DNA from: an uncultured Pelagibacteraceae bacterium
GTDB lineage: Bacteria > Pseudomonadota > Alphaproteobacteria > Pelagibacterales > Pelagibacteraceae
Reading direction: 5' to 3'
DNA: 64,000 nt
NCBI GenBank assembly: GCA_902605035.1
Contig: CACLBB010000002.1
Coordinates: 1-64,000, forward strand
Of the stretch, positions 1 to 64,000 are shown in pieces (position 1 is the first letter of the stretch; each line of letters begins with the position of its first letter). The notes under the pieces were generated by a model. The model did no database searches and was not told the origin of the DNA. It saw only the letters and a list, made by a program, of their open reading frames with translations. Both the position numbers and the translations under genes were made by a program.

Positions 1-2522
<2,522 letters not shown>

Positions 2523-2538
2523 TTTATCTCAAAGATAA

Positions 2539-3387
2539 ATGTCAGCAAGCAGAGATGATTTTGGTATAGCTTTCCGTTCAGCACTTCTTCAAAGAGGGGC
2601 TGCACAAAAATTTTCTTTATTTTCGTTAATAATTTTGGCATGTGTTATTTTTTTTCTCGATGTTTACGGTTTCACTTTTATGAAACCAGTTAGAGCGGTT
2701 ATCAACGATGGTATATATAAAGTCTCACTTGTAGTATCTTCTCCTTCACGATTTGTACCTAAAGCCACTGAAAGTGTTACTAGTCTTTTCAATATAAAAA
2801 GGGAAAATGAGCAATTAAAAAGAGAATTAGAAATTTATAAACAAAAAGAACTTAATGTTGAATTCTTATCAAATCAGAACAAAAATTTAAAAAAAATTTT
2901 AGAGTCTGAGGAGTCTTTTTTAAAAAAAGAAAGCATGATTCTTTCAAAAGTTCTTATTGATAAAACCAGTCCATATTTAAAATCAATTATTATTAATAGA
3001 GGGTCTAAGTCAGGTGTTTTAAAAGGTATGCCTGTCCTAGACAAAGAATATTTAGTAGGAAGAGTAGTTGAAACCAATTATCTTTCTTCAAGAGTTTTAC
3101 TTTTAAATGATTTAAATAGCAGAATTCCTGTGACATTTGGCGAAGAAGGAGTTCAAGCTATATTAAAAGGAGTCGGAGGGAACAGACCTTTATTAGAATA
3201 TCTTCCAGAGGATTTTATTGTTGAAGAAGGCATCGATGTTTTTACATCTGGAAAAGACGGCATATTTCTTCCTGGATCCCCAATAGGAAAGACAATGATA
3301 AATGGTGAAGTTAAACTTTTTTCTGAGTCTAGCCAACTTTCGTTTGTAAAAGTTGATATTTCAAATCAAGAAAAGGAGAATTTCTAG
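2539..3387 (+). CDS. mreC: rod shape-determining protein MreC
   Basis: Bitopic inner-membrane protein linking MreB filaments to the periplasmic PBP2/RodA synthase. The sequence shows a single membrane segment at about residues 25-47, a coiled-coil stretch at about 90-125 (NEQLKRELEIYKQKELN), and a beta-rich periplasmic domain with SRIPVTFG and the late GSPIGK signature. At 282 residues it is a normal length. It starts 16 bases after mreB with no clear Shine-Dalgarno, so translation may be coupled. It ends at the base before the mreD start. The N-terminal 20 residues rich in Arg and Gln are the cytoplasmic tail. Confidence 0.93.
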   Translation: MSASRDDFGIAFRSALLQRGAAQKFSLFSLIILACVIFFLDVYGFTFMKPVRAVINDGIYKVSLVVSSPSRFVPKATESVTSLFNIKRENEQLKRELEIYKQKELNVEFLSNQNKNLKKILESEESFLKKESMILSKVLIDKTSPYLKSIIINRGSKSGVLKGMPVLDKEYLVGRVVETNYLSSRVLLLNDLNSRIPVTFGEEGVQAILKGVGGNRPLLEYLPEDFIVEEGIDVFTSGKDGIFLPGSPIGKTMINGEVKLFSESSQLSFVKVDISNQEKENF

Positions 3388-3900
3388 ATGCCAAGATTCA
3401 AACTAATGCAAAAAAGTATTAATTTTGGCCCTTTAATTCTTCTGTACTATTTATCAATAAGTGAAATAGATACATATTTTGAAAATTATTTTGAAATTTT
3501 ATCTTTTAATATTCAATTAATAATAATTTACTTTTGGTGTCTTAAACGGCCGGAAGTTTTTGGAAATGGCCACATTTTTTTCGCAGGCTTAATAAATGAT
3601 GCTGTTATGGGTATACCACTTGGGGTAAGTTCAATTTCTTATCTAGTTACATCTTTAGTTGCTACTTATGTAAAAAATATGACAGTTAACACAAGTATAA
3701 CTACAGATTGGTTCACTTTTTTTATAGCGATCTTCTCCTCTAATTCTATATTTCTGATATTAATTACTAATTTTTCAGACATAATTTTAAGTTTTACAGA
3801 AATTTCTTATAATACTTTCTTTACTTTAATTTTTTTCCCTTTTTTTTGGTTTATATTTAATTTTTATAATTCAGCTATAAATACAGGTAAAAATGTTTAG
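3388..3900 (+). CDS. mreD: rod shape-determining protein MreD
   Basis: Small polytopic inner-membrane protein of the elongasome. It has 170 residues with about five hydrophobic segments. A weakly conserved MreD core is visible (ILLYYLSISEIDTYF, then FAGLINDAVMGIPLGVSSISYLV, the part most conserved in the family). Assignment rests on this motif and on strict position between mreC and the PBP2 gene. The ATG directly follows the mreC stop and the 3' end overlaps mrdA by 8 bases, so the genes are almost certainly cotranscribed and coupled. Confidence 0.88.
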   Translation: MPRFKLMQKSINFGPLILLYYLSISEIDTYFENYFEILSFNIQLIIIYFWCLKRPEVFGNGHIFFAGLINDAVMGIPLGVSSISYLVTSLVATYVKNMTVNTSITTDWFTFFIAIFSSNSIFLILITNFSDIILSFTEISYNTFFTLIFFPFFWFIFNFYNSAINTGKNV

Positions 3901-5827
3901 TTCTGGCTCAGGCAATACAATTATAAAATCAAAGTTAATAAGTAGAAGAATGTTTTTACTTAATGTTGGTAAAGCAATAGTCTTAGTAGGAGTTTTAGGT
4001 CGTTTAATATCACTTCAAATAAATGAAAGTAAAAAATACAAAACCTTATCTGATAAAAATAGATTTAGAGAATGGAAATTGGCTCCAGAAAGAGGAACCA
4101 TCAAAGATTATTTTAATGTTGAAATAGCATCAAACAAACAAGTATACCAAATTCACTTAATACCCGAAAATACTCAAAATATAGAAGACGTCTTTTTTAG
4201 ACTGAAAACAATTTTAAATATAAGTGATAAAAAGATTTTTTCTTTAAAGAAAAAAATTGCTAAACAAAAACCATGGGAACCCATTATTATTTCTGAAAAT
4301 TTAAATTGGTCAGAATTTTCGAGAATAAATTTGTTTTTACATGAGCTGCAAGGTGTTGAGCCAATCGTTTCTGTTGCAAGAGTTTACCAAGACAGTTCTT
4401 CTGCACATGTTTTAGGATATGTTTCACAGGCAAGTGCAAAAGATTTAAAAAGTAAATCCTATTTAAAAGAAATGTCTGTGCCAGGGATGGCTGTCGGTAA
4501 AACTGGGTTAGAGCGTAGATTAGATGAGGAGATAATTGGTAAGGTAGGATTTCAAAGATACGAAGTAAATGCTTTTGGAAAAAGAATTAAACAAATCCAA
4601 GTTGACGAAGGTCAAGCAGGAAAAAATTATCAAACTACCTTAGATCTTGAAGTTCAAAAATATGTTGCAGAAATCCTTGGAGATAAAGCTGCATCTGTGT
4701 GTGTAATGGATATTTATAATGGTGATATTGTATCAATGGTTTCGTCACCTCCTTATGATCCTAACACCTTTGTTCACGGTGTAGATAAAAATTATTGGAA
4801 TAGCTTGATAAGCAATAATAAAAAGCCTTTGATTAACAAAGCTGTTTCAGGATTGTATCCACCAGGTTCAACAATAAAAACTTTAGTAGCTTTAAGCGCT
4901 TTAGAAAATAAAATTATTAAACCTTTAAATACAGTTAACTGTAAGGGAAAAATTGAATTATTTGGAGAAAAATTTCATTGCTGGAAAAAAGATGGACACG
5001 GAATTATGAACATGAGAACAGGGATAAAAAGATCATGTGATGTCTACTTTTATGAGGTAGCTAGAAGATTAGGAGTAGATAGATTATCAAAGACTGCTAA
5101 AAAATTTGGGTTAGGAAAAAAAGTTCTTAAAGACTTTTTCGAGGAACGTCCTGGTGTGGTTCCTAATACAGTTTGGAAAAAAAAGTTTATTGGACAAAAT
5201 TGGTACTTAGGAGAAACTCTTCACTCTGGTATTGGCCAAGGTTATTTTCAGAGTACACCTATTCAATTATGTCTAATGACTGCTCAAATTGCTAATGGAG
5301 GCTTCGAAATTAAACCTAGAATAATTTTTGATAAAAAAAATAATAATTTAAAAGAATATTTAAAATTTAAAAATGAAAATCCAAATCAGCAATTACCCCC
5401 AGAATTATTGGTTTCTAATTTTGACCTTAAACCTCTATTTAAAAATCAAGAAAATATAAAAATTATAAAAGATGCAATGTATTCATCCTCTAACGAACCT
5501 GGAGGAACTTCTTACGGATCAAGATTAGATGATGAAAGATTTACCTTTGCAGGAAAAACTGGATCTTCTCAGATTAAAAGATTTACCGAAGCACAACGTG
5601 AGGCGGAAGTTAAGCAAGAAAGTTTAAAATACAAAGATAGAGACCATGCTTTGTTTATCGCTTTTGCTCCAGTCAAGGATCCAAAGTACGCAATAAGTGT
5701 AGTCGTAGAACATGGAGGAACGGGAAGTAAAGCAGCTGCGCCAATTGCAAAAAAAGTTATAAAAAAAGTCTTAGAGCGTCATAGTTTGAGACAAGCTGCA
5801 AATAATTTAATTGGAGAGAACATATAA
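3893..5827 (+). CDS. mrdA: penicillin-binding protein 2, elongation-specific transpeptidase
   Basis: Class B PBP that cross-links peptidoglycan during side-wall growth in the periplasm. It has 644 residues with one N-terminal membrane anchor (about 20-42), a dimerisation/pedestal domain, and a C-terminal transpeptidase domain. The catalytic SxxK is S326-T-I-K329 (PPGSTIKTL), the second motif is SCD in RSCDVYFYEVA, and the KTG triad is in AGKTGSSQIK. It overlaps mreD by 8 bases and its stop overlaps the rodA start, which fits the paired PBP2-RodA synthase. Confidence 0.96.
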   Translation: MFSSGSGNTIIKSKLISRRMFLLNVGKAIVLVGVLGRLISLQINESKKYKTLSDKNRFREWKLAPERGTIKDYFNVEIASNKQVYQIHLIPENTQNIEDVFFRLKTILNISDKKIFSLKKKIAKQKPWEPIIISENLNWSEFSRINLFLHELQGVEPIVSVARVYQDSSSAHVLGYVSQASAKDLKSKSYLKEMSVPGMAVGKTGLERRLDEEIIGKVGFQRYEVNAFGKRIKQIQVDEGQAGKNYQTTLDLEVQKYVAEILGDKAASVCVMDIYNGDIVSMVSSPPYDPNTFVHGVDKNYWNSLISNNKKPLINKAVSGLYPPGSTIKTLVALSALENKIIKPLNTVNCKGKIELFGEKFHCWKKDGHGIMNMRTGIKRSCDVYFYEVARRLGVDRLSKTAKKFGLGKKVLKDFFEERPGVVPNTVWKKKFIGQNWYLGETLHSGIGQGYFQSTPIQLCLMTAQIANGGFEIKPRIIFDKKNNNLKEYLKFKNENPNQQLPPELLVSNFDLKPLFKNQENIKIIKDAMYSSSNEPGGTSYGSRLDDERFTFAGKTGSSQIKRFTEAQREAEVKQESLKYKDRDHALFIAFAPVKDPKYAISVVVEHGGTGSKAAAPIAKKVIKKVLERHSLRQAANNLIGENI

Positions 5828-6951
5828 TGTTTCAACCGAGATCAATACAATCATCACTTTCATTTAAAGATAAACTATTTTCAATAGATTACACATTGGT
5901 TGTAAGTATTTTGATTTTGGGAGTAGTCAGTATATTCGCAATGTATTCAACTGATGGTGGAGAATTTAAATACCATACCAAAAGCCACATACTAAGATTT
6001 GCGGTTTTTTTTATAATGTTTTTAATTCTCTCTTTTGTCCAAATAAGATTATGGCACAGCACAAGTTACTTGATTTATATTGTATTCTTCATTCTTCTTG
6101 TCGGAGTAAAATATTTTGGTTTAACTTCATCTGGATCACAAAGGTGGTTAAACTTTTATTTCATGAATTTGCAGCCCTCAGAATTAATGAAGGTAGGATT
6201 AATCTTATTTCTTGCGAAATATTATCATCGAGTATCGTTAGAAAATGTTAACAAGATTAAGTTTTTATTTTTACCGATTGTTGTTTTAATTGCCCCTGTG
6301 CTTTTAGTTGTTATGCAGCCTGATCTTGGAACTTCACTTCTTATAGCTGCTGGAGGTCTTATTGTTGCTTGGTTAGCTGGTGTAAGAGCAAAATTTTTTA
6401 TTTACGCTTTGTTAATATTTATTACTTTATTACCTGTGGCGATTTCTTTTTTAAAACCTTATCAAAAAGCTAGAATATTGACTTTTTTAAATCCTGAAAA
6501 AGATCCTTTAGGCGCAGGATATCAAATTATACAGTCAAAAATTGCTATTGGTTCAGGAGGACTTTTTGGTAAAGGTTTTTTAAATGGATCACAAAGTTAC
6601 CTAGATTATTTACCTGAAAAGCATACGGATTTTATCTTTACTTTATTCTCTGAGGAGTTTGGTTTTTTTGGATCTTTGTTCATCTTAGTTCTTTATGTAG
6701 TAATTATTTCAAGGATTATAAGAATTGGAAATATTACAAGAAGTAACTTTGGCAAACTGTACTGCTACGGTTTTGCTACAGCTTTTTTTGTTTATGTTAT
6801 CGTAAACATGGGAATGGTATTAGGTCTTTTACCAATTGTTGGCTCACCATTACCTATTTTGTCTTATGGAGGATCTTCAATGATGGCAATTATGCTAGGT
6901 TTAGGGATTGTAATGTCTTGCAAGGTATATAAAGATACGCCAGTAAACTAA
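5827..6951 (+). CDS. rodA: SEDS peptidoglycan glycosyltransferase RodA
   Basis: Polymerises lipid II into glycan strands as partner of PBP2 in the elongasome. It has 374 residues with about ten membrane spans. SEDS signatures are visible: the LQPSELMKVGLILFLAKYY region, MQPDLGTSLLI, a periplasmic loop ending YLPEKHTDFIFTLFSEEFGF, and the late PLPILSYGGSSMM motif. The ATG shares one base with the mrdA stop (TAATG). It is the last gene of the mre run; a small hairpin with a T tract follows. Confidence 0.96.
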   Translation: MFQPRSIQSSLSFKDKLFSIDYTLVVSILILGVVSIFAMYSTDGGEFKYHTKSHILRFAVFFIMFLILSFVQIRLWHSTSYLIYIVFFILLVGVKYFGLTSSGSQRWLNFYFMNLQPSELMKVGLILFLAKYYHRVSLENVNKIKFLFLPIVVLIAPVLLVVMQPDLGTSLLIAAGGLIVAWLAGVRAKFFIYALLIFITLLPVAISFLKPYQKARILTFLNPEKDPLGAGYQIIQSKIAIGSGGLFGKGFLNGSQSYLDYLPEKHTDFIFTLFSEEFGFFGSLFILVLYVVIISRIIRIGNITRSNFGKLYCYGFATAFFVYVIVNMGMVLGLLPIVGSPLPILSYGGSSMMAIMLGLGIVMSCKVYKDTPVN

Positions 6952-6953
6952 AA

Positions 6954-6980
6954 AGACCTAATATGGTCTAATTTTTTTTT
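6954..6980 (+). terminator. intrinsic terminator after rodA
   Basis: A 5-bp hairpin AGACC/GGTCT (6954-6958 with 6965-6969) with a 6-base loop is followed two bases later by nine Ts (6972-6980). The stem is short, but the T tract and its place 2 bases after the rodA stop support a terminator for the mre operon. A possible promoter for the next gene follows (TTGTCA at 6991) but its -10 is poor. Confidence 0.55.
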
Positions 6981-7032
6981 CAAAAAATCCTTGTCAACTT
7001 AAGTTAATGATGATTAGATCTGAGTATAAAAT

Positions 7033-7494
7033 ATGTTTGGTGATAAGAAAAAAAAGATAAAAGATACAGAAAGATCGCTTATAAGTGAAACTGTAAGCAT
7101 CGAAGGAACAATTAATAGTTCTGGAGCAATCGATATAGCTGGTTTAATAAAAGGACCAGTTTATTCTAAAGAAATTATAGTAAGAGAAACTGGATCAATA
7201 ACAGGATCAATTGAAGCTGATCATATAGAAATACATGGACATATGGATGGAAAAATATCTGGAGCAGATATAGTTGTTGGAAGCACTGGTACAGTAAAAG
7301 GGGATATAGAATTTGGCAATAATTTAAAAACTGAGAACGGCGCAGACATCGATGGCTATATTAAGAAAACAAATTCTGTAAAATCTAAACTTTCAACTGA
7401 TTTTCTGTTTAGTAAATCTAAAGAGGAAAAAAAATCTAAGGAAAACGGTGGCTCAGAGACACCAATAGATAAAAAGCCTGAAGCAATAGTATAA
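7033..7494 (+). CDS. bactofilin (polymer-forming cytoskeletal protein)
   Basis: Bactofilins self-assemble, without nucleotide, into filaments and often recruit cell-wall enzymes at curved or polar sites. The 153-residue protein has a central right-handed beta-helix domain (about residues 15-115) with short repeated strands such as VSIEGTINSSGAIDIAGLIKG, then GSITGSIEAD and GTVKGDIEFG. The flanking tails are charged and probably disordered; the C-terminal one is Lys/Ser/Glu-rich. It sits 81 bases after rodA and probably has its own promoter. The location beside the elongasome suggests a role in cell shape, for example the curved form of SAR11 cells; that role is inferred. Confidence 0.9.
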   Translation: MFGDKKKKIKDTERSLISETVSIEGTINSSGAIDIAGLIKGPVYSKEIIVRETGSITGSIEADHIEIHGHMDGKISGADIVVGSTGTVKGDIEFGNNLKTENGADIDGYIKKTNSVKSKLSTDFLFSKSKEEKKSKENGGSETPIDKKPEAIV

Positions 7495-7539
7495 TCTACC
7501 ACACTATAAAATTAAGCCACTTTGCATTATAATTTTCTT

Positions 7540-8799
7540 ATGCAAAGATATAAATGTAGTTCAGTTGGAATCATTGGATCTGGAATACAAGGAGTTTGTA
7601 TTGGTTTACAACTAGTAAAAAAAGGAATTCCAGTAACTATTTTTGATCGCATCGATCCATTATCAAACACATTTAAATCTGCATCTTATGGAAATGCTGG
7701 TCACTTTTCTCCCTATGCTGTTTTACAATTTAATCGACCAGATGTTTTAAGCGATGTGCCTAAAATGCTTATCAGTTCTTATGGACCTTTAGCTCTTAAA
7801 TGGAACTATGTTCCAAAGTTAATTCCATGGTTCATAAATTACCTTAAAACATTTAATAAGAAATCAATGTTACACACAGCAAAATACATGCATCAAATTT
7901 TAAGTTTGTCTAATGATGCCTATGAAGAAATATTTAGAGAAATTAATACAAATAATTTAGTTGAGAAAAAAGGTATAATTTACGTATGGACGAATAAAAA
8001 TTTAAAAAGTAGAGAGCTGGAGATCAAAGTTAGAAAAGACTTAGGGATTGAACAAAAACTACTGACACAAAAAGAAATTTTAGAATTAGAGCCTAATTTG
8101 CAACCAGTATTTGATGCAGGAGTTATCTATGAAAGCGCAATGCATGCTAAAGATCCTCATGGAATTTTAAAAGAGATTTTTAGACTATATTTAAAAAAAG
8201 GCGGTAAATTTATTCAAGATAATATCCAAGAGCTTAAGCAAACTGGTGAAAATAAAACAATTATCAAATCAAATAATCAAGATTATTTTTTTGAGAAATC
8301 AGTGATAGCTTCAGGTGCATTTTCGAAAAAACTCACAGATCAATTAGGTGAAAATATTCCTTTGGATACTGAAAGAGGATATCATGTGCATTTCAAAAAT
8401 ATGGAATACCTAATATCTAGGCCGGTAATATTTTTAGATAGAGGTTTCGGAATGACTCCCATGAATCAGGGATTAAGAGCTGTAGGTACAGTAGAGTTAG
8501 GAGGATTGAAAAACCCGCCATCTAAAAAAAGAATAGATTATTTAATTAGATGTGCAAAAGAGCTCTTACCTCAGCTTGGAAAGCACGAGGACGAATGGTT
8601 GGGGTTTAGACCGACTCTTCCGGATTTTTTACCTATTATAGGACCATCTCTTAAAAACAAAAATATAATTTACGCATTTGGCCACCACCATTTAGGCTGG
8701 ACATTAGGAGCGGTAACAGGCAAAATTGTATCAGGTATAGTTGCAGAGGAGAAAACAAATTTAGACTTATCTCCTTACAGCTCTAAAAGATTTAATTAG
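7540..8799 (+). CDS. DadA-like FAD-dependent amino acid oxidoreductase
   Basis: A DAO-fold flavoenzyme of the D-amino acid dehydrogenase (DadA) type, which oxidises amino or imino acids to keto acids and passes electrons to the respiratory chain. An N-terminal dinucleotide-binding motif (VGIIGSGIQGVCIGLQL) and the C-terminal WLGFRPTLPDFLPIIGPS and GHHHLGWTLGAVTGK segments are typical. The ATG at 7540 is chosen, giving about 419 residues with the Rossmann strand close to the N-terminus; an in-frame TTG at 7522 would add six residues. A DMT exporter follows 7 bases later and then a 2-hydroxyacid dehydrogenase, so the three are probably one operon. The exact substrate cannot be read from sequence. 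Confidence 0.85.
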   Translation: MQRYKCSSVGIIGSGIQGVCIGLQLVKKGIPVTIFDRIDPLSNTFKSASYGNAGHFSPYAVLQFNRPDVLSDVPKMLISSYGPLALKWNYVPKLIPWFINYLKTFNKKSMLHTAKYMHQILSLSNDAYEEIFREINTNNLVEKKGIIYVWTNKNLKSRELEIKVRKDLGIEQKLLTQKEILELEPNLQPVFDAGVIYESAMHAKDPHGILKEIFRLYLKKGGKFIQDNIQELKQTGENKTIIKSNNQDYFFEKSVIASGAFSKKLTDQLGENIPLDTERGYHVHFKNMEYLISRPVIFLDRGFGMTPMNQGLRAVGTVELGGLKNPPSKKRIDYLIRCAKELLPQLGKHEDEWLGFRPTLPDFLPIIGPSLKNKNIIYAFGHHHLGWTLGAVTGKIVSGIVAEEKTNLDLSPYSSKRFN

Positions 8800-8806
8800 G
8801 AATTTT

Positions 8807-9700
8807 TTGTCAAAAAATTATTTAGCATATTTGTTTCTGGTGCTCGCCGCATTATGCTGGTCAGGTAATTTTATTGTTGGGAAATTTGCTACATTGTTTC
8901 AAATTCCCCCCTTAACTCTTAATGTTTTTAGGTGGATTGCGGTTTGGCTAATTTTGATGCCGTTCACTTATAAAGAGATTTACAGAAATTTACCTTATAT
9001 AAAAAAAAATTGGCTTGTAATTAGTTTTATGGGGGTAATAACAATTAGCACTTTCAACTCGGTTGTTTATTTTGCACTTAATTATACTCAAGTAGTAAAT
9101 GCAGTTTTGATGCTCGCAGCTATTCCTGCGGCTACAATTGTTTTTTCATCGATTATGAAAATTGAAAAAACAAATATATTTCAAATATTTGGATTACTTT
9201 TGTCATTTGTAGGTGTCGCTGCAATAATTTCTAATGGAGATTTTCAAAAAATAATTTCACTAAATTTTAACAAAGGGGACCTATGGATGTTAGTTTGTGT
9301 AATAACTTGGTCACTTTATTCAACTTTACTTAAAAAACATAACTTTAAATTTTCACAATTTACTTTGATACAGCTAATGGTTTCAGTAGGAATACTTTTT
9401 TTAATACCGCAGTTTTTTTATGAAAAGTATATTGGATTAGAGTTAAATTTTAATAATGCTTTTTATTTAATTCTTTTTTATGTTGTAGTTTTTCCAGCGA
9501 TAGCGGCTTATTACTTTTGGCAAAAAGGAGTTAAAATAATTGGTCCTAATCGTGCTACAATGTTTATTCAATTGATGCCCTTATTTAGCGCTATAATGGC
9601 AATAATCATCTTTAAAGAAAAAATTGAATTATACCATTTTACAGGAGCAGCTTTTATTCTATCTGGCATTTATTTATCTAACAGGAAATTAAATGATTAA
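8807..9700 (+). CDS. DMT (EamA) family transporter
   Basis: An inner-membrane carrier of the drug/metabolite superfamily with ten predicted helices in two EamA repeats. The first begins LVLAALCWSGNFIVGKF; the second begins around GDLWMLVCVITWSLYSTLLKK. Members export amino acids or other metabolites; the substrate here is unknown. It uses a TTG start (8807); the next helix begins directly, and there is no better ATG upstream. The 3' end overlaps the following dehydrogenase by 8 bases, which implies coupled expression with it and with the DadA-like gene before it. Confidence 0.88.
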   Translation: MSKNYLAYLFLVLAALCWSGNFIVGKFATLFQIPPLTLNVFRWIAVWLILMPFTYKEIYRNLPYIKKNWLVISFMGVITISTFNSVVYFALNYTQVVNAVLMLAAIPAATIVFSSIMKIEKTNIFQIFGLLLSFVGVAAIISNGDFQKIISLNFNKGDLWMLVCVITWSLYSTLLKKHNFKFSQFTLIQLMVSVGILFLIPQFFYEKYIGLELNFNNAFYLILFYVVVFPAIAAYYFWQKGVKIIGPNRATMFIQLMPLFSAIMAIIIFKEKIELYHFTGAAFILSGIYLSNRKLND

Positions 9701-10643
9701 AGTAGCTGTATTAGACGACTATCAAAACGTTTTTCATCAAATAGTAGAAACTCAAAAATACAAAGAAAAATATAACTTTAAAGTTTTTAATGAACCATTT
9801 TTAAATGAAAATGATGCAATAATTGCTTTAGAAGATTTTGACGCTCTTTTTATCATGAGAGAAAGAACTCCAATGACAAAGTCATTAATTAATGCTCTTC
9901 CAAAATTAAAATATATAATGACTTCAGGCATGAGAAATAATGCCATTGAAATCGATATAGCAAAAAAAAATAAAATCATTGTTTGTGGAACAGAAATCAA
10001 TTCTAATCCAGCTGCGGAAATTACCTGGGGATTAATATTAGGATTAATGAGAAATATGAAACAAGAAATCGACAATATGTTTCAAGGTTATTGGCAATCA
10101 ACAGTAGGCTTTGAATTAAAAGGTAAATTATTAGGTTTAATCGGACTTGGTAAAATTGGGACCCAAGTTGCAAACGTTGCTAAATCTTTTGGAATGGAAG
10201 TTTGTGCATGGTCAGAAAATTTAGATTTGACGCATGCAAACAAAATTGGAGTTTTACCAATGAGTAAAGATGATCTATTAAAAAATTCGGATATTGTTTC
10301 AATTCATGTTGTGCTTGGAGATAGATATAAGAATTTAATTACAAAAAAAGAATTTAAATTAATGAAAAAATCTTCATTTTTAATTAATACCTCTAGAGGA
10401 TCAATAATTAATGAAAATGATTTAGTTCAAGCTTTGAAAGATGAAGTTATAGCTGGAGCAGGTTTAGATGTTTTCGAAAAAGAACCTTTACCTCAAGATC
10501 ACAGATTAAGATTCTTACCAAATGCTCTTCTCTTGCCCCATATTGGATACGTAACTGCTGAAAATTATTCAAAGTTTTATAGTCAAATGATCGAAAATCT
10601 TGAATCATGCCTAGACAATAAGCCTCTAAGAGAAATTACGTAA
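9693..10643 (+). CDS. D-2-hydroxyacid dehydrogenase, NAD(P)-dependent
   Basis: Reduces a 2-keto acid to a D-2-hydroxy acid, or the reverse. The 316 residues show the family layout: a catalytic domain split around the central nucleotide-binding domain with GLIGLGKIGTQVA (about residues 149-161), then NTSRGSIINENDLVQAL (catalytic Arg), GLDVFEKEPLP (catalytic Glu) and LLLPHIGY (catalytic His). It is related to PGDH/glyoxylate reductase-like enzymes but lacks an ACT domain. The ATG lies inside the 3' end of the EamA gene. The neighbouring DadA-like oxidase could supply the keto acid; this link is inferred. Confidence 0.9.
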   Translation: MIKVAVLDDYQNVFHQIVETQKYKEKYNFKVFNEPFLNENDAIIALEDFDALFIMRERTPMTKSLINALPKLKYIMTSGMRNNAIEIDIAKKNKIIVCGTEINSNPAAEITWGLILGLMRNMKQEIDNMFQGYWQSTVGFELKGKLLGLIGLGKIGTQVANVAKSFGMEVCAWSENLDLTHANKIGVLPMSKDDLLKNSDIVSIHVVLGDRYKNLITKKEFKLMKKSSFLINTSRGSIINENDLVQALKDEVIAGAGLDVFEKEPLPQDHRLRFLPNALLLPHIGYVTAENYSKFYSQMIENLESCLDNKPLREIT

Positions 10644-10695
10644 TAGACACTTCCATTGTAAGTTGTATTTGATATACTCATAATGAACGGAGTTA

Positions 10696-10752
10696 ATGTA
10701 TTTATATTTATATAAATTCAATAACTTAAGACTAATTGAGAAGGAAGTATGA
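10696..10752 (+). other. possible 18-codon leader ORF before the first small lipoprotein
   Basis: An ATG at 10696, three bases after a CGGAG, opens an 18-codon frame rich in Tyr/Leu codons. Its TGA overlaps the ATG of the downstream lipoprotein (ATGA), and the downstream Shine-Dalgarno (AAGGAA) lies inside it. The arrangement would permit translational coupling. Spacing between CGGAG and ATG is short, so translation is uncertain. Confidence 0.3.
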
Positions 10753-11072
10753 GGAAAATTTTTGTTTTGTTAGCAGCAATATTACTTAGCGGTTGCGCAG
10801 AGTCAGTTGCTTTACTTGGAAGTTCAATTGGTGGAGCATCTAATGGAAAAATGCTTCAATCCTCTTTGAATTCAGCCATAAGCTATGGGGTAAAAAAACA
10901 AACAGGCAAGGCACCACTGGAGCATGTTAAAGCTTATGCCAATAAAGTAAATCCTGAAAAGAAAAAAAAAGAACCCTGTGTATCTTTTCTTGAAAAAACT
11001 AATTCAGAAATTTGTTTAATTGTAAAAAAACAATTAATCTTAACAAAATCAAAAATAAAATATTTAGATTAA
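10749..11072 (+). CDS. small lipoprotein, tandem paralogue 1
   Basis: I do not recognise the family. The 107-residue product has a signal peptide and a lipobox (AAILLSGC), so it should be a lipid-anchored envelope protein with Cys17 as mature N-terminus. After it comes a Gly/Ser/Ala-rich stretch (LLGSSIGGASNGKM) that could be a glycine-zipper helix, then a Lys-rich tail with two Cys residues. It is strongly similar over about 90 residues to the next gene. An AAGGAAG Shine-Dalgarno sits just before the ATG. This copy ends early compared with its neighbour, so it may be a truncated or minimal form. Confidence 0.75.
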   Translation: MRKIFVLLAAILLSGCAESVALLGSSIGGASNGKMLQSSLNSAISYGVKKQTGKAPLEHVKAYANKVNPEKKKKEPCVSFLEKTNSEICLIVKKQLILTKSKIKYLD

Positions 11073-11185
11073 TCACTCCCAATAGAACCTAAGGTAGAAA
11101 AACATAAACAATAACTACTATAAGTTGTGTTAATAAAAATTTATGACCTTAATAATTAACTTTTATTTAGAGAGGAAGCAGATAT

Positions 11186-11212
11186 ATGAAATTATTCAAA
11201 GTAAACCATTAA
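11186..11212 (+). other. 8-codon leader ORF before the second small lipoprotein
   Basis: A strong Shine-Dalgarno (AGAGGAAG, 11171-11178) stands 7 bases before an ATG at 11186. The frame runs eight codons to a TAA at 11210-11212, three bases before the lipoprotein ATG at 11216 and in the same frame. The lipoprotein itself has no Shine-Dalgarno of its own. Either translation re-initiates at 11216, or an N-terminal extension has been broken by a stop codon. Confidence 0.45.
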
Positions 11213-11215
11213 ATT

Positions 11216-11704
11216 ATGAAAAAAATATTTTTTTTATTAACAGCTCTATTCTTGTTAAATGGATGCGCAGAGTCTATTGCGCTGCTTGGCAGCTCTGTTG
11301 GAGGAGCGTCTAGTGGAAAAATTGTTCAATCGTCTTTGAATTCAGCCATAAGTTACGGAATAAAAAAACAGACAGGAAAAACTCCTTTAGGCCACGTACT
11401 TGCATACGCTGAAGAAAAAAATCCTGAGAAAAAAAAAGACCCATGCTTTTCTTTTATTGAAAGTACGAGATCTGAATTCTGTACGATTGCAAAAAAACAA
11501 GTAACCTCAACCAACAATATAGTTAAAGAAAAAGCATTAAAAATTACTAAAAAATTCTCAAACACTAATAAAATAAAGGAAGCGATTTTAAATAAAGAAA
11601 ATAATTTAATAAGTAGTTTTAATCAAACAAGCAAATCTCCTAGAAAACTTGCGATATTCTACCAATCTAAAATAAAAAAAAGAAGCAATCGTAGCCCCAA
11701 TTAA
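11216..11704 (+). CDS. small lipoprotein, tandem paralogue 2
   Basis: The 162-residue paralogue of the preceding gene. It has a signal peptide with lipobox (LFLLNGC), the shared GSSVGGASSGK segment, the shared SSLNSAISYG and KKQTGK segments, and two conserved Cys residues in the middle. Unlike copy 1 it carries about 50 extra C-terminal residues that are basic and Ser/Asn-rich, ending in KIKKRSNRSPN, which may bind nucleic acid, lipopolysaccharide or peptidoglycan. No function is known to me. It ends inside a hairpin that probably terminates the transcript. Confidence 0.75.
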   Translation: MKKIFFLLTALFLLNGCAESIALLGSSVGGASSGKIVQSSLNSAISYGIKKQTGKTPLGHVLAYAEEKNPEKKKDPCFSFIESTRSEFCTIAKKQVTSTNNIVKEKALKITKKFSNTNKIKEAILNKENNLISSFNQTSKSPRKLAIFYQSKIKKRSNRSPN

Positions 11705-11725
11705 ATAAATTGAGGCTATTAATTA
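11692..11725 (+). terminator. intrinsic terminator between the lipoprotein gene and metY
   Basis: Hairpin TAGCC-c-CAATT / AATTG-a-GGCTA (11692-11702 with 11708-11718), a 10-bp stem with one mismatch and a 5-base loop, followed by a T-rich run. It overlaps the lipoprotein stop codon and lies between convergent genes, so it could serve both strands. Confidence 0.6.
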
Positions 11726-11729
11726 ATTT

Positions 11730-13022
11730 TTAAGCAGCTAATGCTTGTTTAATATCAGCAATTATATCGTCAGGATGCTCTATACCTATAGATAACCGTA
11801 CATACCCTGGTGTTACGCCTGCTGCTAGCAACTCTTTATCATTTAATTGACTGTGAGTTGTAGTAGCGGGATGTATAGCTAAACTTCTAGCATCCCCAAT
11901 ATTAGCAACGTGATAAAGCATTTTTAAATTGTCTATGAATTTTGCACCATTCTCTTTAGTGCCAACATCCATTCCAACCAATGAACCATACCCACCTTGC
12001 ATATACCTTTTTGCTCTTTCCTTTATCTCCCCTTGGTGATTAGTTGGATAAATTACATTTGTAACTTTCTTTTGTGTTTCTAAAAATGATACAACCTTTT
12101 CCGCATTAGCACAGTGTTGTTTCATTCTTAAAGCAACAGTTTCTAATCCTTGTATAATTTGCCAAGCATTAAATGGACTTAAAGGCGCTCCTAAATCTCT
12201 AAGTAAAACCACTCGAGCTCTTATTGCAAAAGGAATATTGGCTCCCGTTAATTGAGGAACTGCATCAGCCCATATTGCACCATTATAACTTTGATCAGGT
12301 TCGTTCATTAATGGTTGTCTTTTTCTGTCTTTTGTCCAGTCAAAGTTACCACCATCTACAACTATACCTCCAATTGAAGTTCCGTGACCTCCAATATATT
12401 TTGTCAAAGAATGCATTACTACAGCTGCTCCATGCGCCAAAGGTTTACAAATAACTGGAGAGGCTGTGTTATCGATGATTAAAGGTATTCCTTTTTTTCT
12501 ACCGATATCTGCAACTTCTTTTATTGGAAAAACTCTAAGATAAGGATTTGGACAAGACTCGCCGTAGTAAGCTCTTGTTTTTTCATCAGTTAGTTTTTCA
12601 AAGTTTTTTGGGTCAGCCGGATCCGCAAACCTCACTTCAATACCCTCTAACCTCAATTGATTCTTAAATAGATTTACTGTTCCTCCGTAGAGATCTGTTG
12701 AAGCTACTATATTATCTCCAGTTTGAGCTACGTTTTTAACACAAAATGCAGATGCAGCTTGACCCGAGCCAACGGCCACCGCTGCTAAACCGCCCTCTAG
12801 AGCTGCAACTCTTTTTTCCAACACATCACAAGTCGGATTCATTATTCTTGTATAAATATTTCCAAATTCTTTTAAACCAAATAAGTTTGCTGCTGTCTCT
12901 GCATTTTTAAACTGGTAAGATGTAGTTTGATAAATTGGAACTGCCACTGATGTGGTCGTAGGATCGCTTCTGTATTCCCCACCGTGTAAACCAATAGTTT
13001 CCGGATGTTTAAAATTTGCCAT
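11730..13022 (-). CDS. metY: O-acetylhomoserine sulfhydrylase (aminocarboxypropyltransferase)
   Basis: PLP enzyme of the Cys/Met metabolism family that makes homocysteine directly from O-acetylhomoserine and sulfide in methionine synthesis. The 430-residue length and the N-terminal ETIGLHGGEYRSDPTTTSVAV are typical of MetY. The PLP lysine is K208 in HSLTKYIGGHG; the late VRLSIGIEHPDDI motif is also present. Start is ATG at 13022 with AAGGAG 8 bases upstream. The leader carries two SAM-responsive RNA elements and a terminator, so high SAM should lower expression twice. It converges on the lipoprotein gene. Confidence 0.96.
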   Translation of the reverse strand: MANFKHPETIGLHGGEYRSDPTTTSVAVPIYQTTSYQFKNAETAANLFGLKEFGNIYTRIMNPTCDVLEKRVAALEGGLAAVAVGSGQAASAFCVKNVAQTGDNIVASTDLYGGTVNLFKNQLRLEGIEVRFADPADPKNFEKLTDEKTRAYYGESCPNPYLRVFPIKEVADIGRKKGIPLIIDNTASPVICKPLAHGAAVVMHSLTKYIGGHGTSIGGIVVDGGNFDWTKDRKRQPLMNEPDQSYNGAIWADAVPQLTGANIPFAIRARVVLLRDLGAPLSPFNAWQIIQGLETVALRMKQHCANAEKVVSFLETQKKVTNVIYPTNHQGEIKERAKRYMQGGYGSLVGMDVGTKENGAKFIDNLKMLYHVANIGDARSLAIHPATTTHSQLNDKELLAAGVTPGYVRLSIGIEHPDDIIADIKQALAA

Positions 13023-13029
13023 TTTTTTT

Positions 13030-13085
13030 CTCCTTTTTAGTACTTCGACATTATGTCAGGCGTACAATATAGTTCAAATACCTGG
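13030..13085 (-). ncRNA. SAM-V-type riboswitch overlapping the metY ribosome binding site
   Basis: On the minus strand the leader shows CAGG (13085-13082) pairing with CCTG (13060-13057), an inner hairpin GACA/TGTC, and GTAC pairing with a second GTAC just before CTAAAAAGGAG. These form an H-type pseudoknot whose 3' strand runs into the Shine-Dalgarno (13034-13030). This matches the SAM-V element known upstream of metY in Pelagibacter, which blocks translation when SAM binds. Identification is by eye from the core and context. Confidence 0.75.
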
Positions 13086-13104
13086 TTTTAATCTGATAAT
13101 TTTC

Positions 13105-13133
13105 AAAAAAAAACCACCGGCTAAAGCGGCGGT
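13105..13133 (-). terminator. SAM-controlled intrinsic terminator in the metY leader
   Basis: Minus-strand stem ACCGCCG/CGGTGGT (7 bp with one G-U pair, 13133-13127 with 13119-13113) and loop CTTTAGC, followed by nine Us (13113-13105). The loop plus the adjoining stem base CG is perfectly complementary over 9 bases to the 3' strand of the upstream aptamer (GCTAAAGCG at 13155-13147), which gives an obvious antiterminator. Confidence 0.8.
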
Positions 13134-13146
13134 CTAAAGACTTAAT

Positions 13147-13198
13147 CGCTTTAGCTGGAATTTTTAAAGCGCTCAGCAATTTGACCTAAATCAGCGCT
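13147..13198 (-). ncRNA. SAM-II-type riboswitch aptamer, metY leader
   Basis: Minus-strand core AGCGCTGATTTA ... TTGCTGAGCGCT ... CAGCTAAAGCG. The P1 helix is AGCGCT/AGCGCT and the loop/3' strand (TTGCTG with CAGCTAA) forms the pseudoknot. The GATTTA and GCTAAA blocks are SAM-II signatures. The aptamer begins about 7 bases after the predicted -10 box, and its 3' strand doubles as the antiterminator strand. SAM binding would hide that strand, allow the terminator to form and stop transcription. Confidence 0.82.
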
Positions 13199-13204
13199 AT
13201 AAAC

Positions 13205-13234
13205 TGATTATGGACCTTTGCTATGAATTGTCAA
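13205..13234 (-). promoter_or_regulatory. metY: sigma-70 promoter of metY
   Basis: Minus-strand -35 TTGACA (13234-13229), 18-base spacer, -10 TAATCA (13210-13205); a CATAAT two bases earlier gives an alternative with a 16-base spacer. Either start lies right at the 5' edge of the SAM-II aptamer, consistent with a leader of about 180 bases. Confidence 0.6.
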
Positions 13235-13336
13235 GTTGTATAAAAATGTTGAATTTAAAGGTTTATAAGCAATATTCCTGTTACTTTTTGCTTTGGAATT
13301 CTTTTGTTATTTTCTACTTTTTTGCTAATTTGAGTT

Positions 13337-14587
13337 GTGAAAAAAAAATATTCATTTTTAAGTTTAATAAAAAACGCTTTTACCAATAACGAAAATTGGG
13401 AAAAGATGTGGGAAAGCCCTGAACCAAAAAAAGGGTACGATGTAATAATTGTTGGAGGTGGAGGACATGGTCTCGGAACAGCTTATTATTTAGCAAAAGA
13501 ACATGGAATTAAAAATATAGCTGTCATAGAGAAAGGCTGGTTAGGTGGAGGTAATACTGGAAGAAATACTACTATCATTAGATCAAACTATCTTTGGAAT
13601 GAGAGCGCTAACCTTTATGACCATTCAGTCAAATTATGGGAAAATTTATCGGATGAATTAAATTTTAACATGATGTTTAGTCAAAGAGGAGTAATGAATT
13701 TAGCTCATAACGAGCATGATATTAAAGAAATGAAAAGAAGAATAAGTGCAAACAGATTAAATGGTCTTGACACTCAATGGCTTGATACAAAACAAATTGA
13801 AGAATTAGTACCGATCATGAATACTAAAAACTTAAGATATCCTGTTCTAGGTGCAGCTTTTCAACCAAGAGGAGGTGTTGCAAGACACGATGCAGTTGCT
13901 TGGGGCTATGCATTAAGATCAAATGAAATGGGAGTTGACATAATTCAAAACTGTGAAGTTAAAGATATTAAAACTGACAATTATAAAGTTGAAGGAGTTA
14001 ATACCTCAAAAGGTTTTATTAAGGCTAATAAAGTTGCAGTAGTAGCCTCAGGTCACACAAGTGTCCTTGCGCAAACTGCTGGAGTTAAGTTACCTCTACA
14101 AAGTAGACCTCTACAAGCTTTAGTGTCTGAACCAATTAAACCAGTGATAAATACTGTAGTGATGTCTAATGCTGTTCATGCTTATGTTAGTCAGTCAGAC
14201 AAGGGTGAACTTGTAATAGGAGCTGGTACAGATGGCTATAATTCTTTTACACAAAGAGGTGGTTATGATGTTATAGAGGAAACAGTGCGAGCTATCGTAG
14301 AGCTTTATCCAATTTTTGGTAAAATGAAAATGTTACGTCAGTGGGGAGGCATAGTAGACATTTGTCCCGATGCAAGTCCAATAATCAGTAAATGCGAAGT
14401 TCAAGGATTATATTTTAATTGTGGATGGGGAACAGGTGGATTTAAAGCAACACCTGGAAGTGCAAATGTTTTTGCACACACTGTTGCAAAAGATGAACCT
14501 CATAAAATTAATGCAGCTTTTAATCTTGAGAGATTTTCCGATGGAAGATTAATTGATGAGCATGGTGCAGCAGCAGTGGCACATTAA
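13337..14587 (+). CDS. soxB: sarcosine oxidase beta subunit
   Basis: Catalytic flavoprotein subunit of heterotetrameric sarcosine oxidase, which demethylates sarcosine to glycine and passes the methyl to tetrahydrofolate. The 416 residues contain the FAD motif GGGGHGLG (40-47) and RHDAVAWGY with His184, the residue that carries covalent FMN in characterised beta subunits. The C-terminal [16 protein letters not shown] segment is also typical. It starts with GTG at 13337, in a 5' region shared divergently with metY; no convincing promoter is seen. soxD follows 2 bases later. Confidence 0.95.
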
Positions 14588-14589
14588 TC

Positions 14590-14940
14590 ATGATTTTAAT
14601 AGATTGCCCATATTGTGGAGAGAGAGAACAATCAGAATTCACAAACGGTGGAGAAGCTCATGTTATAAGACCAAAAAATCCAGAAGCGTTGAGTGACAAA
14701 GAATGGGGTCAATATGTTTTTTATAGATCTAATCCCAAAGGAATTTTTTATGAAAGATGGAACCATACTCATGGATGTAGAAAATGGTTCAACGCTGTAA
14801 GAGACACTTCTACTGATACTATCTTAAAAATTTATAAGTTAACTGACAATAGGCCAGATATTAGTGAGTTTCAAAGCTCACTTAAATCTCCATCAGGAGA
14901 GCCGGCCGTTGGATCTGGAAATTTTGCGGTAAAAAAATAA
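14590..14940 (+). CDS. soxD: sarcosine oxidase delta subunit
   Basis: Small zinc-binding subunit of heterotetrameric sarcosine oxidase. The 116 residues carry the expected ligands: C6 and C9 in CPYCG, and H59 and C63 in NHTHGCRKWF. The motif FTNGGEAHVIRP is characteristic of the family. The gene lies 2 bases after soxB and 3 before soxA, in the canonical B-D-A-G order. The last 20 residues, after the folded domain, are low-complexity and Ser/Gly-rich. Confidence 0.95.
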   Translation: MILIDCPYCGEREQSEFTNGGEAHVIRPKNPEALSDKEWGQYVFYRSNPKGIFYERWNHTHGCRKWFNAVRDTSTDTILKIYKLTDNRPDISEFQSSLKSPSGEPAVGSGNFAVKK

Positions 14941-14943
14941 GTT

Positions 14944-17931
14944 ATGCCAGCTCTCAGAAATAAAAATTGCAATTATATTTCTAACAAAGTAATTAGCATT
15001 ACTTTTGACGGAAAATCATACTCTGCTTACGATGGAGACACTATAGCTTCAGCCTTATTAAGAAATAATATCAGATTGATAGGCAGAAGTTTTAAATATC
15101 ACAGACCTAGGGGAATTTACACTTGTGGGATAGAGGAACCTAACGCACTCGTTCAGATTTTAAACGAACATAACGAACCTAATACAAGAGCGACGATTAA
15201 AAGAGTTTATGAAGGAATTAATATTAACAGTCAAAACCGTTGGCCCTCCTTATCTTTTGACATTGGATCAATTAATAATATTTTGTCTCCAATTTTTTCT
15301 GCAGGCTTTTATTATAAAACTTTTATGGGCCCCAAAGGATTTTGGAAAAAAATCTATGAACCATTAATTAGACATACAGCTGGATTAGGAAAACCTCCAA
15401 AAAATTTTAGATCAAAAAGTATTCATCAAAATCATAATGTTGATATTTTGATAGTTGGAGGAGGATTAAGCGGATTGATTGCTGCAAGAAAATTAATCAA
15501 TACTGATAACGAAGTTTTAATTGTTGAACAAGATAGTTTTTTAGGGGGTATTTTAAAAAATTCAAATAAGGTCAAGAAAATTGATGGTAAAAGTGTTTTT
15601 GATTGGGTTAAAGAAACGGAAAAATTAATTTTAGAATCAAAAAATATCAAGATATTAAAAAATACTCTCGTCACCACTTACAATTTTACAAATCATTTGA
15701 TAGCCCTTGAAGATAAATTTGCAGGAAAAGATATAGATACTAACAAGACAGAACTAATATTACACAAGATCAGAACAACCCAAACTATTTTAGCAAATGG
15801 TCATATAGAAAGATTTATTTCTTTTAGAAATAACGATTTGCCAGGAGTAATGCTAGCATCTTCCTTTGAAAAATATATTGAAAGGTATGGAGTGGTACCC
15901 GATGAAAAGCCAGTAATTTTTACAAATAATTCATCAGCAATAAGTTTAGTTAAATCATTAATTAATTTAAATTGTAAACCTGGCGCATATATAGATTCGA
16001 GAAAGAAAAAAGATATTGAAGATGAAACAAAAGATTATCTTTCAAAAAACAATATTCCATTTTATCCTGAGTCCGAAGTAGAAGGCTGTGAAGGTAATAA
16101 AAAAGTAGAAAAAGTTTATATAAGAAGCAGCAACAAAGAAATATCATCTATTAACGCTTCAATGTTATGTCCTTCAGGTGGATTTAATCCTGACATACAT
16201 CTATTCACACAATCAAAAGGCCTTGTAAAATGGGATGATAAAATTATTTCATTTAAGCCAGATACAGCTTTTCAAAATACAATCACATTGGGGTCGGTAA
16301 GTGGAAACTATGAATTTAAAAACCTATGTAATGAAATTAATAAAAAATTATCCTTTTTAAAAGTTAATGATCTAAATTTAGATATAGAGACAAATATCAG
16401 AGATGATTTTTCAATCAGTGAGCTATGGGAGACAAAAACTAACAAAATGTCCAAATGGGCTAAATCTTTTATTGATCTTCATAACGACGTAACAACAAAA
16501 GATTTAAAACAAGCGATCAACGAGGGATATGATCGTATAGAACATTTGAAGAGATATACAACTAATAGTATGGGAACTGACCAAGGAAAAATAAGCAGTA
16601 TTAATTCTTTAGGAATAGTTTCAAAAATTTTAAATAAAAAAATTGCTGAAGTCGGAACTACAACCTACAGACCACCATACGCACCTTTAAGTTTTGCAGC
16701 TATAGCTGGAAGAAGTACCTACGAATACTACGATCCAGAAAGAAAAACTCCCATCCATAATTGGCATATTAAAAATAATGCAGTTTTCGAGGATGTTGGT
16801 CAGTGGAAAAGACCGTGGTTCTTCAAAAAAAATGAGTCAGAAACTATGCATCAAGCTGTGCAAAGAGAGTCAAAACAAACAAGACAAACAGCAGGAATTA
16901 TTGATGGAAGCACTTTAGGAAAAATTGAAATTAAAGGCAAAGATGCCTTGGAATTTATGAATTTGATGTACACAAATGCATTTACAAAAATGAAACCCAT
17001 GACTTCAAGATATGCACTTATGCTTGGAGAAGATGGAATGATAATGGATGACGGAATTGTTTGTAAGATAAATGATAAACATTTTATAGCAACGACAACA
17101 TCAAGTGGCGCACCTAAAGTTCTTTCACATATGGAAGAATTTCTTCAAACAGAGTGGCCACATTTAAAAGTTTTTTTAAATTCAATTACAGAACAATTCA
17201 CCACTTTCAACATTAGCGGTCCTAAAGCTAGGGAAATTATTAGAAAAGTATTTACTGATATAGACTTTAGCAATGAAAAGTTTCCATTCATGACATTTAA
17301 AACATTTGATTACAAAAATACTCAAGCAAGAATTATGAGAGCAAGTTTTACAGGTGAACTAGGTTATGAGATATATATTAGCCCAAAACACGCCTTAGAA
17401 TTATGGGAGCAAATATTTAATTACGGTAAAGAATTTAATTTAGTTCCTTATGGCACAGAGACTATGCATTTATTAAGAGCTGAAAAAGGTTATGTTGTTA
17501 TTGGCCAAGAAACTGATGGGACAGTAACTCCGCTAGATCTAAATTTTAATTGGATGATAGGAAAAAAGAAAAAAGATTTTATTGGAAAACGATCTTTAAC
17601 AAGAAGTGATACGGCTAGAGAAGATAGAAAACAGTTGGTTGGACTTGTCCCAATAGATAAATCATTTTTTATTGAAGAAGGGCAGCATATAGTTGAATGT
17701 GAAAATTTACCAAATAAAATTAAAACACCTATAGAATATCTCGGACATATTTCATCTAGTTATCACAGTCCCAATTTAAATCATTGTATTTCTATGGCTC
17801 TGATTAAAAATGGAAATAAATTAAAAGGTAAAAAACTGTTTGTCTCAACTTCAAGGGGAACTAAGAATATTCCAGTAAAGGTAGTTAGCCCAGTTTTTAT
17901 AGACCCAGAAAATAAGAGGTTAGTCTCATGA
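14944..17931 (+). CDS. soxA: sarcosine oxidase alpha subunit
   Basis: Large subunit that binds NAD+ and tetrahydrofolate and makes 5,10-methylene-THF from the sarcosine methyl group. The 995 residues show an N-terminal ferredoxin-like segment (FDGKSYSAYDGDTIASALL, about 20-38), a dinucleotide-binding motif at 170-177 (IVGGGLSG), and a C-terminal GcvT-like folate domain from about residue 640 (ASFTGELGYEIY). The length fits the family (about 960-1000). Its stop overlaps the soxG start by 4 bases. Confidence 0.95.
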   Translation: MPALRNKNCNYISNKVISITFDGKSYSAYDGDTIASALLRNNIRLIGRSFKYHRPRGIYTCGIEEPNALVQILNEHNEPNTRATIKRVYEGININSQNRWPSLSFDIGSINNILSPIFSAGFYYKTFMGPKGFWKKIYEPLIRHTAGLGKPPKNFRSKSIHQNHNVDILIVGGGLSGLIAARKLINTDNEVLIVEQDSFLGGILKNSNKVKKIDGKSVFDWVKETEKLILESKNIKILKNTLVTTYNFTNHLIALEDKFAGKDIDTNKTELILHKIRTTQTILANGHIERFISFRNNDLPGVMLASSFEKYIERYGVVPDEKPVIFTNNSSAISLVKSLINLNCKPGAYIDSRKKKDIEDETKDYLSKNNIPFYPESEVEGCEGNKKVEKVYIRSSNKEISSINASMLCPSGGFNPDIHLFTQSKGLVKWDDKIISFKPDTAFQNTITLGSVSGNYEFKNLCNEINKKLSFLKVNDLNLDIETNIRDDFSISELWETKTNKMSKWAKSFIDLHNDVTTKDLKQAINEGYDRIEHLKRYTTNSMGTDQGKISSINSLGIVSKILNKKIAEVGTTTYRPPYAPLSFAAIAGRSTYEYYDPERKTPIHNWHIKNNAVFEDVGQWKRPWFFKKNESETMHQAVQRESKQTRQTAGIIDGSTLGKIEIKGKDALEFMNLMYTNAFTKMKPMTSRYALMLGEDGMIMDDGIVCKINDKHFIATTTSSGAPKVLSHMEEFLQTEWPHLKVFLNSITEQFTTFNISGPKAREIIRKVFTDIDFSNEKFPFMTFKTFDYKNTQARIMRASFTGELGYEIYISPKHALELWEQIFNYGKEFNLVPYGTETMHLLRAEKGYVVIGQETDGTVTPLDLNFNWMIGKKKKDFIGKRSLTRSDTAREDRKQLVGLVPIDKSFFIEEGQHIVECENLPNKIKTPIEYLGHISSSYHSPNLNHCISMALIKNGNKLKGKKLFVSTSRGTKNIPVKVVSPVFIDPENKRLVS

Positions 17932-18452
17932 CAAAAATTTTATCATCGGATAGTGTAAATATTTTACAAAAAGACTTTCTACAAGTTTTGCTAAGGGGTA
18001 ATGGTAGAGATCAATTTAATCAGATAATCGCTAAAGAAATATCGATAAAACCCCCATCAAAAAATTTGGAAATTTCAAGTGACGATAAATATATTTTTGC
18101 AAAAAATTCATTCGATCAATGGAGTTTATTATATTTAGTTGAACAAGATTATAAAAAGATTTTAAAAATTGTTGAAAATTTGAATATGAGTGATGAAATA
18201 CTTGCATCTGATTATTCGTATGGTCAGGCTTATTTTGAAATTTCAGGTAATAATAAAAATGAATTTCTCAATAAACTTACAAACTTTGATTTAAGATCAA
18301 AAAAGTTTCCAGTTTCTACAATGGCACAAACTTTAATAGCGAGAATAGATTGTTCTATTTATAATTTAAAAGATAAGTATATTATTACTTGTAACAAGTC
18401 TTACGAAGAATATTTTAAGAATAGATTAATAGATATAAATAATTTATCATGA
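17928..18452 (+). CDS. soxG: sarcosine oxidase gamma subunit
   Basis: Fourth subunit of the sarcosine oxidase complex, related in fold to the GcvT aminomethyltransferase domain. The 174-residue product is divergent, as gamma subunits usually are. Identification relies on position after soxA, size, and fragments such as DYSYGQAYFEISG and FPVSTMAQTLIARIDCSIY, which resemble the family's folate-domain core. The gene overlaps soxA by 4 bases and its end overlaps the convergent EamA gene by 6 bases. Confidence 0.85.
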   Translation: MTKILSSDSVNILQKDFLQVLLRGNGRDQFNQIIAKEISIKPPSKNLEISSDDKYIFAKNSFDQWSLLYLVEQDYKKILKIVENLNMSDEILASDYSYGQAYFEISGNNKNEFLNKLTNFDLRSKKFPVSTMAQTLIARIDCSIYNLKDKYIITCNKSYEEYFKNRLIDINNLS

Positions 18453-19346
18453 GTATCTAACCATTTTTCGTTTAGAACTGTAAGCATAAAATATTATTGA
18501 AAAAGAAATAATAGCTCCTCCAATAAGCGTATTTGTAGTCGGAACCTCATTGATACCAAATAAAGGTAACCAAACCCAAAAAATTCCTCCTAACACCTCT
18601 GTTAAAGAGAGTAGAGTTAACTCAGCTGCAGGTAAATACTTTGATTTCGCAGAATATAATATTAGTCCTGAACAAACTAAAAAACCATGTAACGCTGAAA
18701 GTGATGAGCTTTTTACTGAAACAAAAACGTTATCATTAGTTAACAAAATTACACAAAGGGCGAAGATTGAACAAAATATTCCTGCTATAGCTACTGTAGT
18801 AAACTTAGGAGTATTTTTTCTCCATCTCAGAGTAACAGTAAATCCAGCGAAACCTAATGACGAAAGCAAACCATTAACTAGCCCGAATAAAGTTCCCTCA
18901 CCTTTACTATCAAACGCAAGAAAGATTACTCCAATAGCAGCTATAGATATTGCTGTTAAAGTGGGAAAAGAAATTTTTTCCCTTAAAAAGATGTAAGCTA
19001 AAATTGAAGCAATAAATGGCATTGCTGCAAGCATAAGCATTGAAATTGCAGCTGTAGTAGTTGTTATTGAAAGAATAAAAGCGATCATACCAATGCCTAG
19101 ACATACTCCACCAATTAAACCGGAAAGACCTACTCTATAATAATTATTTAAAAACTTTTTTCCTTCAGAACAAAATAAGTAAAGGTTTAATACCAAGAAT
19201 ATTGCTGTTCCTCTAAAAAAAAGATATTGCCAAGCAATCGAGTTAGCATCGTCTATGTTTCTCACAACTAATGGACCAAAAGACCAAAACAAACCTGCAA
19301 TTAAAATAATTAAAACAGCTGGACTATTTTTGACAATATTGTTCAT
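18447..19346 (-). CDS. DMT (EamA) family transporter
   Basis: Ten-helix inner-membrane transporter with two EamA repeats: the first begins ILIAGLFWSFGPLVVRNI, the second GLVNGLLSSLGFAGFTVTLRW. It has 299 residues. It lies 46 bases after the ETF-QO gene on the same strand, so it may be the last gene of the dimethylglycine dehydrogenase/ETF operon. Substrate is unknown; metabolite efflux is the usual role. The 3' end overlaps soxG tail to tail. Confidence 0.88.
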   Translation of the reverse strand: MNNIVKNSPAVLIILIAGLFWSFGPLVVRNIDDANSIAWQYLFFRGTAIFLVLNLYLFCSEGKKFLNNYYRVGLSGLIGGVCLGIGMIAFILSITTTTAAISMLMLAAMPFIASILAYIFLREKISFPTLTAISIAAIGVIFLAFDSKGEGTLFGLVNGLLSSLGFAGFTVTLRWRKNTPKFTTVAIAGIFCSIFALCVILLTNDNVFVSVKSSSLSALHGFLVCSGLILYSAKSKYLPAAELTLLSLTEVLGGIFWVWLPLFGINEVPTTNTLIGGAIISFSIIFYAYSSKRKMVRYS

Positions 19347-19392
19347 GGTGGAAAGCCTTTATGCCTTCTCACTACCAAAAGCAATAGCCTTT

Positions 19393-21000
19393 TTACATAT
19401 TTCCGTATTTTGGACCACCACCGCCTTCGGGTGCAACCCAGGTGATATTTTGTGAGGGTTCTTTAATATCACAAGTCTTACAGTGGATACAATTTTGCGA
19501 GTTTATAACAAACTTTTCTTTTTGAATTTCATACACACCTACTGGACAGTACCTTTGGGCCGGTTCATCGTACTCTTTTAAAGTGTATTTGATAGGTAGA
19601 TCAGGATCTTTTAACCTAAGATGGACAGGCTGGTTTTCGGTATGATTTGTTCCTGTTAAGTAAACTGAGCTAGTTTTATCGAATGTCAGTTTGCCATCTG
19701 GTTTAGGATATTCAATTTTTGGCATCTGGCTGGCAGGTTTTAAAGCCTCATGATCGGCATGTTTATGCTTTAGAGTAAATGGTAGCCTTCCTCTAAATAA
19801 AATTTGATCAATACCTGTAAAGATTATTCCGAGTATTAAACCCCAACTAAAACTAGGCTTAACATTTCTTGCTGAATACAACTCTTTATAAGCCCAGCTT
19901 TCTTTAAATTTTTTTTCATAAATCGAGAGGTCAGCCTTGTTTTTAATATTTTCAATTATAGACTCTGCTGCTACTAATCCACTTTTCATAGCAGTATGCG
20001 ATCCTTTTATTTTAGGCATATTTAAAGTTCCGGCATCACATCCAATTAACAAAGCTCCAGGCATATACATTTTAGGTAAACTTTGAACTCCTCCTTCAAT
20101 TAACGCTCTAGCCCCAAAAGAAATTCTTTTACCACCATCAAACATTTTTCTTATCGAGGGATGTGTTTTAAATCTTTGAAACTCATCAAAAGGAGATAAA
20201 TAAGGATTTTGATAATCTAAACCAATTACATACCCTAGATATATTTGTCTATTTTCAGCATGATAAATAAAACTTCCTCCGTAAGTTTTTTTATCGAGTG
20301 GCCACCCTGCAGTATGCATGACTAGGCCTTCTTCATGTTGTTGCTCGCTTACTTCCCAAATTTCTTTAAGTCCAATGCCATATTGTTGAGGATTTTTTCC
20401 TTCAGCCAAATTAAATTTTTTTATTAGTTGTTTACCTAGGTGACCTCTGCAACCTTCTGAAAAAACAGTAACTTTAGCATGTAACTCCATACCTTCTTGA
20501 TAGGTATCTTTTTTATTACCTTCTTTATCTAACCCCATATCAAGTGTTGCAACACCTTTCACAGACCCATCATGTTTATAAAGAACTTCGCTTGCTGGAA
20601 ATCCTGGAAATATTTCTACACCGAGCTTTTCAGCTTGTTCTGCCAACCAACGACAAAGATTGGCAAGGCTAATGATATAATTTTTATGATTTTTTTGAAC
20701 TGAAGGCAAAAGCCATGTAGGCCAACTTAAAGAAGAATTTTTTCCTAAAAATAAAAATTTTTCTTTTGAAACTTTTGTTTTTACTGGAGCACCTTCATTT
20801 CTCCAATTAGGTATTAATTCGTCAAGAGCTTTTGTTTCAAATACATTACCACTTAAAATGTGAGCCCCAACCTCAGAACCTTTTTCAAGAATACAAACAC
20901 TTAAATTTGGATCAAGTTGCTTTAATTTAATAGCTGTAGTTAAACCTGCTGGCCCTGCGCCAACAATAACCACATCATATTCCATTGCTTCTCTTGTCAT
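19393..21000 (-). CDS. electron transfer flavoprotein-ubiquinone oxidoreductase
   Basis: Inner-membrane-associated enzyme that moves electrons from reduced ETF to ubiquinone. The 535 residues start with an FAD motif (VVIVGAGPAGLTTAIKL) and end with a 4Fe-4S domain (YCPVGVYEI, then NCIHCKTCDIKEPSQNI, and the terminal WVAPEGGGGPKYGNM), which is diagnostic. It is encoded directly after etfB and etfA and downstream of a dimethylglycine dehydrogenase-like gene, so it likely carries electrons from that enzyme into respiration. An internal ATG 15 bases downstream (MEYDVV) is an equally possible start. Confidence 0.96.
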   Translation of the reverse strand: MTREAMEYDVVIVGAGPAGLTTAIKLKQLDPNLSVCILEKGSEVGAHILSGNVFETKALDELIPNWRNEGAPVKTKVSKEKFLFLGKNSSLSWPTWLLPSVQKNHKNYIISLANLCRWLAEQAEKLGVEIFPGFPASEVLYKHDGSVKGVATLDMGLDKEGNKKDTYQEGMELHAKVTVFSEGCRGHLGKQLIKKFNLAEGKNPQQYGIGLKEIWEVSEQQHEEGLVMHTAGWPLDKKTYGGSFIYHAENRQIYLGYVIGLDYQNPYLSPFDEFQRFKTHPSIRKMFDGGKRISFGARALIEGGVQSLPKMYMPGALLIGCDAGTLNMPKIKGSHTAMKSGLVAAESIIENIKNKADLSIYEKKFKESWAYKELYSARNVKPSFSWGLILGIIFTGIDQILFRGRLPFTLKHKHADHEALKPASQMPKIEYPKPDGKLTFDKTSSVYLTGTNHTENQPVHLRLKDPDLPIKYTLKEYDEPAQRYCPVGVYEIQKEKFVINSQNCIHCKTCDIKEPSQNITWVAPEGGGGPKYGNM

Positions 21001-21021
21001 GAAATGACTATATCAAACTAA

Positions 21022-21975
21022 TTATTTTTGGATAGTATTCAGTTTGTTCAACTCAGCTAAAAACTCAGGAAGAGCTTTAAATAAATCTGCTTCTAAACCA
21101 TAATCTGCAACATTAAAAATTGGCGCTTCACCATCTTTATTAATTGCGACAATTATTTTACTTTCCTTCATACCTGCCAAGTGCTGAATTGCTCCAGAGA
21201 TTCCCACAGCGATATATAAATCAGGTACTACAACCTTACCTGTTTGACCCACTTGATGATCGTTGCTAATATAACCTGCATCAACTGCTGCACGAGATGC
21301 GCCAACTGCTGCATTAAGCTTATCTGCGATATCATTTATTAATTTAAAATTTTCACCACTAGCTAGGCCTCTTCCTCCAGAAACAACAACTCTTGCTGTT
21401 CCCAATTGTGGTCTTTCTGATTTGGTTTCCTCTCTCTTTATAAATTTAGAAGTGTTTGGAATATCTATTGGGTTTACTTTTTCTACAGTTGCTGTGCCAC
21501 TAGATCTTTCAGCCGGATCAAAAGAAGTGGGTCTAACTGTAATGCATTTTTTTTTGTCATTACTTTTTACCGTTGCAAATGCATTACCTGCATAAATCGG
21601 TCTTACAAAAGTATCAGGACCATTTACTTTTATTATATCACTTACCTGAGATACATCTAAAGCGGCAGCTACTCTTGGCATAAAGTTTTTTCCGAATGTG
21701 TTAGCGGAAGCTAGAATATGATCGTATTTTTCTGAAACTTTTATTACTAAGGGAGCAAGATTTTCAGGAAGATAATTCTGGTAATTTGGAGAGTCACATA
21801 CTAAAACTTTTTTTACCAAAGGTATATTTACCAATTCTTTTGAAACATTTTCACAATTAGTGCCAGCTACTAAGACGTGTACTTCAGTGTCTATTTTAGA
21901 TGCAGCAGTAATTGCATTTAGTGTAAATGGTTTTAATTTCAAATTGTCATGTTCTGCTACTAATAATACTGACAT
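21022..21975 (-). CDS. etfA: electron transfer flavoprotein alpha subunit
   Basis: FAD-carrying subunit of the soluble ETF heterodimer. The 317 residues have the variable N-terminal domain and the conserved C-terminal FAD domain, with ARVVVSGGRGLASGENF, GASRAAVDAGY, QVGQTGKVVVPDLYIAVGISGAIQHLAGM and IVAINKDGEAPIFNVADYG. It shares one base with the end of etfB, as in most ETF operons, and is followed by ETF-QO. Confidence 0.96.
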   Translation of the reverse strand: MSVLLVAEHDNLKLKPFTLNAITAASKIDTEVHVLVAGTNCENVSKELVNIPLVKKVLVCDSPNYQNYLPENLAPLVIKVSEKYDHILASANTFGKNFMPRVAAALDVSQVSDIIKVNGPDTFVRPIYAGNAFATVKSNDKKKCITVRPTSFDPAERSSGTATVEKVNPIDIPNTSKFIKREETKSERPQLGTARVVVSGGRGLASGENFKLINDIADKLNAAVGASRAAVDAGYISNDHQVGQTGKVVVPDLYIAVGISGAIQHLAGMKESKIIVAINKDGEAPIFNVADYGLEADLFKALPEFLAELNKLNTIQK

Positions 21976-22724
21976 TATATAACTTTAGCCTCATTTTTCA
22001 ATTTACTTACTAATTCTGCTACACTTGCAACTTTAATACCCGCTTTTCTTTTTGGCGGCTCCTCTACTTTTAATTGTTGAATTCTATTAGTTAAATCTAC
22101 TCCTATATTTTTAGCATCTATTTGTTCCATAGGCTTTTTCTTTGCTTTCATTATATTTGGTAAAGAGGCAAATCTCGGCTGGTTTAATCTTAAATCACAG
22201 GTCACAATAGCAGGTAAATTAACCTCAACTGTTTCAAGTCCTTCATCAATTTCTCTTATAATTTCTATAGACTTATCCTTAAGATTTACTTTAGAAGCAA
22301 AGGTCGCTTGAGGCCAGTTAAGCATCGCTGCTAACATTTGACCTGTTTGATTACAGTCATCATCAATAGCTTGTTTACCTAAAAAAACCATATCTGGTTT
22401 TTCCTTATCTACAATTTTTTTTAAAATTTTAGCAATTCCTAAAGGTTCAATATAGTTATCTGCTTTAACATGTATTCCTTTATCAGCACCTACTGCTAAC
22501 GCTTTTCTTATAGTTTCTTGAGCTTTATCTTCACCAACTGAAATTGCAACAACTTCTTTAACTTTACCTGCTTCTTTAAGCTTCACAGACTCTTCGACAG
22601 CATTATCATCAGGAGGATTAGTAGACATCTTAACATTATCAGTATGTACGCCAGATCCATCTTCTTTAACTCTAATTTGAACATTGTAATCAACGACTCT
22701 TTTTACTGCTACAAGGATTTTCAT
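21975..22724 (-). CDS. etfB: electron transfer flavoprotein beta subunit
   Basis: AMP-binding partner of EtfA. The 249 residues include [19 protein letters not shown], the [16 protein letters not shown] segment, [19 protein letters not shown] and the recognition-loop region [25 protein letters not shown]. The start abuts the stop of the upstream dimethylglycine dehydrogenase-like gene with no intergenic base, supporting one transcript for dehydrogenase, ETF and ETF-QO. Confidence 0.96.
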
Positions 22725-25157
22725 TTAAGCTCTAATTAATTTGTTTTCAGCATCATATGGAGACTCTTCTACAATAGAAGCTTCATGCATTTTTCCAAGA
22801 ATATCTATTTTTAATTTTTGTCCAACTTTTGCTAACTCTGGTTTAACCATACCTAAAGCAATAGATTTATTTACTCTAAAACCAAAGTCTCCACTGGTAG
22901 CTCTACCAACAACAGAGCCGTTGTCGTATATGGGATTATTTCCCAAGACATCAGCATCAGTAATGCCGTGAATTTCCATGGTCACTAATTTATTTGAAAA
23001 GCCTTTCGCTCTCCATTTGTCTAATGCCGCACGTCCTATAAAATCTCCTTTATTCGGATGAACAAATCTATCCAAACCTGACTCATAAGGTGAGTATTCA
23101 ATTGATAATTCTGTTCCTACCAATTTATAAGACTTTTCTACTCTCAAACTATTCATAGCTCTAATACCATAAGGTTTTAATCCAAATTCTTTTCCAGCTT
23201 CCATTAACTGATCAAAGATATGATTTTGATATTCAATTGGATGATGAAGTTCCCAGCCCAATTCTCCTACGAAGTTTACTCTCATTGCGCTACAAGGAGC
23301 TAATCCTATATTAATGTTTTGTGCGCTTAACCACTTAAATCTTTCGTTAGAAAAATCTGATCTAGAAACTTTTTGCATGAGCTGTCTAGCCTTAGGTCCT
23401 GAGACTACTAAAACACCCATGCTGTTTGTCAAATTTTCATATTGGACACTTCCATCTGTTGGCATCCATTTATGTATCCAGTCATGATCTAATCTTTGGT
23501 AAGCTCCTGCTGAAACCAAATAAAAACTATCTTCTGCTTCTCTCATTATAGTAAATTCAGAGTGAACACCACCTTTTGTATTTAAAGCGTGACAAAGATT
23601 AATTCTTCCAATCTTTTTAGGAAGCTTATTAGCTACAAGTTTATCTAAAAATTCTTCAGCACCAGGACCTTTAATTCTACATTTACCAAATGCTGTCATA
23701 TCAAGTAGACCAACATTTTCTTTTACATTTTTACATTCTTGCTCGACATTTTTAAACCATTTAGATCTTCTAAATGACCAATCATCTTCTTGTTTTTCAC
23801 CATCTTTTGCAAAAAAATTTGCTCTTTCCCATCCGAATTTTGCTCCAAAAACTGCTCCTAATTTTTTTAAACGATCATAACAAGGGGCCTGTCTCAGAGG
23901 TCGGCCTGCTTCTCTTTCTTCATCAGGATAATGTACAGTAAATACATTTGCATACGCCTCCTCATTTTTAGCTTTTAAATATGATTTAGTAGCGTAAGAA
24001 CCGTATCTTCTAGGTTCAACACCAAGCATATCGATCGTTGGTTCGCCATCTATGATCCATTCTGCCAATTGCCAACCTGCTCCTCCTGCAGCTGTAATTC
24101 CAAAACTATGACCTTCGTTAATCCAAAAATTTTTTAATCCCCAAGCTGGACCAACAATTGGATTTCCATCAGGTGTGTAAGCGATTGCGCCATTATAAAC
24201 TTTTTTAACTCCAACTTCTCCAAATGCCGGCACTCTTTTAATTGCGCCTTCAATGTGTGGAGCCAATCTATCTAAATCTTCTTGAAATAATTCATATTCA
24301 CTATCTTTTGAAGGACCATCAACATAGCAACAAGGTGCTCCTTTTTCATAAGGTCCTAGTAATAATCCTCCTGCTTCCTCTCTCATGTACCAAGAGTTAT
24401 CACTATCTCTTAACACTCCCATCTCTGGTTTTCCTTCTTTTCTTCTTTTTTGAATTTCTGGATGAGGTTCTGTAACAATATATTGATGTTCAACTGGAAT
24501 TACAGGAATATCTAAACCTACCATACGTCCTGTCTGTCTAGCAAAGTTTCCGCTGCAAGAAACTACGTGTTCACATTCTATATCTCCTTTATCAGTTTTA
24601 ACTATCCAGCCATCTTTTGTTTGTTTAATTCCGGATACTGTTGTGTTTCTATAAATTTCTGCTCCATGATTTCTTGCACCTGTTGCTAATGCTTGAGTTA
24701 AATCTGCTGGCTGTATATATCCATCTTCAGGATGTTGTATTGCACCTACTAAACCTTCAATATTAATTAATGGCCAAATCTCTTTGACTTGTTCTGGCTT
24801 TAAAAATTTTACATCTACTCCAATTGTTTTAGCAACACCTGCATATTGATGATATTCATCCATACGATCTTGAGTTTGAGCCAAACGTATATTTGATACA
24901 ACACTAAAACCAACATTTTTACCTGTTTCTTTTTCTAAAGATTTATAAAGTTGAACTGCATATCTATGAAGTTGACCTACTGAATAACTCATATTAAATA
25001 AGGGTAATAATCCTGCAGCATGCCATGTTGATCCTGAAGTTAATTCTTTTCTTTCAACTAATGCTACGTCCGACCAACCTTTCTTGGCCAAGTGATAAAG
25101 CACACTAACCCCAACTACACCGCCACCAACTACCACTACTTTTGTTTTTGATTTCAT
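22725..25157 (-). CDS. dimethylglycine dehydrogenase-like FAD/GcvT enzyme
   Basis: Oxidative demethylase of the dimethylglycine/sarcosine dehydrogenase family. It probably converts dimethylglycine to sarcosine, with the methyl going to THF and electrons going to ETF. The 810 residues contain an FAD motif (VVVVGGGVVGVSVLYHL, 7-23), the STWHAAG motif whose His46 aligns with the covalent-FAD histidine of the mammalian enzymes, and from about residue 430 a GcvT-type folate domain (LLDMTAFGKCRIKGPGAEEFL; FVGELGWELHHP). It is first in the etfBA/ETF-QO operon. Sarcosine dehydrogenase is the main alternative, but a separate sarcosine oxidase is encoded nearby. Confidence 0.9.
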   Translation of the reverse strand: MKSKTKVVVVGGGVVGVSVLYHLAKKGWSDVALVERKELTSGSTWHAAGLLPLFNMSYSVGQLHRYAVQLYKSLEKETGKNVGFSVVSNIRLAQTQDRMDEYHQYAGVAKTIGVDVKFLKPEQVKEIWPLINIEGLVGAIQHPEDGYIQPADLTQALATGARNHGAEIYRNTTVSGIKQTKDGWIVKTDKGDIECEHVVSCSGNFARQTGRMVGLDIPVIPVEHQYIVTEPHPEIQKRRKEGKPEMGVLRDSDNSWYMREEAGGLLLGPYEKGAPCCYVDGPSKDSEYELFQEDLDRLAPHIEGAIKRVPAFGEVGVKKVYNGAIAYTPDGNPIVGPAWGLKNFWINEGHSFGITAAGGAGWQLAEWIIDGEPTIDMLGVEPRRYGSYATKSYLKAKNEEAYANVFTVHYPDEEREAGRPLRQAPCYDRLKKLGAVFGAKFGWERANFFAKDGEKQEDDWSFRRSKWFKNVEQECKNVKENVGLLDMTAFGKCRIKGPGAEEFLDKLVANKLPKKIGRINLCHALNTKGGVHSEFTIMREAEDSFYLVSAGAYQRLDHDWIHKWMPTDGSVQYENLTNSMGVLVVSGPKARQLMQKVSRSDFSNERFKWLSAQNINIGLAPCSAMRVNFVGELGWELHHPIEYQNHIFDQLMEAGKEFGLKPYGIRAMNSLRVEKSYKLVGTELSIEYSPYESGLDRFVHPNKGDFIGRAALDKWRAKGFSNKLVTMEIHGITDADVLGNNPIYDNGSVVGRATSGDFGFRVNKSIALGMVKPELAKVGQKLKIDILGKMHEASIVEESPYDAENKLIRA

Positions 25158-25231
25158 AGATTGTTTATTTTTAATAGAAGGTAATGATACGTCAAGATAA
25201 TCTGACTTGTAAATAGTGGAAAAGTTGAGTT

Positions 25232-25624
25232 TTAATCGAATGTTTTCAGCTCTAAAACATTACCATTAGGATCTTCAATAAAAAATGTATTTTGCTCAAA
25301 TTTTGTACCTTTAAATCTAGTATAGGGCTTATCGATATAATTTATATTTTGTGATTTCAGATTTGACTTTATTTGTTCAAAAACTTCTTTTTTCAAATGT
25401 ACACCAAAATGAGGAACTGGGACATTGCCCATGTCTACATCATGCCTTTCTCTAGGTAATTTCATTTTAGTTTGATGAAGGGTTAACTCATTTCCCCAAA
25501 AATCTATATCAACCCATTTACCTTTTTCTCTGTTGCCGGTTTTACACCCTAAGATATCGGTATAAAATTTTTCTGTAGTTTCAATATCTCCAGCGGGTAG
25601 GGCTAAATGGAAAGAATTACTCAT
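25232..25624 (-). CDS. VOC (glyoxalase/bleomycin resistance) family protein
   Basis: A 130-residue single-module vicinal-oxygen-chelate protein. The N-terminus FHLALPAGDIETTEKFYTDILGCKTG and the C-terminal FFIEDPNGNVLELKTFD are typical, with candidate metal ligands at His6 and the late Glu. Such proteins act as lyases, dioxygenases or resistance proteins; no substrate can be assigned. It lies 74 bases upstream of the dimethylglycine dehydrogenase-like gene on the same strand and is divergent from cysE with a 60-base gap. Confidence 0.82.
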   Translation of the reverse strand: MSNSFHLALPAGDIETTEKFYTDILGCKTGNREKGKWVDIDFWGNELTLHQTKMKLPRERHDVDMGNVPVPHFGVHLKKEVFEQIKSNLKSQNINYIDKPYTRFKGTKFEQNTFFIEDPNGNVLELKTFD

Positions 25625-25684
25625 ATGCTTTATATATTTAATTCTTTAAATTTTTCAAGTAGGTATTATATATACTCTTAAAAT

Positions 25685-26260
25685 ATGAACGATTTTATTA
25701 AATCTATAAAAGAAAGAGACCCTGCGGCTAAATCAACATTAAGTATAGTTTTGACTTACCCGGGAGTAAAAGCTGTTTTTTTACATCAAATAGCAAACTT
25801 TTTTCATGTGGCTGGATTTGATTTGATTGCAAGAATAATTTCTCAAACAAGTAGATTTTTTACTGGCATTGAAATTCATCCAGGAGCTAAAATTGGTAAA
25901 AATTTATTTATTGATCATGGCATGGGTGTTGTGATTGGTGAAACCTCTGAAATTGGAAATGATGTTACTATTTATCATGCAGTCACCCTTGGAGGTATCT
26001 CTCCGAGCATAGATAGTGAAAGTCAAAGACACGAAAAAAGACATCCAACAATTGGAAACAATGTAGTAATTGGATCTGGTGCTCAAATTATTGGACCAGT
26101 TAAAGTTGGGGACGGATCTAGAATTGCTTCTAACGCAGTTGTGGTTAAAGATGTAGAAGAAAATACTACTATGGTAGGTGTGCCAGCAAAAGCAGTTAAA
26201 AGTAGAAATAAAGGAAATTTTACGCCGTATGGTGTCGATCAACAAGTAAAAGATGAGTAA
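25685..26260 (+). CDS. cysE: serine O-acetyltransferase
   Basis: Acetylates L-serine with acetyl-CoA for cysteine synthesis. The 191 residues form the short (EpsC/SrpH-like) type: a helical N-terminal part, then a left-handed beta-helix with [31 protein letters not shown] (catalytic His region), YHAVTLGG and VGVPAKAV. Its stop overlaps the msrB start by 8 bases, a sulfur-themed pair. It is divergent from the VOC gene. Confidence 0.93.
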
Positions 26261-26630
26261 AAATAATTGGGATCCTAATTTAAGTCCTGAACAAAATTAT
26301 ATTTTAAAACAAGAGGGAACTGAAGCTCCAGGTTCAAGTGCTCTTAACAATGAAAAAAGGGAAGGAAGTTACCATTGCGTGAGCTGCGGTACAAAACTTT
26401 TTGATTCTAAAACAAAGTTTGAAAGTGGTTCTGGTTGGCCTTCATTTTTCGAATCATTACCGAATGTCTTTGAAGAAAAAACGGATATGATTATTGGTTA
26501 TCCTAGAACCGAATATCATTGTAAAAAATGTGGTGGTCATCACGGTCATATTTTTGATGATGGTCCAAAACCAACGGGAAAACGATATTGTAACAATGGA
26601 GTATGTTTAGTATTTAAGCCTAAAAGTTGA
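26253..26630 (+). CDS. msrB: peptide methionine (R)-S-oxide reductase, cytoplasmic copy
   Basis: Reduces methionine-R-sulfoxide in proteins. The 125 residues contain the zinc-binding CxxC pairs (CVSCG and CKKCG), [10 protein letters not shown], the [12 protein letters not shown] signature and the catalytic Cys in [10 protein letters not shown]. No signal peptide, so it is cytoplasmic. A second copy with an export signal lies at 29305-29760 on the other strand. The start codon lies inside the end of cysE. Confidence 0.95.
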
Positions 26631-26750
26631 AAAGTTATTCACTCATCTTATAAGTGTTTTGAATACAACCTGCTAAAACATTAAAGTTTATTTTGCCATG
26701 TCAACTAGACCAAGGCGTCATAAATTTGTTAAACTCTCTTTTCATCCACC

Positions 26751-27311
26751 ATGATAAGAAATAATGTTCCCCATATCCTTTTTCTAACATTTCTTTTTTT
26801 AATTTTTAACATTTCTCCTATTTTTGCTAACTGGCAACCAGCAAAAGAAGGTAATAAAATTATTTTAATTAGACACTCAATAGCCCCAGGAAGTGGGGAC
26901 CCACCTGGTTTTCAAATTAAAGACTGCAAGACTCAGAGAAACCTTAGCAAGGAGGGAATAACTCAATCAAAAAAAATTGGACAACTATTTAAAAAAAATC
27001 AAATTAAAATTGATCAAGTCTTAAGTAGCCAGTGGTGTAGGTGTAAAGATACTGCTAGATATGCATTTAAAAATTATAAAGAATTTTCAGCGCTTAATTC
27101 AACTTTCCAGTCTCCCCATGACAAAAACGCGAAGAAACAAATTAAAGAATTGCGAGATTTTATTAAAAAATGGAATGGAAATGATAGCAACCTAGTCTTA
27201 GTTACTCATTATGTAATAATAACTGCTATAACAGATGTAGCACCAAGGTCTGGTGAAATTGTTATTATTGATAAGAGTTATAATACTCTTTCAACTATTT
27301 TAACGAATTAG
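26751..27311 (+). CDS. exported histidine phosphatase (SixA/PhoE superfamily)
   Basis: The 186-residue product has an N-terminal hydrophobic signal (about 10-27, ending IFANWQPA) followed by the histidine phosphatase core: LIRHSIAPGSGDPPGF with the catalytic RH, LSKEGITQSKKIG, VLSSQWCRCKDTA and LVLVTHYV with the second catalytic His. It would act in the periplasm on an unknown phosphorylated substrate. The preceding 120 bases hold no obvious promoter or RNA. It ends by overlapping the convergent membrane-protein gene by 4 bases. Confidence 0.82.
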   Translation: MIRNNVPHILFLTFLFLIFNISPIFANWQPAKEGNKIILIRHSIAPGSGDPPGFQIKDCKTQRNLSKEGITQSKKIGQLFKKNQIKIDQVLSSQWCRCKDTARYAFKNYKEFSALNSTFQSPHDKNAKKQIKELRDFIKKWNGNDSNLVLVTHYVIITAITDVAPRSGEIVIIDKSYNTLSTILTN

Positions 27312-27652
27312 AAAAAAATATAATAGACAAAGATTGCAATAATTAAATATTCAACAGTTGTTTTAATCATTATTAGATATTTTTTATCACTGAATTTTGA
27401 ATTTATATAAAGGCTTAATCTTGCAAAAACTAAATGGACTAAAGTAATACTTAACACAATGCCAAGCAATGTTTGATAAAATGAGAAATTCTTGAACCCA
27501 TAAAAGCAGGCAGCAATGAATGTTAACCATGAAATGTTCGAGACGAATAATGTAATCAATAGTCCAGACCCTTTTTTAAAAATACTTTGAGATTTAATAA
27601 AAGTATATGACCATAATAGAGTAAACAAAAAGCTAATGTATTTAATTATCAT
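27308..27652 (-). CDS. small membrane protein of unknown function
   Basis: I do not recognise this 114-residue protein. It has about four hydrophobic segments (2-17, 31-51, 60-78 and 93-113), a Lys-rich short loop between the last two (SKFSDKKYL), and no enzymatic motif. It is convergent with the histidine phosphatase and divergent from ccdA (50 bases). Codon use and composition are like its neighbours, so it is probably a real gene. Confidence 0.6.
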   Translation of the reverse strand: MIIKYISFLFTLLWSYTFIKSQSIFKKGSGLLITLFVSNISWLTFIAACFYGFKNFSFYQTLLGIVLSITLVHLVFARLSLYINSKFSDKKYLIMIKTTVEYLIIAIFVYYIFF

Positions 27653-27702
27653 GAGCCAATATTGTAATTGCGAGAGATATCAAAGGCAAATATAAAGAGA
27701 GT

Positions 27703-28416
27703 ATGATAATAAAGCTAGCTTTTGCTTTTGGTGCAGGATTTATAAGTTTTCTGACACCTTGTGTATTGCCTATTATTCCAGGATATATTTCTTATATAAC
27801 TGGTAAAAATTTAACCGAAATAGATCAGGATAAAAAAATTGTTTTGTATAAAACAATTTTATTTTCTTTAGGATTTTCATTAGTGTTCATAACACTTGGT
27901 GCTACAGCATCTGCGGTAGGAAATATTTTATTATTTTTATCAAATGAATTAAGAATTGCTGCTGGTATTATCATTATATTATTCTCTTTACAGATGTTAG
28001 GTATTATTAATTTTCAATTTTTAAATCAAGAAAAGCGTATAGATACCAAAGATTATAAAGATAATTATATATTTCCTTTTGTAGTTGGATCTGCTTTTGC
28101 TTTTGGTTGGACGCCATGCATTGGCCCAATTCTAGGTTCTATTTTAGCTCTATCTGCTACAGACGCATCAATAAGTAAAGGAATTCTTTTACTTTCATTT
28201 TATTCTTTAGGATTAGCAATTCCTTTTATTTTATCTGGTTATTACATGAATAGTTTTTTAATTTCTAAAAAGGGCTTTGGGAAATACTACAATAGAATTA
28301 CTAAAACAGGTGGTGTAATTCTATTAATCACAGGAATTTTAATCGCCACTAATCAAATTCAAGTTATCAGCTATTATATTTTGACAACGTTTCCTTTCCT
28401 AACTAGTCTAGGTTAA
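27703..28416 (+). CDS. ccdA: cytochrome c biogenesis / thiol-disulfide transporter CcdA
   Basis: Six-helix inner-membrane protein of the CcdA/DsbD-beta family that carries electrons from cytoplasmic thioredoxin to periplasmic thiols. The 237 residues contain both redox cysteines, in FLTPCVLPIIPGY (about residue 20) and GWTPCIGPILG (about residue 140). The stop overlaps the ribokinase-like gene start (TAATG). An exported MsrB and a glutaredoxin are encoded within 2 kb, so the protein may reduce periplasmic methionine sulfoxide reductase as well as c-type cytochrome thiols. Confidence 0.93.
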   Translation: MIIKLAFAFGAGFISFLTPCVLPIIPGYISYITGKNLTEIDQDKKIVLYKTILFSLGFSLVFITLGATASAVGNILLFLSNELRIAAGIIIILFSLQMLGIINFQFLNQEKRIDTKDYKDNYIFPFVVGSAFAFGWTPCIGPILGSILALSATDASISKGILLLSFYSLGLAIPFILSGYYMNSFLISKKGFGKYYNRITKTGGVILLITGILIATNQIQVISYYILTTFPFLTSLG

Positions 28417-29321
28417 TGAGCGATATAACAGTTCTTGGAATATTTGTTGCAGATATAAGTTTTTTAGGAAATAAACTTCCAAGTATGGGGGAAACAATAC
28501 TTGGTGATAGTTACAATGTAGGACCAGGTGGAAAAGGATGTAATCAATCTATTGCAATCTCAAAGCTAGGAGGAAAAGTAAAATTTATTTCTAAGTTAGG
28601 TGATGATGATTACGGAAAACTTGCAATAAATAAACTAAAAAAAGATAATATAGATACGTCAAATATTATTATTTCAAAAGAACATAAAACAGGAGTTGCT
28701 GGTATTCATGTTGATAAAAATACCGGAAAAAATGCTATAACTGTTGTAAGGGGCGCTCCCTCAAGTTTAAACATAAAGGAAATTGACACCAGTTTATTTA
28801 AACATTCGAAAATATTTTTAACCCAATTAGAAATACCAATAGAGGTTACTTTATATTGTTTAAAAGCTGCAAAAGAATATGGACTAATTAACATTTTAAA
28901 TCCTGCTCCAGCATGTAAACTAAGTAACGATTTTTTTAAGTTGGTTGACTATTTTACACCTAATGAAACTGAAGCAGAGTTTTATACTGGAGTCAAAATC
29001 AATGACGAAAATGATGCAAAAGTTAGCGCAAAGAAACTAATAGATATGGGTATTAAAAAAGTAATAATAACTCTTGGGGAAAAAGGATTATTTTACTCAG
29101 ATGGTAAGGAAGAAATATACGTAAAAGCAACTACAGATAAAGCTATTGATACGACGGGTGCAGGAGATGCTTTTAATGGAGGTTTTTCATTTGCATTACT
29201 AAAAGGAAAGAAAATTGACGAATGTTTAGAAATCGCTAACAAAGTCGCTGGATTTTCAACCACAAAATTAGGGGCAGGCGACTCAATGCCTACTTTGGAA
29301 GATATTAATTTGAAGGTTTAA
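28416..29321 (+). CDS. rbsK: PfkB-family carbohydrate kinase, probably ribokinase
   Basis: ATP-dependent sugar kinase. The 301 residues include the N-terminal GGKGCNQSIAISKLGG (PfkB signature 1), the ribokinase-like LTQLEIPIEV and NPAPA segments, and the C-terminal DTTGAGDAFNGGFSFAL (signature 2, catalytic Asp). The close resemblance to RbsK makes ribose the likely substrate, though no ribose transporter is in the window. It is coupled to ccdA by TAATG and its tail overlaps the convergent exported msrB by 17 bases. Confidence 0.87.
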   Translation: MSDITVLGIFVADISFLGNKLPSMGETILGDSYNVGPGGKGCNQSIAISKLGGKVKFISKLGDDDYGKLAINKLKKDNIDTSNIIISKEHKTGVAGIHVDKNTGKNAITVVRGAPSSLNIKEIDTSLFKHSKIFLTQLEIPIEVTLYCLKAAKEYGLINILNPAPACKLSNDFFKLVDYFTPNETEAEFYTGVKINDENDAKVSAKKLIDMGIKKVIITLGEKGLFYSDGKEEIYVKATTDKAIDTTGAGDAFNGGFSFALLKGKKIDECLEIANKVAGFSTTKLGAGDSMPTLEDINLKV

Positions 29322-29760
29322 AAATTAAACAAAGACCATTATTGCAAAATCTTTTCCCAGTTGTAGTTGGACCATCGTTAAATACGTGACCGTGGTGAAC
29401 TCCGCACTTTGCACAATGGTATTCTGTTCTAATCATTCCAAATTTACGATCAACTTTTGTTTTAAAAGCTCCAGGTAATGCTTCAGAAAAAGAGGGCCAT
29501 CCTGTACCGCTATCAAATTTTGAAGTTGAAGCAAAAAGTTTAGCTCCACAATTAGCACAATGATAAAAACCTTTTCTATTTTCTTTGTTTAATTCACTAG
29601 AAAAAGGTCTTTCAGTCCCTTCATTGAACATTATATCTTTCTGCTCATCAGTTAAGTCTTTATTGAAAAGGGTTTTGGCAGCAGCTTTTATTAAACTATA
29701 GGGCAATAACAAGGAAGAAATTAATGACATTCCTATTAACTTTAAGAAACTTCTTCTCAT
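29305..29760 (-). CDS. msrB: exported peptide methionine (R)-S-oxide reductase
   Basis: Second MsrB, 151 residues. It has an N-terminal twin-arginine-like signal (MRRSFLKLIGM, then hydrophobic SLISSLLLPYSL), so it probably acts in the periplasm. The catalytic domain has CANCG, FDSGTGWPSFSEAL, CAKCGVHHGHVFNDGP and GKRFCNNGLC. The start overlaps the grxC stop (TAATG), so glutaredoxin and MsrB are translated together. The nearby ccdA could provide reducing power across the membrane. Confidence 0.93.
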   Translation of the reverse strand: MRRSFLKLIGMSLISSLLLPYSLIKAAAKTLFNKDLTDEQKDIMFNEGTERPFSSELNKENRKGFYHCANCGAKLFASTSKFDSGTGWPSFSEALPGAFKTKVDRKFGMIRTEYHCAKCGVHHGHVFNDGPTTTGKRFCNNGLCLIFKPSN

Positions 29761-30017
29761 TATGATTTTAAAAGTTTATCTAACTCACCACATCTATTTG
29801 CTTCTTGAAGTTTATCGTTTCCGCCTATGTAGTGATCCCCTATGAATATTTGAGGAATGGTTCTCGCACCATTTGTTTTCTGCAACATTTCTTTTGCTTT
29901 AGCTGGATCTTTCCAAATATTTAATTCTTCAATTTCAACATTTTTTGTTTTTAATAAAGCTTTTGCGGCTTCACAAAATGAGCAAGGATCTCCAGTATAC
30001 ATTGTGACTTTTTTCAT
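29760..30017 (-). CDS. grxC: glutaredoxin 3
   Basis: Glutathione-dependent dithiol oxidoreductase of 85 residues. It has the active site CSFC (residues 12-15) rather than the common CPYC, the ARTIPQIFIG cis-proline loop and the GGNDKLQEANR glutathione-binding end. It lies between a DUF2805 gene (2-base gap) and the exported msrB on the minus strand. It probably supplies thiol reduction in the cytoplasm. Confidence 0.95.
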   Translation of the reverse strand: MKKVTMYTGDPCSFCEAAKALLKTKNVEIEELNIWKDPAKAKEMLQKTNGARTIPQIFIGDHYIGGNDKLQEANRCGELDKLLKS

Positions 30018-30019
30018 AG

Positions 30020-30319
30020 TTAATATATATCAGTAATTCTAATTTTTTCCCTGAGTTTTTTTCGCCCAAGTTTAAATTTTTTTCTATGTTTAATACTTGT
30101 GTTATGAACTCTTTTTCTCCAAAGTCTAAAAGAACCTGGCCTTAAGGTCTTTCTCATTAATTTGATTACATCTGATTCTGTTTTTCCAGTTTTCTCTCTT
30201 ATTTCCTCAAAAGTAATACGATCTGCCCATGCAGCCCAAATAACCCAATTATCATCCTTTTCTTTAGGTTCTGGGTTCTTAACCTTTGTCTGTGGAATTA
30301 AACTTCTTTTCTTCATCAT
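30020..30319 (-). CDS. DUF2805 / TIGR03643 family protein
   Basis: A 99-residue protein with the family core WVIWAAWADRITFEEI, then KTGKTESDVIKLMRKTL and RPGSFRLWRKRV. The family has a helix-turn-helix-like feel and is very basic (many Arg/Lys at the end), so it may bind nucleic acid; no function is established to my knowledge. It is first in the minus-strand set DUF2805-grxC-msrB. The start region overlaps the upstream leader of the divergent LysE gene. Confidence 0.82.
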   Translation of the reverse strand: MMKKRSLIPQTKVKNPEPKEKDDNWVIWAAWADRITFEEIREKTGKTESDVIKLMRKTLRPGSFRLWRKRVHNTSIKHRKKFKLGRKKLREKIRITDIY

Positions 30320-30341
30320 TTTCTATATAATTACTTTTCTT

Positions 30342-30956
30342 ATGTTTCCAAACGATTTTTTTATTTTTTTGCAAATAATTTTATTTTTATTCATTACACC
30401 AGGGCCTCCACGTGTAGTTATTGTTTCCCACACTTTGAACTATGGTATAAAAAAGTCTGTTTGGACAGCTTTTGGCGACATATCTGCTAATTTGTGCCAA
30501 GGGATTTTAGTAGTATTTTTTATAGGAACTTTTTTAAGCGACAATCCAGATATTCTTCAAACTTTAAAATGGGCTGGAATTTTATATATCATCTATTTGG
30601 CTTACGACACTTACACGTCAAGAATTAAAATAATAAATTCTGGAAATAAAAATTTAAAGTCTATTTTTTCTTTCTACAGAGATGGTTTTCTCGTTGCAGG
30701 TCTTAGTCCAAAATCAATTATATTTTTTGGAACAATTTTTACCTCTTTTATTGATTTTACTACAAATTACACTGCTCAATTTTTAATTTTGATAATTACT
30801 TATATAACTTTAGATTTTTTGACTTTGATGATCTATGCTTTTGCAGCTAACAGAGTATCCATATGGTTAAAAGATAATCCAAAAGTTTTAAATACAATCT
30901 CTGCGTGTGTATTAATTATTTTAGCAATATATGTCGCGGCCTCACAAAGTTATTAA
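30342..30956 (+). CDS. LysE family amino acid exporter
   Basis: Inner-membrane translocator with about six helices that exports amino acids or related metabolites. The ATG at 30342 gives 204 residues beginning MFPNDFFIFLQIILFLFITPGPPRVVIVSHTL, with the family's TPGP motif at about 20 and a later GLSPKSIIFFGTIF segment. A longer frame from 30162 is open but antisense to the DUF2805 gene and lacks family similarity, so it is rejected. The substrate is unknown. Confidence 0.85.
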   Translation: MFPNDFFIFLQIILFLFITPGPPRVVIVSHTLNYGIKKSVWTAFGDISANLCQGILVVFFIGTFLSDNPDILQTLKWAGILYIIYLAYDTYTSRIKIINSGNKNLKSIFSFYRDGFLVAGLSPKSIIFFGTIFTSFIDFTTNYTAQFLILIITYITLDFLTLMIYAFAANRVSIWLKDNPKVLNTISACVLIILAIYVAASQSY

Positions 30957-30969
30957 TCAATTCTTACTG

Positions 30970-31035
30970 TTGTTTTCATCTTCATTTCTTGTTTTAATAT
31001 TTATAATTAATTAATTAATTAACAAAGGGGAACTA
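30970..31035 (+). promoter_or_regulatory. promoter and leader of the ABC amino-acid importer operon
   Basis: -35 TTGTTT (30970-30975), 17-base spacer, -10 TTTAAT (30993-30998), then a run of TTAA repeats (31005-31022) and a GGGG Shine-Dalgarno. The -10 and start region are almost identical to those before tctC at 37760-37790. Confidence 0.55.
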
Positions 31036-32277
31036 ATGAATAAACTAGTAAAAATATTTACTATATTTATTTCAGCTATAACAATAACACTAGCAAGTAT
31101 CTCTTCTTCTTTTGCAAAAGTAGAAGGTGAATATATAGTGTTAGGTTCTGCGATATCTCTTACAGGAAAATATTCTTCTAACGGAGTTCACACTCAAAAT
31201 GGCTATAACATGGCTGTTGAACGAATAAATAACATGGGTGGAGTAACAGTTGGCGGAAAAAGCTATAAATTTGAAATTATCTATTATGATGATGAGTCAA
31301 ATCCTAAAAGAGCTGCTCAGTTAGCTGAAAGATTAATTAAACAAGATGGCGTTCATTATATGCTTGGGCCATATAGCTCAGGTTTAACGAAAGCCATTGC
31401 ACCAGTAACCGAGAAATATAAAATTCCTATGGTTGAAGCGAATGGTGCATCAAGATCTTTATTTACAAAAGGATATAAATATTTGTTCGCGGTATTATCA
31501 CCAGCTAACCAATACCTTGAAGTAGCTATCGATCTTGCTGTTGAAAAAAATGGTGGAAAGCCAGTAAGAATTGCACAAGCATTTGAACAAGATGCATTTT
31601 CACAAGATGTGAGACTTGGCATTTTAGATGCAGCAAAAAGAACTGGATCTGAAATCATTATTGACGACAAATTGCCAAAAGAGTTAAACGATATGGCTGC
31701 TACATTAGCTAAAGTTAAAGCAACTAAACCTGATGTATTAGTTGTATCTGGCCACACAAAAGGTGCATTAACAGCAATCAGACAAATATCTGAAATGAAA
31801 GTTGATGTTCCAATGTTAGCGATGACACATTGCGATGCTGCAAAACTTTCTAAACAACATGGAAAGAAATCAGAATACGCACTATGTGCTTCTCAGTGGC
31901 ATAAAAACTTAAGCTATAAAGATAAGTTTTTTGGTTCAGGTAAAAAGTATGACAAAGACTTTAAAAAAGAATTTGGTTATGCTCCACCATACCAATCAGC
32001 TGAATCGTCTGCTGCTTTACTAGTGTTTAAAGATGCGTTCGAAAGAGCAAATTCTTTTGACAGAGATAAAGTAAGAGATGCTCTTAAAACTACTGAAATG
32101 CAAACTTTCTATGGAAATATTAAATTTGGTCCTGGTGGTCAAAACGTTGCCAAACCAATGATTTTATTCCAAGTAAGATGTAAAGGTGATGCGTGTGAGA
32201 ATAAAGTTGTAGCTCCAACAAAGTGGGCATCTGACAAATTCTACCACCCGATCCCGAAGTGGTCTGAAAGAAGCTAA
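31036..32277 (+). CDS. ABC transporter substrate-binding protein, branched-chain/amino-acid type
   Basis: Periplasmic receptor of a HAAT-family (Liv-type) importer. The 413 residues have a Sec signal peptide (cleavage near SSSFAKVEG, about residue 28), then the type I binding fold: LGSAISLTGKYSSNG, GVHYMLGPYSSGLTKA and PMVEANGASRSLF. Two Cys pairs near the middle and C-terminus (HCDAAK/ALCASQ; RCKGDACE) may form disulfides. It leads livHMGF but is separated from them by a strong terminator, so it should be expressed more than the membrane parts. The ligand is not certain. Confidence 0.93.
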   Translation: MNKLVKIFTIFISAITITLASISSSFAKVEGEYIVLGSAISLTGKYSSNGVHTQNGYNMAVERINNMGGVTVGGKSYKFEIIYYDDESNPKRAAQLAERLIKQDGVHYMLGPYSSGLTKAIAPVTEKYKIPMVEANGASRSLFTKGYKYLFAVLSPANQYLEVAIDLAVEKNGGKPVRIAQAFEQDAFSQDVRLGILDAAKRTGSEIIIDDKLPKELNDMAATLAKVKATKPDVLVVSGHTKGALTAIRQISEMKVDVPMLAMTHCDAAKLSKQHGKKSEYALCASQWHKNLSYKDKFFGSGKKYDKDFKKEFGYAPPYQSAESSAALLVFKDAFERANSFDRDKVRDALKTTEMQTFYGNIKFGPGGQNVAKPMILFQVRCKGDACENKVVAPTKWASDKFYHPIPKWSERS

Positions 32278-32295
32278 TAATTTATAAATAATTTG

Positions 32296-32328
32296 AAAAG
32301 CCCCTAGTTTTCTAGGGGCTTTTCTTTT
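32296..32328 (+). terminator. strong intrinsic terminator/attenuator between binding protein and permease genes
   Basis: A 12-bp perfect stem AAAAGCCCCTAG/CTAGGGGCTTTT (32296-32307 with 32312-32323) with a TTTT loop and trailing Ts. It lies 18 bases after the binding-protein stop. No new promoter is obvious before livH, so partial read-through is the likely source of permease mRNA. Confidence 0.85.
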
Positions 32329-32345
32329 ATAAGTTTATAAATTTT

Positions 32346-33239
32346 ATGGACTTTCTAATTTTTAAAGCTCCAATGTTAATGGTTCAAGCTTCATTGGACG
32401 GGATTCTTTTAGGTATTTTATTTGCTTTAATTGCATACGGTATGGCTCTGCAATGGGGCGTGATGAATATAATTAATATTGCTCAAGGTGATTTAGTTAT
32501 CCTTGGCGGCTACATCGCTTACACCATGTATCTTGCTGGAATCCACCCAGCTTGGGGAGTTATTGTTTCTCCAATCATTATGTTTTTTGTTGGCTGGGCG
32601 CTATATAAATTAGTTATTAATAAAGTCGTAGATCGTGATCTATTTATTTCAATTTTAGCAACTTTTGGTATTGCCATCGTATTTCAACAATTAATGAATT
32701 TTATTTTTGGTGCAGATGTAGTTGTGGCACAGTCTGAATATGGAACAACAATGTTATTTGATAATTCGGTAACTTTACCAAATTCAAAAATCTTCTCTGC
32801 ATTTATAAGTGTTTTATATGCAATCGGTTTAGTTATATATATGAAAAAATCTAGGCTTGGACGAGCAATAAGAGCTACAGCTCAAAATGCAAGAGCTGCA
32901 AAAATCCTAGGCGTAGATACTGAAAAAGTTTATGCTGCAACTTTTGGAATTAACGCTGCATTATGTGGAATAGCAGGAGCTTTAATTTCAATCACGCTTA
33001 CTCTTCATCCTTACGTAGGACTTCCATATACAGTCAGATCTTTTATGATAGTTATTGTTGCGGGTCTTGGAAATTTGCCTGCAGTAGCAGTTTCAGGAAT
33101 GGGTTTAGGATTATTTGAAGAGTTTGCAGATTATATTTTAGGAACAGAATTTAGAATTGGTGCGGTATTTATGCTGCTAGTCTTCATATTAGTTTATAGA
33201 AGATTTAAACTTTCAAAGAAAAGAGAATATTTAAAATAA
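32346..33239 (+). CDS. livH: branched-chain amino acid-type ABC permease LivH
   Basis: Inner-membrane permease of the Liv-type importer. The 297 residues have about eight helices and the family's GMALQWGVMNIINIAQGD, then RAIRATAQNARAAKILGVD (the EAA-like cytoplasmic loop that meets the ATPase) and GLGNLPAVAVSG. It follows the terminator after the binding-protein gene and ends directly before livM. The assignment to the family is firm; the true substrate class (Leu/Ile/Val, or other amino acids or amides) is inferred. Confidence 0.92.
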   Translation: MDFLIFKAPMLMVQASLDGILLGILFALIAYGMALQWGVMNIINIAQGDLVILGGYIAYTMYLAGIHPAWGVIVSPIIMFFVGWALYKLVINKVVDRDLFISILATFGIAIVFQQLMNFIFGADVVVAQSEYGTTMLFDNSVTLPNSKIFSAFISVLYAIGLVIYMKKSRLGRAIRATAQNARAAKILGVDTEKVYAATFGINAALCGIAGALISITLTLHPYVGLPYTVRSFMIVIVAGLGNLPAVAVSGMGLGLFEEFADYILGTEFRIGAVFMLLVFILVYRRFKLSKKREYLK

Positions 33240-34304
33240 ATGAATGCCATAAAACAAAAAGATCTAATCTTATATTCAGGCCTAATAATTTTAGGTTTAG
33301 CTGCACCTTATTTATTCTCTGCTTTTAAAGTTCAGCTTACATATCTTTGTGTCTTGATCGTTCTAGCGATGACTTGGAATTTACAAGGTGGAGAAATGGG
33401 TTACAATAGTTTTGGAAACATCCTTTTCTACGGTCTTGGAATGTACCTAACTGCATCAGTTCAAGTTGGGATGTTTTTTCCATTGGCAGAGTGGACAGAA
33501 AGTGGTGGTGAAAAAACATTTGTGCATACTACATCACAATATTTTCAAGGAATAGGTGTTGGGTTATTAGTTGCAGCTATTATTCCTACCATTGTTGCCG
33601 GTGCAATAGGCTATGCTATTTTAGGTTTAAGAGGTCATTACTTCGCGATTTGTACTTTAGGTTTAGGGATAGCAGCCGGTGAAATTGCTGGAGGTATAGA
33701 AATAATTGGAGCAGGTCAAGGTTTTACTACACCACCTTTTCCGGCAGAAATAGTTGATCCTGAAGCAAGAGGAAAATTTTTCTACTTCTTAAGTTTTTTT
33801 GTATTAGTCGTAGCATTTGTTTTTGTTAAATATATTTACGGATCTAGATTTAGATTAATTTTAAATGCAATAAGAGATAATGAAGATAAAGCAGAAGCAA
33901 TGGGCATTCAAACAATGAAATATAAAATTGTTGGTTGGATGTGTTCTGCATTTTTCTGTGGTCTAGCCGGCGGAATTATGGGTGGATTAATTGGATACAT
34001 AGACTCTACTGATGTCGCATTTGATGGAAGAGAAATGGGAGTATTCATGGTTCTTATGGCAATACTGGGTGGCAAAGGAACTTTATGGGGACCAATTATT
34101 GGTGCAACTTTATTTCACTTCTTCAAAGAAGGTCTTTGGACTTTTATATTAGGTTGGCAATATGTTGCGCTAGGAGTTTTGATAGTTGTAATCGTGGTTT
34201 ATTTCCCAGAAGGATTAATGGGTTGGTTAAGAGAAAAATACCCTGAAAGATTTGGTGAAGTAATTGATGAAAAAGATCGTAAATCACAGGTGGAACTTAA
34301 ATGA
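33240..34304 (+). CDS. livM: branched-chain amino acid-type ABC permease LivM
   Basis: Second permease of the Liv-type importer, 354 residues, about ten helices. Family marks are MTWNLQGGEMGYNSFGNILFYG, LGLRGHYFAICTLGLG, the ATPase-contact loop ILNAIRDNEDKAEAMGI and LGGKGTLWGPIIGA. It starts immediately after the livH stop and its own stop overlaps the livG start by 4 bases, so the genes are translated in a chain. Confidence 0.92.
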   Translation: MNAIKQKDLILYSGLIILGLAAPYLFSAFKVQLTYLCVLIVLAMTWNLQGGEMGYNSFGNILFYGLGMYLTASVQVGMFFPLAEWTESGGEKTFVHTTSQYFQGIGVGLLVAAIIPTIVAGAIGYAILGLRGHYFAICTLGLGIAAGEIAGGIEIIGAGQGFTTPPFPAEIVDPEARGKFFYFLSFFVLVVAFVFVKYIYGSRFRLILNAIRDNEDKAEAMGIQTMKYKIVGWMCSAFFCGLAGGIMGGLIGYIDSTDVAFDGREMGVFMVLMAILGGKGTLWGPIIGATLFHFFKEGLWTFILGWQYVALGVLIVVIVVYFPEGLMGWLREKYPERFGEVIDEKDRKSQVELK

Positions 34305-35035
34305 GTATTTTAGAAGTTAAAAGTGTAAGCAAATCTTTTGGCGGTGTGCAAGCCAACGTAGATATTTCTGTTTCGGTAGAACAAGGATCAATTGTTGGTT
34401 TAATTGGACCTAACGGTTCAGGCAAAACTACTTTATTTAATTCTATTGTAGGAACTCATCCAATAGATAAAGGATCTATAGTTTTCAATAATACAGAGGT
34501 ATCCGAAATGCCTGTCCCAGCAGTAGCCAAACTTGGTTTGTTAAGAACTTTTCAACAAACAAGAATTTATTCAAAACTAAATTGTGTAGAGAACATGTTG
34601 ATAAGTCACAAGGCAAGTGACTCTGGATTTATTTTTGCAAAGGTGCCTGCTGAACTTACTGAGAAAGCAGAAAATCTTTTAAATTTTGTAGGCCTATACC
34701 AAAAAAGAAATTTGAGAGCAGGAGATCTATCATTTGGACAGCAAAAATTACTAGAATTAGCAATGGCTTTAATGAATGAACCTAAAATGCTTTTATTAGA
34801 CGAGCCTACAGCTGGAATTAACCCGACTTTAATTAATGGAATAATTGATAGATTGATAAAAATAAATAAAGATTATGGAATAACTTTACTAGTTATAGAG
34901 CACAATATGAAAGTGATTATGAGTTTGGCGCAAAAAATTTTCTGTTTAGCTCATGGAAAAATGTTAGCAGAGGGTTCACCTGATCAAATTAAAAACGACA
35001 AGCGGGTTGTTGATGCTTATTTAGGAGCTCAGTAA
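34301..35035 (+). CDS. livG: branched-chain amino acid-type ABC ATPase LivG
   Basis: First ATPase of the importer, 244 residues. It has the Walker A GPNGSGKTT (about 37-45), the Q-loop FQQTRIY, the signature LSFGQQKLLELA (a variant of LSGGQ), Walker B MLLLDEPTAG and a switch His in VIEHNM. The TLFN and NPTLI segments are typical of LivG rather than LivF. It overlaps livM by 4 bases and livF by 1 base. Confidence 0.94.
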   Translation: MSILEVKSVSKSFGGVQANVDISVSVEQGSIVGLIGPNGSGKTTLFNSIVGTHPIDKGSIVFNNTEVSEMPVPAVAKLGLLRTFQQTRIYSKLNCVENMLISHKASDSGFIFAKVPAELTEKAENLLNFVGLYQKRNLRAGDLSFGQQKLLELAMALMNEPKMLLLDEPTAGINPTLINGIIDRLIKINKDYGITLLVIEHNMKVIMSLAQKIFCLAHGKMLAEGSPDQIKNDKRVVDAYLGAQ

Positions 35036-35820
35036 TGGCAAATCAATATGATGTTTTAGGAAAAGCACCTGGTTTAGAAGACCTTAATAGATTATCTCCT
35101 AATGATGTACATCTAACTATCAGAGGTTTAAATGCGGGGTATGGAAAAATGGAAATCCTGCACAACTTTGATTTGACTGTTGGTAAGGCACAATCTTTGT
35201 GCTTAATAGGACCTAATGGAGCAGGGAAATCAACAATACTCCATTCTATTTATGGCTTCACGAATATTTTTGATGGAAAAATTGAACTAGAAGGCGATGA
35301 AATTACAAAATTAACTCCTGCACAAAAACTCAGTAAAGTTGGTATAGCTTACATCTTACAAGATAATTCAGTATTTCCTGACATGACAGTTGAGGAAAAT
35401 CTTTTAATGGGTGGTTATATTAAAGATAAACAGGACGAAGCTTATGAAGAAGCTGAAAGAATTTTTCAAAAATATGAAAGATTAAGAAATAGAAGAAATC
35501 AACCTGCAAAAGTTTTATCAGGTGGCGAAAGAAGATTGTTAGAAATCTCTAGAGCTTTAGTTATGAAACCTTCAGTATTATTAGTAGACGAACCTTCAAT
35601 TGGTTTGGAACCTAAATACATTAATATGGTTTTTGAAATTTTAGATGATCTTCAAAAAGCTGAGAAGAAAACGATTATACTTGTAGAGCAAAATGCAAAA
35701 AAAGGTTTAGAGTTTGCGGATATTGGATATGTTTTAGTTTCAGGTCAAACTGCTATTGCAGGAAAAGGTGATGATTTATTAAAAAATCCAGACGTAGGAA
35801 GATTATTCCTTGGTGGATGA
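35035..35820 (+). CDS. livF: branched-chain amino acid-type ABC ATPase LivF
   Basis: Second ATPase of the importer, 261 residues. It has Walker A GPNGAGKST, the Q-loop LQDNSVFPDMTVEENL, signature LSGGERRLLEIS, Walker B LLVDEPSIGL and a Q in LVEQNAKKG in place of the switch His, as is usual for LivF. A 25-residue N-terminal extension (MANQYDVLGKAPGLEDLNRL) precedes the ABC domain. The stop overlaps the azlC start (ATGA), so translation continues into an exporter. Confidence 0.93.
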   Translation: MANQYDVLGKAPGLEDLNRLSPNDVHLTIRGLNAGYGKMEILHNFDLTVGKAQSLCLIGPNGAGKSTILHSIYGFTNIFDGKIELEGDEITKLTPAQKLSKVGIAYILQDNSVFPDMTVEENLLMGGYIKDKQDEAYEEAERIFQKYERLRNRRNQPAKVLSGGERRLLEISRALVMKPSVLLVDEPSIGLEPKYINMVFEILDDLQKAEKKTIILVEQNAKKGLEFADIGYVLVSGQTAIAGKGDDLLKNPDVGRLFLGG

Positions 35821-36521
35821 TAAATTTAAAAGTATTTCTAAAAGGTTTAAAATCATTACAAGGTTCTAAAAGTCCAGCTATACCATTAGCGGCATGTTTT
35901 ATAGCATTAGGTGCTTTGTTAAAAGATGCTGGTTTTAATTTACAACAAAGTGCTGCTTCAAGTTTGTTTACTTATGCATTACCCGGTCAGTTAGTAATGG
36001 CTGAGTCCTTATTAGTTGGTGCATCTATAGTAAACATATTTTTAGCAGTGTGGTTAGTAAACTTTAGACTTTATCCAATGACGGTTTCTTTATTTCCATT
36101 ACTAGAACATAAAACTCAACCGAAATGGAAATATTATTTATCATGTCATTTCCTAGCAGTAACATCTTGGTTAATTGCTAAAGATAGGTACAAAAAAGTA
36201 AACAAAAAACACAGAATAGATTTTTGGATTGGGATAGGTATTGGTACTTGGTCAACTGCAATTTTAATGACAGTATTAGGTTATCTTTTAGCTGATTATT
36301 TAAATAAAGATATGCTAATTGGTTTAGCGATTGTTAACCCAGTTTATTTCTTTTGTATGATGATCGGTGCAATGAAAAACTTAAATATATCTATTGCTGT
36401 TATCGGAGGAACAATATTGGGTCCTCTAATTTATTTAGCTTCAACAGAATGGGCTTTACTATTTGCAGGCTTAATTGGTGGAACAGTCGCTTTTTTATTT
36501 GGAGAAAAAAATGGCAAGTAG
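35817..36521 (+). CDS. azlC: AzlC family branched-chain amino acid exporter, large subunit
   Basis: Polytopic inner-membrane protein of the AzlC/YgaZ family that exports branched-chain amino acids together with AzlD. The 234 residues contain the conserved IPLAACFIALGALLKDAGF start, LPGQLVMAESLLVGAS, and FRLYPMTVSLFP. It shares the ATGA overlap with livF and overlaps azlD by 11 bases. Its coupling to an ABC importer is unusual and is discussed as a finding. Confidence 0.9.
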   Translation: MINLKVFLKGLKSLQGSKSPAIPLAACFIALGALLKDAGFNLQQSAASSLFTYALPGQLVMAESLLVGASIVNIFLAVWLVNFRLYPMTVSLFPLLEHKTQPKWKYYLSCHFLAVTSWLIAKDRYKKVNKKHRIDFWIGIGIGTWSTAILMTVLGYLLADYLNKDMLIGLAIVNPVYFFCMMIGAMKNLNISIAVIGGTILGPLIYLASTEWALLFAGLIGGTVAFLFGEKNGK

Positions 36522-36837
36522 TCAAATAATAATTCTAGCAATTATAGCCACTTCGCTAGCAACATTTATCTCTCGTTTTATGGGAGCTCTGACTTCAGAA
36601 AAAGTAAGTGTTAAATCTCAGATATTTCAGTGGTTTAATTGTGTTGCCTATTCAACTTTAGCAGCATTATTAGGCAGAATGATTATATTTCCTGCAGGAG
36701 TGCTAGCCGAATCATATCTTTTTATAAGAGTAGCGGTATTAGTAATCTGCATCATTATCTTTATTGTAACAAAAAAAAATCTAGTAGTTCCAACAATAGT
36801 TTCTGCTATACTTTTATCTGTATTAACAAGAATATGA
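36511..36837 (+). CDS. azlD: AzlD family branched-chain amino acid exporter, small subunit
   Basis: Four-helix partner of AzlC (YgaH/AzlD family), 108 residues. The ATG at 36511, preceded by GGAGAAAAAA, begins MASSQIIILAIIATSLATFISR; a start at 36475 would add 12 residues that lie in the azlC frame's end and is less likely. The ATSLATFISRFMG and FNCVAYSTLAALLGRM segments are characteristic. The stop overlaps the glaH start (ATGA). Confidence 0.85.
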   Translation: MASSQIIILAIIATSLATFISRFMGALTSEKVSVKSQIFQWFNCVAYSTLAALLGRMIIFPAGVLAESYLFIRVAVLVICIIIFIVTKKNLVVPTIVSAILLSVLTRI

Positions 36838-37730
36838 GTTTAGAAATTAAAGATCACAATAAGTCTAAAAGAGTAAAAGTTATAGGACTAAAAGAAAATA
36901 GTTTAGATAAGCTTATTTTTCCTTTTAAAAAACATACTATAACTTCATTAGAGTACAAACCTTTTTCAAGATTTACTTTAGCTAAAAGTTTAGATGAGAT
37001 TTTTGAAGGCAAACTTAGCAAATCTTTAGTTAAGATATTAAATGACAGAGAATCCGGTACAGCTATTATTGAACCAGAAATCAATAATAAAAAATTTGAT
37101 AAAGATTTTTTAGTTAAACTTTCAACGGGACTAGCATATTTAGTAGGAAATCCAAATTTTGACTCTATGACGGGAAAGTATTACGCAAGATTTCATGTTA
37201 AGCATCAAGACAGTAGTGATTCTTATTTAAGAAAAGCTTACACTAATTTAGATCTCCACACTGATGGTACTTTCGTTAAAGAAAAAACAGACTGGTTAAT
37301 TATGACCAAAATGGAAGAACAGGGAGTTTCTGGTGGCGAAAGTGTTATTCTACATTTAGATGATTGGGAACATTTAGATGAATTAAGTAATAATCCTGTA
37401 GGACAACAAAATTTTACCTGGGGATCTCCAAAAAGTAAAAATATAGATTATAAAGTAGAGCACCCAGTTTTTAAAAAAGACAAGAAAGGTAAACCTATTA
37501 TTTCTTACATAGACCAGTTTCCGGAGCCAAAAAACATGCAACAAGGATTATTTTTACAAAGATTGTCAGATTGTTTAGAAGAGAGTAAAAATAAGATAGA
37601 ATTTCCATTACCTATTGGATCCACGATATTTTCTAACAATTATTTTTGGCTTCATGGGAGAAAACCATTTAAAGAAAACACCAATTTGAGCAGAGAATTG
37701 CTTAGAATCAGAGGAACTTTTTTCAATTAA
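36834..37730 (+). CDS. glaH: glutarate 2-hydroxylase (CsiD/GlaH family 2-oxoglutarate dioxygenase)
   Basis: Fe(II)/2-oxoglutarate dioxygenase that hydroxylates glutarate to L-2-hydroxyglutarate, giving off succinate and CO2. The 298-residue product closely follows E. coli CsiD/GlaH: FDSMTGKYYARFHVKHQDSSDSYLRK, LHTDGT with iron ligands H142 and D144, GGESVILHLDDWEHLDEL, YIDQFPEPKN and the distal His274 in FWLHGRKPF, then the late Arg-rich end (SRELLRIRG). The start at 36834 overlaps the azlD stop (ATGA), although the frame remains open upstream to 36639. No L-2-hydroxyglutarate oxidase (LhgO) is visible in the window. Confidence 0.88.
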   Translation: MSLEIKDHNKSKRVKVIGLKENSLDKLIFPFKKHTITSLEYKPFSRFTLAKSLDEIFEGKLSKSLVKILNDRESGTAIIEPEINNKKFDKDFLVKLSTGLAYLVGNPNFDSMTGKYYARFHVKHQDSSDSYLRKAYTNLDLHTDGTFVKEKTDWLIMTKMEEQGVSGGESVILHLDDWEHLDELSNNPVGQQNFTWGSPKSKNIDYKVEHPVFKKDKKGKPIISYIDQFPEPKNMQQGLFLQRLSDCLEESKNKIEFPLPIGSTIFSNNYFWLHGRKPFKENTNLSRELLRIRGTFFN

Positions 37731-37736
37731 GACTAG

Positions 37737-37801
37737 TTGACTCTGCTCTCTCATTCATTTTTAATATTTAAATTAATTAATTAATAACAGAGGAAAATAA
37801 T
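37737..37801 (+). promoter_or_regulatory. tctC: promoter and leader of the tctCBA operon
   Basis: -35 TTGACT (37737-37742), exactly 17 bases, -10 TTTAAT (37760-37765), followed by ATTTAAATTAATTAATTAAT and an AGAGGA Shine-Dalgarno 8 bases before the ATG. It starts 6 bases after the glaH stop and nearly duplicates the promoter at 30970. Confidence 0.7.
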
Positions 37802-38782
37802 ATGTTTAATAATTTGAAAAAATTAATTAGCTTAGTTTTTGCTACTGTTCTTTTAACTTCAATCTCATCAACTAGTTTTGCAATTGATAAGTTACATTTT
37901 ATTATCGGTGGTGGTGCTGGTGGTGGTTGGGATGGGACTGCTAGAGGAACTGGTGAGGCTTTAACAAAAGCTGGTTTTTTAAAAAGTGCTTCATTTGAAA
38001 ACATGTCAGGTGGTGGTGGAGGAAAAGCTCTATCTTACATAATAAATACGAAGCCAGAGGGAACTATATTAGTTCAATCAACACCTTTAGTATTAAGATC
38101 AATCACTAGACACAAAGGATACGTTAAAGGTTCTGGTGTATTGTCTTACAAAGATGTAAAGCCAATTGCTGGTGTAATCGGTGACTACGGAGCAATCGCA
38201 GTTGCTAAAAATTCACCGTACAAAAATTTCAAAGATGTAGTGGATGCATATAAAAAAGATCCCAAGTCAATCAAAATGGCTGGTGGTTCTGTAAGAGGAA
38301 GTATGGACCACTTAATTGGCGCACTTGCATTTCAAGAGGCTGGAGCGAATCCTAATAATGTAGTTTACGTGCCTTACGATGCTGGTGGAAAAGCTTTAGC
38401 TGGACTTTTATCAGGAGAAACTCAAATTCTTTCAACTGGTTTGGGAGAAGTAATGGGTGCTAGAGACCAAGTGAGAATTATTGGTATTACAGCTCCTAAT
38501 AGAGTAGGGGATGCTCCAGAAGTTCCAACTTTAAAAGAACAAGGATACGATGTTCAGTTTGTTAATTGGAGAGGTTTCTTTGCTCCTAAGAGTATGCCAA
38601 GTGGAGATGTTAAGAAGATTGCCAAAATGTTAGGCGATGTTCAAAAAACTCCAGAATGGGAAACAGTTAGAAAAAGAAATGCTTGGGTAAATATTTACAA
38701 TCCAGGAAGTAAATTCGACAGTTTCTTAAAAAAACAAACAAAAGAAATGACAAAGTTAATGAAAAAACTAGGTGTTATCTAG
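37802..38782 (+). CDS. tctC: tripartite tricarboxylate transporter substrate-binding protein
   Basis: Periplasmic receptor of the TTT (Bug) family, 326 residues. The signal peptide ends near SSTSFAID (about residue 24). The binding fold shows IIGGGAGGGWDGTARGTGEAL, then AGVIGDYGAIAVAKNSPYKNFKDVV and VYVPYDAGGKALAGLLSGE, which line the carboxylate site in the family. It is first of tctCBA, directly downstream of the glutarate hydroxylase gene with its own promoter. Ligand is unknown; a dicarboxylate such as glutarate is an inference. Confidence 0.92.
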   Translation: MFNNLKKLISLVFATVLLTSISSTSFAIDKLHFIIGGGAGGGWDGTARGTGEALTKAGFLKSASFENMSGGGGGKALSYIINTKPEGTILVQSTPLVLRSITRHKGYVKGSGVLSYKDVKPIAGVIGDYGAIAVAKNSPYKNFKDVVDAYKKDPKSIKMAGGSVRGSMDHLIGALAFQEAGANPNNVVYVPYDAGGKALAGLLSGETQILSTGLGEVMGARDQVRIIGITAPNRVGDAPEVPTLKEQGYDVQFVNWRGFFAPKSMPSGDVKKIAKMLGDVQKTPEWETVRKRNAWVNIYNPGSKFDSFLKKQTKEMTKLMKKLGVI

Positions 38783-38805
38783 TTAACTAACTTTAAGGAA
38801 GAGCA

Positions 38806-39276
38806 GTGAAAATAAATTCAGTAAAAATTATTTCGCTGCTCTTCTTTGTTATATCAGCCTTTTATTTATATACTGCCTATCAAATACAAGTTTTTGCCTT
38901 TGATGAAGGTGCCCCTTTTAACGCTAAAACTTTTCCAATTTATTTAGGTTATGCTGGAATGTTTTTTTCTGGTTTAAAGATAGTTTTACCAGATAACAAA
39001 CCAATCAAAGTTGATCCAACATATCTAGAATTTAAGAAAACAATTTTATTGGTTTTCACAATGATTGTTTATGGAGCAACAATACTTAAAGTTGGATTCT
39101 TTTTATCAACCTCACTTTTTTTAGTTTTTTCGTATTACTTTTTGGGCGAAAGAAGATGGAAATATATCTTAATTTTTTCTTTTCCATTTGTAGCAATTTT
39201 TATGTATCTCTTACATGGTATTTTGGCTGTTTACCTTAGAGATCCATTATTAAAATACATAGGAATAATGGGATGA
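38806..39276 (+). CDS. tctB: tripartite tricarboxylate transporter small membrane subunit
   Basis: Four-helix subunit of the TTT system, 156 residues. The helices are at about 7-25, 43-60, 78-115 and 119-140, with the usual FPIYLGYAGMFFSGL and YYFLGERRWKYIL patterns. It uses a GTG start at 38806 with AAGGAAGAGCA just before it. It overlaps tctA by 4 bases. TctB proteins are poorly conserved and the call rests on size, topology and position. Confidence 0.88.
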   Translation: MKINSVKIISLLFFVISAFYLYTAYQIQVFAFDEGAPFNAKTFPIYLGYAGMFFSGLKIVLPDNKPIKVDPTYLEFKKTILLVFTMIVYGATILKVGFFLSTSLFLVFSYYFLGERRWKYILIFSFPFVAIFMYLLHGILAVYLRDPLLKYIGIMG

Positions 39277-40775
39277 TCGAAGGAATTCTAATAGGATTAA
39301 ACACTGCTTTGTCTTTTCAAAACCTTATGATGGTGATGATAGGGTGTTTTGCTGGAACCATTATTGGAATGCTACCTGGTTTAGGTCCAATGACAGCAAT
39401 TGCATTAATGATACCAATTACTTACGGTTTTGACCCTGCAACAGGTTTAATTTTAATGGCTGGAGTTTATTATGGTGCTGTATTTGGTGGTTCTACTTCC
39501 TCTATCTTAATAAATGCGCCAGGTGTACCTGGAACAGTAGCCACTTCTTTTGATGGTTATCCAATGGCACAACAAGGTAAAGCGGGTAAAGCACTAGCAA
39601 TTGCTGCGTATAGTTCTTTTGCGGGTGGAACTATCTCAGCAATTTTTTTACTAATTGCAGCACCAAGTTTGTCAAAAGTTAGTTTATCATTTAGATCACC
39701 AGACTATTTTGGTTTAATGATCTTAGGTCTAACAGCAGTTGCTGCTTTTTCTTCAAAAGGCAATTTTTTAAAAGCTATGATGATGTGTGTATTAGGTTTA
39801 ATGTTAGCATCTGTCGGACAAGATACTTTATCTGATATTCCAAGATTTACATTTAACAATATGAACTTATCGGATGGTATTAGTTTTGTTCTAGTTGTAA
39901 TGGCAACCTTTGCAATGAGTGAAGCATTAACAATTATTATAAAAGGTAATGACCCTTCAAAGGCTGCAAAACAAATTTCGTTAACTGATCTAGGATCAAT
40001 CAAAGTAAATAAAGAGGAAACAAAACAAATGGCAGTGACTATTCCTCGGTCTTCCATTTTAGGATTTATTGTTGGAGTATTGCCTGGAGCAGGGGCAACT
40101 ATAGCATCTTTCTTGGCTTATGGTATGGAACGAAACTTTGTTAAAAGTGATGAAAAAGAGAAATTTGGCAAAGGAAGTGTGCAAGGTTTATCGGCACCAG
40201 AAACAGCTAATAACGCAGCATGCTCTGGATCTTTTGTACCACTACTTACATTAGGTATTCCGGGAAGTGGAACTACAGCAGTAATGCTTGGAGCATTATT
40301 AGGATTTGGCATCCAACCAGGGCCAAGATTATATGAAACTAATCCTGAAATTTTCTGGTCGGTTATAATGTCTATGTATATTGGAATGGTTGTGCTTTTG
40401 ATTCTTAATCTTCCTTTAATCCCATATATTGCAAGAGTGCTTGCAGTTCCTAGGACTTTTTTAATTCCAATGATTTTATTTTTTTCAGTGACTGGGATTT
40501 ATCTCATGTCTTTTAATAATTTTGATATATTTTTAATGATTGGTATCGCTGTCGTAGCTACTATTTTAAGGCTTTACGATTTTCCTATGCCCCCTTTGAT
40601 TTTAGCATTTGTACTTGGTGGTTTGATGGAGGAAAATTTAAGAAGATCTCTTCTTATAAGCGATGGATCTTGGTCTTTCCTTTGGGATAGGCCTCTTACG
40701 TTATGTATAATGATTGTTATTTTAGTAATTGTAAGCTGGCAAATATATAATAGTTTTTTTAAGAAAAAATTATAG
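39273..40775 (+). CDS. tctA: tripartite tricarboxylate transporter large membrane subunit
   Basis: Large TTT permease, 500 residues, about twelve helices. Diagnostic stretches are GCFAGTIIGMLPGLGPMTAIALMIPITYGFDP (N-terminal), YYGAVFGGSTSSILINAPG, LGFIVGVLPGAGATIASFLAYGMER, and APETANNAACSGSFVPLLTLGIPGSGTTAVMLGA. These are near-perfect family signatures. It completes tctCBA and converges on the DoxX gene with a 6-base overlap. Confidence 0.96.
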   Translation: MIEGILIGLNTALSFQNLMMVMIGCFAGTIIGMLPGLGPMTAIALMIPITYGFDPATGLILMAGVYYGAVFGGSTSSILINAPGVPGTVATSFDGYPMAQQGKAGKALAIAAYSSFAGGTISAIFLLIAAPSLSKVSLSFRSPDYFGLMILGLTAVAAFSSKGNFLKAMMMCVLGLMLASVGQDTLSDIPRFTFNNMNLSDGISFVLVVMATFAMSEALTIIIKGNDPSKAAKQISLTDLGSIKVNKEETKQMAVTIPRSSILGFIVGVLPGAGATIASFLAYGMERNFVKSDEKEKFGKGSVQGLSAPETANNAACSGSFVPLLTLGIPGSGTTAVMLGALLGFGIQPGPRLYETNPEIFWSVIMSMYIGMVVLLILNLPLIPYIARVLAVPRTFLIPMILFFSVTGIYLMSFNNFDIFLMIGIAVVATILRLYDFPMPPLILAFVLGGLMEENLRRSLLISDGSWSFLWDRPLTLCIMIVILVIVSWQIYNSFFKKKL

Positions 40776-41174
40776 CCTTACAAATTTCTTCTTTTTTTCT
40801 ATTGCAAAATCTCTAGGGCCATTTATTGATATAAACAAGAAACCTCCAGCTAAACCTAAATTTTTTAGAAATGCAACAATTTGCATTTGATTGGAGAAAT
40901 CTGAATGAAAAATTATAGCCGTTGCTATGGAAAAAATTGCTAAAAGGATTGCGGATAATTGAGTTTTGTAACCAATGATTATGAGTATTGGTAAAATAAT
41001 TTCTAATATAATTGTAGGCCATAATAAAAAACCTGGAACACCGTATCCTTCCATCCAAGTCACTGTACTGTCATAACTAAAAATCTTATTATATCCAGAC
41101 AATAAAAAAACTGAAGAGATCAAAATTCTTCCTATTAAGTCCACTAAATTTACCATGACAAGATTAAAACGCAT
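40770..41174 (-). CDS. DoxX family membrane protein
   Basis: Four-helix membrane protein, 134 residues from the first ATG. The family pattern is seen in DLIGRILISSVFLLSGYNKIFSYDSTV, then PTIILEIILPILIIIGYKTQLSAILLAIFSIATAIIFH and NLGLAGGFLFISINGP. DoxX-like proteins are linked to redox or respiratory roles; no specific job can be assigned. The start is uncertain: a TTGACA-like box and a TAATCT sit so close upstream that transcription may begin near the second ATG (41156). Confidence 0.8.
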   Translation of the reverse strand: MRFNLVMVNLVDLIGRILISSVFLLSGYNKIFSYDSTVTWMEGYGVPGFLLWPTIILEIILPILIIIGYKTQLSAILLAIFSIATAIIFHSDFSNQMQIVAFLKNLGLAGGFLFISINGPRDFAIEKKKKFVRL

Positions 41175-41207
41175 TGATTAGCAGATGTCAAAATTAGATT
41201 GATTAAT

Positions 41208-42287
41208 TTAGGTTTTTTTTTCAATAATTTTTAATATTAAGGGAACAATAAATAAGATCATCAAAAGTCTAATTATATGGTGAAAAGAAACAAATTCAGG
41301 ATCAAGATTAAAAAATATTGCAATTACAGCAACTTCATAAATACCTCCAGGGCAGTAAGAAAGAATTAAAGTAAAAAAATTTTTGTCAATTACGAGACTT
41401 GCAGCAAAAGCAGCGGCAAGACCTAAAACAACTAATAAAAATGTTGCTATGAAACTGTGCCAAGCATTTCTTGCTATCTCATTAAAGGTTTTATTAGCAA
41501 ACCTGCATCCAACTGAAGCCCCTAAAATAAGTAAACAATAATCAACAATATTTACTGAAAATTTATATGTAGCAATCTCAGTAATTTGTAATATACCGCT
41601 AGCTAATAAAGTTCCAGATAACAATGCAGCAGGGATTTTTATCTTATCGAATATTAAAATAAAAAAAATGGAAGATATAATAAGTAAGATCAAATGAATA
41701 ATATTTTGGTCTTTAGAAATTTCTTCTGAAATTTTTAAACTTTCAACATCGTAAAAACTATTAACAATAAATGGAAAAACAGTAATAATTATTATCAATC
41801 TAATTAAATGAGAAGTTGCCACCTGACTTAAATCAGTTTTTTTTTCATCTTCCGCTAAAATCATTAGAGGTCCTAAGGCACCTGGCGCAGCTGAAAAGAC
41901 AGAAGTTTTTCTTTCATATTTAGAAAATTTTTGAAGATATTTTGAAACTATGAGAACGCTGATAATAATATAAATTAGCATAATTAAGGATGTCCAAGCC
42001 CATTGGTGCATTTGAGAAAATAGATTTTTATCGATATAATTTCCTATATAAAGACCCAACAAAATTAATATTGTTGACAGTACCAGTTTTGGCATTTTTA
42101 TATTTAATCCAAATAGAGAAGCTACTGATGTAGCTAACATTGGCCCCAAAAACCAAGCTAGAGGAATATTAAAGAAGTCTGCTAAAATAGCGCTAGGGAT
42201 TGAAACCACAATGACTAACGCAAACTCTATTGAAATTATTTGTTTAAAATTTTCTTTATTAAACGGTATAGCTTGGTTATTCTGCAT
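41208..42287 (-). CDS. AbrB family (PF05145) membrane protein
   Basis: Polytopic inner-membrane protein of 359 residues, about ten helices in two repeats of the AbrB-duplication type. Marks are PLAWFLGPMLATSV in the first half, TSVFSAAPGALGPLMILAEDEK in the middle and ILSYCPGGIYEVAVIAIFFNLDPEFVSFHHIIRLLMI near the end. The family is sometimes annotated as putative ammonia monooxygenase, without proof; a transport role is likely. Its start codon is only 5 bases from the divergent ProC-like start. Confidence 0.85.
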   Translation of the reverse strand: MQNNQAIPFNKENFKQIISIEFALVIVVSIPSAILADFFNIPLAWFLGPMLATSVASLFGLNIKMPKLVLSTILILLGLYIGNYIDKNLFSQMHQWAWTSLIMLIYIIISVLIVSKYLQKFSKYERKTSVFSAAPGALGPLMILAEDEKKTDLSQVATSHLIRLIIIITVFPFIVNSFYDVESLKISEEISKDQNIIHLILLIISSIFFILIFDKIKIPAALLSGTLLASGILQITEIATYKFSVNIVDYCLLILGASVGCRFANKTFNEIARNAWHSFIATFLLVVLGLAAAFAASLVIDKNFFTLILSYCPGGIYEVAVIAIFFNLDPEFVSFHHIIRLLMILFIVPLILKIIEKKT

Positions 42288-42292
42288 AATTC

Positions 42293-43051
42293 ATGAATTT
42301 AGGTTTTTTAGGAACAGGCCACATTACCTCTTCAGTTATTGAGGGTATTTTTAAATCTAAATTAAAGATTAAAAAAATTTTTATATCTCCTCGTAATAAA
42401 ATTATAGCAAAAAAGTTAAGTAAAAGATTTAAAAAAATAATAATTTCAAAAAATAATCAACAATTAATAGATAATTCTAAATTGATTTTTTTAGCAATTA
42501 CACCTCAGGTTGGACATAAAATCTTAAAAAAACTTAAATTTAAAAAAGATAAAAAGATTGTTAGCTTTATTTCAACAATAAATTTAAAAAATTTAAGAAA
42601 TTATACAAAAAATAAAAATATATCACGCGTTATACCTCTTCCTTTTATAGGAATGAAAAAAGGACCAATAATTATTTGTTCTTCAGACAAAAGTTTAAAA
42701 TTTTTTTTTAAACATCTAGGAAAAGTTTTCGAAGTCAAAAATGAAAAATTATCCAAAGCTTTTTGGTCAACTTCATCATTTATGGCGTCATATTATAATT
42801 TGATTCTATCTTCAAGTAATTGGTTAGTTTCAAAAGGAATAAAAAGAAAAGAAGCTGAAAACTATACAAGAGAACTTTTTTTAGCTTTATCAGAAGACTC
42901 AATTTATAAAAAAAAATTATCTCTAAAAAAACTTGTTTCAGAATCACAGACACCTGGCGGTACGAATGCATTTGTATTAGGAAGACTTAAAAAAATAAAA
43001 TTTTACAAGTCACAACAAAAAGCATTAAATAGTGTTTTTAAAAAATTTTAA
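42293..43051 (+). CDS. ProC-like NAD(P)-binding protein (pyrroline-5-carboxylate reductase family)
   Basis: A 252-residue protein with an N-terminal Rossmann motif (LGFLGTGHITSSVIEGIF), KLIFLAITPQVGHKIL, RVIPLPFIGMKKGPIIIC and a C-terminal SQTPGGTNAFVLG that echoes the SPGGTT signature of pyrroline-5-carboxylate reductase. It is divergent and very Lys-rich, so proline synthesis is not certain; it may be an imine reductase of another kind. A CsaA-like gene follows 14 bases downstream. Confidence 0.72.
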   Translation: MNLGFLGTGHITSSVIEGIFKSKLKIKKIFISPRNKIIAKKLSKRFKKIIISKNNQQLIDNSKLIFLAITPQVGHKILKKLKFKKDKKIVSFISTINLKNLRNYTKNKNISRVIPLPFIGMKKGPIIICSSDKSLKFFFKHLGKVFEVKNEKLSKAFWSTSSFMASYYNLILSSSNWLVSKGIKRKEAENYTRELFLALSEDSIYKKKLSLKKLVSESQTPGGTNAFVLGRLKKIKFYKSQQKALNSVFKKF

Positions 43052-43065
43052 CATGAGGAAAATTT

Positions 43066-43401
43066 ATGGAAATTTCATATGAAGATTTTAAAAAAGTTAC
43101 AATAAAAGTTGGTACAGTTTTAGAAGTGAAAAAAAACGAAAAAGCTAGAAAACCTTCATTGATCGTAAAAGTAGACTTTGGAAAAGAGGTCGGTATAAAA
43201 CAATCCTCTGCTCAAATTACTCATTATTACAATGCGGAAAATCTTGTAGGCAAACAAGTAATTGGTGTTTGTAACTTTCCAATTAAGAATATCGCAGGCG
43301 TTGTTTCTGAAGTATTAATTTTAGGTGCTATAGAGAAAGATGGTAAGGTTGTTTTAATACATCCTTCAAAGGAGACCGAAAATGGATTAGATATCGCTTG
43401 A
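43066..43401 (+). CDS. tRNA-binding domain protein, CsaA-like
   Basis: A 111-residue stand-alone EMAP/tRNA-binding OB-fold. It shows YEDFKKVTIKVGTVLEVKKNEKARKPSLIVKVDFG, QSSAQITHYYNAENLVGKQVIGVCNFPIKNIAGVVSEVLILGA, all typical of CsaA, a putative secretion chaperone and tRNA-binding protein. AGGAAAA precedes the ATG. It sits between ProC-like and LysE genes, with a 1-base gap to the latter; no pathway link is clear. Confidence 0.88.
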   Translation: MEISYEDFKKVTIKVGTVLEVKKNEKARKPSLIVKVDFGKEVGIKQSSAQITHYYNAENLVGKQVIGVCNFPIKNIAGVVSEVLILGAIEKDGKVVLIHPSKETENGLDIA

Positions 43402-43402
43402 G

Positions 43403-43993
43403 ATGTCATCCCAATTAATTTCATTACTATTATTTGGTATTGTTGCTTCACTATCGCCTGGACCAAATAATATAATGACCTCATATACTGCTTTTAACTT
43501 TGGGGTCAAAAAAACAATTCCTACTATGTTAGGAGTCATTATCGGATGGACTATTTTGGTAATATTTTTGCAAGCTGGTTCAGTTATAGTTTTTCAAAGA
43601 CTTGAAATACTTCAAAAAATAATAAAATTTCTTGGATCTATTTACCTGCTCTTTATGGCTTATAAAATTTCATTTTCATCAAATAAGTTAAAAAAAGTAA
43701 GTCCTAAACCAATAACTTTTTTAAATACTTTTTTTTTCCAATTCGTAAACCCTAAAAGCATAATTATAGCACTTGCTGCTATTGCAATGTTTATAAACCC
43801 TCAAGAAAATTTTATAAAAGACTCTATTATTTTAACTACTATATTTTTTTTTATGGCTGTTGGAAGTCAGGCTGCATGGTGTTTAATGGGAAAATATTTG
43901 AGAAAATTTGCCACAAGTGATAAATTTATAAAGAATTTTAATTATACAATGTCTTTTTTGCTTATCGTTTGTGTAATTTTGATCTATGTATAG
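43403..43993 (+). CDS. LysE family amino acid exporter
   Basis: Six-helix inner-membrane exporter of 196 residues. It has the family's early SLSPGPNNIMTSYTAFNFGVKKTIPTMLGVIIGW and the later FFFQFVNPKSIIIALAAIAMF. The substrate is unknown. It directly follows the CsaA-like gene and precedes acnA by 3 bases, so the set ProC-like, CsaA-like, LysE, acnA, prpD may be cotranscribed. Confidence 0.9.
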   Translation: MSSQLISLLLFGIVASLSPGPNNIMTSYTAFNFGVKKTIPTMLGVIIGWTILVIFLQAGSVIVFQRLEILQKIIKFLGSIYLLFMAYKISFSSNKLKKVSPKPITFLNTFFFQFVNPKSIIIALAAIAMFINPQENFIKDSIILTTIFFFMAVGSQAAWCLMGKYLRKFATSDKFIKNFNYTMSFLLIVCVILIYV

Positions 43994-43996
43994 CGC

Positions 43997-46669
43997 ATGA
44001 AATTTAATAGTAAAAACTCCTTTAATTCTTTAGATACTATAAATTCTTCAGGTAAAGATTATAAAATTTTTAATTTAAAAATTGCTGAGAAAAATGGTTT
44101 AGAAGGAATTTCCAACCTACCAAAATCACTTAAGGTTTTACTAGAAAATCTTCTAAGATATGAAGATGATGTAACTGTAGATAAAAAACAAATTTTAGCT
44201 TTGAAAGAGTGGCTTAAAAATAAAAAATCTAATACAGAAATAGCTTACAGACCTGCAAGAACTTTATTACAAGATTATACAGGCATTCCTGCCATTGCAG
44301 ACCTTGCAGCGATGAGAGATGCTGTTAAAGAAAAAAATAAAGATCCAAATAAAATTAACCCATTATCTACAGTTGACTTAGTAATTGACCACTCAGTAAT
44401 GGTGGATGAATATGCTTCCGGTAAATCATTTAATCAAAATGTTGAAAAAGAATTTGCAAGAAACGAAGAAAGATATGCCTTTCTTAAATGGGGTCAAAAA
44501 GCTTTTGATAATTTTAGAGTTGTACCTCCAGGAACAGGTATTTGTCATCAGGTTAATCTAGAATATTTAGCTAAAGTAGTTTGGTCATCAAAAAGTGGTA
44601 AGGATCTTTATGCTTATCCAGACACCTTAGTTGGAACAGACAGTCATACGACAATGGTCAATGGATTGTCAGTTCTGGGATGGGGTGTTGGGGGAATAGA
44701 GGCAGAGGCAGCTATGTTGGGTCAACCTATTTCTATGTTAATCCCAGAAGTTATTGGAGTAGAGATCAAAGGAAAATTGCTTGAAGGATTAACAGCCACT
44801 GACTTAGTGCTAGCAATTGTTGAAATGCTGAGAAAAAAAGGTGTAGTAGGAAAATTTGTAGAGTTTTATGGAGAAGGTTTAAAAAATCTTACATTAGCTG
44901 ATAGAGCTACAATAGCAAATATGGCTCCAGAGTATGGTGCAACGTGTGGTTTTTTTCCAGTAGATGAAGAAACTTTAAAATACTTAAAACTTTCTGGCAG
45001 AGATAAAGAAACAATTGAACTTGTAGAAAAATATTCAAAAGCACAAGGTCTATGGGCAAGTAAAGGCATGGAGTTCACTGATAGTTTATCTTTAGATATT
45101 AGCACCGTAGTTCCAAGTATCTCTGGCCCTAAACGACCACAAGATAAAGTTTTGTTAACAGAATCTTCAACTAGATTTGCCAAAGCTTACAAAGAAAACA
45201 CAAAGAGAGAAAAACCTATCCAAGCAGAAGTTTCTGGCGCTGATTTCAAAATTACCGATGGAGATATCGTAATAGCGGCTATTACTTCTTGCACCAACAC
45301 TTCAAATCCAAGTGTAATGATTGGCGCGGGACTACTTGCAAAAAAAGCGACAGAAAGAGGTTTAAAAATTAAACCATGGGTAAAAACTTCTTTGGCTCCA
45401 GGATCTAAAGTAGTTACAGACTATTTAGAAAAAGCAGGTTTAAATAAATATTTAGATGAACTTGGATTTAATTTAGTTGGTTATGGTTGTACAACATGTA
45501 TTGGAAATTCTGGACCACTAAATAAGAATATTTCTGATGCGATACACAAAGAAAATTTATATGCAGTTTCAGTTTTATCAGGGAATAGGAATTTTGAAGG
45601 ACGAATAAGTCCAGATGTTAAAGCAAATTATCTTGCTTCTCCACCGCTTGTAGTTGCTTACGCTTTGGCCGGTAATATGAATTTTGACATGTATAAAAAT
45701 TCTCTTGGCACTGACAGAGAAGGTGAAGAAGTATTTTTAAAAGATATTTGGCCGAGTAATAAAGAAATTGAAGACATAATGTTAAAATCTATTAATGCAG
45801 AGATGTTTATTGATCGCTATTCAAATGTTTCAGAAGGACCTAAAGAATGGAGTGCAATAAAAACTGTAGATAGTAGTATCTACAATTGGGAAGATAATTC
45901 TACTTACGTAAAAAAACCTCCTTTTTTTGATAATTTGTCAGATCGGCCAGAAGGATTTAAACCAATCAAGGATGCAAGGTTATTACTTCTATTAGCTGAC
46001 ACAGTTACTACTGATCATATCTCTCCAGCAGGAAATATTAAAAAAGATAGCCCCACTGGAGATTATTTTATGAAAAACCAGGTCCAACAAAAAGACTTTA
46101 ATTCTTATGGGGCTAGAAGAGGAAATCATGAAGTAATGATGAGAGGCACATTTGGTAACATAAAAATTAGAAATGAAATGGCGCCAGGCACAGAAGGCGG
46201 ATTTACTACTTTACAACCAGAGGGGAAAGTTATGAGTGTTTATGATGCTGCCGTTGAATATAAAAAAAGAGGAAATGACTTAGTTGTGATAGCAGGGAAA
46301 GAATATGGCACTGGTTCTTCTAGAGATTGGGCAGCAAAAGGCACAAAACTTCTAGGCATTAAGGCTGTAATTGCGGAGAGCTTTGAGAGAATACATAGAT
46401 CTAATTTAATCGGGATGGGTGTTTTACCTCTTCAATTTAAAGAAGGCTTCGATAGAAAAAAATTGAAAATTACTGGCACTGAGTTAATTACAGTAGTTGA
46501 CATAGATAAGGGTGTTAAACCAAGAGAGGAAGTATCGTGCGAAATAAAATATAAAGACGGAACAAGTAAGACTATTAAAGTACTTTGTAGAATTGATACT
46601 CAAAATGAAGTTGAATATTATAAGAATGGTGGAATCCTTCAGTACGTTCTTAGAAATATGTTAAATTAA
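43997..46669 (+). CDS. acnA: aconitate hydratase A
   Basis: 4Fe-4S TCA-cycle enzyme that interconverts citrate and isocitrate. The 890 residues match AcnA. The cluster cysteines are C432 ([11 protein letters not shown]) and C498/C501 ([14 protein letters not shown]). The [28 protein letters not shown] and C-terminal [42 protein letters not shown] segments are diagnostic. The stop overlaps the prpD start by 1 base (TAATG), which suggests coupling to 2-methylcitrate or citrate-like chemistry. Confidence 0.97.
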
Positions 46670-48174
46670 TGAGAAATATAACTGTAAAAGTACATCCATC
46701 AAAAGCTAATTTAAAAAAGAAAGATCAGTTAGCCTGGAAAATAGCAGAGATAGCATCAGATAAATCTAAGGTAAATAAAGATGCTGTTGAAATGGTTATT
46801 AATAGAATTATTGATAACGCATCTGTAGCTATAGCATCTTATAATAGGAAACCAGTCATTTCTGCAAGACAAATGGCTTTAGCACATCCAAGAAAAAATG
46901 GAGCAAATGTTTTTGGCCTAAATTCAAAAGTTAAAGTAGATTGTGAATGGGCAGCTTGGGCAAATGGTACGGCTGTAAGAGAATTAGATTATCATGATAC
47001 TTTTTTAGCAGCAGATTACAGTCATCCAGGAGACAACATACCAGCTATATTGGCTGTTGCTCAACAAAAAGGATGCAGTGGCATGGATCTTATAAAAGGT
47101 ATTCTAACTGGGTATGAAGTTCAAGTAAATTTAGTTAAAGGCATTTGTCTACATGAACATAAAATAGATCATATAGCTCACTTAGGTCCTAGCGTTGCTG
47201 CAGGATTAGGTACTTTATTAAAGTTAAACATAGAGACAATTTATCAATCTGTTCAACAAGCATTACATACTACGATTTCAACAAGACAATCTAGAAAAGG
47301 AGAAATTTCCAGTTGGAAAGCATTTGCGCCTGCGCATGCTGGCAAACTTGCAATTGAAGCAGTAGATAGGTGTATGAGAGGTGAAGGAGCACCTAGCCCA
47401 ATTTATGAGGGAGAAGATAGTGTAATCGCATATGTTTTGTCAGGACCAAAAAAGAAATATATTGTTCCTTTGCCAAGAATTAATGAACCAAAAAAAGCAA
47501 TTCTAGAAACTTATACCAAAGAACATTCTGCTGAATATCAATCACAAGCTTTAATCGATTTAGCAATAAGACTGAATAAAAAAATTAAAGACTTTTCAAA
47601 GATATCAAAGATAATAATTGAAACCAGCCATCATACTCACTACGTAATTGGCACAGGTGCAAATGATCCACAAAAAACGGATCCTAATGCAAGCAGAGAA
47701 ACACTTGATCATTCTATAATGTACATTTTTGCTGTAGCTCTAGAAGATGGACATTGGCATCATGTAAAGTCTTATTTACCAACTAGGGCAAGAAAAACAA
47801 GCACATTTAAGCTTTGGCGTAAGATTTCAACAAAAGAAGATCCTAGGTGGACAAAAAAATATCACAACCCGGATCCAAATAAAAAATGTTTTGGAGGAAA
47901 AGTAATAATTAAAATGAAAAATGGCAAATCAATTTCAGATGAAATAAGTGTTGCTGACGCTCACCCAGCTGGATCTAGACCTTTTAAACGAAAACAATAT
48001 ATTGAAAAATTCAAAACACTAACTGAAGGAATAATAAGTAAAAGAGAATCAGAGAGATTTTTAAAAATAGTTCAAAATTTAAGAAATCTTCAATCCAAAG
48101 ATCTTAATAAACTTAATATCGAAGTAAAAAAGCACCTAAAAAAACGCAAAAAGAACAGAAAATCAATATTTTAG
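46669..48174 (+). CDS. prpD: MmgE/PrpD family protein, probable 2-methylcitrate dehydratase
   Basis: Dehydratase of the methylcitrate cycle family, 501 residues. Family features are [26 protein letters not shown], the [37 protein letters not shown] active-site region, and [33 protein letters not shown] Lys/Arg-rich tail of about 20 residues ([15 protein letters not shown]) extends the end. It overlaps acnA by 1 base, but no prpB or prpC is in the window, so the methylcitrate cycle is not shown complete here. Confidence 0.88.
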
Positions 48175-48210
48175 AGCAAATGTAATAAATTAATAATTAT
48201 CTTTATAGTT

Positions 48211-48240
48211 GCTTTTTTACAACACAAAAAGCTTGTAAAA
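48211..48240. repeat. two overlapping, mutually exclusive inverted repeats downstream of prpD
   Basis: GCTTTTT/AAAAAGC (48211-48217 with 48226-48232) and TTTTACAA/TTGTAAAA (48215-48222 with 48233-48240) share bases, so only one can form at a time. They lie 37 bases after the prpD stop in a 183-base gap that holds no gene I can support. A transcription end or a small operator is possible, but in DNA this AT-rich such pairs can occur by chance. Confidence 0.3.
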
Positions 48241-48357
48241 TCATCATTTTTCAACAATTCTTATTACCCAACAACCCTTAATTGATGGACATTATGGCTA
48301 AATTTATTTAAAAAATGAGCTTATCGATAATAATAAGTTAATAAGAAAGTATATACT

Positions 48358-49023
48358 ATGAAAAAATATTTAATTGCTCTAGCGACTTCAATGCTATTAA
48401 GCACGTCTGTTTTTGCAGGCAGCTTTGGTGTGGGTGTTTCTGGAACATTTTTTAACATAGATGCTGATGTAAAAGAGGTAACATCAACAAGCGACACGAA
48501 TTCAGGTTCTAATACAAATACAGGTTCAGTTAGCCACAATGGTGTTGCAGCTGGGTCAATTTTTGCAGAATACACATTCGACGCTTATCCAGTAACTTTA
48601 GGATTTGATGTTGTACCAGGATCTGCCGATGTAAGTAAAAACTTGCAAAGTAGAACTGAAACTCCTACTTCAGGAACAAACGAGGATACAAGCACAGACT
48701 ATACAGCGAATGCTGAAATAGAAAATTTGATGACAGTTTACCTCGAAGTACCATTTTATTCAAATTTGTTTGCTAAAGTTGGTTACTCCGAAGCCGATGT
48801 AAATACAATAGAGTCTGGAGTTCAATCTTATGGTAACAGTTCAATAGATGGTGTAACTTATGGTTTAGGCTTTAAATCAGGTTCTGACGCTGGTCTAAAT
48901 TACAAGTTTGCTTATGAAGCAATGAATTTCGATACATTATCAATAGTTTCTGCGACTAGTAACACAGTTAGTGGTGATATCGACACAGAAGGTTTCAAGC
49001 TATCAGTAGTCTATAATTTTTAA
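48358..49023 (+). CDS. outer-membrane beta-barrel protein of unknown function
   Basis: A 221-residue exported protein. The signal peptide is clear (MKKYLIALATSMLLSTSVFAG, cleavage after VFA). The mature part alternates polar and hydrophobic residues as in a small barrel, with a Ser/Thr/Asn-rich, Cys-free loop at about 40-62 (TSTSDTNSGSNTNTGSVS) and another at about 97-113. It ends in VVYNF, a C-terminal aromatic signal for outer-membrane insertion. A porin or adhesin-like role is possible. The 183-base upstream gap implies its own promoter; a strong terminator follows. Confidence 0.75.
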   Translation: MKKYLIALATSMLLSTSVFAGSFGVGVSGTFFNIDADVKEVTSTSDTNSGSNTNTGSVSHNGVAAGSIFAEYTFDAYPVTLGFDVVPGSADVSKNLQSRTETPTSGTNEDTSTDYTANAEIENLMTVYLEVPFYSNLFAKVGYSEADVNTIESGVQSYGNSSIDGVTYGLGFKSGSDAGLNYKFAYEAMNFDTLSIVSATSNTVSGDIDTEGFKLSVVYNF

Positions 49024-49044
49024 TATTAAAAATTTAAGAAAACT

Positions 49045-49078
49045 AAAAAACCCTCTCTTATAAAGAGAGGGTTTTTTT
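49045..49078. terminator. bidirectional intrinsic terminator between barrel gene and gcvP
   Basis: A 9-bp perfect GC-containing stem CCCTCTCTT/AAGAGAGGG (49051-49059 with 49063-49071) with a 3-base loop, six As before (49045-49050) and seven Ts after (49072-49078). It works on both strands for the convergent genes. The gcvP stop codon (49079-49077) lies within the terminator's T/A tract. Confidence 0.92.
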
Positions 49079-51944
49079 ATGCAGCTTCTTCTTTGTACTC
49101 ATCCATAGAAGGACAAGAGCAAACTAGATTTCTATCACCATAAACATTATCCACTCTAGCGACAGGCGCCCAATATTTATTATTTTTTACATACTCATTA
49201 GGAAAAGCCGCCTCCTCTCTGGTGTAACTATGTTTCCACTCATTAGATGCTAATTCAACATAAGTATGTGGAGCGTTTTTTAATGGATTATCAATTTGAT
49301 CAAATTTCTGAGACTCAACTTTATTAATTTCTTTTTTAATTTGAATTAATGCATTACAAAACTTATCTATTTCTTCCAAATTTTCACTTTCAGTTGGTTC
49401 TATCATAATAGTTCCAGCAACTGGCCAAGACATAGTTGGTGCATGGTAACCGAAATCAATTAATCTTTTTGCTAAATCTTCTTCTGAAACTCCTGAACTA
49501 GCTTTGATTGGCCTTATATCAATTATACATTCGTGCGCAACATTTCCATTATTTCCTGTATATAAAACTTTATAATCTGAAGATAATTTTTTTGAAATAT
49601 AATTTGCGTTTAAAATTGAAACTTGAGATGCTTTTTTTAATCCCTCTGCTCCCATCATTTTAATATACATCCAAGATATTGGAAGAATGCTTGAGCTTCC
49701 CCAAGGAGCTGCTGAAACTGCTCCCATTCCATTTTTTGGTCCAGACTCTTTAATGATTTTATGTCTTGGTAAAAAATCAGCTAAATGTTTAGCGCAAGCT
49801 ATTGGTCCCATTCCTGGTCCACCTCCACCATGTGGTATGCAAAATGTTTTGTGTAAATTAATATGGCAAACATCTGGTCCAAATTTTCCTGGTTTAGCGA
49901 CTCCCACCAAGGCATTGAGATTTGCTCCATCCATATAAACTTGTCCACCTTGTTTATGAATAACCTCACAAATTTCAATTATCTTCTCCTCAAAAACTCC
50001 ATGTGTTGAAGGGTAAGTTACCATTAAAGCAGCTAAATCTTTCGAGTACTTTTCTGCTTTATCTTTGAGATCGTTAATATCTACGTTTCCATCTTTATCA
50101 CAATTAACGACCACGACCTTCATTCCGCACATTTGGGCACTAGCCGGATTAGTTCCATGAGCTGAATTTGGAATTAAGCAAACATCTCTATTTTCTTGTT
50201 TATTATTTTTATGAAATTTTCTAATCGTCATTAAACCAGCATATTCGCCTTGAGCTCCAGAATTTGGTTGTAATGAAACAGCGTCAAATCCAGTAATTTC
50301 TTTAAGGTCATTAATCAAATCTTTAAAAAGTGTTTTATAACCTTCCATTTGGCTAGTAGGTACAAAAGGGTGTGGCAATGAAAATTCTTTCCAAGTAATA
50401 GGCATTAGTTCTGCTGTTGCATTAAGTTTCATTGTGCAAGAGCCTAATGCGATCATAGATCTGTTTAGCGCAATATCACAATCCTCAAGTTTTTTTAAAT
50501 ATCTGAGCATTTCAGTTTCAGAATGATATTTGTTAAAAACAGGGTGAGTTAAGTATTTTGATGTTCTTAAAAGATTTTTTGGAATATTATCCAGTTCAAC
50601 TTTTACATCCTGTTTAATAGTTTTGGAAATTCCAAATATCTTTAATAGACAGTTTACATCACAAAGTTTTTTCGCTTCATCAAATGCAACAGATATGTTT
50701 TTTTCATCAACTTTTCTTAAATTAATCTTTTCTTTTAATGCAGCTTGAAATATTGAGTTTGTTTTTTCATTTGTTTTAATTGTAACAGTATCAAAAAAAT
50801 GGTCTGACAAAATTTGATATCCACCTCTTACAATTTCGTCTGCAAATATTTTCGCTAATTTAGAAGTTCTATTAGCAATTTTAAGTATTCCATCAGGACC
50901 ATGGTAAATTGCAAAAGCCGCAGAAATTATTGCCAATAATGCTTGAGCAGTACAAATATTGCTTGTCGCTTTATCCCTCCTGATATGTTGCTCCCTAGTT
51001 TGTAAAGATAGCCTATATGCTTTTTTTCCGTGGCGATCTTTTGAAACACCAATGATTCTCCCAGGCATTGATCTTTTAAATTCTTCCTTAGTAGCGAAAA
51101 AAGCTGCGTGAGGCCCTCCATATCCCATAGGAATACCAAATCTTTGAGCACTACCGACTGCAATGTCAGCCCCGAGTTCAGCGGGTGTTTTTAATTTAGT
51201 CAATGCAAGTAAATCGCAAACTAAAATAGCTTTTCCATTTTTCTTATGAATTTGACTTATACTTTCGCTAGGATCTATAACGTCTCCTAAAGTTCTAGGG
51301 TAAGATAAAACTCCACAGATAATATTTTCATTAATTTTTACGAGCTCTTGTTTTTCATCACCTATAATTAATTCTATATCAAAAGGATCTGTTCGAGTTT
51401 TAATAAGATCTATTGTCTGAGGGTTACAATTACTTGATATAAATATTTTTTTTGATTTTGTTTTATCCAATCTTTGAGATAGACCTACTGCCTCTGCAGT
51501 TGCAGTCGCCTCATCTAATAAAGAAGCATTTGCAATATCCATTCCTGTGAGATCAATTATTGTTTGTTGAAAATTTAAAAGCATTTCAAGACGTCCTTGA
51601 GCAACTTCAGGCTGATAAGGTGTGTAGGAAGTGTACCATCCTGGGTTTTCAAGAATATTTCTTAAAACTACATTAGGAGTAATAGAATTATAGTATCCCA
51701 TACCAATAAAATTTTTAAAAATTTTATTTTTTTTTGAAATTAATTTTAATTTTTTTAAAGCATCATTTTCAGATAATGGTTCATCTATTTTTAGATCCTC
51801 TTTTAGCAAGATCTTTTCTGGCACAGTATTTATCATTAAATCTTTGAGAGATTTATATCCCACATAATTTAACATTTTGGACTGATCTTCATCTGAAGGG
51901 CCTATATGTCTTTTTATGAATTCTTTTGAATTATCATCAATCAT
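49077..51944 (-). CDS. gcvP: glycine dehydrogenase (decarboxylating), P protein
   Basis: PLP enzyme of the glycine cleavage system that decarboxylates glycine and loads aminomethyl onto GcvH. The 955 residues form the single-chain type with two PLP-fold halves. N-terminal FIKRHIGPSDEDQSKML and YTPYQPEVAQGRLEMLLNFQ are diagnostic; the PLP lysine is K699 in HINLHKTFCIPHGGGGPGMGP. It abuts gcvH (stop next to start) and is the last gene of gcvT-gcvH-gcvP. Confidence 0.98.
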   Translation of the reverse strand: MIDDNSKEFIKRHIGPSDEDQSKMLNYVGYKSLKDLMINTVPEKILLKEDLKIDEPLSENDALKKLKLISKKNKIFKNFIGMGYYNSITPNVVLRNILENPGWYTSYTPYQPEVAQGRLEMLLNFQQTIIDLTGMDIANASLLDEATATAEAVGLSQRLDKTKSKKIFISSNCNPQTIDLIKTRTDPFDIELIIGDEKQELVKINENIICGVLSYPRTLGDVIDPSESISQIHKKNGKAILVCDLLALTKLKTPAELGADIAVGSAQRFGIPMGYGGPHAAFFATKEEFKRSMPGRIIGVSKDRHGKKAYRLSLQTREQHIRRDKATSNICTAQALLAIISAAFAIYHGPDGILKIANRTSKLAKIFADEIVRGGYQILSDHFFDTVTIKTNEKTNSIFQAALKEKINLRKVDEKNISVAFDEAKKLCDVNCLLKIFGISKTIKQDVKVELDNIPKNLLRTSKYLTHPVFNKYHSETEMLRYLKKLEDCDIALNRSMIALGSCTMKLNATAELMPITWKEFSLPHPFVPTSQMEGYKTLFKDLINDLKEITGFDAVSLQPNSGAQGEYAGLMTIRKFHKNNKQENRDVCLIPNSAHGTNPASAQMCGMKVVVVNCDKDGNVDINDLKDKAEKYSKDLAALMVTYPSTHGVFEEKIIEICEVIHKQGGQVYMDGANLNALVGVAKPGKFGPDVCHINLHKTFCIPHGGGGPGMGPIACAKHLADFLPRHKIIKESGPKNGMGAVSAAPWGSSSILPISWMYIKMMGAEGLKKASQVSILNANYISKKLSSDYKVLYTGNNGNVAHECIIDIRPIKASSGVSEEDLAKRLIDFGYHAPTMSWPVAGTIMIEPTESENLEEIDKFCNALIQIKKEINKVESQKFDQIDNPLKNAPHTYVELASNEWKHSYTREEAAFPNEYVKNNKYWAPVARVDNVYGDRNLVCSCPSMDEYKEEAA

Positions 51945-52325
51945 TTAATTTGGATTTTCCTTACAAAATTTGTCATACTCATCTTTGGACATTAAAGAAT
52001 TAAACTCTTCTTTGTCTTTAACTTTTAATTTAAAAAACCAACTTGCACCCTCTGGATCTTTGTTAATACTACTTGGGTCATCTACTATAGATTTATTCCC
52101 TTCAGTAATTTCACCTGAAATTGGTGAATAAACGTCGCTAGCTGCTTTAGTTGACTCAACAACGGCTGCTTGGCCCTCTTTTTCCACTGACTTTCCTACA
52201 TCCGGAACTTCCGCAAAAACTATATCTCCAAGCAATTCAGTAGCATGTTTTGTAATACCAACTGTAGCCTCGTCTCCCTCTAAAGAAACCCATTCATGTT
52301 TTTTTGAAAATTTTTTTTCACTCAT
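51945..52325 (-). CDS. gcvH: glycine cleavage system H protein
   Basis: Lipoyl carrier of the glycine cleavage system, 126 residues. The lipoyl lysine is K60 in [46 protein letters not shown] at the start and [10 protein letters not shown] near the end are typical. It lies 14 bases after gcvT and directly before gcvP. Confidence 0.97.
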
Positions 52326-52339
52326 TTCTACCTCTTTTA

Positions 52340-53434
52340 TTATTTAAAATAACTTTTTTTATAAAACGGAAGCCCTGAAATCTTTCCCCCATATTTTTTT
52401 CCTCTAATTTCAAGTTTTATGGGTGTTCCAATTTCAGCAAAATTTGATTTAACGTATCCCATAGCAACAGGCGCGTTAACGCTCGGGCCGAAAGTTCCAC
52501 TGGTTACAAGACCTATCTCGATATTATCAGTTGAAAAAATTTTTGTATTTTCCCTAGCTATAACTTTGCCTTCAGGTTTAATACCGACTCTAATTTTTTC
52601 ACTACCGTTAGTTAATAAATTTTTAATTTTATTCCAACCATTGAAACCTCCTAACTCTTTTCTTTTTTTCGCAATAGCCCATTTCAAATTAGCCTCTATG
52701 GGATTGATTTTCTCATTTAAATCATGACCATATAAACAAAGACCTGCCTCTAATCTTAGCGTATCCCTCGCACCCAAACCTATCGGTTTAACTTCGTTAG
52801 AAATTAGAAAATTAATTAGTTTTTCTACTTTTTTATTTGGGATAGAAATTTCAAAACCATCTTCTCCTGTATAACCCGATCTTGTAATGTATAAATTTTC
52901 ATTTTCATAATTAAAGTTGTTCCCTGTCATAAATTTTAAATTTGAAACACTGGGTATCAACTTTTCCAATATCTCGACTGATTTTGGCCCTTGTAAGGCT
53001 ATTAAAGATAAATCATTATCTAACAGCTGTTTATGATTTTTTTCTAAATATCTAGAAATTTGTTTTATATCGTTATCCTTACAAGCAGCATTCAAGATGA
53101 TACAAAATCCTTTTTCATTTTTTGTTACAATTAAATCGTCAATTATTCCTCCATCATTATTAAGTAAAAAAGAATATTTTGAGTGGTTGATTTTTAAAGA
53201 TTTTAAATCAGCAGGAATAATCTTTTCTAAAGCTTCAGTTAACGTTTGATCGCCCTCTAAAAAGAATTGTCCCATGTGTGATACATCAAAAAATCCTGCA
53301 TATGTTCTTGTAGATATGTGCTCTTTTACAATTCCGTCTTTATATTGGATTGGCATTTCATATCCAGCAAATGGAACAAATTTTGCTCCGAGATTTTTAT
53401 GAATATTGTATAAAGCTGTTTTTTGTACTTGCAT
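52340..53434 (-). CDS. gcvT: aminomethyltransferase, T protein of glycine cleavage
   Basis: Transfers the C1 unit from aminomethyl-GcvH to tetrahydrofolate, releasing ammonia. The 364 residues show [48 protein letters not shown] and [16 protein letters not shown], all family hallmarks. It is first in the gcvTHP operon, behind a tandem glycine riboswitch; the last riboswitch helix ends one base before its start codon. It receives glycine from the sarcosine oxidase/dimethylglycine dehydrogenase route encoded elsewhere in the window. Confidence 0.97.
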
Positions 53435-53435
53435 A

Positions 53436-53599
53436 ATAACTCTTTTACCAGCCCAATCTGTCTTTTTACCTGAGAGATTTAATCCTTCGGTGAGGCCTAA
53501 GCCTTCTTTCCAGAGTTATCACTGTAACGGTCCGTTTGCCTGAGAGTTTCTTGGGTATTTGCTCCTTCGGCGCTAAATAAATTAGTCTCTCCCGTTACA
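53436..53599 (-). ncRNA. tandem glycine riboswitch, gcvT leader
   Basis: On the minus strand, aptamer 1 is closed by TGTAACGG/CCGTTACA (53599-53592 with 53530-53523) and contains CGCCGAAGGAGCAA and GAAACTCTCAGGCAAACGGAC. Aptamer 2 is closed by ATAACTCT/AGAGTTAT (53519-53512 with 53443-53436) and contains CACCGAAGGATTAAA and TCTCAGGTAAAAAGACAG. Both show the conserved glycine-riboswitch core. The aptamer-2 closing strand covers AGAG, the likely Shine-Dalgarno of gcvT, one base from the ATG. A TTGACA occurs at 53633-53628 but lacks a convincing -10. Confidence 0.95.
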
Positions 53600-53639
53600 T
53601 TCAGACTTTCTCCTAAATGAAATAAAATGTCAAATACTT

Positions 53640-54506
53640 TTAAACTACAAGAGACTTATTTTTGTCGAAACTTTTAATGATTATTGCGAATATTATTATT
53701 AAACCACCAATAAACACACCTGAAGGGGGAATTTCATTAATAAATATCCATACCCACAAAGGCGCAAAAATTGTTTCTGTGAGCATTAATAAACCAACTG
53801 TAGCAGATCTAGTTGTTCGTGAACCTATGGTAATACATATAAATCCAAAAGTTAGCTGGGGCACCCCTAATAAAAAACCCATCAAAATATCATTGTTACT
53901 AAAGCTAAAGTTTTCAGACATTATTAAAGCGTATAAAAATGTAAAAATAGATGCATACCAAATAGCTGGAACCATATCTAAATTAGAATTTTTTCTGACT
54001 ATCATTATTAAAATGGAAAAACTAATTGGTATTATCAGAGCAACTAAGTTACCAAAAAGTGTACCTGATGAAATTGAGTCTCCAACCATAACGCTTATCC
54101 CAGACATTGCTAAAACTATTGAAGAAAAACCTATCAATGACACTTTTTCCTTTAAGTAAAAATAGCCCATTATAGCTAAAAACATAGTTTGAGTGCTTAT
54201 TGTAAATACTACATTAGCTACAGAAGTATTCATCATTGCAAAAACAAATGCTACAAAACTAAAAGACATTACAAATCCTCCTAATAATCCAGGCATCCCA
54301 GATTTTTTAATCATTTTAATTGTATTTTTTTTGTAGCTTAAAATTAAAAAAAATGTGACTCCCAAATAGAAGAAAAAAGATCTTAACAATAGAATTTCCC
54401 AAGGGCTGGTTGTTTCGAAAGATCTCACAATGAAACCACCCCAACTTAAACAAAAGCCGCCAAATAATAAAAGTAAGTACCCAGGAATTTTGTACAAAAA
54501 TTTCAT
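53640..54506 (-). CDS. DMT (EamA) family transporter
   Basis: Ten-helix DMT exporter of 288 residues with two repeats: LLLFGGFCLSWGGFIVRSFETTSPW at the start and GNLVALIIPISFSILIMIVRK in the middle, ending in an Asp/Lys-rich short tail. It directly follows the MATE gene on the minus strand with no gap. Its stop lies 40 bases upstream of the glycine riboswitch, so gcv transcription may start inside or just after this gene. The substrate is unknown. Confidence 0.88.
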   Translation of the reverse strand: MKFLYKIPGYLLLLFGGFCLSWGGFIVRSFETTSPWEILLLRSFFFYLGVTFFLILSYKKNTIKMIKKSGMPGLLGGFVMSFSFVAFVFAMMNTSVANVVFTISTQTMFLAIMGYFYLKEKVSLIGFSSIVLAMSGISVMVGDSISSGTLFGNLVALIIPISFSILIMIVRKNSNLDMVPAIWYASIFTFLYALIMSENFSFSNNDILMGFLLGVPQLTFGFICITIGSRTTRSATVGLLMLTETIFAPLWVWIFINEIPPSGVFIGGLIIIFAIIIKSFDKNKSLVV

Positions 54507-55832
54507 TTATAATTTTTTTATAATATTTTTAATTAGAAAATTTAATGAAAGTGATCTTAATAACATAAAGATTAGTAAAGATAGCCATAAACCATGATTA
54601 TCAAAATATTGCGTTAGATATATAGATATAATCACAAAAGAAGCAACAGCAAATATTGTTCCATTTCTCATGTCTTTAGTTTGCGAGGCGCCTATAAAGA
54701 TCCCATCCAGTTGATAACAAAATGAAGCTATCGGAGGTATAATTATAATCCAAATGGCATGTTCGTAAGAAATATATCTTAAGATTTCAACGTCAGTAAT
54801 AGTATTTATTATTGATTTAAAAAAAATTAAATAAGATATTGATATAATCAAAGCACTTAAGAAACTCAATTCTATAGAATTTTTAACGGTCAAAAAAAAG
54901 GACTTTTTGTTTTTTCTGCCAATACAATAACCTATCATACCTTCAGTAGTATAAGCATAGGCATCGAGCAAAAAAGCGGACAACAATATAAAATGCATTA
55001 AAATGGTATTAACAGCTATATAATCTTCACCTAATTTTGCTCCAAGATAAGTAACCCACAGAAATGAAAAGGTAAGAAATAAAGTTCTTATAAAAATGTC
55101 AAAATTTATTGTTATTAACTTTAATAACTTTGATGGCACTATTATATTTTGAATTTTAGGAATAATTGAGAATTTCCTGATTATATAATTATAAGAAAAT
55201 AATGAAAACGTAATTGCGGTGATATAGCTTGCAATTAGAGTTCCTATAGCAACTCCAAACACATTTAAATTTAGAGATAAAACAAAAAATGAACTTAGCA
55301 CAATGTTTAAAGATGACAAAACGATTACCAATAAGCTTGAAATATTAGTTTTCTGTATCCCTAAATAAAAACCTACTAAAATATATATTATAAATTCTGC
55401 TGGCACAGAGAGCACTCTAATAGAAATATAGGTTTTTATTAATTCCCTTGTTTCATTAGAGGTTGAAAAAAAATTTTCACTTAAATCAATTATTAAAAAC
55501 TTTGAAAAAATTATTATAATTGACAACGTTATTGCTATAAAAAAGTTTCTAAATAATGTTCTTACAATCTCTCTATAATCACTTTTAGCAAACAATTGGG
55601 CAACTATACCTACTGTACCCATTCTTAAAAAACCAAAACTCCATACGATCATAGTCATCACTGAAGTTCCGATACTTACAGCAGCTATAAATTTAGTCTC
55701 ACCTAAATTGCCCATCAAACCTGTATCTATAAGACCTACTAAAGGTACAGCCAAATTTGCAAAAAAAACTGGAATAGATAGAAATAAGATTTTTTTCTTT
55801 GAATTAATACTTGAATAACTTGTAAAATTCAT
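54507..55832 (-). CDS. MATE family efflux transporter (DinF-like)
   Basis: Twelve-helix multidrug/toxin antiporter of 441 residues. The start LSIPVFFANLAVPLVGLIDTGLMGNLGETKFIAAVSIGTSVMTMIVWSFGFLRMGTVGIVAQ is typical of DinF-type MATE proteins, and the second half has the repeat with NTILMHFILLSAFLLDAYAYTTEGMIG. It is probably coupled to ion gradients and exports an organic cation or a stress metabolite. It is divergent from terC with a 60-base gap. Confidence 0.92.
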   Translation of the reverse strand: MNFTSYSSINSKKKILFLSIPVFFANLAVPLVGLIDTGLMGNLGETKFIAAVSIGTSVMTMIVWSFGFLRMGTVGIVAQLFAKSDYREIVRTLFRNFFIAITLSIIIIFSKFLIIDLSENFFSTSNETRELIKTYISIRVLSVPAEFIIYILVGFYLGIQKTNISSLLVIVLSSLNIVLSSFFVLSLNLNVFGVAIGTLIASYITAITFSLFSYNYIIRKFSIIPKIQNIIVPSKLLKLITINFDIFIRTLFLTFSFLWVTYLGAKLGEDYIAVNTILMHFILLSAFLLDAYAYTTEGMIGYCIGRKNKKSFFLTVKNSIELSFLSALIISISYLIFFKSIINTITDVEILRYISYEHAIWIIIIPPIASFCYQLDGIFIGASQTKDMRNGTIFAVASFVIISIYLTQYFDNHGLWLSLLIFMLLRSLSLNFLIKNIIKKL

Positions 55833-55892
55833 ATTGAAAAAAAATAACCTTTAAAAAGTCGAACAATTAAATTATACACATGTAATAAGAAA

Positions 55893-56513
55893 ATGTTAGA
55901 ACAATTCATAATTTCTATTCAGATAATCTTAATAGATATAGTAATGGCTGCAGACAATGCGATCATTATAGGATTAATTGCTGCTAATTTTGCTCCTGAT
56001 AACAGAAGAAAAATTATTGCTTGGGGTGTAGCCGCAGCCTTTATATTTAGAATCATATTCGCTTTCTTCGCCGATTTTATGTTTGGATTTGCTTGGTTAA
56101 AAATCCTGGGAGGAGTTTTACTTCTCTGGGTAATACATAATCTTAGACAAGACTTCTTTGGCAAAACTAAAATTAGATCTCCAAAAATGAAATCCAACGA
56201 GACCCAATCGTTTTCAAATGGAGTTTACAAAGTTTTAGTAGCTGATATAGCAATAAGTTTTGATAACGTTATAGGTGTTGTTGGTGCTGCAAAAGGAAAC
56301 TATTATTTAATGGTTATCGGTTTGCTTTTATCTGTATTTTTAATTGCAACTTTAGCAAGCTATTTCGCAGATTATATAAAAAAACATCAATGGCTAGGTT
56401 ACGTAGGACTAGTAGCAATTTTAATAATTGCCATTCAACTAATTATCGGCGGTTTTGTGAATTTAGAGATTTTGTCAATAAATGAAAATTACAAGTTTTT
56501 ATTTAGTATTTAA
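55893..56513 (+). CDS. TerC family integral membrane protein
   Basis: Seven-helix membrane protein of 206 residues in the TerC/YjbE group. It carries the acidic motif MAADNAIIIGLIAANF in the first helix and DIAISFDNVIGVVGAAKGN in the second repeat; these Asp residues are thought to bind metal ions. A role in metal (Mn) export or metal homeostasis is established for some relatives. It lies between the MATE gene (divergent) and the glycosyltransferase gene (convergent, with no gap between the two stops). Confidence 0.88.
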   Translation: MLEQFIISIQIILIDIVMAADNAIIIGLIAANFAPDNRRKIIAWGVAAAFIFRIIFAFFADFMFGFAWLKILGGVLLLWVIHNLRQDFFGKTKIRSPKMKSNETQSFSNGVYKVLVADIAISFDNVIGVVGAAKGNYYLMVIGLLLSVFLIATLASYFADYIKKHQWLGYVGLVAILIIAIQLIIGGFVNLEILSINENYKFLFSI

Positions 56514-57407
56514 TTAATTTTTTTCAAAAGGGCGAAAAGAAGATTTTCTAAGCAGAATGGATGATAACATACCATTTAATTCAGCTTTTACTAAATTACT
56601 TTCTTCTTTTTTATTTGTAAGAAAAAATTTAATGTATCTTATTGATAGTTTGCACAACATTGGTATAGATTTTTTTAATGCATACAGATACGAGTAATTT
56701 TTCTTAAAGTAATAAAACTTAGACCAGTTGTAATGCCAGTTTCTACTTAGGCTTGCTTCATAATTAAATTTCCTCTCATGAGATGCTCCCCCTAAATGTT
56801 CAAATTTAATATTATCAACAACATACATTTTTTTGTTATTTTTTTTTAAATTTAGACACATATCCATAGTTTCAAAATATAAAAAGAAGTTTTCATCCAT
56901 AATCTTTAGGCTGTCCATATTTGCTTTATTTACGATAACAGACGAATCGATCCAATCTACCTCCTTCAAATAATATTTATTTAAAATTTCGATGTTTTTT
57001 TTATTTACAGAAATTTTTGAAAAAATATTTTCATCATAGTTCTTATATTGTTTCTCATTTTGATATGTAGGTGCCAACAAAACAAAGTCTTTAAAATGTT
57101 TTGTGCATTCAATTATACTTTTCAAGCATTGAGAGGATAATTTTACGTCAGGAGGGCTTAAAAACACAAAATTATTGTCAGACAGTTCTAGAGCTTTGTT
57201 CATACCACCTGCAAACCCAAGATTTTCATTTGGAACATAAACTTTAACATTTTTTTGAAATTTAGACTCGAATTCAGTTTTCAATGATTTATCTAAAGAA
57301 TTTTCAATGATGAGAATAGACACATCTAATCCATAATTCACAATTTTTTCAATATTTTTTGTAAGTAAATGTTTACTATGATGTGATAAAAAAGCTACTG
57401 TAAGCAT
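56514..57407 (-). CDS. family 2 glycosyltransferase
   Basis: GT-A glycosyltransferase of 297 residues. It starts with LTVAFLSHHSKHLLTKNIEKIVNYGLDVSILIIENSLDKSL, then the GFAGGMNKALELSDNNFVFLSPPDVKLS region (nucleotide/metal-binding acidic residue) and DSSVIVNKANM and FFLYFETMDMCLNLKKN (acceptor site, ExxD). It resembles rhamnosyl/galactofuranosyl-type transferases of surface polysaccharide synthesis; the sugar and acceptor cannot be told. No other sugar gene is adjacent. It is divergent from the FAD oxidoreductase gene with a 75-base AT-only-like gap. Confidence 0.86.
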   Translation of the reverse strand: MLTVAFLSHHSKHLLTKNIEKIVNYGLDVSILIIENSLDKSLKTEFESKFQKNVKVYVPNENLGFAGGMNKALELSDNNFVFLSPPDVKLSSQCLKSIIECTKHFKDFVLLAPTYQNEKQYKNYDENIFSKISVNKKNIEILNKYYLKEVDWIDSSVIVNKANMDSLKIMDENFFLYFETMDMCLNLKKNNKKMYVVDNIKFEHLGGASHERKFNYEASLSRNWHYNWSKFYYFKKNYSYLYALKKSIPMLCKLSIRYIKFFLTNKKEESNLVKAELNGMLSSILLRKSSFRPFEKN

Positions 57408-57482
57408 ATATAATATATATCTTATATTATAAATAAAAAAACAAAACTCTAATTATAAAAAAAACTAAAGTTATTAAATTAA

Positions 57483-58709
57483 ATGAAGATAGCAGTCATA
57501 GGTTCTGGCATTTCAGGTTTGTCTTCAGCTTATTATCTTTCAAAAAAATTCAAAGTTGATCTATTTGAAAAAGAAGACTATTTCGGAGGACATACATACA
57601 CTTTTGATATCAAAAATAAAAATAGAACTATTCCAGTAGATCTAGGTTTTATCGTTTTTAATAAACAAACTTATCCATATTTAATTAAATTTTTCCAAGA
57701 ATTAGACGTCCCTTTTGAAAAAAGCGACATGTCCTTTTCAGTTTCAGTGCAAGACAACGATTTAGAATACAGCGGAGGAGGTTTAAACTCACTTTTTGCA
57801 AAAAGAAAGAATATATTTAATTTGAAATTTTTAAAAATGATAAAAGAAATAATTATTTTTTATAAAACTGCAACTTCGTTTAAAAAACATAATTTAGAAG
57901 AAATCACTCTTGGAGAGTATCTTAAAAAATTAAATTCATCACAATATTTTATCTACTATCATATAATTCCAATGGTTGCTGCAATATGGTCAATGCCTTT
58001 TGAAAAAGCAAAGGACTTACCTTTAAGTTTATTTTTGGACTTTTTTATCAATCATGGTTTGTTCAAATTTAAAAATAGACCTCAGTGGTACACAGTATCT
58101 AATCGAAGTAAAACTTATGTAAATAAAGTATTGTCAAAGATAAGCGGAGAAGTTTTTAAGAATTATAAAGTTGAAAAAATATCTCGAAGCCAAGAAAATG
58201 TCAGAATAACCGTTGGAAATGAATACTTAGACTACGATCATGTTGTTCTGGCTTCACATGCTGATCAAAGTCTTAATATGATAGAAAATAGCACAATTGA
58301 GGAAAAAAAAATTTTAGACGGATTTCAATATGTATCAAATCTTGCAGTTTTACATAAGGATGTTTCTTTAATGCCAAAAAGAAAATTAACTTGGTCTAGC
58401 TGGAATTCAGTTTCTAAAGATAATAAAACTTGCATTACATATTGGTTAAATAAATTACAAAATTTAAATTGTGATGATAATTATTTTCTGACATTAAATC
58501 CTATTTATAAAATTGATAACAAAAATATTATAAAAGAAATAAATTTTCGCCACCCTTATTTCAACTTTAACACCCTTAACTTACAAAAAAAATTGCATTC
58601 AATACAAGGAATTAAAAGAACCTGGTTTTGTGGTAGTTATTTTGGATACGGATTCCATGAAGATGGATTAAAATCAGCGATCAGTATTTTAGAAAGATTC
58701 AAAGCTTGA
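57483..58709 (+). CDS. FAD-dependent oxidoreductase (amine oxidase-like, COG2907 type)
   Basis: Flavoprotein of 408 residues. The FAD motif is VIGSGISGLSSAYYLSKKFKVDLFEKEDYFGGHTYTFDI (3-41, with the Glu after the third strand), and the end has FCGSYFGYGFHEDGLKSAISILERF. It is typical of FAD proteins that stand next to DUF1365 and Cfa genes in proteobacteria and that have been linked to unsaturated or furan fatty acid formation (UfaD-like). Here it is the first gene of a tight six-gene operon. Its activity is inferred from context only. Confidence 0.88.
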   Translation: MKIAVIGSGISGLSSAYYLSKKFKVDLFEKEDYFGGHTYTFDIKNKNRTIPVDLGFIVFNKQTYPYLIKFFQELDVPFEKSDMSFSVSVQDNDLEYSGGGLNSLFAKRKNIFNLKFLKMIKEIIIFYKTATSFKKHNLEEITLGEYLKKLNSSQYFIYYHIIPMVAAIWSMPFEKAKDLPLSLFLDFFINHGLFKFKNRPQWYTVSNRSKTYVNKVLSKISGEVFKNYKVEKISRSQENVRITVGNEYLDYDHVVLASHADQSLNMIENSTIEEKKILDGFQYVSNLAVLHKDVSLMPKRKLTWSSWNSVSKDNKTCITYWLNKLQNLNCDDNYFLTLNPIYKIDNKNIIKEINFRHPYFNFNTLNLQKKLHSIQGIKRTWFCGSYFGYGFHEDGLKSAISILERFKA

Positions 58710-59467
58710 TGAAATCGCGTATTTATAATGGTTTAGTGACTCACACTCGCTTCAAACCAGTAAAACATTATTTAAAATATAAAACTTTTTCATTACTTAT
58801 TGATTTAGATGAAATTAAAATATTGGATAAAATTAGCCCTATATTTTCTTTAAATAAATTTAATATTTATAGTTTTTATTATAAAGATCACGGTGATCGC
58901 GATGGAAGTTCTCTTAAAAATTGGGTTCTTAAAAACTTGAAAAATTATAAAATTAAACAAAATATAAATAAAATAAAATTACTTTGCTACCCCAGAGTTC
59001 TCGGCTATGTATTTAATCCTTTAAGTATCTTTTATTGTTATCATAATAATCAATTAAAAATTGTTTTTTATGAGGTAAAAAATACTTTCAATGAGCAGCA
59101 TACCTATATTTTTAAAGTCAATAAAAAAAAAATAGTAGAGCAGCATTGTAAAAGAAGATTTTATGTTTCACCTTTTATGGATATGAATACTAAATATGAT
59201 TTCAAGTTACTTAATCCAGGCAAAAAATTATTTGTGTCTATAATACAAAGTGATAAAAAAGGGAAAGTTCTGACTGCAGTTCAAACTGGAAAAAGAAAAG
59301 AATTAAGCACAAAACAACTTATTATAAACTTCTTTAGATATCCTCTTATGACTGCTAAAATAATTATTGCGATACATTTTGAAGCATTACTATTGTGGAA
59401 AAAAGGAGCAATATATCGTCCACGAACAAAAAAAATTAAAAATAATTTGAGTTACGAAAAAAGATAA
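58706..59467 (+). CDS. DUF1365 family protein
   Basis: A 253-residue protein of the DUF1365 family. It shows MKSRIYNGLVTHTRFKPVKHYLKYKTFSLLIDLDEI, GDRDGSSLKNWVLKNL, the strongly conserved CYPRVLGYVFNPLSIFYCY, EVKNTFNEQHTYIF and FYVSPFMDMNTKYDF. Members are always found with FAD oxidoreductases and Cfa-like methyltransferases; biochemistry is not established to my knowledge. It overlaps the upstream gene by 4 bases and stops one base before the next start, so all three are coupled. Confidence 0.9.
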   Translation: MMKSRIYNGLVTHTRFKPVKHYLKYKTFSLLIDLDEIKILDKISPIFSLNKFNIYSFYYKDHGDRDGSSLKNWVLKNLKNYKIKQNINKIKLLCYPRVLGYVFNPLSIFYCYHNNQLKIVFYEVKNTFNEQHTYIFKVNKKKIVEQHCKRRFYVSPFMDMNTKYDFKLLNPGKKLFVSIIQSDKKGKVLTAVQTGKRKELSTKQLIINFFRYPLMTAKIIIAIHFEALLLWKKGAIYRPRTKKIKNNLSYEKR

Positions 59468-60658
59468 ATGAGATTTTCAAAAATAGCTGAAAAATTTGTT
59501 ATAAATAAGCTAAAATTAATTAAAAGTGGTAATCTAAAGTTGATCAATTATGACGGTAAAGTCTATCAATTTGGTGAATTAAAGAGCTCTAATAATTCAG
59601 ACATCAAAATAAATAATCCAAAATTTTTTCAAAATATTGTTTTAGGAGGTAGTTCCGCTTTAGGGGAAGCATATATTAATAAAGATTTTTACTCCTCAAA
59701 TCTTACAAATTTAATTGAATTAACTGCAAAAAATATCAATCTTATATATACATTTTCTGGAAGTTTAAGACTACAAACAGTGAAAAATTTTTTAAAACAA
59801 ATATTTGCGTCGAATACTAAATCAAAAAGTCTTAAGCATATATCTAGACATTATGATTTAGGAAATGAATTTTTTTCTACTTGGCTAGATAAAACTTTAA
59901 CTTATTCAAGCGCGGTATTTGAAAATAAAGATGACGATTTAGAAATTGCTCAAATAAATAAGTACCAAAAATTGATAGATCTTTTGGATATAAAAGATGG
60001 AGATAAAATTTTAGAAATAGGATGCGGTTGGGGCGGATTTTCAGAATATTTAGCAAAAAGAAATAATGTTTTAATTGACTCTATCACTATTTCAAAAAAA
60101 CAGTACGAATACACTAAAAAGAAAATTTCTGAAAAAGGTTTAAATAATAAAGTTAATGTGAAGTTTTTGGATTACAGGGATTTAAATGATAAATATGATA
60201 AGATAGCTTCTATAGAAATGATTGAAGCCGTAGGTGAAAAATATTTAAATCAATATTTTAAAAGAATAAAAGAATCTCTTAAACCAGACGGCAAAGCAGC
60301 AATTCAAGGAATTATAATTAAAGATGATTTATTCAAACGTTACAGAAATAATGAAGACTTTATTCAAAAATATATTTTTCCAGGAGGCTTTTTACCATCT
60401 TTAAGCTTTATCCAAAATCTTACAGAAAAAAACTATTTAAATTTAAATGAAATAAATTCATATTCACATGATTATGCGAAAACTCTATCAGTATGGAGAA
60501 GCAATTTTTTAAGAGCATGGGACAATATTTCACCTCTTGGTTTTGATGATTATTTCAAAAGAATGTGGGAATTTTATTTATCTTATTGTGAGGCTGGCTT
60601 TAAATCGAAAAATATAGACTTGATTCAATTTTCTATGTCGAATAGACAAACGCCATGA
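59468..60658 (+). CDS. cfa: cyclopropane-fatty-acyl-phospholipid synthase family methyltransferase
   Basis: SAM-dependent enzyme that methylates the double bond of phospholipid acyl chains. The 396 residues contain the SAM-binding motif KILEIGCGWGGFSEYLAKR (about 178-196), HYDLGNEFFSTWLDKTLTYSSAVF, the SIEMIEAVGEKYL catalytic segment and QYIFPGGFLPS. The operon context (FAD enzyme, DUF1365, DUF3833) fits the CfaB/UfaM-type group that can give methylated rather than cyclopropane fatty acids. Cyclopropane formation remains the alternative. It overlaps the DUF3833 gene by 4 bases. Confidence 0.92.
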   Translation: MRFSKIAEKFVINKLKLIKSGNLKLINYDGKVYQFGELKSSNNSDIKINNPKFFQNIVLGGSSALGEAYINKDFYSSNLTNLIELTAKNINLIYTFSGSLRLQTVKNFLKQIFASNTKSKSLKHISRHYDLGNEFFSTWLDKTLTYSSAVFENKDDDLEIAQINKYQKLIDLLDIKDGDKILEIGCGWGGFSEYLAKRNNVLIDSITISKKQYEYTKKKISEKGLNNKVNVKFLDYRDLNDKYDKIASIEMIEAVGEKYLNQYFKRIKESLKPDGKAAIQGIIIKDDLFKRYRNNEDFIQKYIFPGGFLPSLSFIQNLTEKNYLNLNEINSYSHDYAKTLSVWRSNFLRAWDNISPLGFDDYFKRMWEFYLSYCEAGFKSKNIDLIQFSMSNRQTP

Positions 60659-61179
60659 TTAGATTTCTTAGTTTAATTTTATTAATTTTTTTGACAGGAT
60701 GTGCCAATAATATGAAACCAACTGATTTTAAGGACCAAAAACCTAGATTAATTATAGAAGACTATTTATCAGGAAAAGTTAAGGCTTGGGGCATATTACA
60801 GAACAGATCTGGCAAAGTAACTAGACAATTTTCTGCTGATTTAATGGGTAAATGGGATGGAAAACAATTAATTTTAGATGAAAAATTTATTTGGTCTGAC
60901 GGTGAAGTACAGAATAGGCAGTGGACAATTAAAAAGATAGATAAACATAACTATGAGGGAACTGCTGGAGATGTGGTTGGTTTAGCTAAAGGTTTCTCGT
61001 ATGGACCAGTATTTAAATTTGAATATGTCTTGTTAGTACCAATTAAGGGAAAAAATATTAAAATTAAATTTGATGATTGGATATTTAAACAGGATGAGAG
61101 AATTGCTATAAATAGAGCTACTATGACAAAATTTGGAATTAAAGTAGCCGAGTTAACAGTAATGTTTGTTAAAGATTAG
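60655..61179 (+). CDS. DUF3833 family lipoprotein
   Basis: Envelope lipoprotein of 174 residues. It has a lipobox (LIFLTGC, Cys16), then the DUF3833 pattern: LIIEDYLSGKVKAWGILQNRSGKVTRQFSADLMGKWDG, FIWSDGEVQNRQWTIKKID, GTAGDVVGLAKGFSYGPVFKFEYVL and DDWIFKQDERIAINRATMTKFGIKVAELTV. The family is lipocalin-like and occurs with Cfa/DUF1365 clusters; it may carry or protect lipids. It overlaps cfa by 4 bases. Confidence 0.88.
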   Translation: MIRFLSLILLIFLTGCANNMKPTDFKDQKPRLIIEDYLSGKVKAWGILQNRSGKVTRQFSADLMGKWDGKQLILDEKFIWSDGEVQNRQWTIKKIDKHNYEGTAGDVVGLAKGFSYGPVFKFEYVLLVPIKGKNIKIKFDDWIFKQDERIAINRATMTKFGIKVAELTVMFVKD

Positions 61180-61188
61180 GATTAAAAC

Positions 61189-61638
61189 ATGTTTAATAGA
61201 TTTAAAAATTGGATGGTAGAAAGCGCTAATATAATGTTTGATGACTCAAAATCTGATCTTAGAAGTTTGCCAAAAACAGTTCGTTTACAAATATTAATAG
61301 TTTTATCTTTTATTTGGTCTACAGTTTTCAGTTTATATGTTTTTAGCTTAACAACTTTTATATGGGGATGGGCAGGAGTGGTGATGGCCCATATTGGCCT
61401 AATAATAGCAGTATACATCACCTTTAAATTCTTTCACAAAGCACAGAAGGAACGAAGAAGTGTATTTGAAACAGGAAATTATAATCCAGCCAAAATTTTT
61501 GTTATATTTTTTTTAGTCTTTTTTATATTTATTTTTACCAAAGGAGTTGAAGTATTAACAAAATCAAATTCCTACTCAATCAAATATGAGGGTCCTAAAA
61601 AATCAACACTAGAAAGAATTAAGGATTTCGTAGATTAA
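61189..61638 (+). CDS. small membrane protein of unknown function in the cfa/sodB operon
   Basis: I do not recognise the family. The 149 residues begin with MFNRFKNWMVESANIMFDDSKSDLRSLPKTVRLQ, then about three hydrophobic segments at 44-62, 66-84 and 104-121, with a charged loop AQKERRSVFETGNYNP between the last two. It is 9 bases after the DUF3833 gene and 2 before sodB, so it belongs to the operon. It occupies the place where DUF2878-type membrane proteins lie in related clusters, but no clear similarity is seen. Confidence 0.7.
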   Translation: MFNRFKNWMVESANIMFDDSKSDLRSLPKTVRLQILIVLSFIWSTVFSLYVFSLTTFIWGWAGVVMAHIGLIIAVYITFKFFHKAQKERRSVFETGNYNPAKIFVIFFLVFFIFIFTKGVEVLTKSNSYSIKYEGPKKSTLERIKDFVD

Positions 61639-61640
61639 AT

Positions 61641-62228
61641 ATGTTTTATTTGCCAAAGCTAGATTATAAAAACAATGCGCTTTCACCAATCATGTCGGAG
61701 CAGACTTTAGATTTGCACCATGGAAAACACCATCAAACCTACATTACAAACCTCAATAATTTTGTAAAATCTACTGAATTTGAAAAATTATCTTTAGAGG
61801 AAATTATTAAAAAAACTGCAGAAGATAAGAGCAAGTCGGCTATATTTAATAATGCAAGCCAACATTGGAATCATAATCTTTTTTGGAAATGTATGAAACC
61901 AAATGGAGGAGGCAAAATGCCATCAAAGCTTGAGAATAGAATTATTAAGGAATTTAGTTCTATTGAAAAGTTTAGAGAAGAATTCATAAAAGCTGGAGTT
62001 ACACAATTTGGTTCTGGATGGTGTTGGCTATCTACTAAAAATGATAAACTAATTATTTCAAATACTTCTAATGCAGAAAATCCTTTAATATATAATATGA
62101 GACCGTTACTTGGATGTGATGTATGGGAGCATTCATACTACTTAGACTATAAAAATAAAAGACCAATTTATTTAGAAAATTTCTTTGACAAATTAATTAA
62201 CTGGGAATTTGTTGCCTCAAATCTTTAA
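61641..62228 (+). CDS. sodB: superoxide dismutase, Fe type
   Basis: Converts superoxide to peroxide and oxygen. The 195 residues have the metal ligands His26 (LDLHHGKHHQTYITNLN), the second His in FNNASQHWNHNLFW, and Asp/His of GCDVWEHSYYLDYKNKRP. The NASQHWNHNLFW and FGSGWCWL patterns point to the iron-dependent group. It is the sixth gene of the lipid-modification operon, which suggests a shared oxidative-stress role. Confidence 0.95.
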   Translation: MFYLPKLDYKNNALSPIMSEQTLDLHHGKHHQTYITNLNNFVKSTEFEKLSLEEIIKKTAEDKSKSAIFNNASQHWNHNLFWKCMKPNGGGKMPSKLENRIIKEFSSIEKFREEFIKAGVTQFGSGWCWLSTKNDKLIISNTSNAENPLIYNMRPLLGCDVWEHSYYLDYKNKRPIYLENFFDKLINWEFVASNL

Positions 62229-62235
62229 AAAAAAA

Positions 62236-62988
62236 TTATCTTTTGACTAATTTATCCACTAAAAAAAGATAAATTCTGTAAGGAATAATTCTTAAAAACT
62301 TCAAAATTAGAGTTAATGATTTTGGAAAATGGATCTCAAAAGACTTATTTTTTGTCAGTCCCTCATAAATCTTGTCTGCAGCATAAATTGGAGATTTTAA
62401 AAAAGGCATACTAAAATCGTTTTTATCTGTTAGTGGAGTTTTGATAAATCCTGGAGAAATTACCGAGACTCTTACATTAAATTTTTTAAAATCAAAGTAA
62501 ATACTTTCACTAAAGTTAGTTAAAGCTGCTTTAGATGGGCCATATCCACTTGAGTTTGGAAGTCCTCTATAACTAGCTATTGAAGAAACTATTGAAATAT
62601 GTCCAGATTTTTTACTTTTAAAATAATCTTCAACAGTTTTGACACAATCTATTACCCCAAAAAAATTTACTTTAATTACGTTTTTAATTTTATCAGTATC
62701 TATCCTTTTCTCATTTTTTGGATCATAAGTTCCGCTAGAAAACAAACAAATATCTAAATCTTCAAATTCTTCTAAAATTTTTTGAAATACTTTTTCAATC
62801 TGATTTTTTTCAGTAACATCTAATGGATATGAAGATATATTTTTCTCCTGAGCCATTTCATCTAATATTTCTTTTCTTCTTGCTGATACAGCTACTTTCC
62901 ATCCTTCTGATGCAAATTTTTCAGCTACAGCTCTTCCTATTCCACTGCTAGCTCCAGTTATCCAAATTTTTTTCTGATTTTCTGACAT
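62236..62988 (-). CDS. short-chain dehydrogenase/reductase
   Basis: SDR of 250 residues. It has the cofactor motif IWITGASSGIGRAVAEKFASEG (with Arg nearby favouring NADP), a catalytic Ser in SIVSSIASYRGLPNSSGYGPSKAAL with Tyr and Lys in place (YxxxK = YGPSK), and a hydrophobic C-terminal helix that may anchor it to membrane. An SDR is also part of many Cfa/DUF1365 clusters, so it may belong functionally to the neighbouring operon although it is on the other strand. It is divergent from tspO with a 21-base gap. Confidence 0.92.
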   Translation of the reverse strand: MSENQKKIWITGASSGIGRAVAEKFASEGWKVAVSARRKEILDEMAQEKNISSYPLDVTEKNQIEKVFQKILEEFEDLDICLFSSGTYDPKNEKRIDTDKIKNVIKVNFFGVIDCVKTVEDYFKSKKSGHISIVSSIASYRGLPNSSGYGPSKAALTNFSESIYFDFKKFNVRVSVISPGFIKTPLTDKNDFSMPFLKSPIYAADKIYEGLTKNKSFEIHFPKSLTLILKFLRIIPYRIYLFLVDKLVKR

Positions 62989-63009
62989 TATTTAGTTATA
63001 CATTAAATT

Positions 63010-63474
63010 ATGACACAGAATAAATATTTATCTTTAGTATTAATATTAATTATTACATTTGCCGCATCTTATATTGGAGCTTATACAACAACCACATTTA
63101 AAGAACCATGGTATTCTGGTATCGCTCTCCCCTCCTATAGTCCACCAAGCTGGATTTTTCCACCTGTTTGGACAACACTTTATATCATGATGTCTGTTGC
63201 AATCTGGATAATATGGATTAAATTTTTTGATAAAAATATATTAAAAATTTATTTCATTCATTTATTTTTTAATTCAATTTGGAGTGTTATTTTTTTTGGT
63301 TTTCACTCAATTGGTATAGCATTAATAAATTTAATTATAATTTTAGCCTTTATAATATTTTTAATGAAAGTTTATTATGACAAAAATAGAATAAGTTTTT
63401 TTTTAATGATACCATATTTTATATGGTCTTTTTATGCACTGATACTAAATATTTCAATTTTTATGTTAAATTAA
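63010..63474 (+). CDS. tspO: TspO/MBR family tryptophan-rich sensory protein
   Basis: Five-helix membrane protein of 154 residues with the family hallmark WYSGIALPSYSPPSWIFPPVWTTLYIMMSVAIWIIW and LFFNSIWSVIFFGFHSIGIALINLI. TspO binds porphyrins and related ligands; in alphaproteobacteria it tunes photosynthesis or stress genes. It lies next to SodB and lipid-modification genes, consistent with tetrapyrrole or photo-oxidative stress handling. It overlaps the convergent HPP gene by 4 bases. Confidence 0.95.
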   Translation: MTQNKYLSLVLILIITFAASYIGAYTTTTFKEPWYSGIALPSYSPPSWIFPPVWTTLYIMMSVAIWIIWIKFFDKNILKIYFIHLFFNSIWSVIFFGFHSIGIALINLIIILAFIIFLMKVYYDKNRISFFLMIPYFIWSFYALILNISIFMLN

Positions 63475-63941
63475 AACCATCTTAACGGATAATTTCTTTT
63501 TAAGATGATATTATTTATTAAATAAGACATTAAAATTATTAATAAAGATCCAACAATTACAGGAAAAAAAATGAAATCAAAAGAAAGATCAGTAAATAGT
63601 GCTACTATTGGATTTGAAGCTGCAGGTGGATGCATTATTTTAAAATAAACCATCAGAGCAACTGCTAAACCAACTGAAAGTCCTAATGAATAAAAAGAGA
63701 GTCCAACGGTTTCATTAAATAAAATCCCGATCAACATTGCAACTAGATGCCCAAAAAAAATATTTTTTGGCTGGGCTGTTTCTAAATCGTAAAGAACGAA
63801 CACTAAAAATACGGTAGCTCCAAATGAAAACATTATCCATATCCCCGCAGATGTCTCTAAAGTTAAAAAAGCTAAAAGACTAATAACTATTGCTGCCGAT
63901 ATTCCTGAAACTATGGGTTCAAATTTTTTTTTTATTTTCAT
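63471..63941 (-). CDS. HPP family membrane protein
   Basis: Integral membrane protein of 156 residues with about five helices and the namesake HPPAASNPI motif late in the protein. An early FEPIVSGISAAIVISLLAFLT helix and GATVFLVFVLYDLETAQPKNIFFGHLVAMLIG are also family-like; relatives have been linked to nitrite transport in plants and cyanobacteria, which is not shown here. It converges on tspO. The gap before the window end is 59 bases. Confidence 0.85.
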   Translation of the reverse strand: MKIKKKFEPIVSGISAAIVISLLAFLTLETSAGIWIMFSFGATVFLVFVLYDLETAQPKNIFFGHLVAMLIGILFNETVGLSFYSLGLSVGLAVALMVYFKIMHPPAASNPIVALFTDLSFDFIFFPVIVGSLLIILMSYLINNIILKRNYPLRWF

Positions 63942-63975
63942 ATATCTCTTCTATTATTAAGTTATATACATTAAG

Positions 63976-64000
63976 ATGAGCAAAAAAAATGATTTCTGTT
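63976..64000 (+). CDS. possible start of the next gene, cut by the window edge
   Basis: An ATG at 63976 opens eight codons (MSKKNDFC) to the edge. AAG precedes it, and the frame is open, but too little is present to judge. It is divergent from the HPP gene. Confidence 0.2.

Follow-up and report, generated by a model that had tools for sequence, protein, structure and literature searches.

SAR11 bacteria rank among the ocean's most abundant cells, and the window analysed here is the whole of a 64,000-nucleotide stretch of DNA from one uncultured member of the Pelagibacteraceae. Its minus strand carries metY (11730–13022, start ATG at 13022), an O-acetylhomoserine sulfhydrylase gene whose product matches O-acetylhomoserine aminocarboxypropyltransferase (TIGR01326) with 558.5 bits against a curated cut-off of 495.1. 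The divergent neighbour on the plus strand is soxB (13337–14587; sarcosine oxidase beta family, TIGR01373), and in several other leaders the upstream sequence is different. Between the two genes, reading the minus strand towards metY, lie a promoter, a SAM-II aptamer, an intrinsic terminator and a SAM-V aptamer, the regulated gene being metY. The initial annotation had proposed this order, with the second aptamer placed over the Shine–Dalgarno sequence, and both proposals were borne out by covariance models, promoter and terminator patterns and TIGR01326. The promoter (13207–13234) pairs a −35 box TTGACA (13234–13229) with a −10 box CATAAT (13212–13207) across a 16-nt spacer, with 11 of 12 matches, implying a transcription start at about 13200. 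The SAM-II aptamer occupies 13147–13198, its P1 helix formed by AGCGCT (13198–13193) with AGCGCT (13173–13168), and its P2 pseudoknot is placed at UUGC (13179–13176) with GCUAA (13155–13151). In the terminator (13105–13133) a 5′ arm ACCGCCG (13133–13127), a loop (13126–13120) and a 3′ arm CGGUGGU (13119–13113) belong to a stem of nine pairs within 13135–13111, and a U-tract of nine T follows at 13113–13105. The SAM-V aptamer (13027–13092) covers the Shine–Dalgarno AGGAG (13034–13030) with its 3′ part, close to the metY start codon.

We compared this leader with those of close relatives, taken from 50 SAM-V loci of the window's genus (its own genome included) and from the best 80 of 454 metY contigs, which represent near relatives only (MetY 88–99% identical); some genomes occur in both sets. 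All 127 SAM-V sites so obtained (the 50 loci plus 77 of the 80 contigs) had a SAM-II core pattern and a U-tract upstream, and they comprise 97 distinct leaders. SAM-V was not found in three of the 80 contigs, two of which (L070 and L083) begin too near metY to tell, the third being L116. A sigma-70-like site with at most three mismatches stands 6–10 nt before the GCGC of P1 in 97/97 distinct leaders versus 10/97 shuffled upstream segments, and transcription therefore probably begins almost at the aptamer. No SAM-V was detected in 11 genomes of the first search and seven of the second (two shared; 16 in all) belonging to the same genus. A MetY search of these 16 gave some match in 12, only a distant one (25–35% identity) in 11 of the 12, and none in four; in one of the 16, G005, a 94% metY lies close to the end of a contig, with another gene in front of it. 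Since these genomes are only 55–95% complete, a missing leader is no proof of absence, and leader loss within the genus was rejected as a conclusion.

The identities of the two aptamers rest on different models. Searching with the Rfam covariance models, the check put forward in the initial annotation, upheld the downstream element as SAM-V (RF01826, 13092–13027, 77.4 bits against a gathering score of 41) but gave the upstream element only 21.4 bits with RF00521 (13207–13130, E 0.011 in a 391-base search), below the SAM-II gathering score of 36. The same model yields no match at E≤1 in the bhmT leader of HTCC1062 (L163), though the SAM-II there is reported to bind SAM; the cut-off is thus insensitive here, and we did not treat the gathering score as a defining feature. 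As a census tool, RF00521 below its gathering score was rejected, for at E≤1 it also matches 10 of 14 control genomes. We therefore relied on a covariance model, R1, constructed from 19 SAM-II sequences, none of them from the window's genus. R1 placed the aptamer at 13198–13147 with 66.9 bits and an E-value of 5e-15, the next match in the 64 kb having E 0.6, which rules out a chance resemblance and identifies the element as a homologue of the bhmT-type SAM-II of SAR11. The aligned window and HTCC1062 bhmT aptamers have 44 of 53 columns in common. The element has the form of an H-type pseudoknot, with P1, an L1 core GAUUU, and P2 between UUGC and GCUAA, where the register of P2 follows the published SAM-II fold. 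Across the 97 close-relative leaders the cells of P1 and P2 are paired in 99.9% of cases and mostly invariant. Two core positions do vary: at columns 14 and 24 of alignment A1 (T and A in the window), 72/97 leaders have GAGUU...CUUGC versus 21/97 with GAUUU...AUUGC, while G/A occurs in three and C/C in one. These columns fall broadly in the region of reported SAM contacts and may matter for binding.

A score below the gathering threshold would suit a reading in which the SAM-II element is a relic, the terminator a fixed attenuator and SAM-V the only sensor. The pairing of P1 and P2 in nearly every cell speaks against this, as does a core very like that of the HTCC1062 aptamer, for which SAM binding with a KD of 1.2 μM is quoted (PMC5069961).

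The link between the upstream aptamer and the terminator is a candidate antiterminator. The initial annotation had reported that GCTAAAGCG (13155–13147), at the 3′ end of the aptamer, is a perfect complement of CGCTTTAGC (13128–13120) in the terminator; the two are indeed exact reverse complements at exactly these coordinates. Its claim that the antiterminator could be read directly from these nine bases stands as regards the pairing, and has to be amended as regards the length, for the helix extends further. The 5′ strand CCAGCUAAAGCG (13147–13158), which contains the 9-mer GCUAAAGCG (13155–13147), is common to aptamer P2, and the 3′ strand CGCUUUAGCCGG (13117–13128), which contains CGCUUUAGC (13128–13120), spans the 5′ arm, the loop and the 3′ arm of the terminator. 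In the unconstrained minimum free energy (MFE) fold, CC (13158–13157) additionally pairs with GG (13118–13117), and GUC (13141–13139) pairs with GAC (13134–13132) in a capping hairpin (13132–13141). When the downstream segment was dinucleotide-shuffled 20,000 times, 14 of the shuffles held the exact 9-mer complement, 152 held at least 8 complementary bases, and 1,394 held a match of at least 9 somewhere in the aptamer. With such chance figures, conservation is the stronger argument for an antiterminator.

GCUAAAGCG does not vary at all among the 97 distinct close-relative leaders; opposite it stands CGCUUUAGC in 66, CGCUUUAGU in 27, CGCUUUAGA in two, and UGCUUUAGC and CGCUUUGGC in one each. 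All nine standard pairs are kept in 95/97 and eight in the other two, and the loss of complementarity in close relatives that the initial annotation had named as evidence against its reading was accordingly not seen. The GUC..GAC capping hairpin was found by pattern search in 94/97 leaders, and standard pairing holds in 100% of the cells of the seven terminator pairs. Most of the 9-mer's terminator half falls within the hairpin loop, where a plain terminator would not need such conservation. Sited as it is in an intergenic region, the hairpin with its U-tract could in principle end an upstream transcript and have no part in metY control. That idea is hardly credible, since soxB is divergent, which rules out the terminator as the end of the upstream gene, and since in every one of the 97 distinct leaders the hairpin is preceded by the aptamer and by a promoter-like site. 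Covariation within this set was rejected as proof of the antiterminator: the helix hardly varies there, 54 of 500 shuffles reaching the observed pairing, and its statistics are uninformative. For this reason the comparison was taken across genera.

The cross-genus set comprised 33 terminator-type leaders (32 distinct) from several genera and a second family; these were chosen by hand with a script whose pattern demanded the layout, and they are consequently not a census. In the 32 distinct leaders the 12-position antiterminator forms standard pairs in 90.4% of 384 cells, and 12 cells are changed on both sides, compared with a shuffled mean of 3.3. Neither value was reached in any of 500 shuffles, and registers slid along the alignment gave at most 52.3% pairing. 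Two of the five measures, the number of antiterminator pairs with a both-side change (three; 109/500 shuffles as high) and that of further pair types (eight; 49/500), are not exceptional, and the both-side changes may rest on few independent events. For the terminator, 97.8% of cells are paired and four are changed on both sides, with 0/500 shuffles as high. A matched change is found in five loci (L206 and L208–L211), in which the SAM-II strand reads AAAUAG for AAAGCG, the terminator strand CUAUUU for CGCUUU, and the opposite terminator arm matches. Column 74 of the alignment partners column 52 in one fold and column 82 in the other. In the four distinct rows that these loci provide, C52-G74-C82 becomes A-U-A in three and A-U-G in L209, so that one base has altered together with its partners in both folds. 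Matched substitution in antiterminator and terminator supports the existence of two mutually exclusive folds, as judged from the alignment; the five leaders are related, and their substitutions may be one event. Columns 44 and 82 appear as U-A, A-U, G-U and U-G and are unpaired in 23/32 leaders, which makes this pair optional. By eye, no antiterminator complement was seen in L203, a leader from another genus with a SAM-II-like element (1657–1615, minus strand), a terminator and SAM-V. Predicted folds and alignments together describe the layout of an attenuator, in which mutually exclusive helices have a strand in common and one of them is followed by a U-tract.

Folding was carried out with a program that models neither pseudoknots nor SAM. 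The unconstrained MFE contained the antiterminator in 80 of the 97 leaders and lacked it in 17, with the terminator present in 16; when the GCUAAA strand was held as in the pseudoknot, the terminator formed in 95/97. Folding the window's leader with and without the aptamer constrained, as had been proposed, gave the same dichotomy, the free leader adopting the antiterminator and the leader with its P2 strands held adopting the terminator. By transcript length, the full antiterminator (nine pairs) appeared in the free RNA at 13120, with no terminator at any later length to 13100, whereas with the P2 strands held the terminator was present from 13114 on. For transcripts ending at 13147–13123 the partner of the P2 3′ strand in the free MFE is mostly the P1 3′ region (seven pairs), which in these models is a possible intermediate before 13120. 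The same early pairing, together with the appearance of the terminator in the MFE of a minority of the leaders, would be compatible with SAM-II acting through another helix (for example, the P1 3′ strand with UAAAGCG), the terminator forming by default and the antiterminator pairing being incidental. We consider this unlikely, given that 95/97 leaders have an identical or wobble-compatible terminator half of the 9-mer, with one mismatch in two, and that the helix shows changes on both sides across genera. In two further leaders the terminator is itself the MFE, namely that of metX in the window's own genome, with or without the constraint, and that of L168 from the second family.

We favour, with a probability of roughly 0.85, a two-stage SAM-feedback leader for metY in which SAM-II acts on transcription and SAM-V on translation. 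This transcriptional-then-translational reading, already offered in the initial annotation, fits the computational tests of aptamers, terminator, conservation and folds; its statement that one ligand controls both stages is an inference. From the parts, their order and conservation, and the exclusive predicted folds with compensatory change, all of which are observed, we infer SAM binding by each aptamer here, termination in vivo and the timing of events as follows. Polymerase would start at about 13200 and make the SAM-II aptamer first. With SAM bound, GCUAA would be locked in the P2 pseudoknot, the terminator hairpin would form and transcription would stop at the U-tract. Without SAM, GCUAAAGCG and the preceding CC would pair with CGCUUUAGC(C)GG once polymerase passes 13120, and the antiterminator would close before the 3′ arm of the terminator (13119–13113) has fully emerged, allowing readthrough. 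In the finished mRNA, SAM-V would fold over the Shine–Dalgarno sequence on binding SAM and block metY translation. On this scheme SAM-II would be read only briefly, from completion of the aptamer at 13147 to a decision by about 13113, and SAM-V for the lifetime of the mRNA.

Tandem SAM-II/SAM-V leaders are established in SAR11, as the initial annotation stated; its placing of the known tandem before metY does not agree with the portions of PMC2704228 and PMC5069961 covered, which put it before bhmT of HTCC1062. The bhmT tandem figures in PMC11508383, PMC9481103 and PMC5069961, all citing Poiata 2009. SAM-II before SAM-V is termed a bi-mechanism arrangement, with 120 original and 149 later examples and, among the original ones, a terminator always after SAM-II (PMC9481103). 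For metY and mmuM of HTCC1062 no aptamer but SAM-V is listed, SAM-II being placed before bhmT and metX (PMC2704228, PMC5069961); a tandem before metY is not described in the parts of these two papers covered. Methionine-making genes in HTCC1062 sit behind SAM riboswitches (PMC5069961). We took genome G106 to be HTCC1062 because three SAM-V sites fall inside intergenic regions printed in PMC2704228. Its bhmT leader (L163) resembles that of the window in the order SAM-II, terminator, SAM-V, in the aptamer identity given above, and in an antiterminator, CCUGCUAAAGCG with CGCUUUAG(A)CAGG, of 12 pairs and a one-base bulge, which is the MFE. It differs in that the window tandem stands before metY, a gene listed in HTCC1062 under SAM-V alone, and in having a leader ORF (L163 1051–980, minus strand, by eye) after SAM-V, whereas the window SAM-V stands directly before the metY start. 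The SAM-II of Sinorhizobium meliloti metZ (SAM_alpha, RF00521; PMC9373788) likewise has a Rho-independent terminator predicted to form on SAM binding; unlike this type, the window SAM-II is followed by a second aptamer class and falls below the Rfam gathering score. The SAM-V of HTCC1062 metY (RF01826; crystal structure in PMC6061858) is of the same aptamer family and also overlaps the Shine–Dalgarno sequence, but the element upstream of it is SAM-II-like and terminator-less (E 0.092 alone), while that of the window is a terminator-type SAM-II.

The bhmT comparison bears on whether SAM-II is a relic. In the HTCC1062 tandem, SAM-II is reported to be unresponsive to SAM once the linker is present, for a reason called not understood (PMC11508383), and it could be non-functional in that context; in the same paper the linker is described as a predicted hairpin before a poly-U, the words terminator and antiterminator being unused in the parts of that paper covered. 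This silence in the full-length RNA is what the relic reading would lead one to expect, yet the antiterminator could explain the lost response. The 12-pair helix being the MFE of L163, we offer as our own reading that refolded full-length bhmT RNA may settle in the antiterminator and that SAM-II would then sense only during transcription. The mRNA and protein of bhmT, mmuM and metY rise in HTCC1062 under sulfur limitation (PMC5069961), which also tells against a relic, but metY and mmuM are listed there with SAM-V. Overall, a SAM-II without sensing function appears very unlikely, and we retain the two-stage leader.

The two aptamers also occur apart. In the whole genome of the window, R1 at E≤1 finds two places, the metY leader and a second SAM-II with terminator (G000:C10:7800–7848; L179:801–849) before a metX-like gene, the latter read from sequence and not from a family search; no SAM-V accompanies it. 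In this metX-like leader the loop UUUAGC could also pair with GCUAAA. On L116 (820–925), SAM-II and its terminator are followed directly by a bhmT-like gene and metY; no SAM-V was seen there, making this a single-sensor version that occurs naturally. These natural separations suggest that SAM-II and SAM-V are independent modules. Elsewhere in the window we noted a glycine riboswitch aptamer (53518–53604, minus strand; RF00504, 73.3 bits) and, at 10749–11072 and 11216–11704 of the plus strand, two small neighbouring genes that resemble each other in their N-terminal halves and have lipobox-like starts, an apparent tandem duplicate with no NCBIfam match at E≤0.001.

In many relatives (for example, L013 and L007) SAM-V lies over the Shine–Dalgarno sequence of a short leader ORF, mostly of 17–21 codons. 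Among 76 distinct SAM-V-to-gene intervals from 133 sites (L060, with no AGGAG match, dropped; L073 counted by eye; L056 moved to the direct class), 15 run into a leader ORF ahead of a bhmT-like gene, 48 into one ahead of metY and 13 directly into the gene. In 14/15 of the bhmT-like cases the stop codon of the leader ORF starts either 1 or 5 nt downstream of the first base of the gene's start codon. Before metY, the stop overlaps a second start (ATGA) lying within an apparent hairpin in 32/48, with an early stop in four and an ORF that runs on in 12. Viewed by eye, the apparent hairpin covers the next Shine–Dalgarno sequence after the leader ORF, and overlap and hairpin together make translational coupling likely. 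SAM-V on a short leader ORF is not described in the portions covered of the PMC-cited SAM-II/SAM-V literature. More broadly, no title or abstract in the SAM-II/SAM-V literature covered pointed to an antiterminator, a leader ORF or a SAM-II of Pelagibacter metY, most subscription papers and Poiata 2009 lying outside that scope.

A related arrangement emerged in the genus of HTCC1062, where 69 distinct leaders (among L133–L262) have a SAM-II-like element near SAM-V and no terminator. In HTCC1062 itself the element lies just upstream of SAM-V at metY (L164:762–804) and at mmuM (L165:1107–1065), the mmuM copies of Pelagibacter being assigned from nothing more than their first codons. All 44 of the 69 leaders that were searched with R1 gave a match to the element (E 3e-6 to 0.36, with one off-site match at E≤1), the individual HTCC1062 copies being weak (metY E 0.092, mmuM E 0.015); 46 of the 69 sequences were aligned. 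The SAM-V pattern missed 16 of 113 loci, and the SAM-II core pattern missed L200 and L201, which carry the element. Of the weak SAM-V loci L205–L219, L205–L211 and L217 were viewed and L212–L216, L218 and L219 left out; L205, L207 and L217, with SAM-V before metY-like genes, had no evident SAM-II upstream. Duplexes of the element's 5′ strand with the segment preceding SAM-V were scored for 67 distinct pairs: their median is −11.0 kcal/mol, that of shuffles −7.1. In only 33/67, though, do 5 or fewer of 100 shuffles equal the real duplex, and its register is not constant. Some mmuM versions build a similar helix from different bases. We propose tentatively, as an idea more doubtful than probable, a single SAR11 SAM-II/SAM-V family in which SAM-II would report by strand exchange with whatever follows it. 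The partner would be the terminator loop here and in HTCC1062 bhmT, readable only during transcription and silent in the finished RNA; in Pelagibacter metY and mmuM, the terminator having been lost, the P1/L1 5′ strand would exchange with the segment just 5′ of SAM-V. In the portions of the literature covered, we found no description of a SAM-II-like element next to SAM-V, without a terminator, in Pelagibacter metY and mmuM, nor of a direct coupling of two aptamer classes that sense one ligand, which this proposal would entail if true.

The tandem SAM-II/SAM-V design is already known, and what is added here is the comparative evidence for an antiterminator. Taken together with its bhmT counterpart, the antiterminator with its compensatory changes predicts that SAM-II would bind SAM in transcripts ending before the terminator loop and lose binding in those extending beyond it. 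It also suggests a division of labour in these leaders, one sensor being read a single time, as the leader is transcribed, and the other throughout the life of the mRNA.
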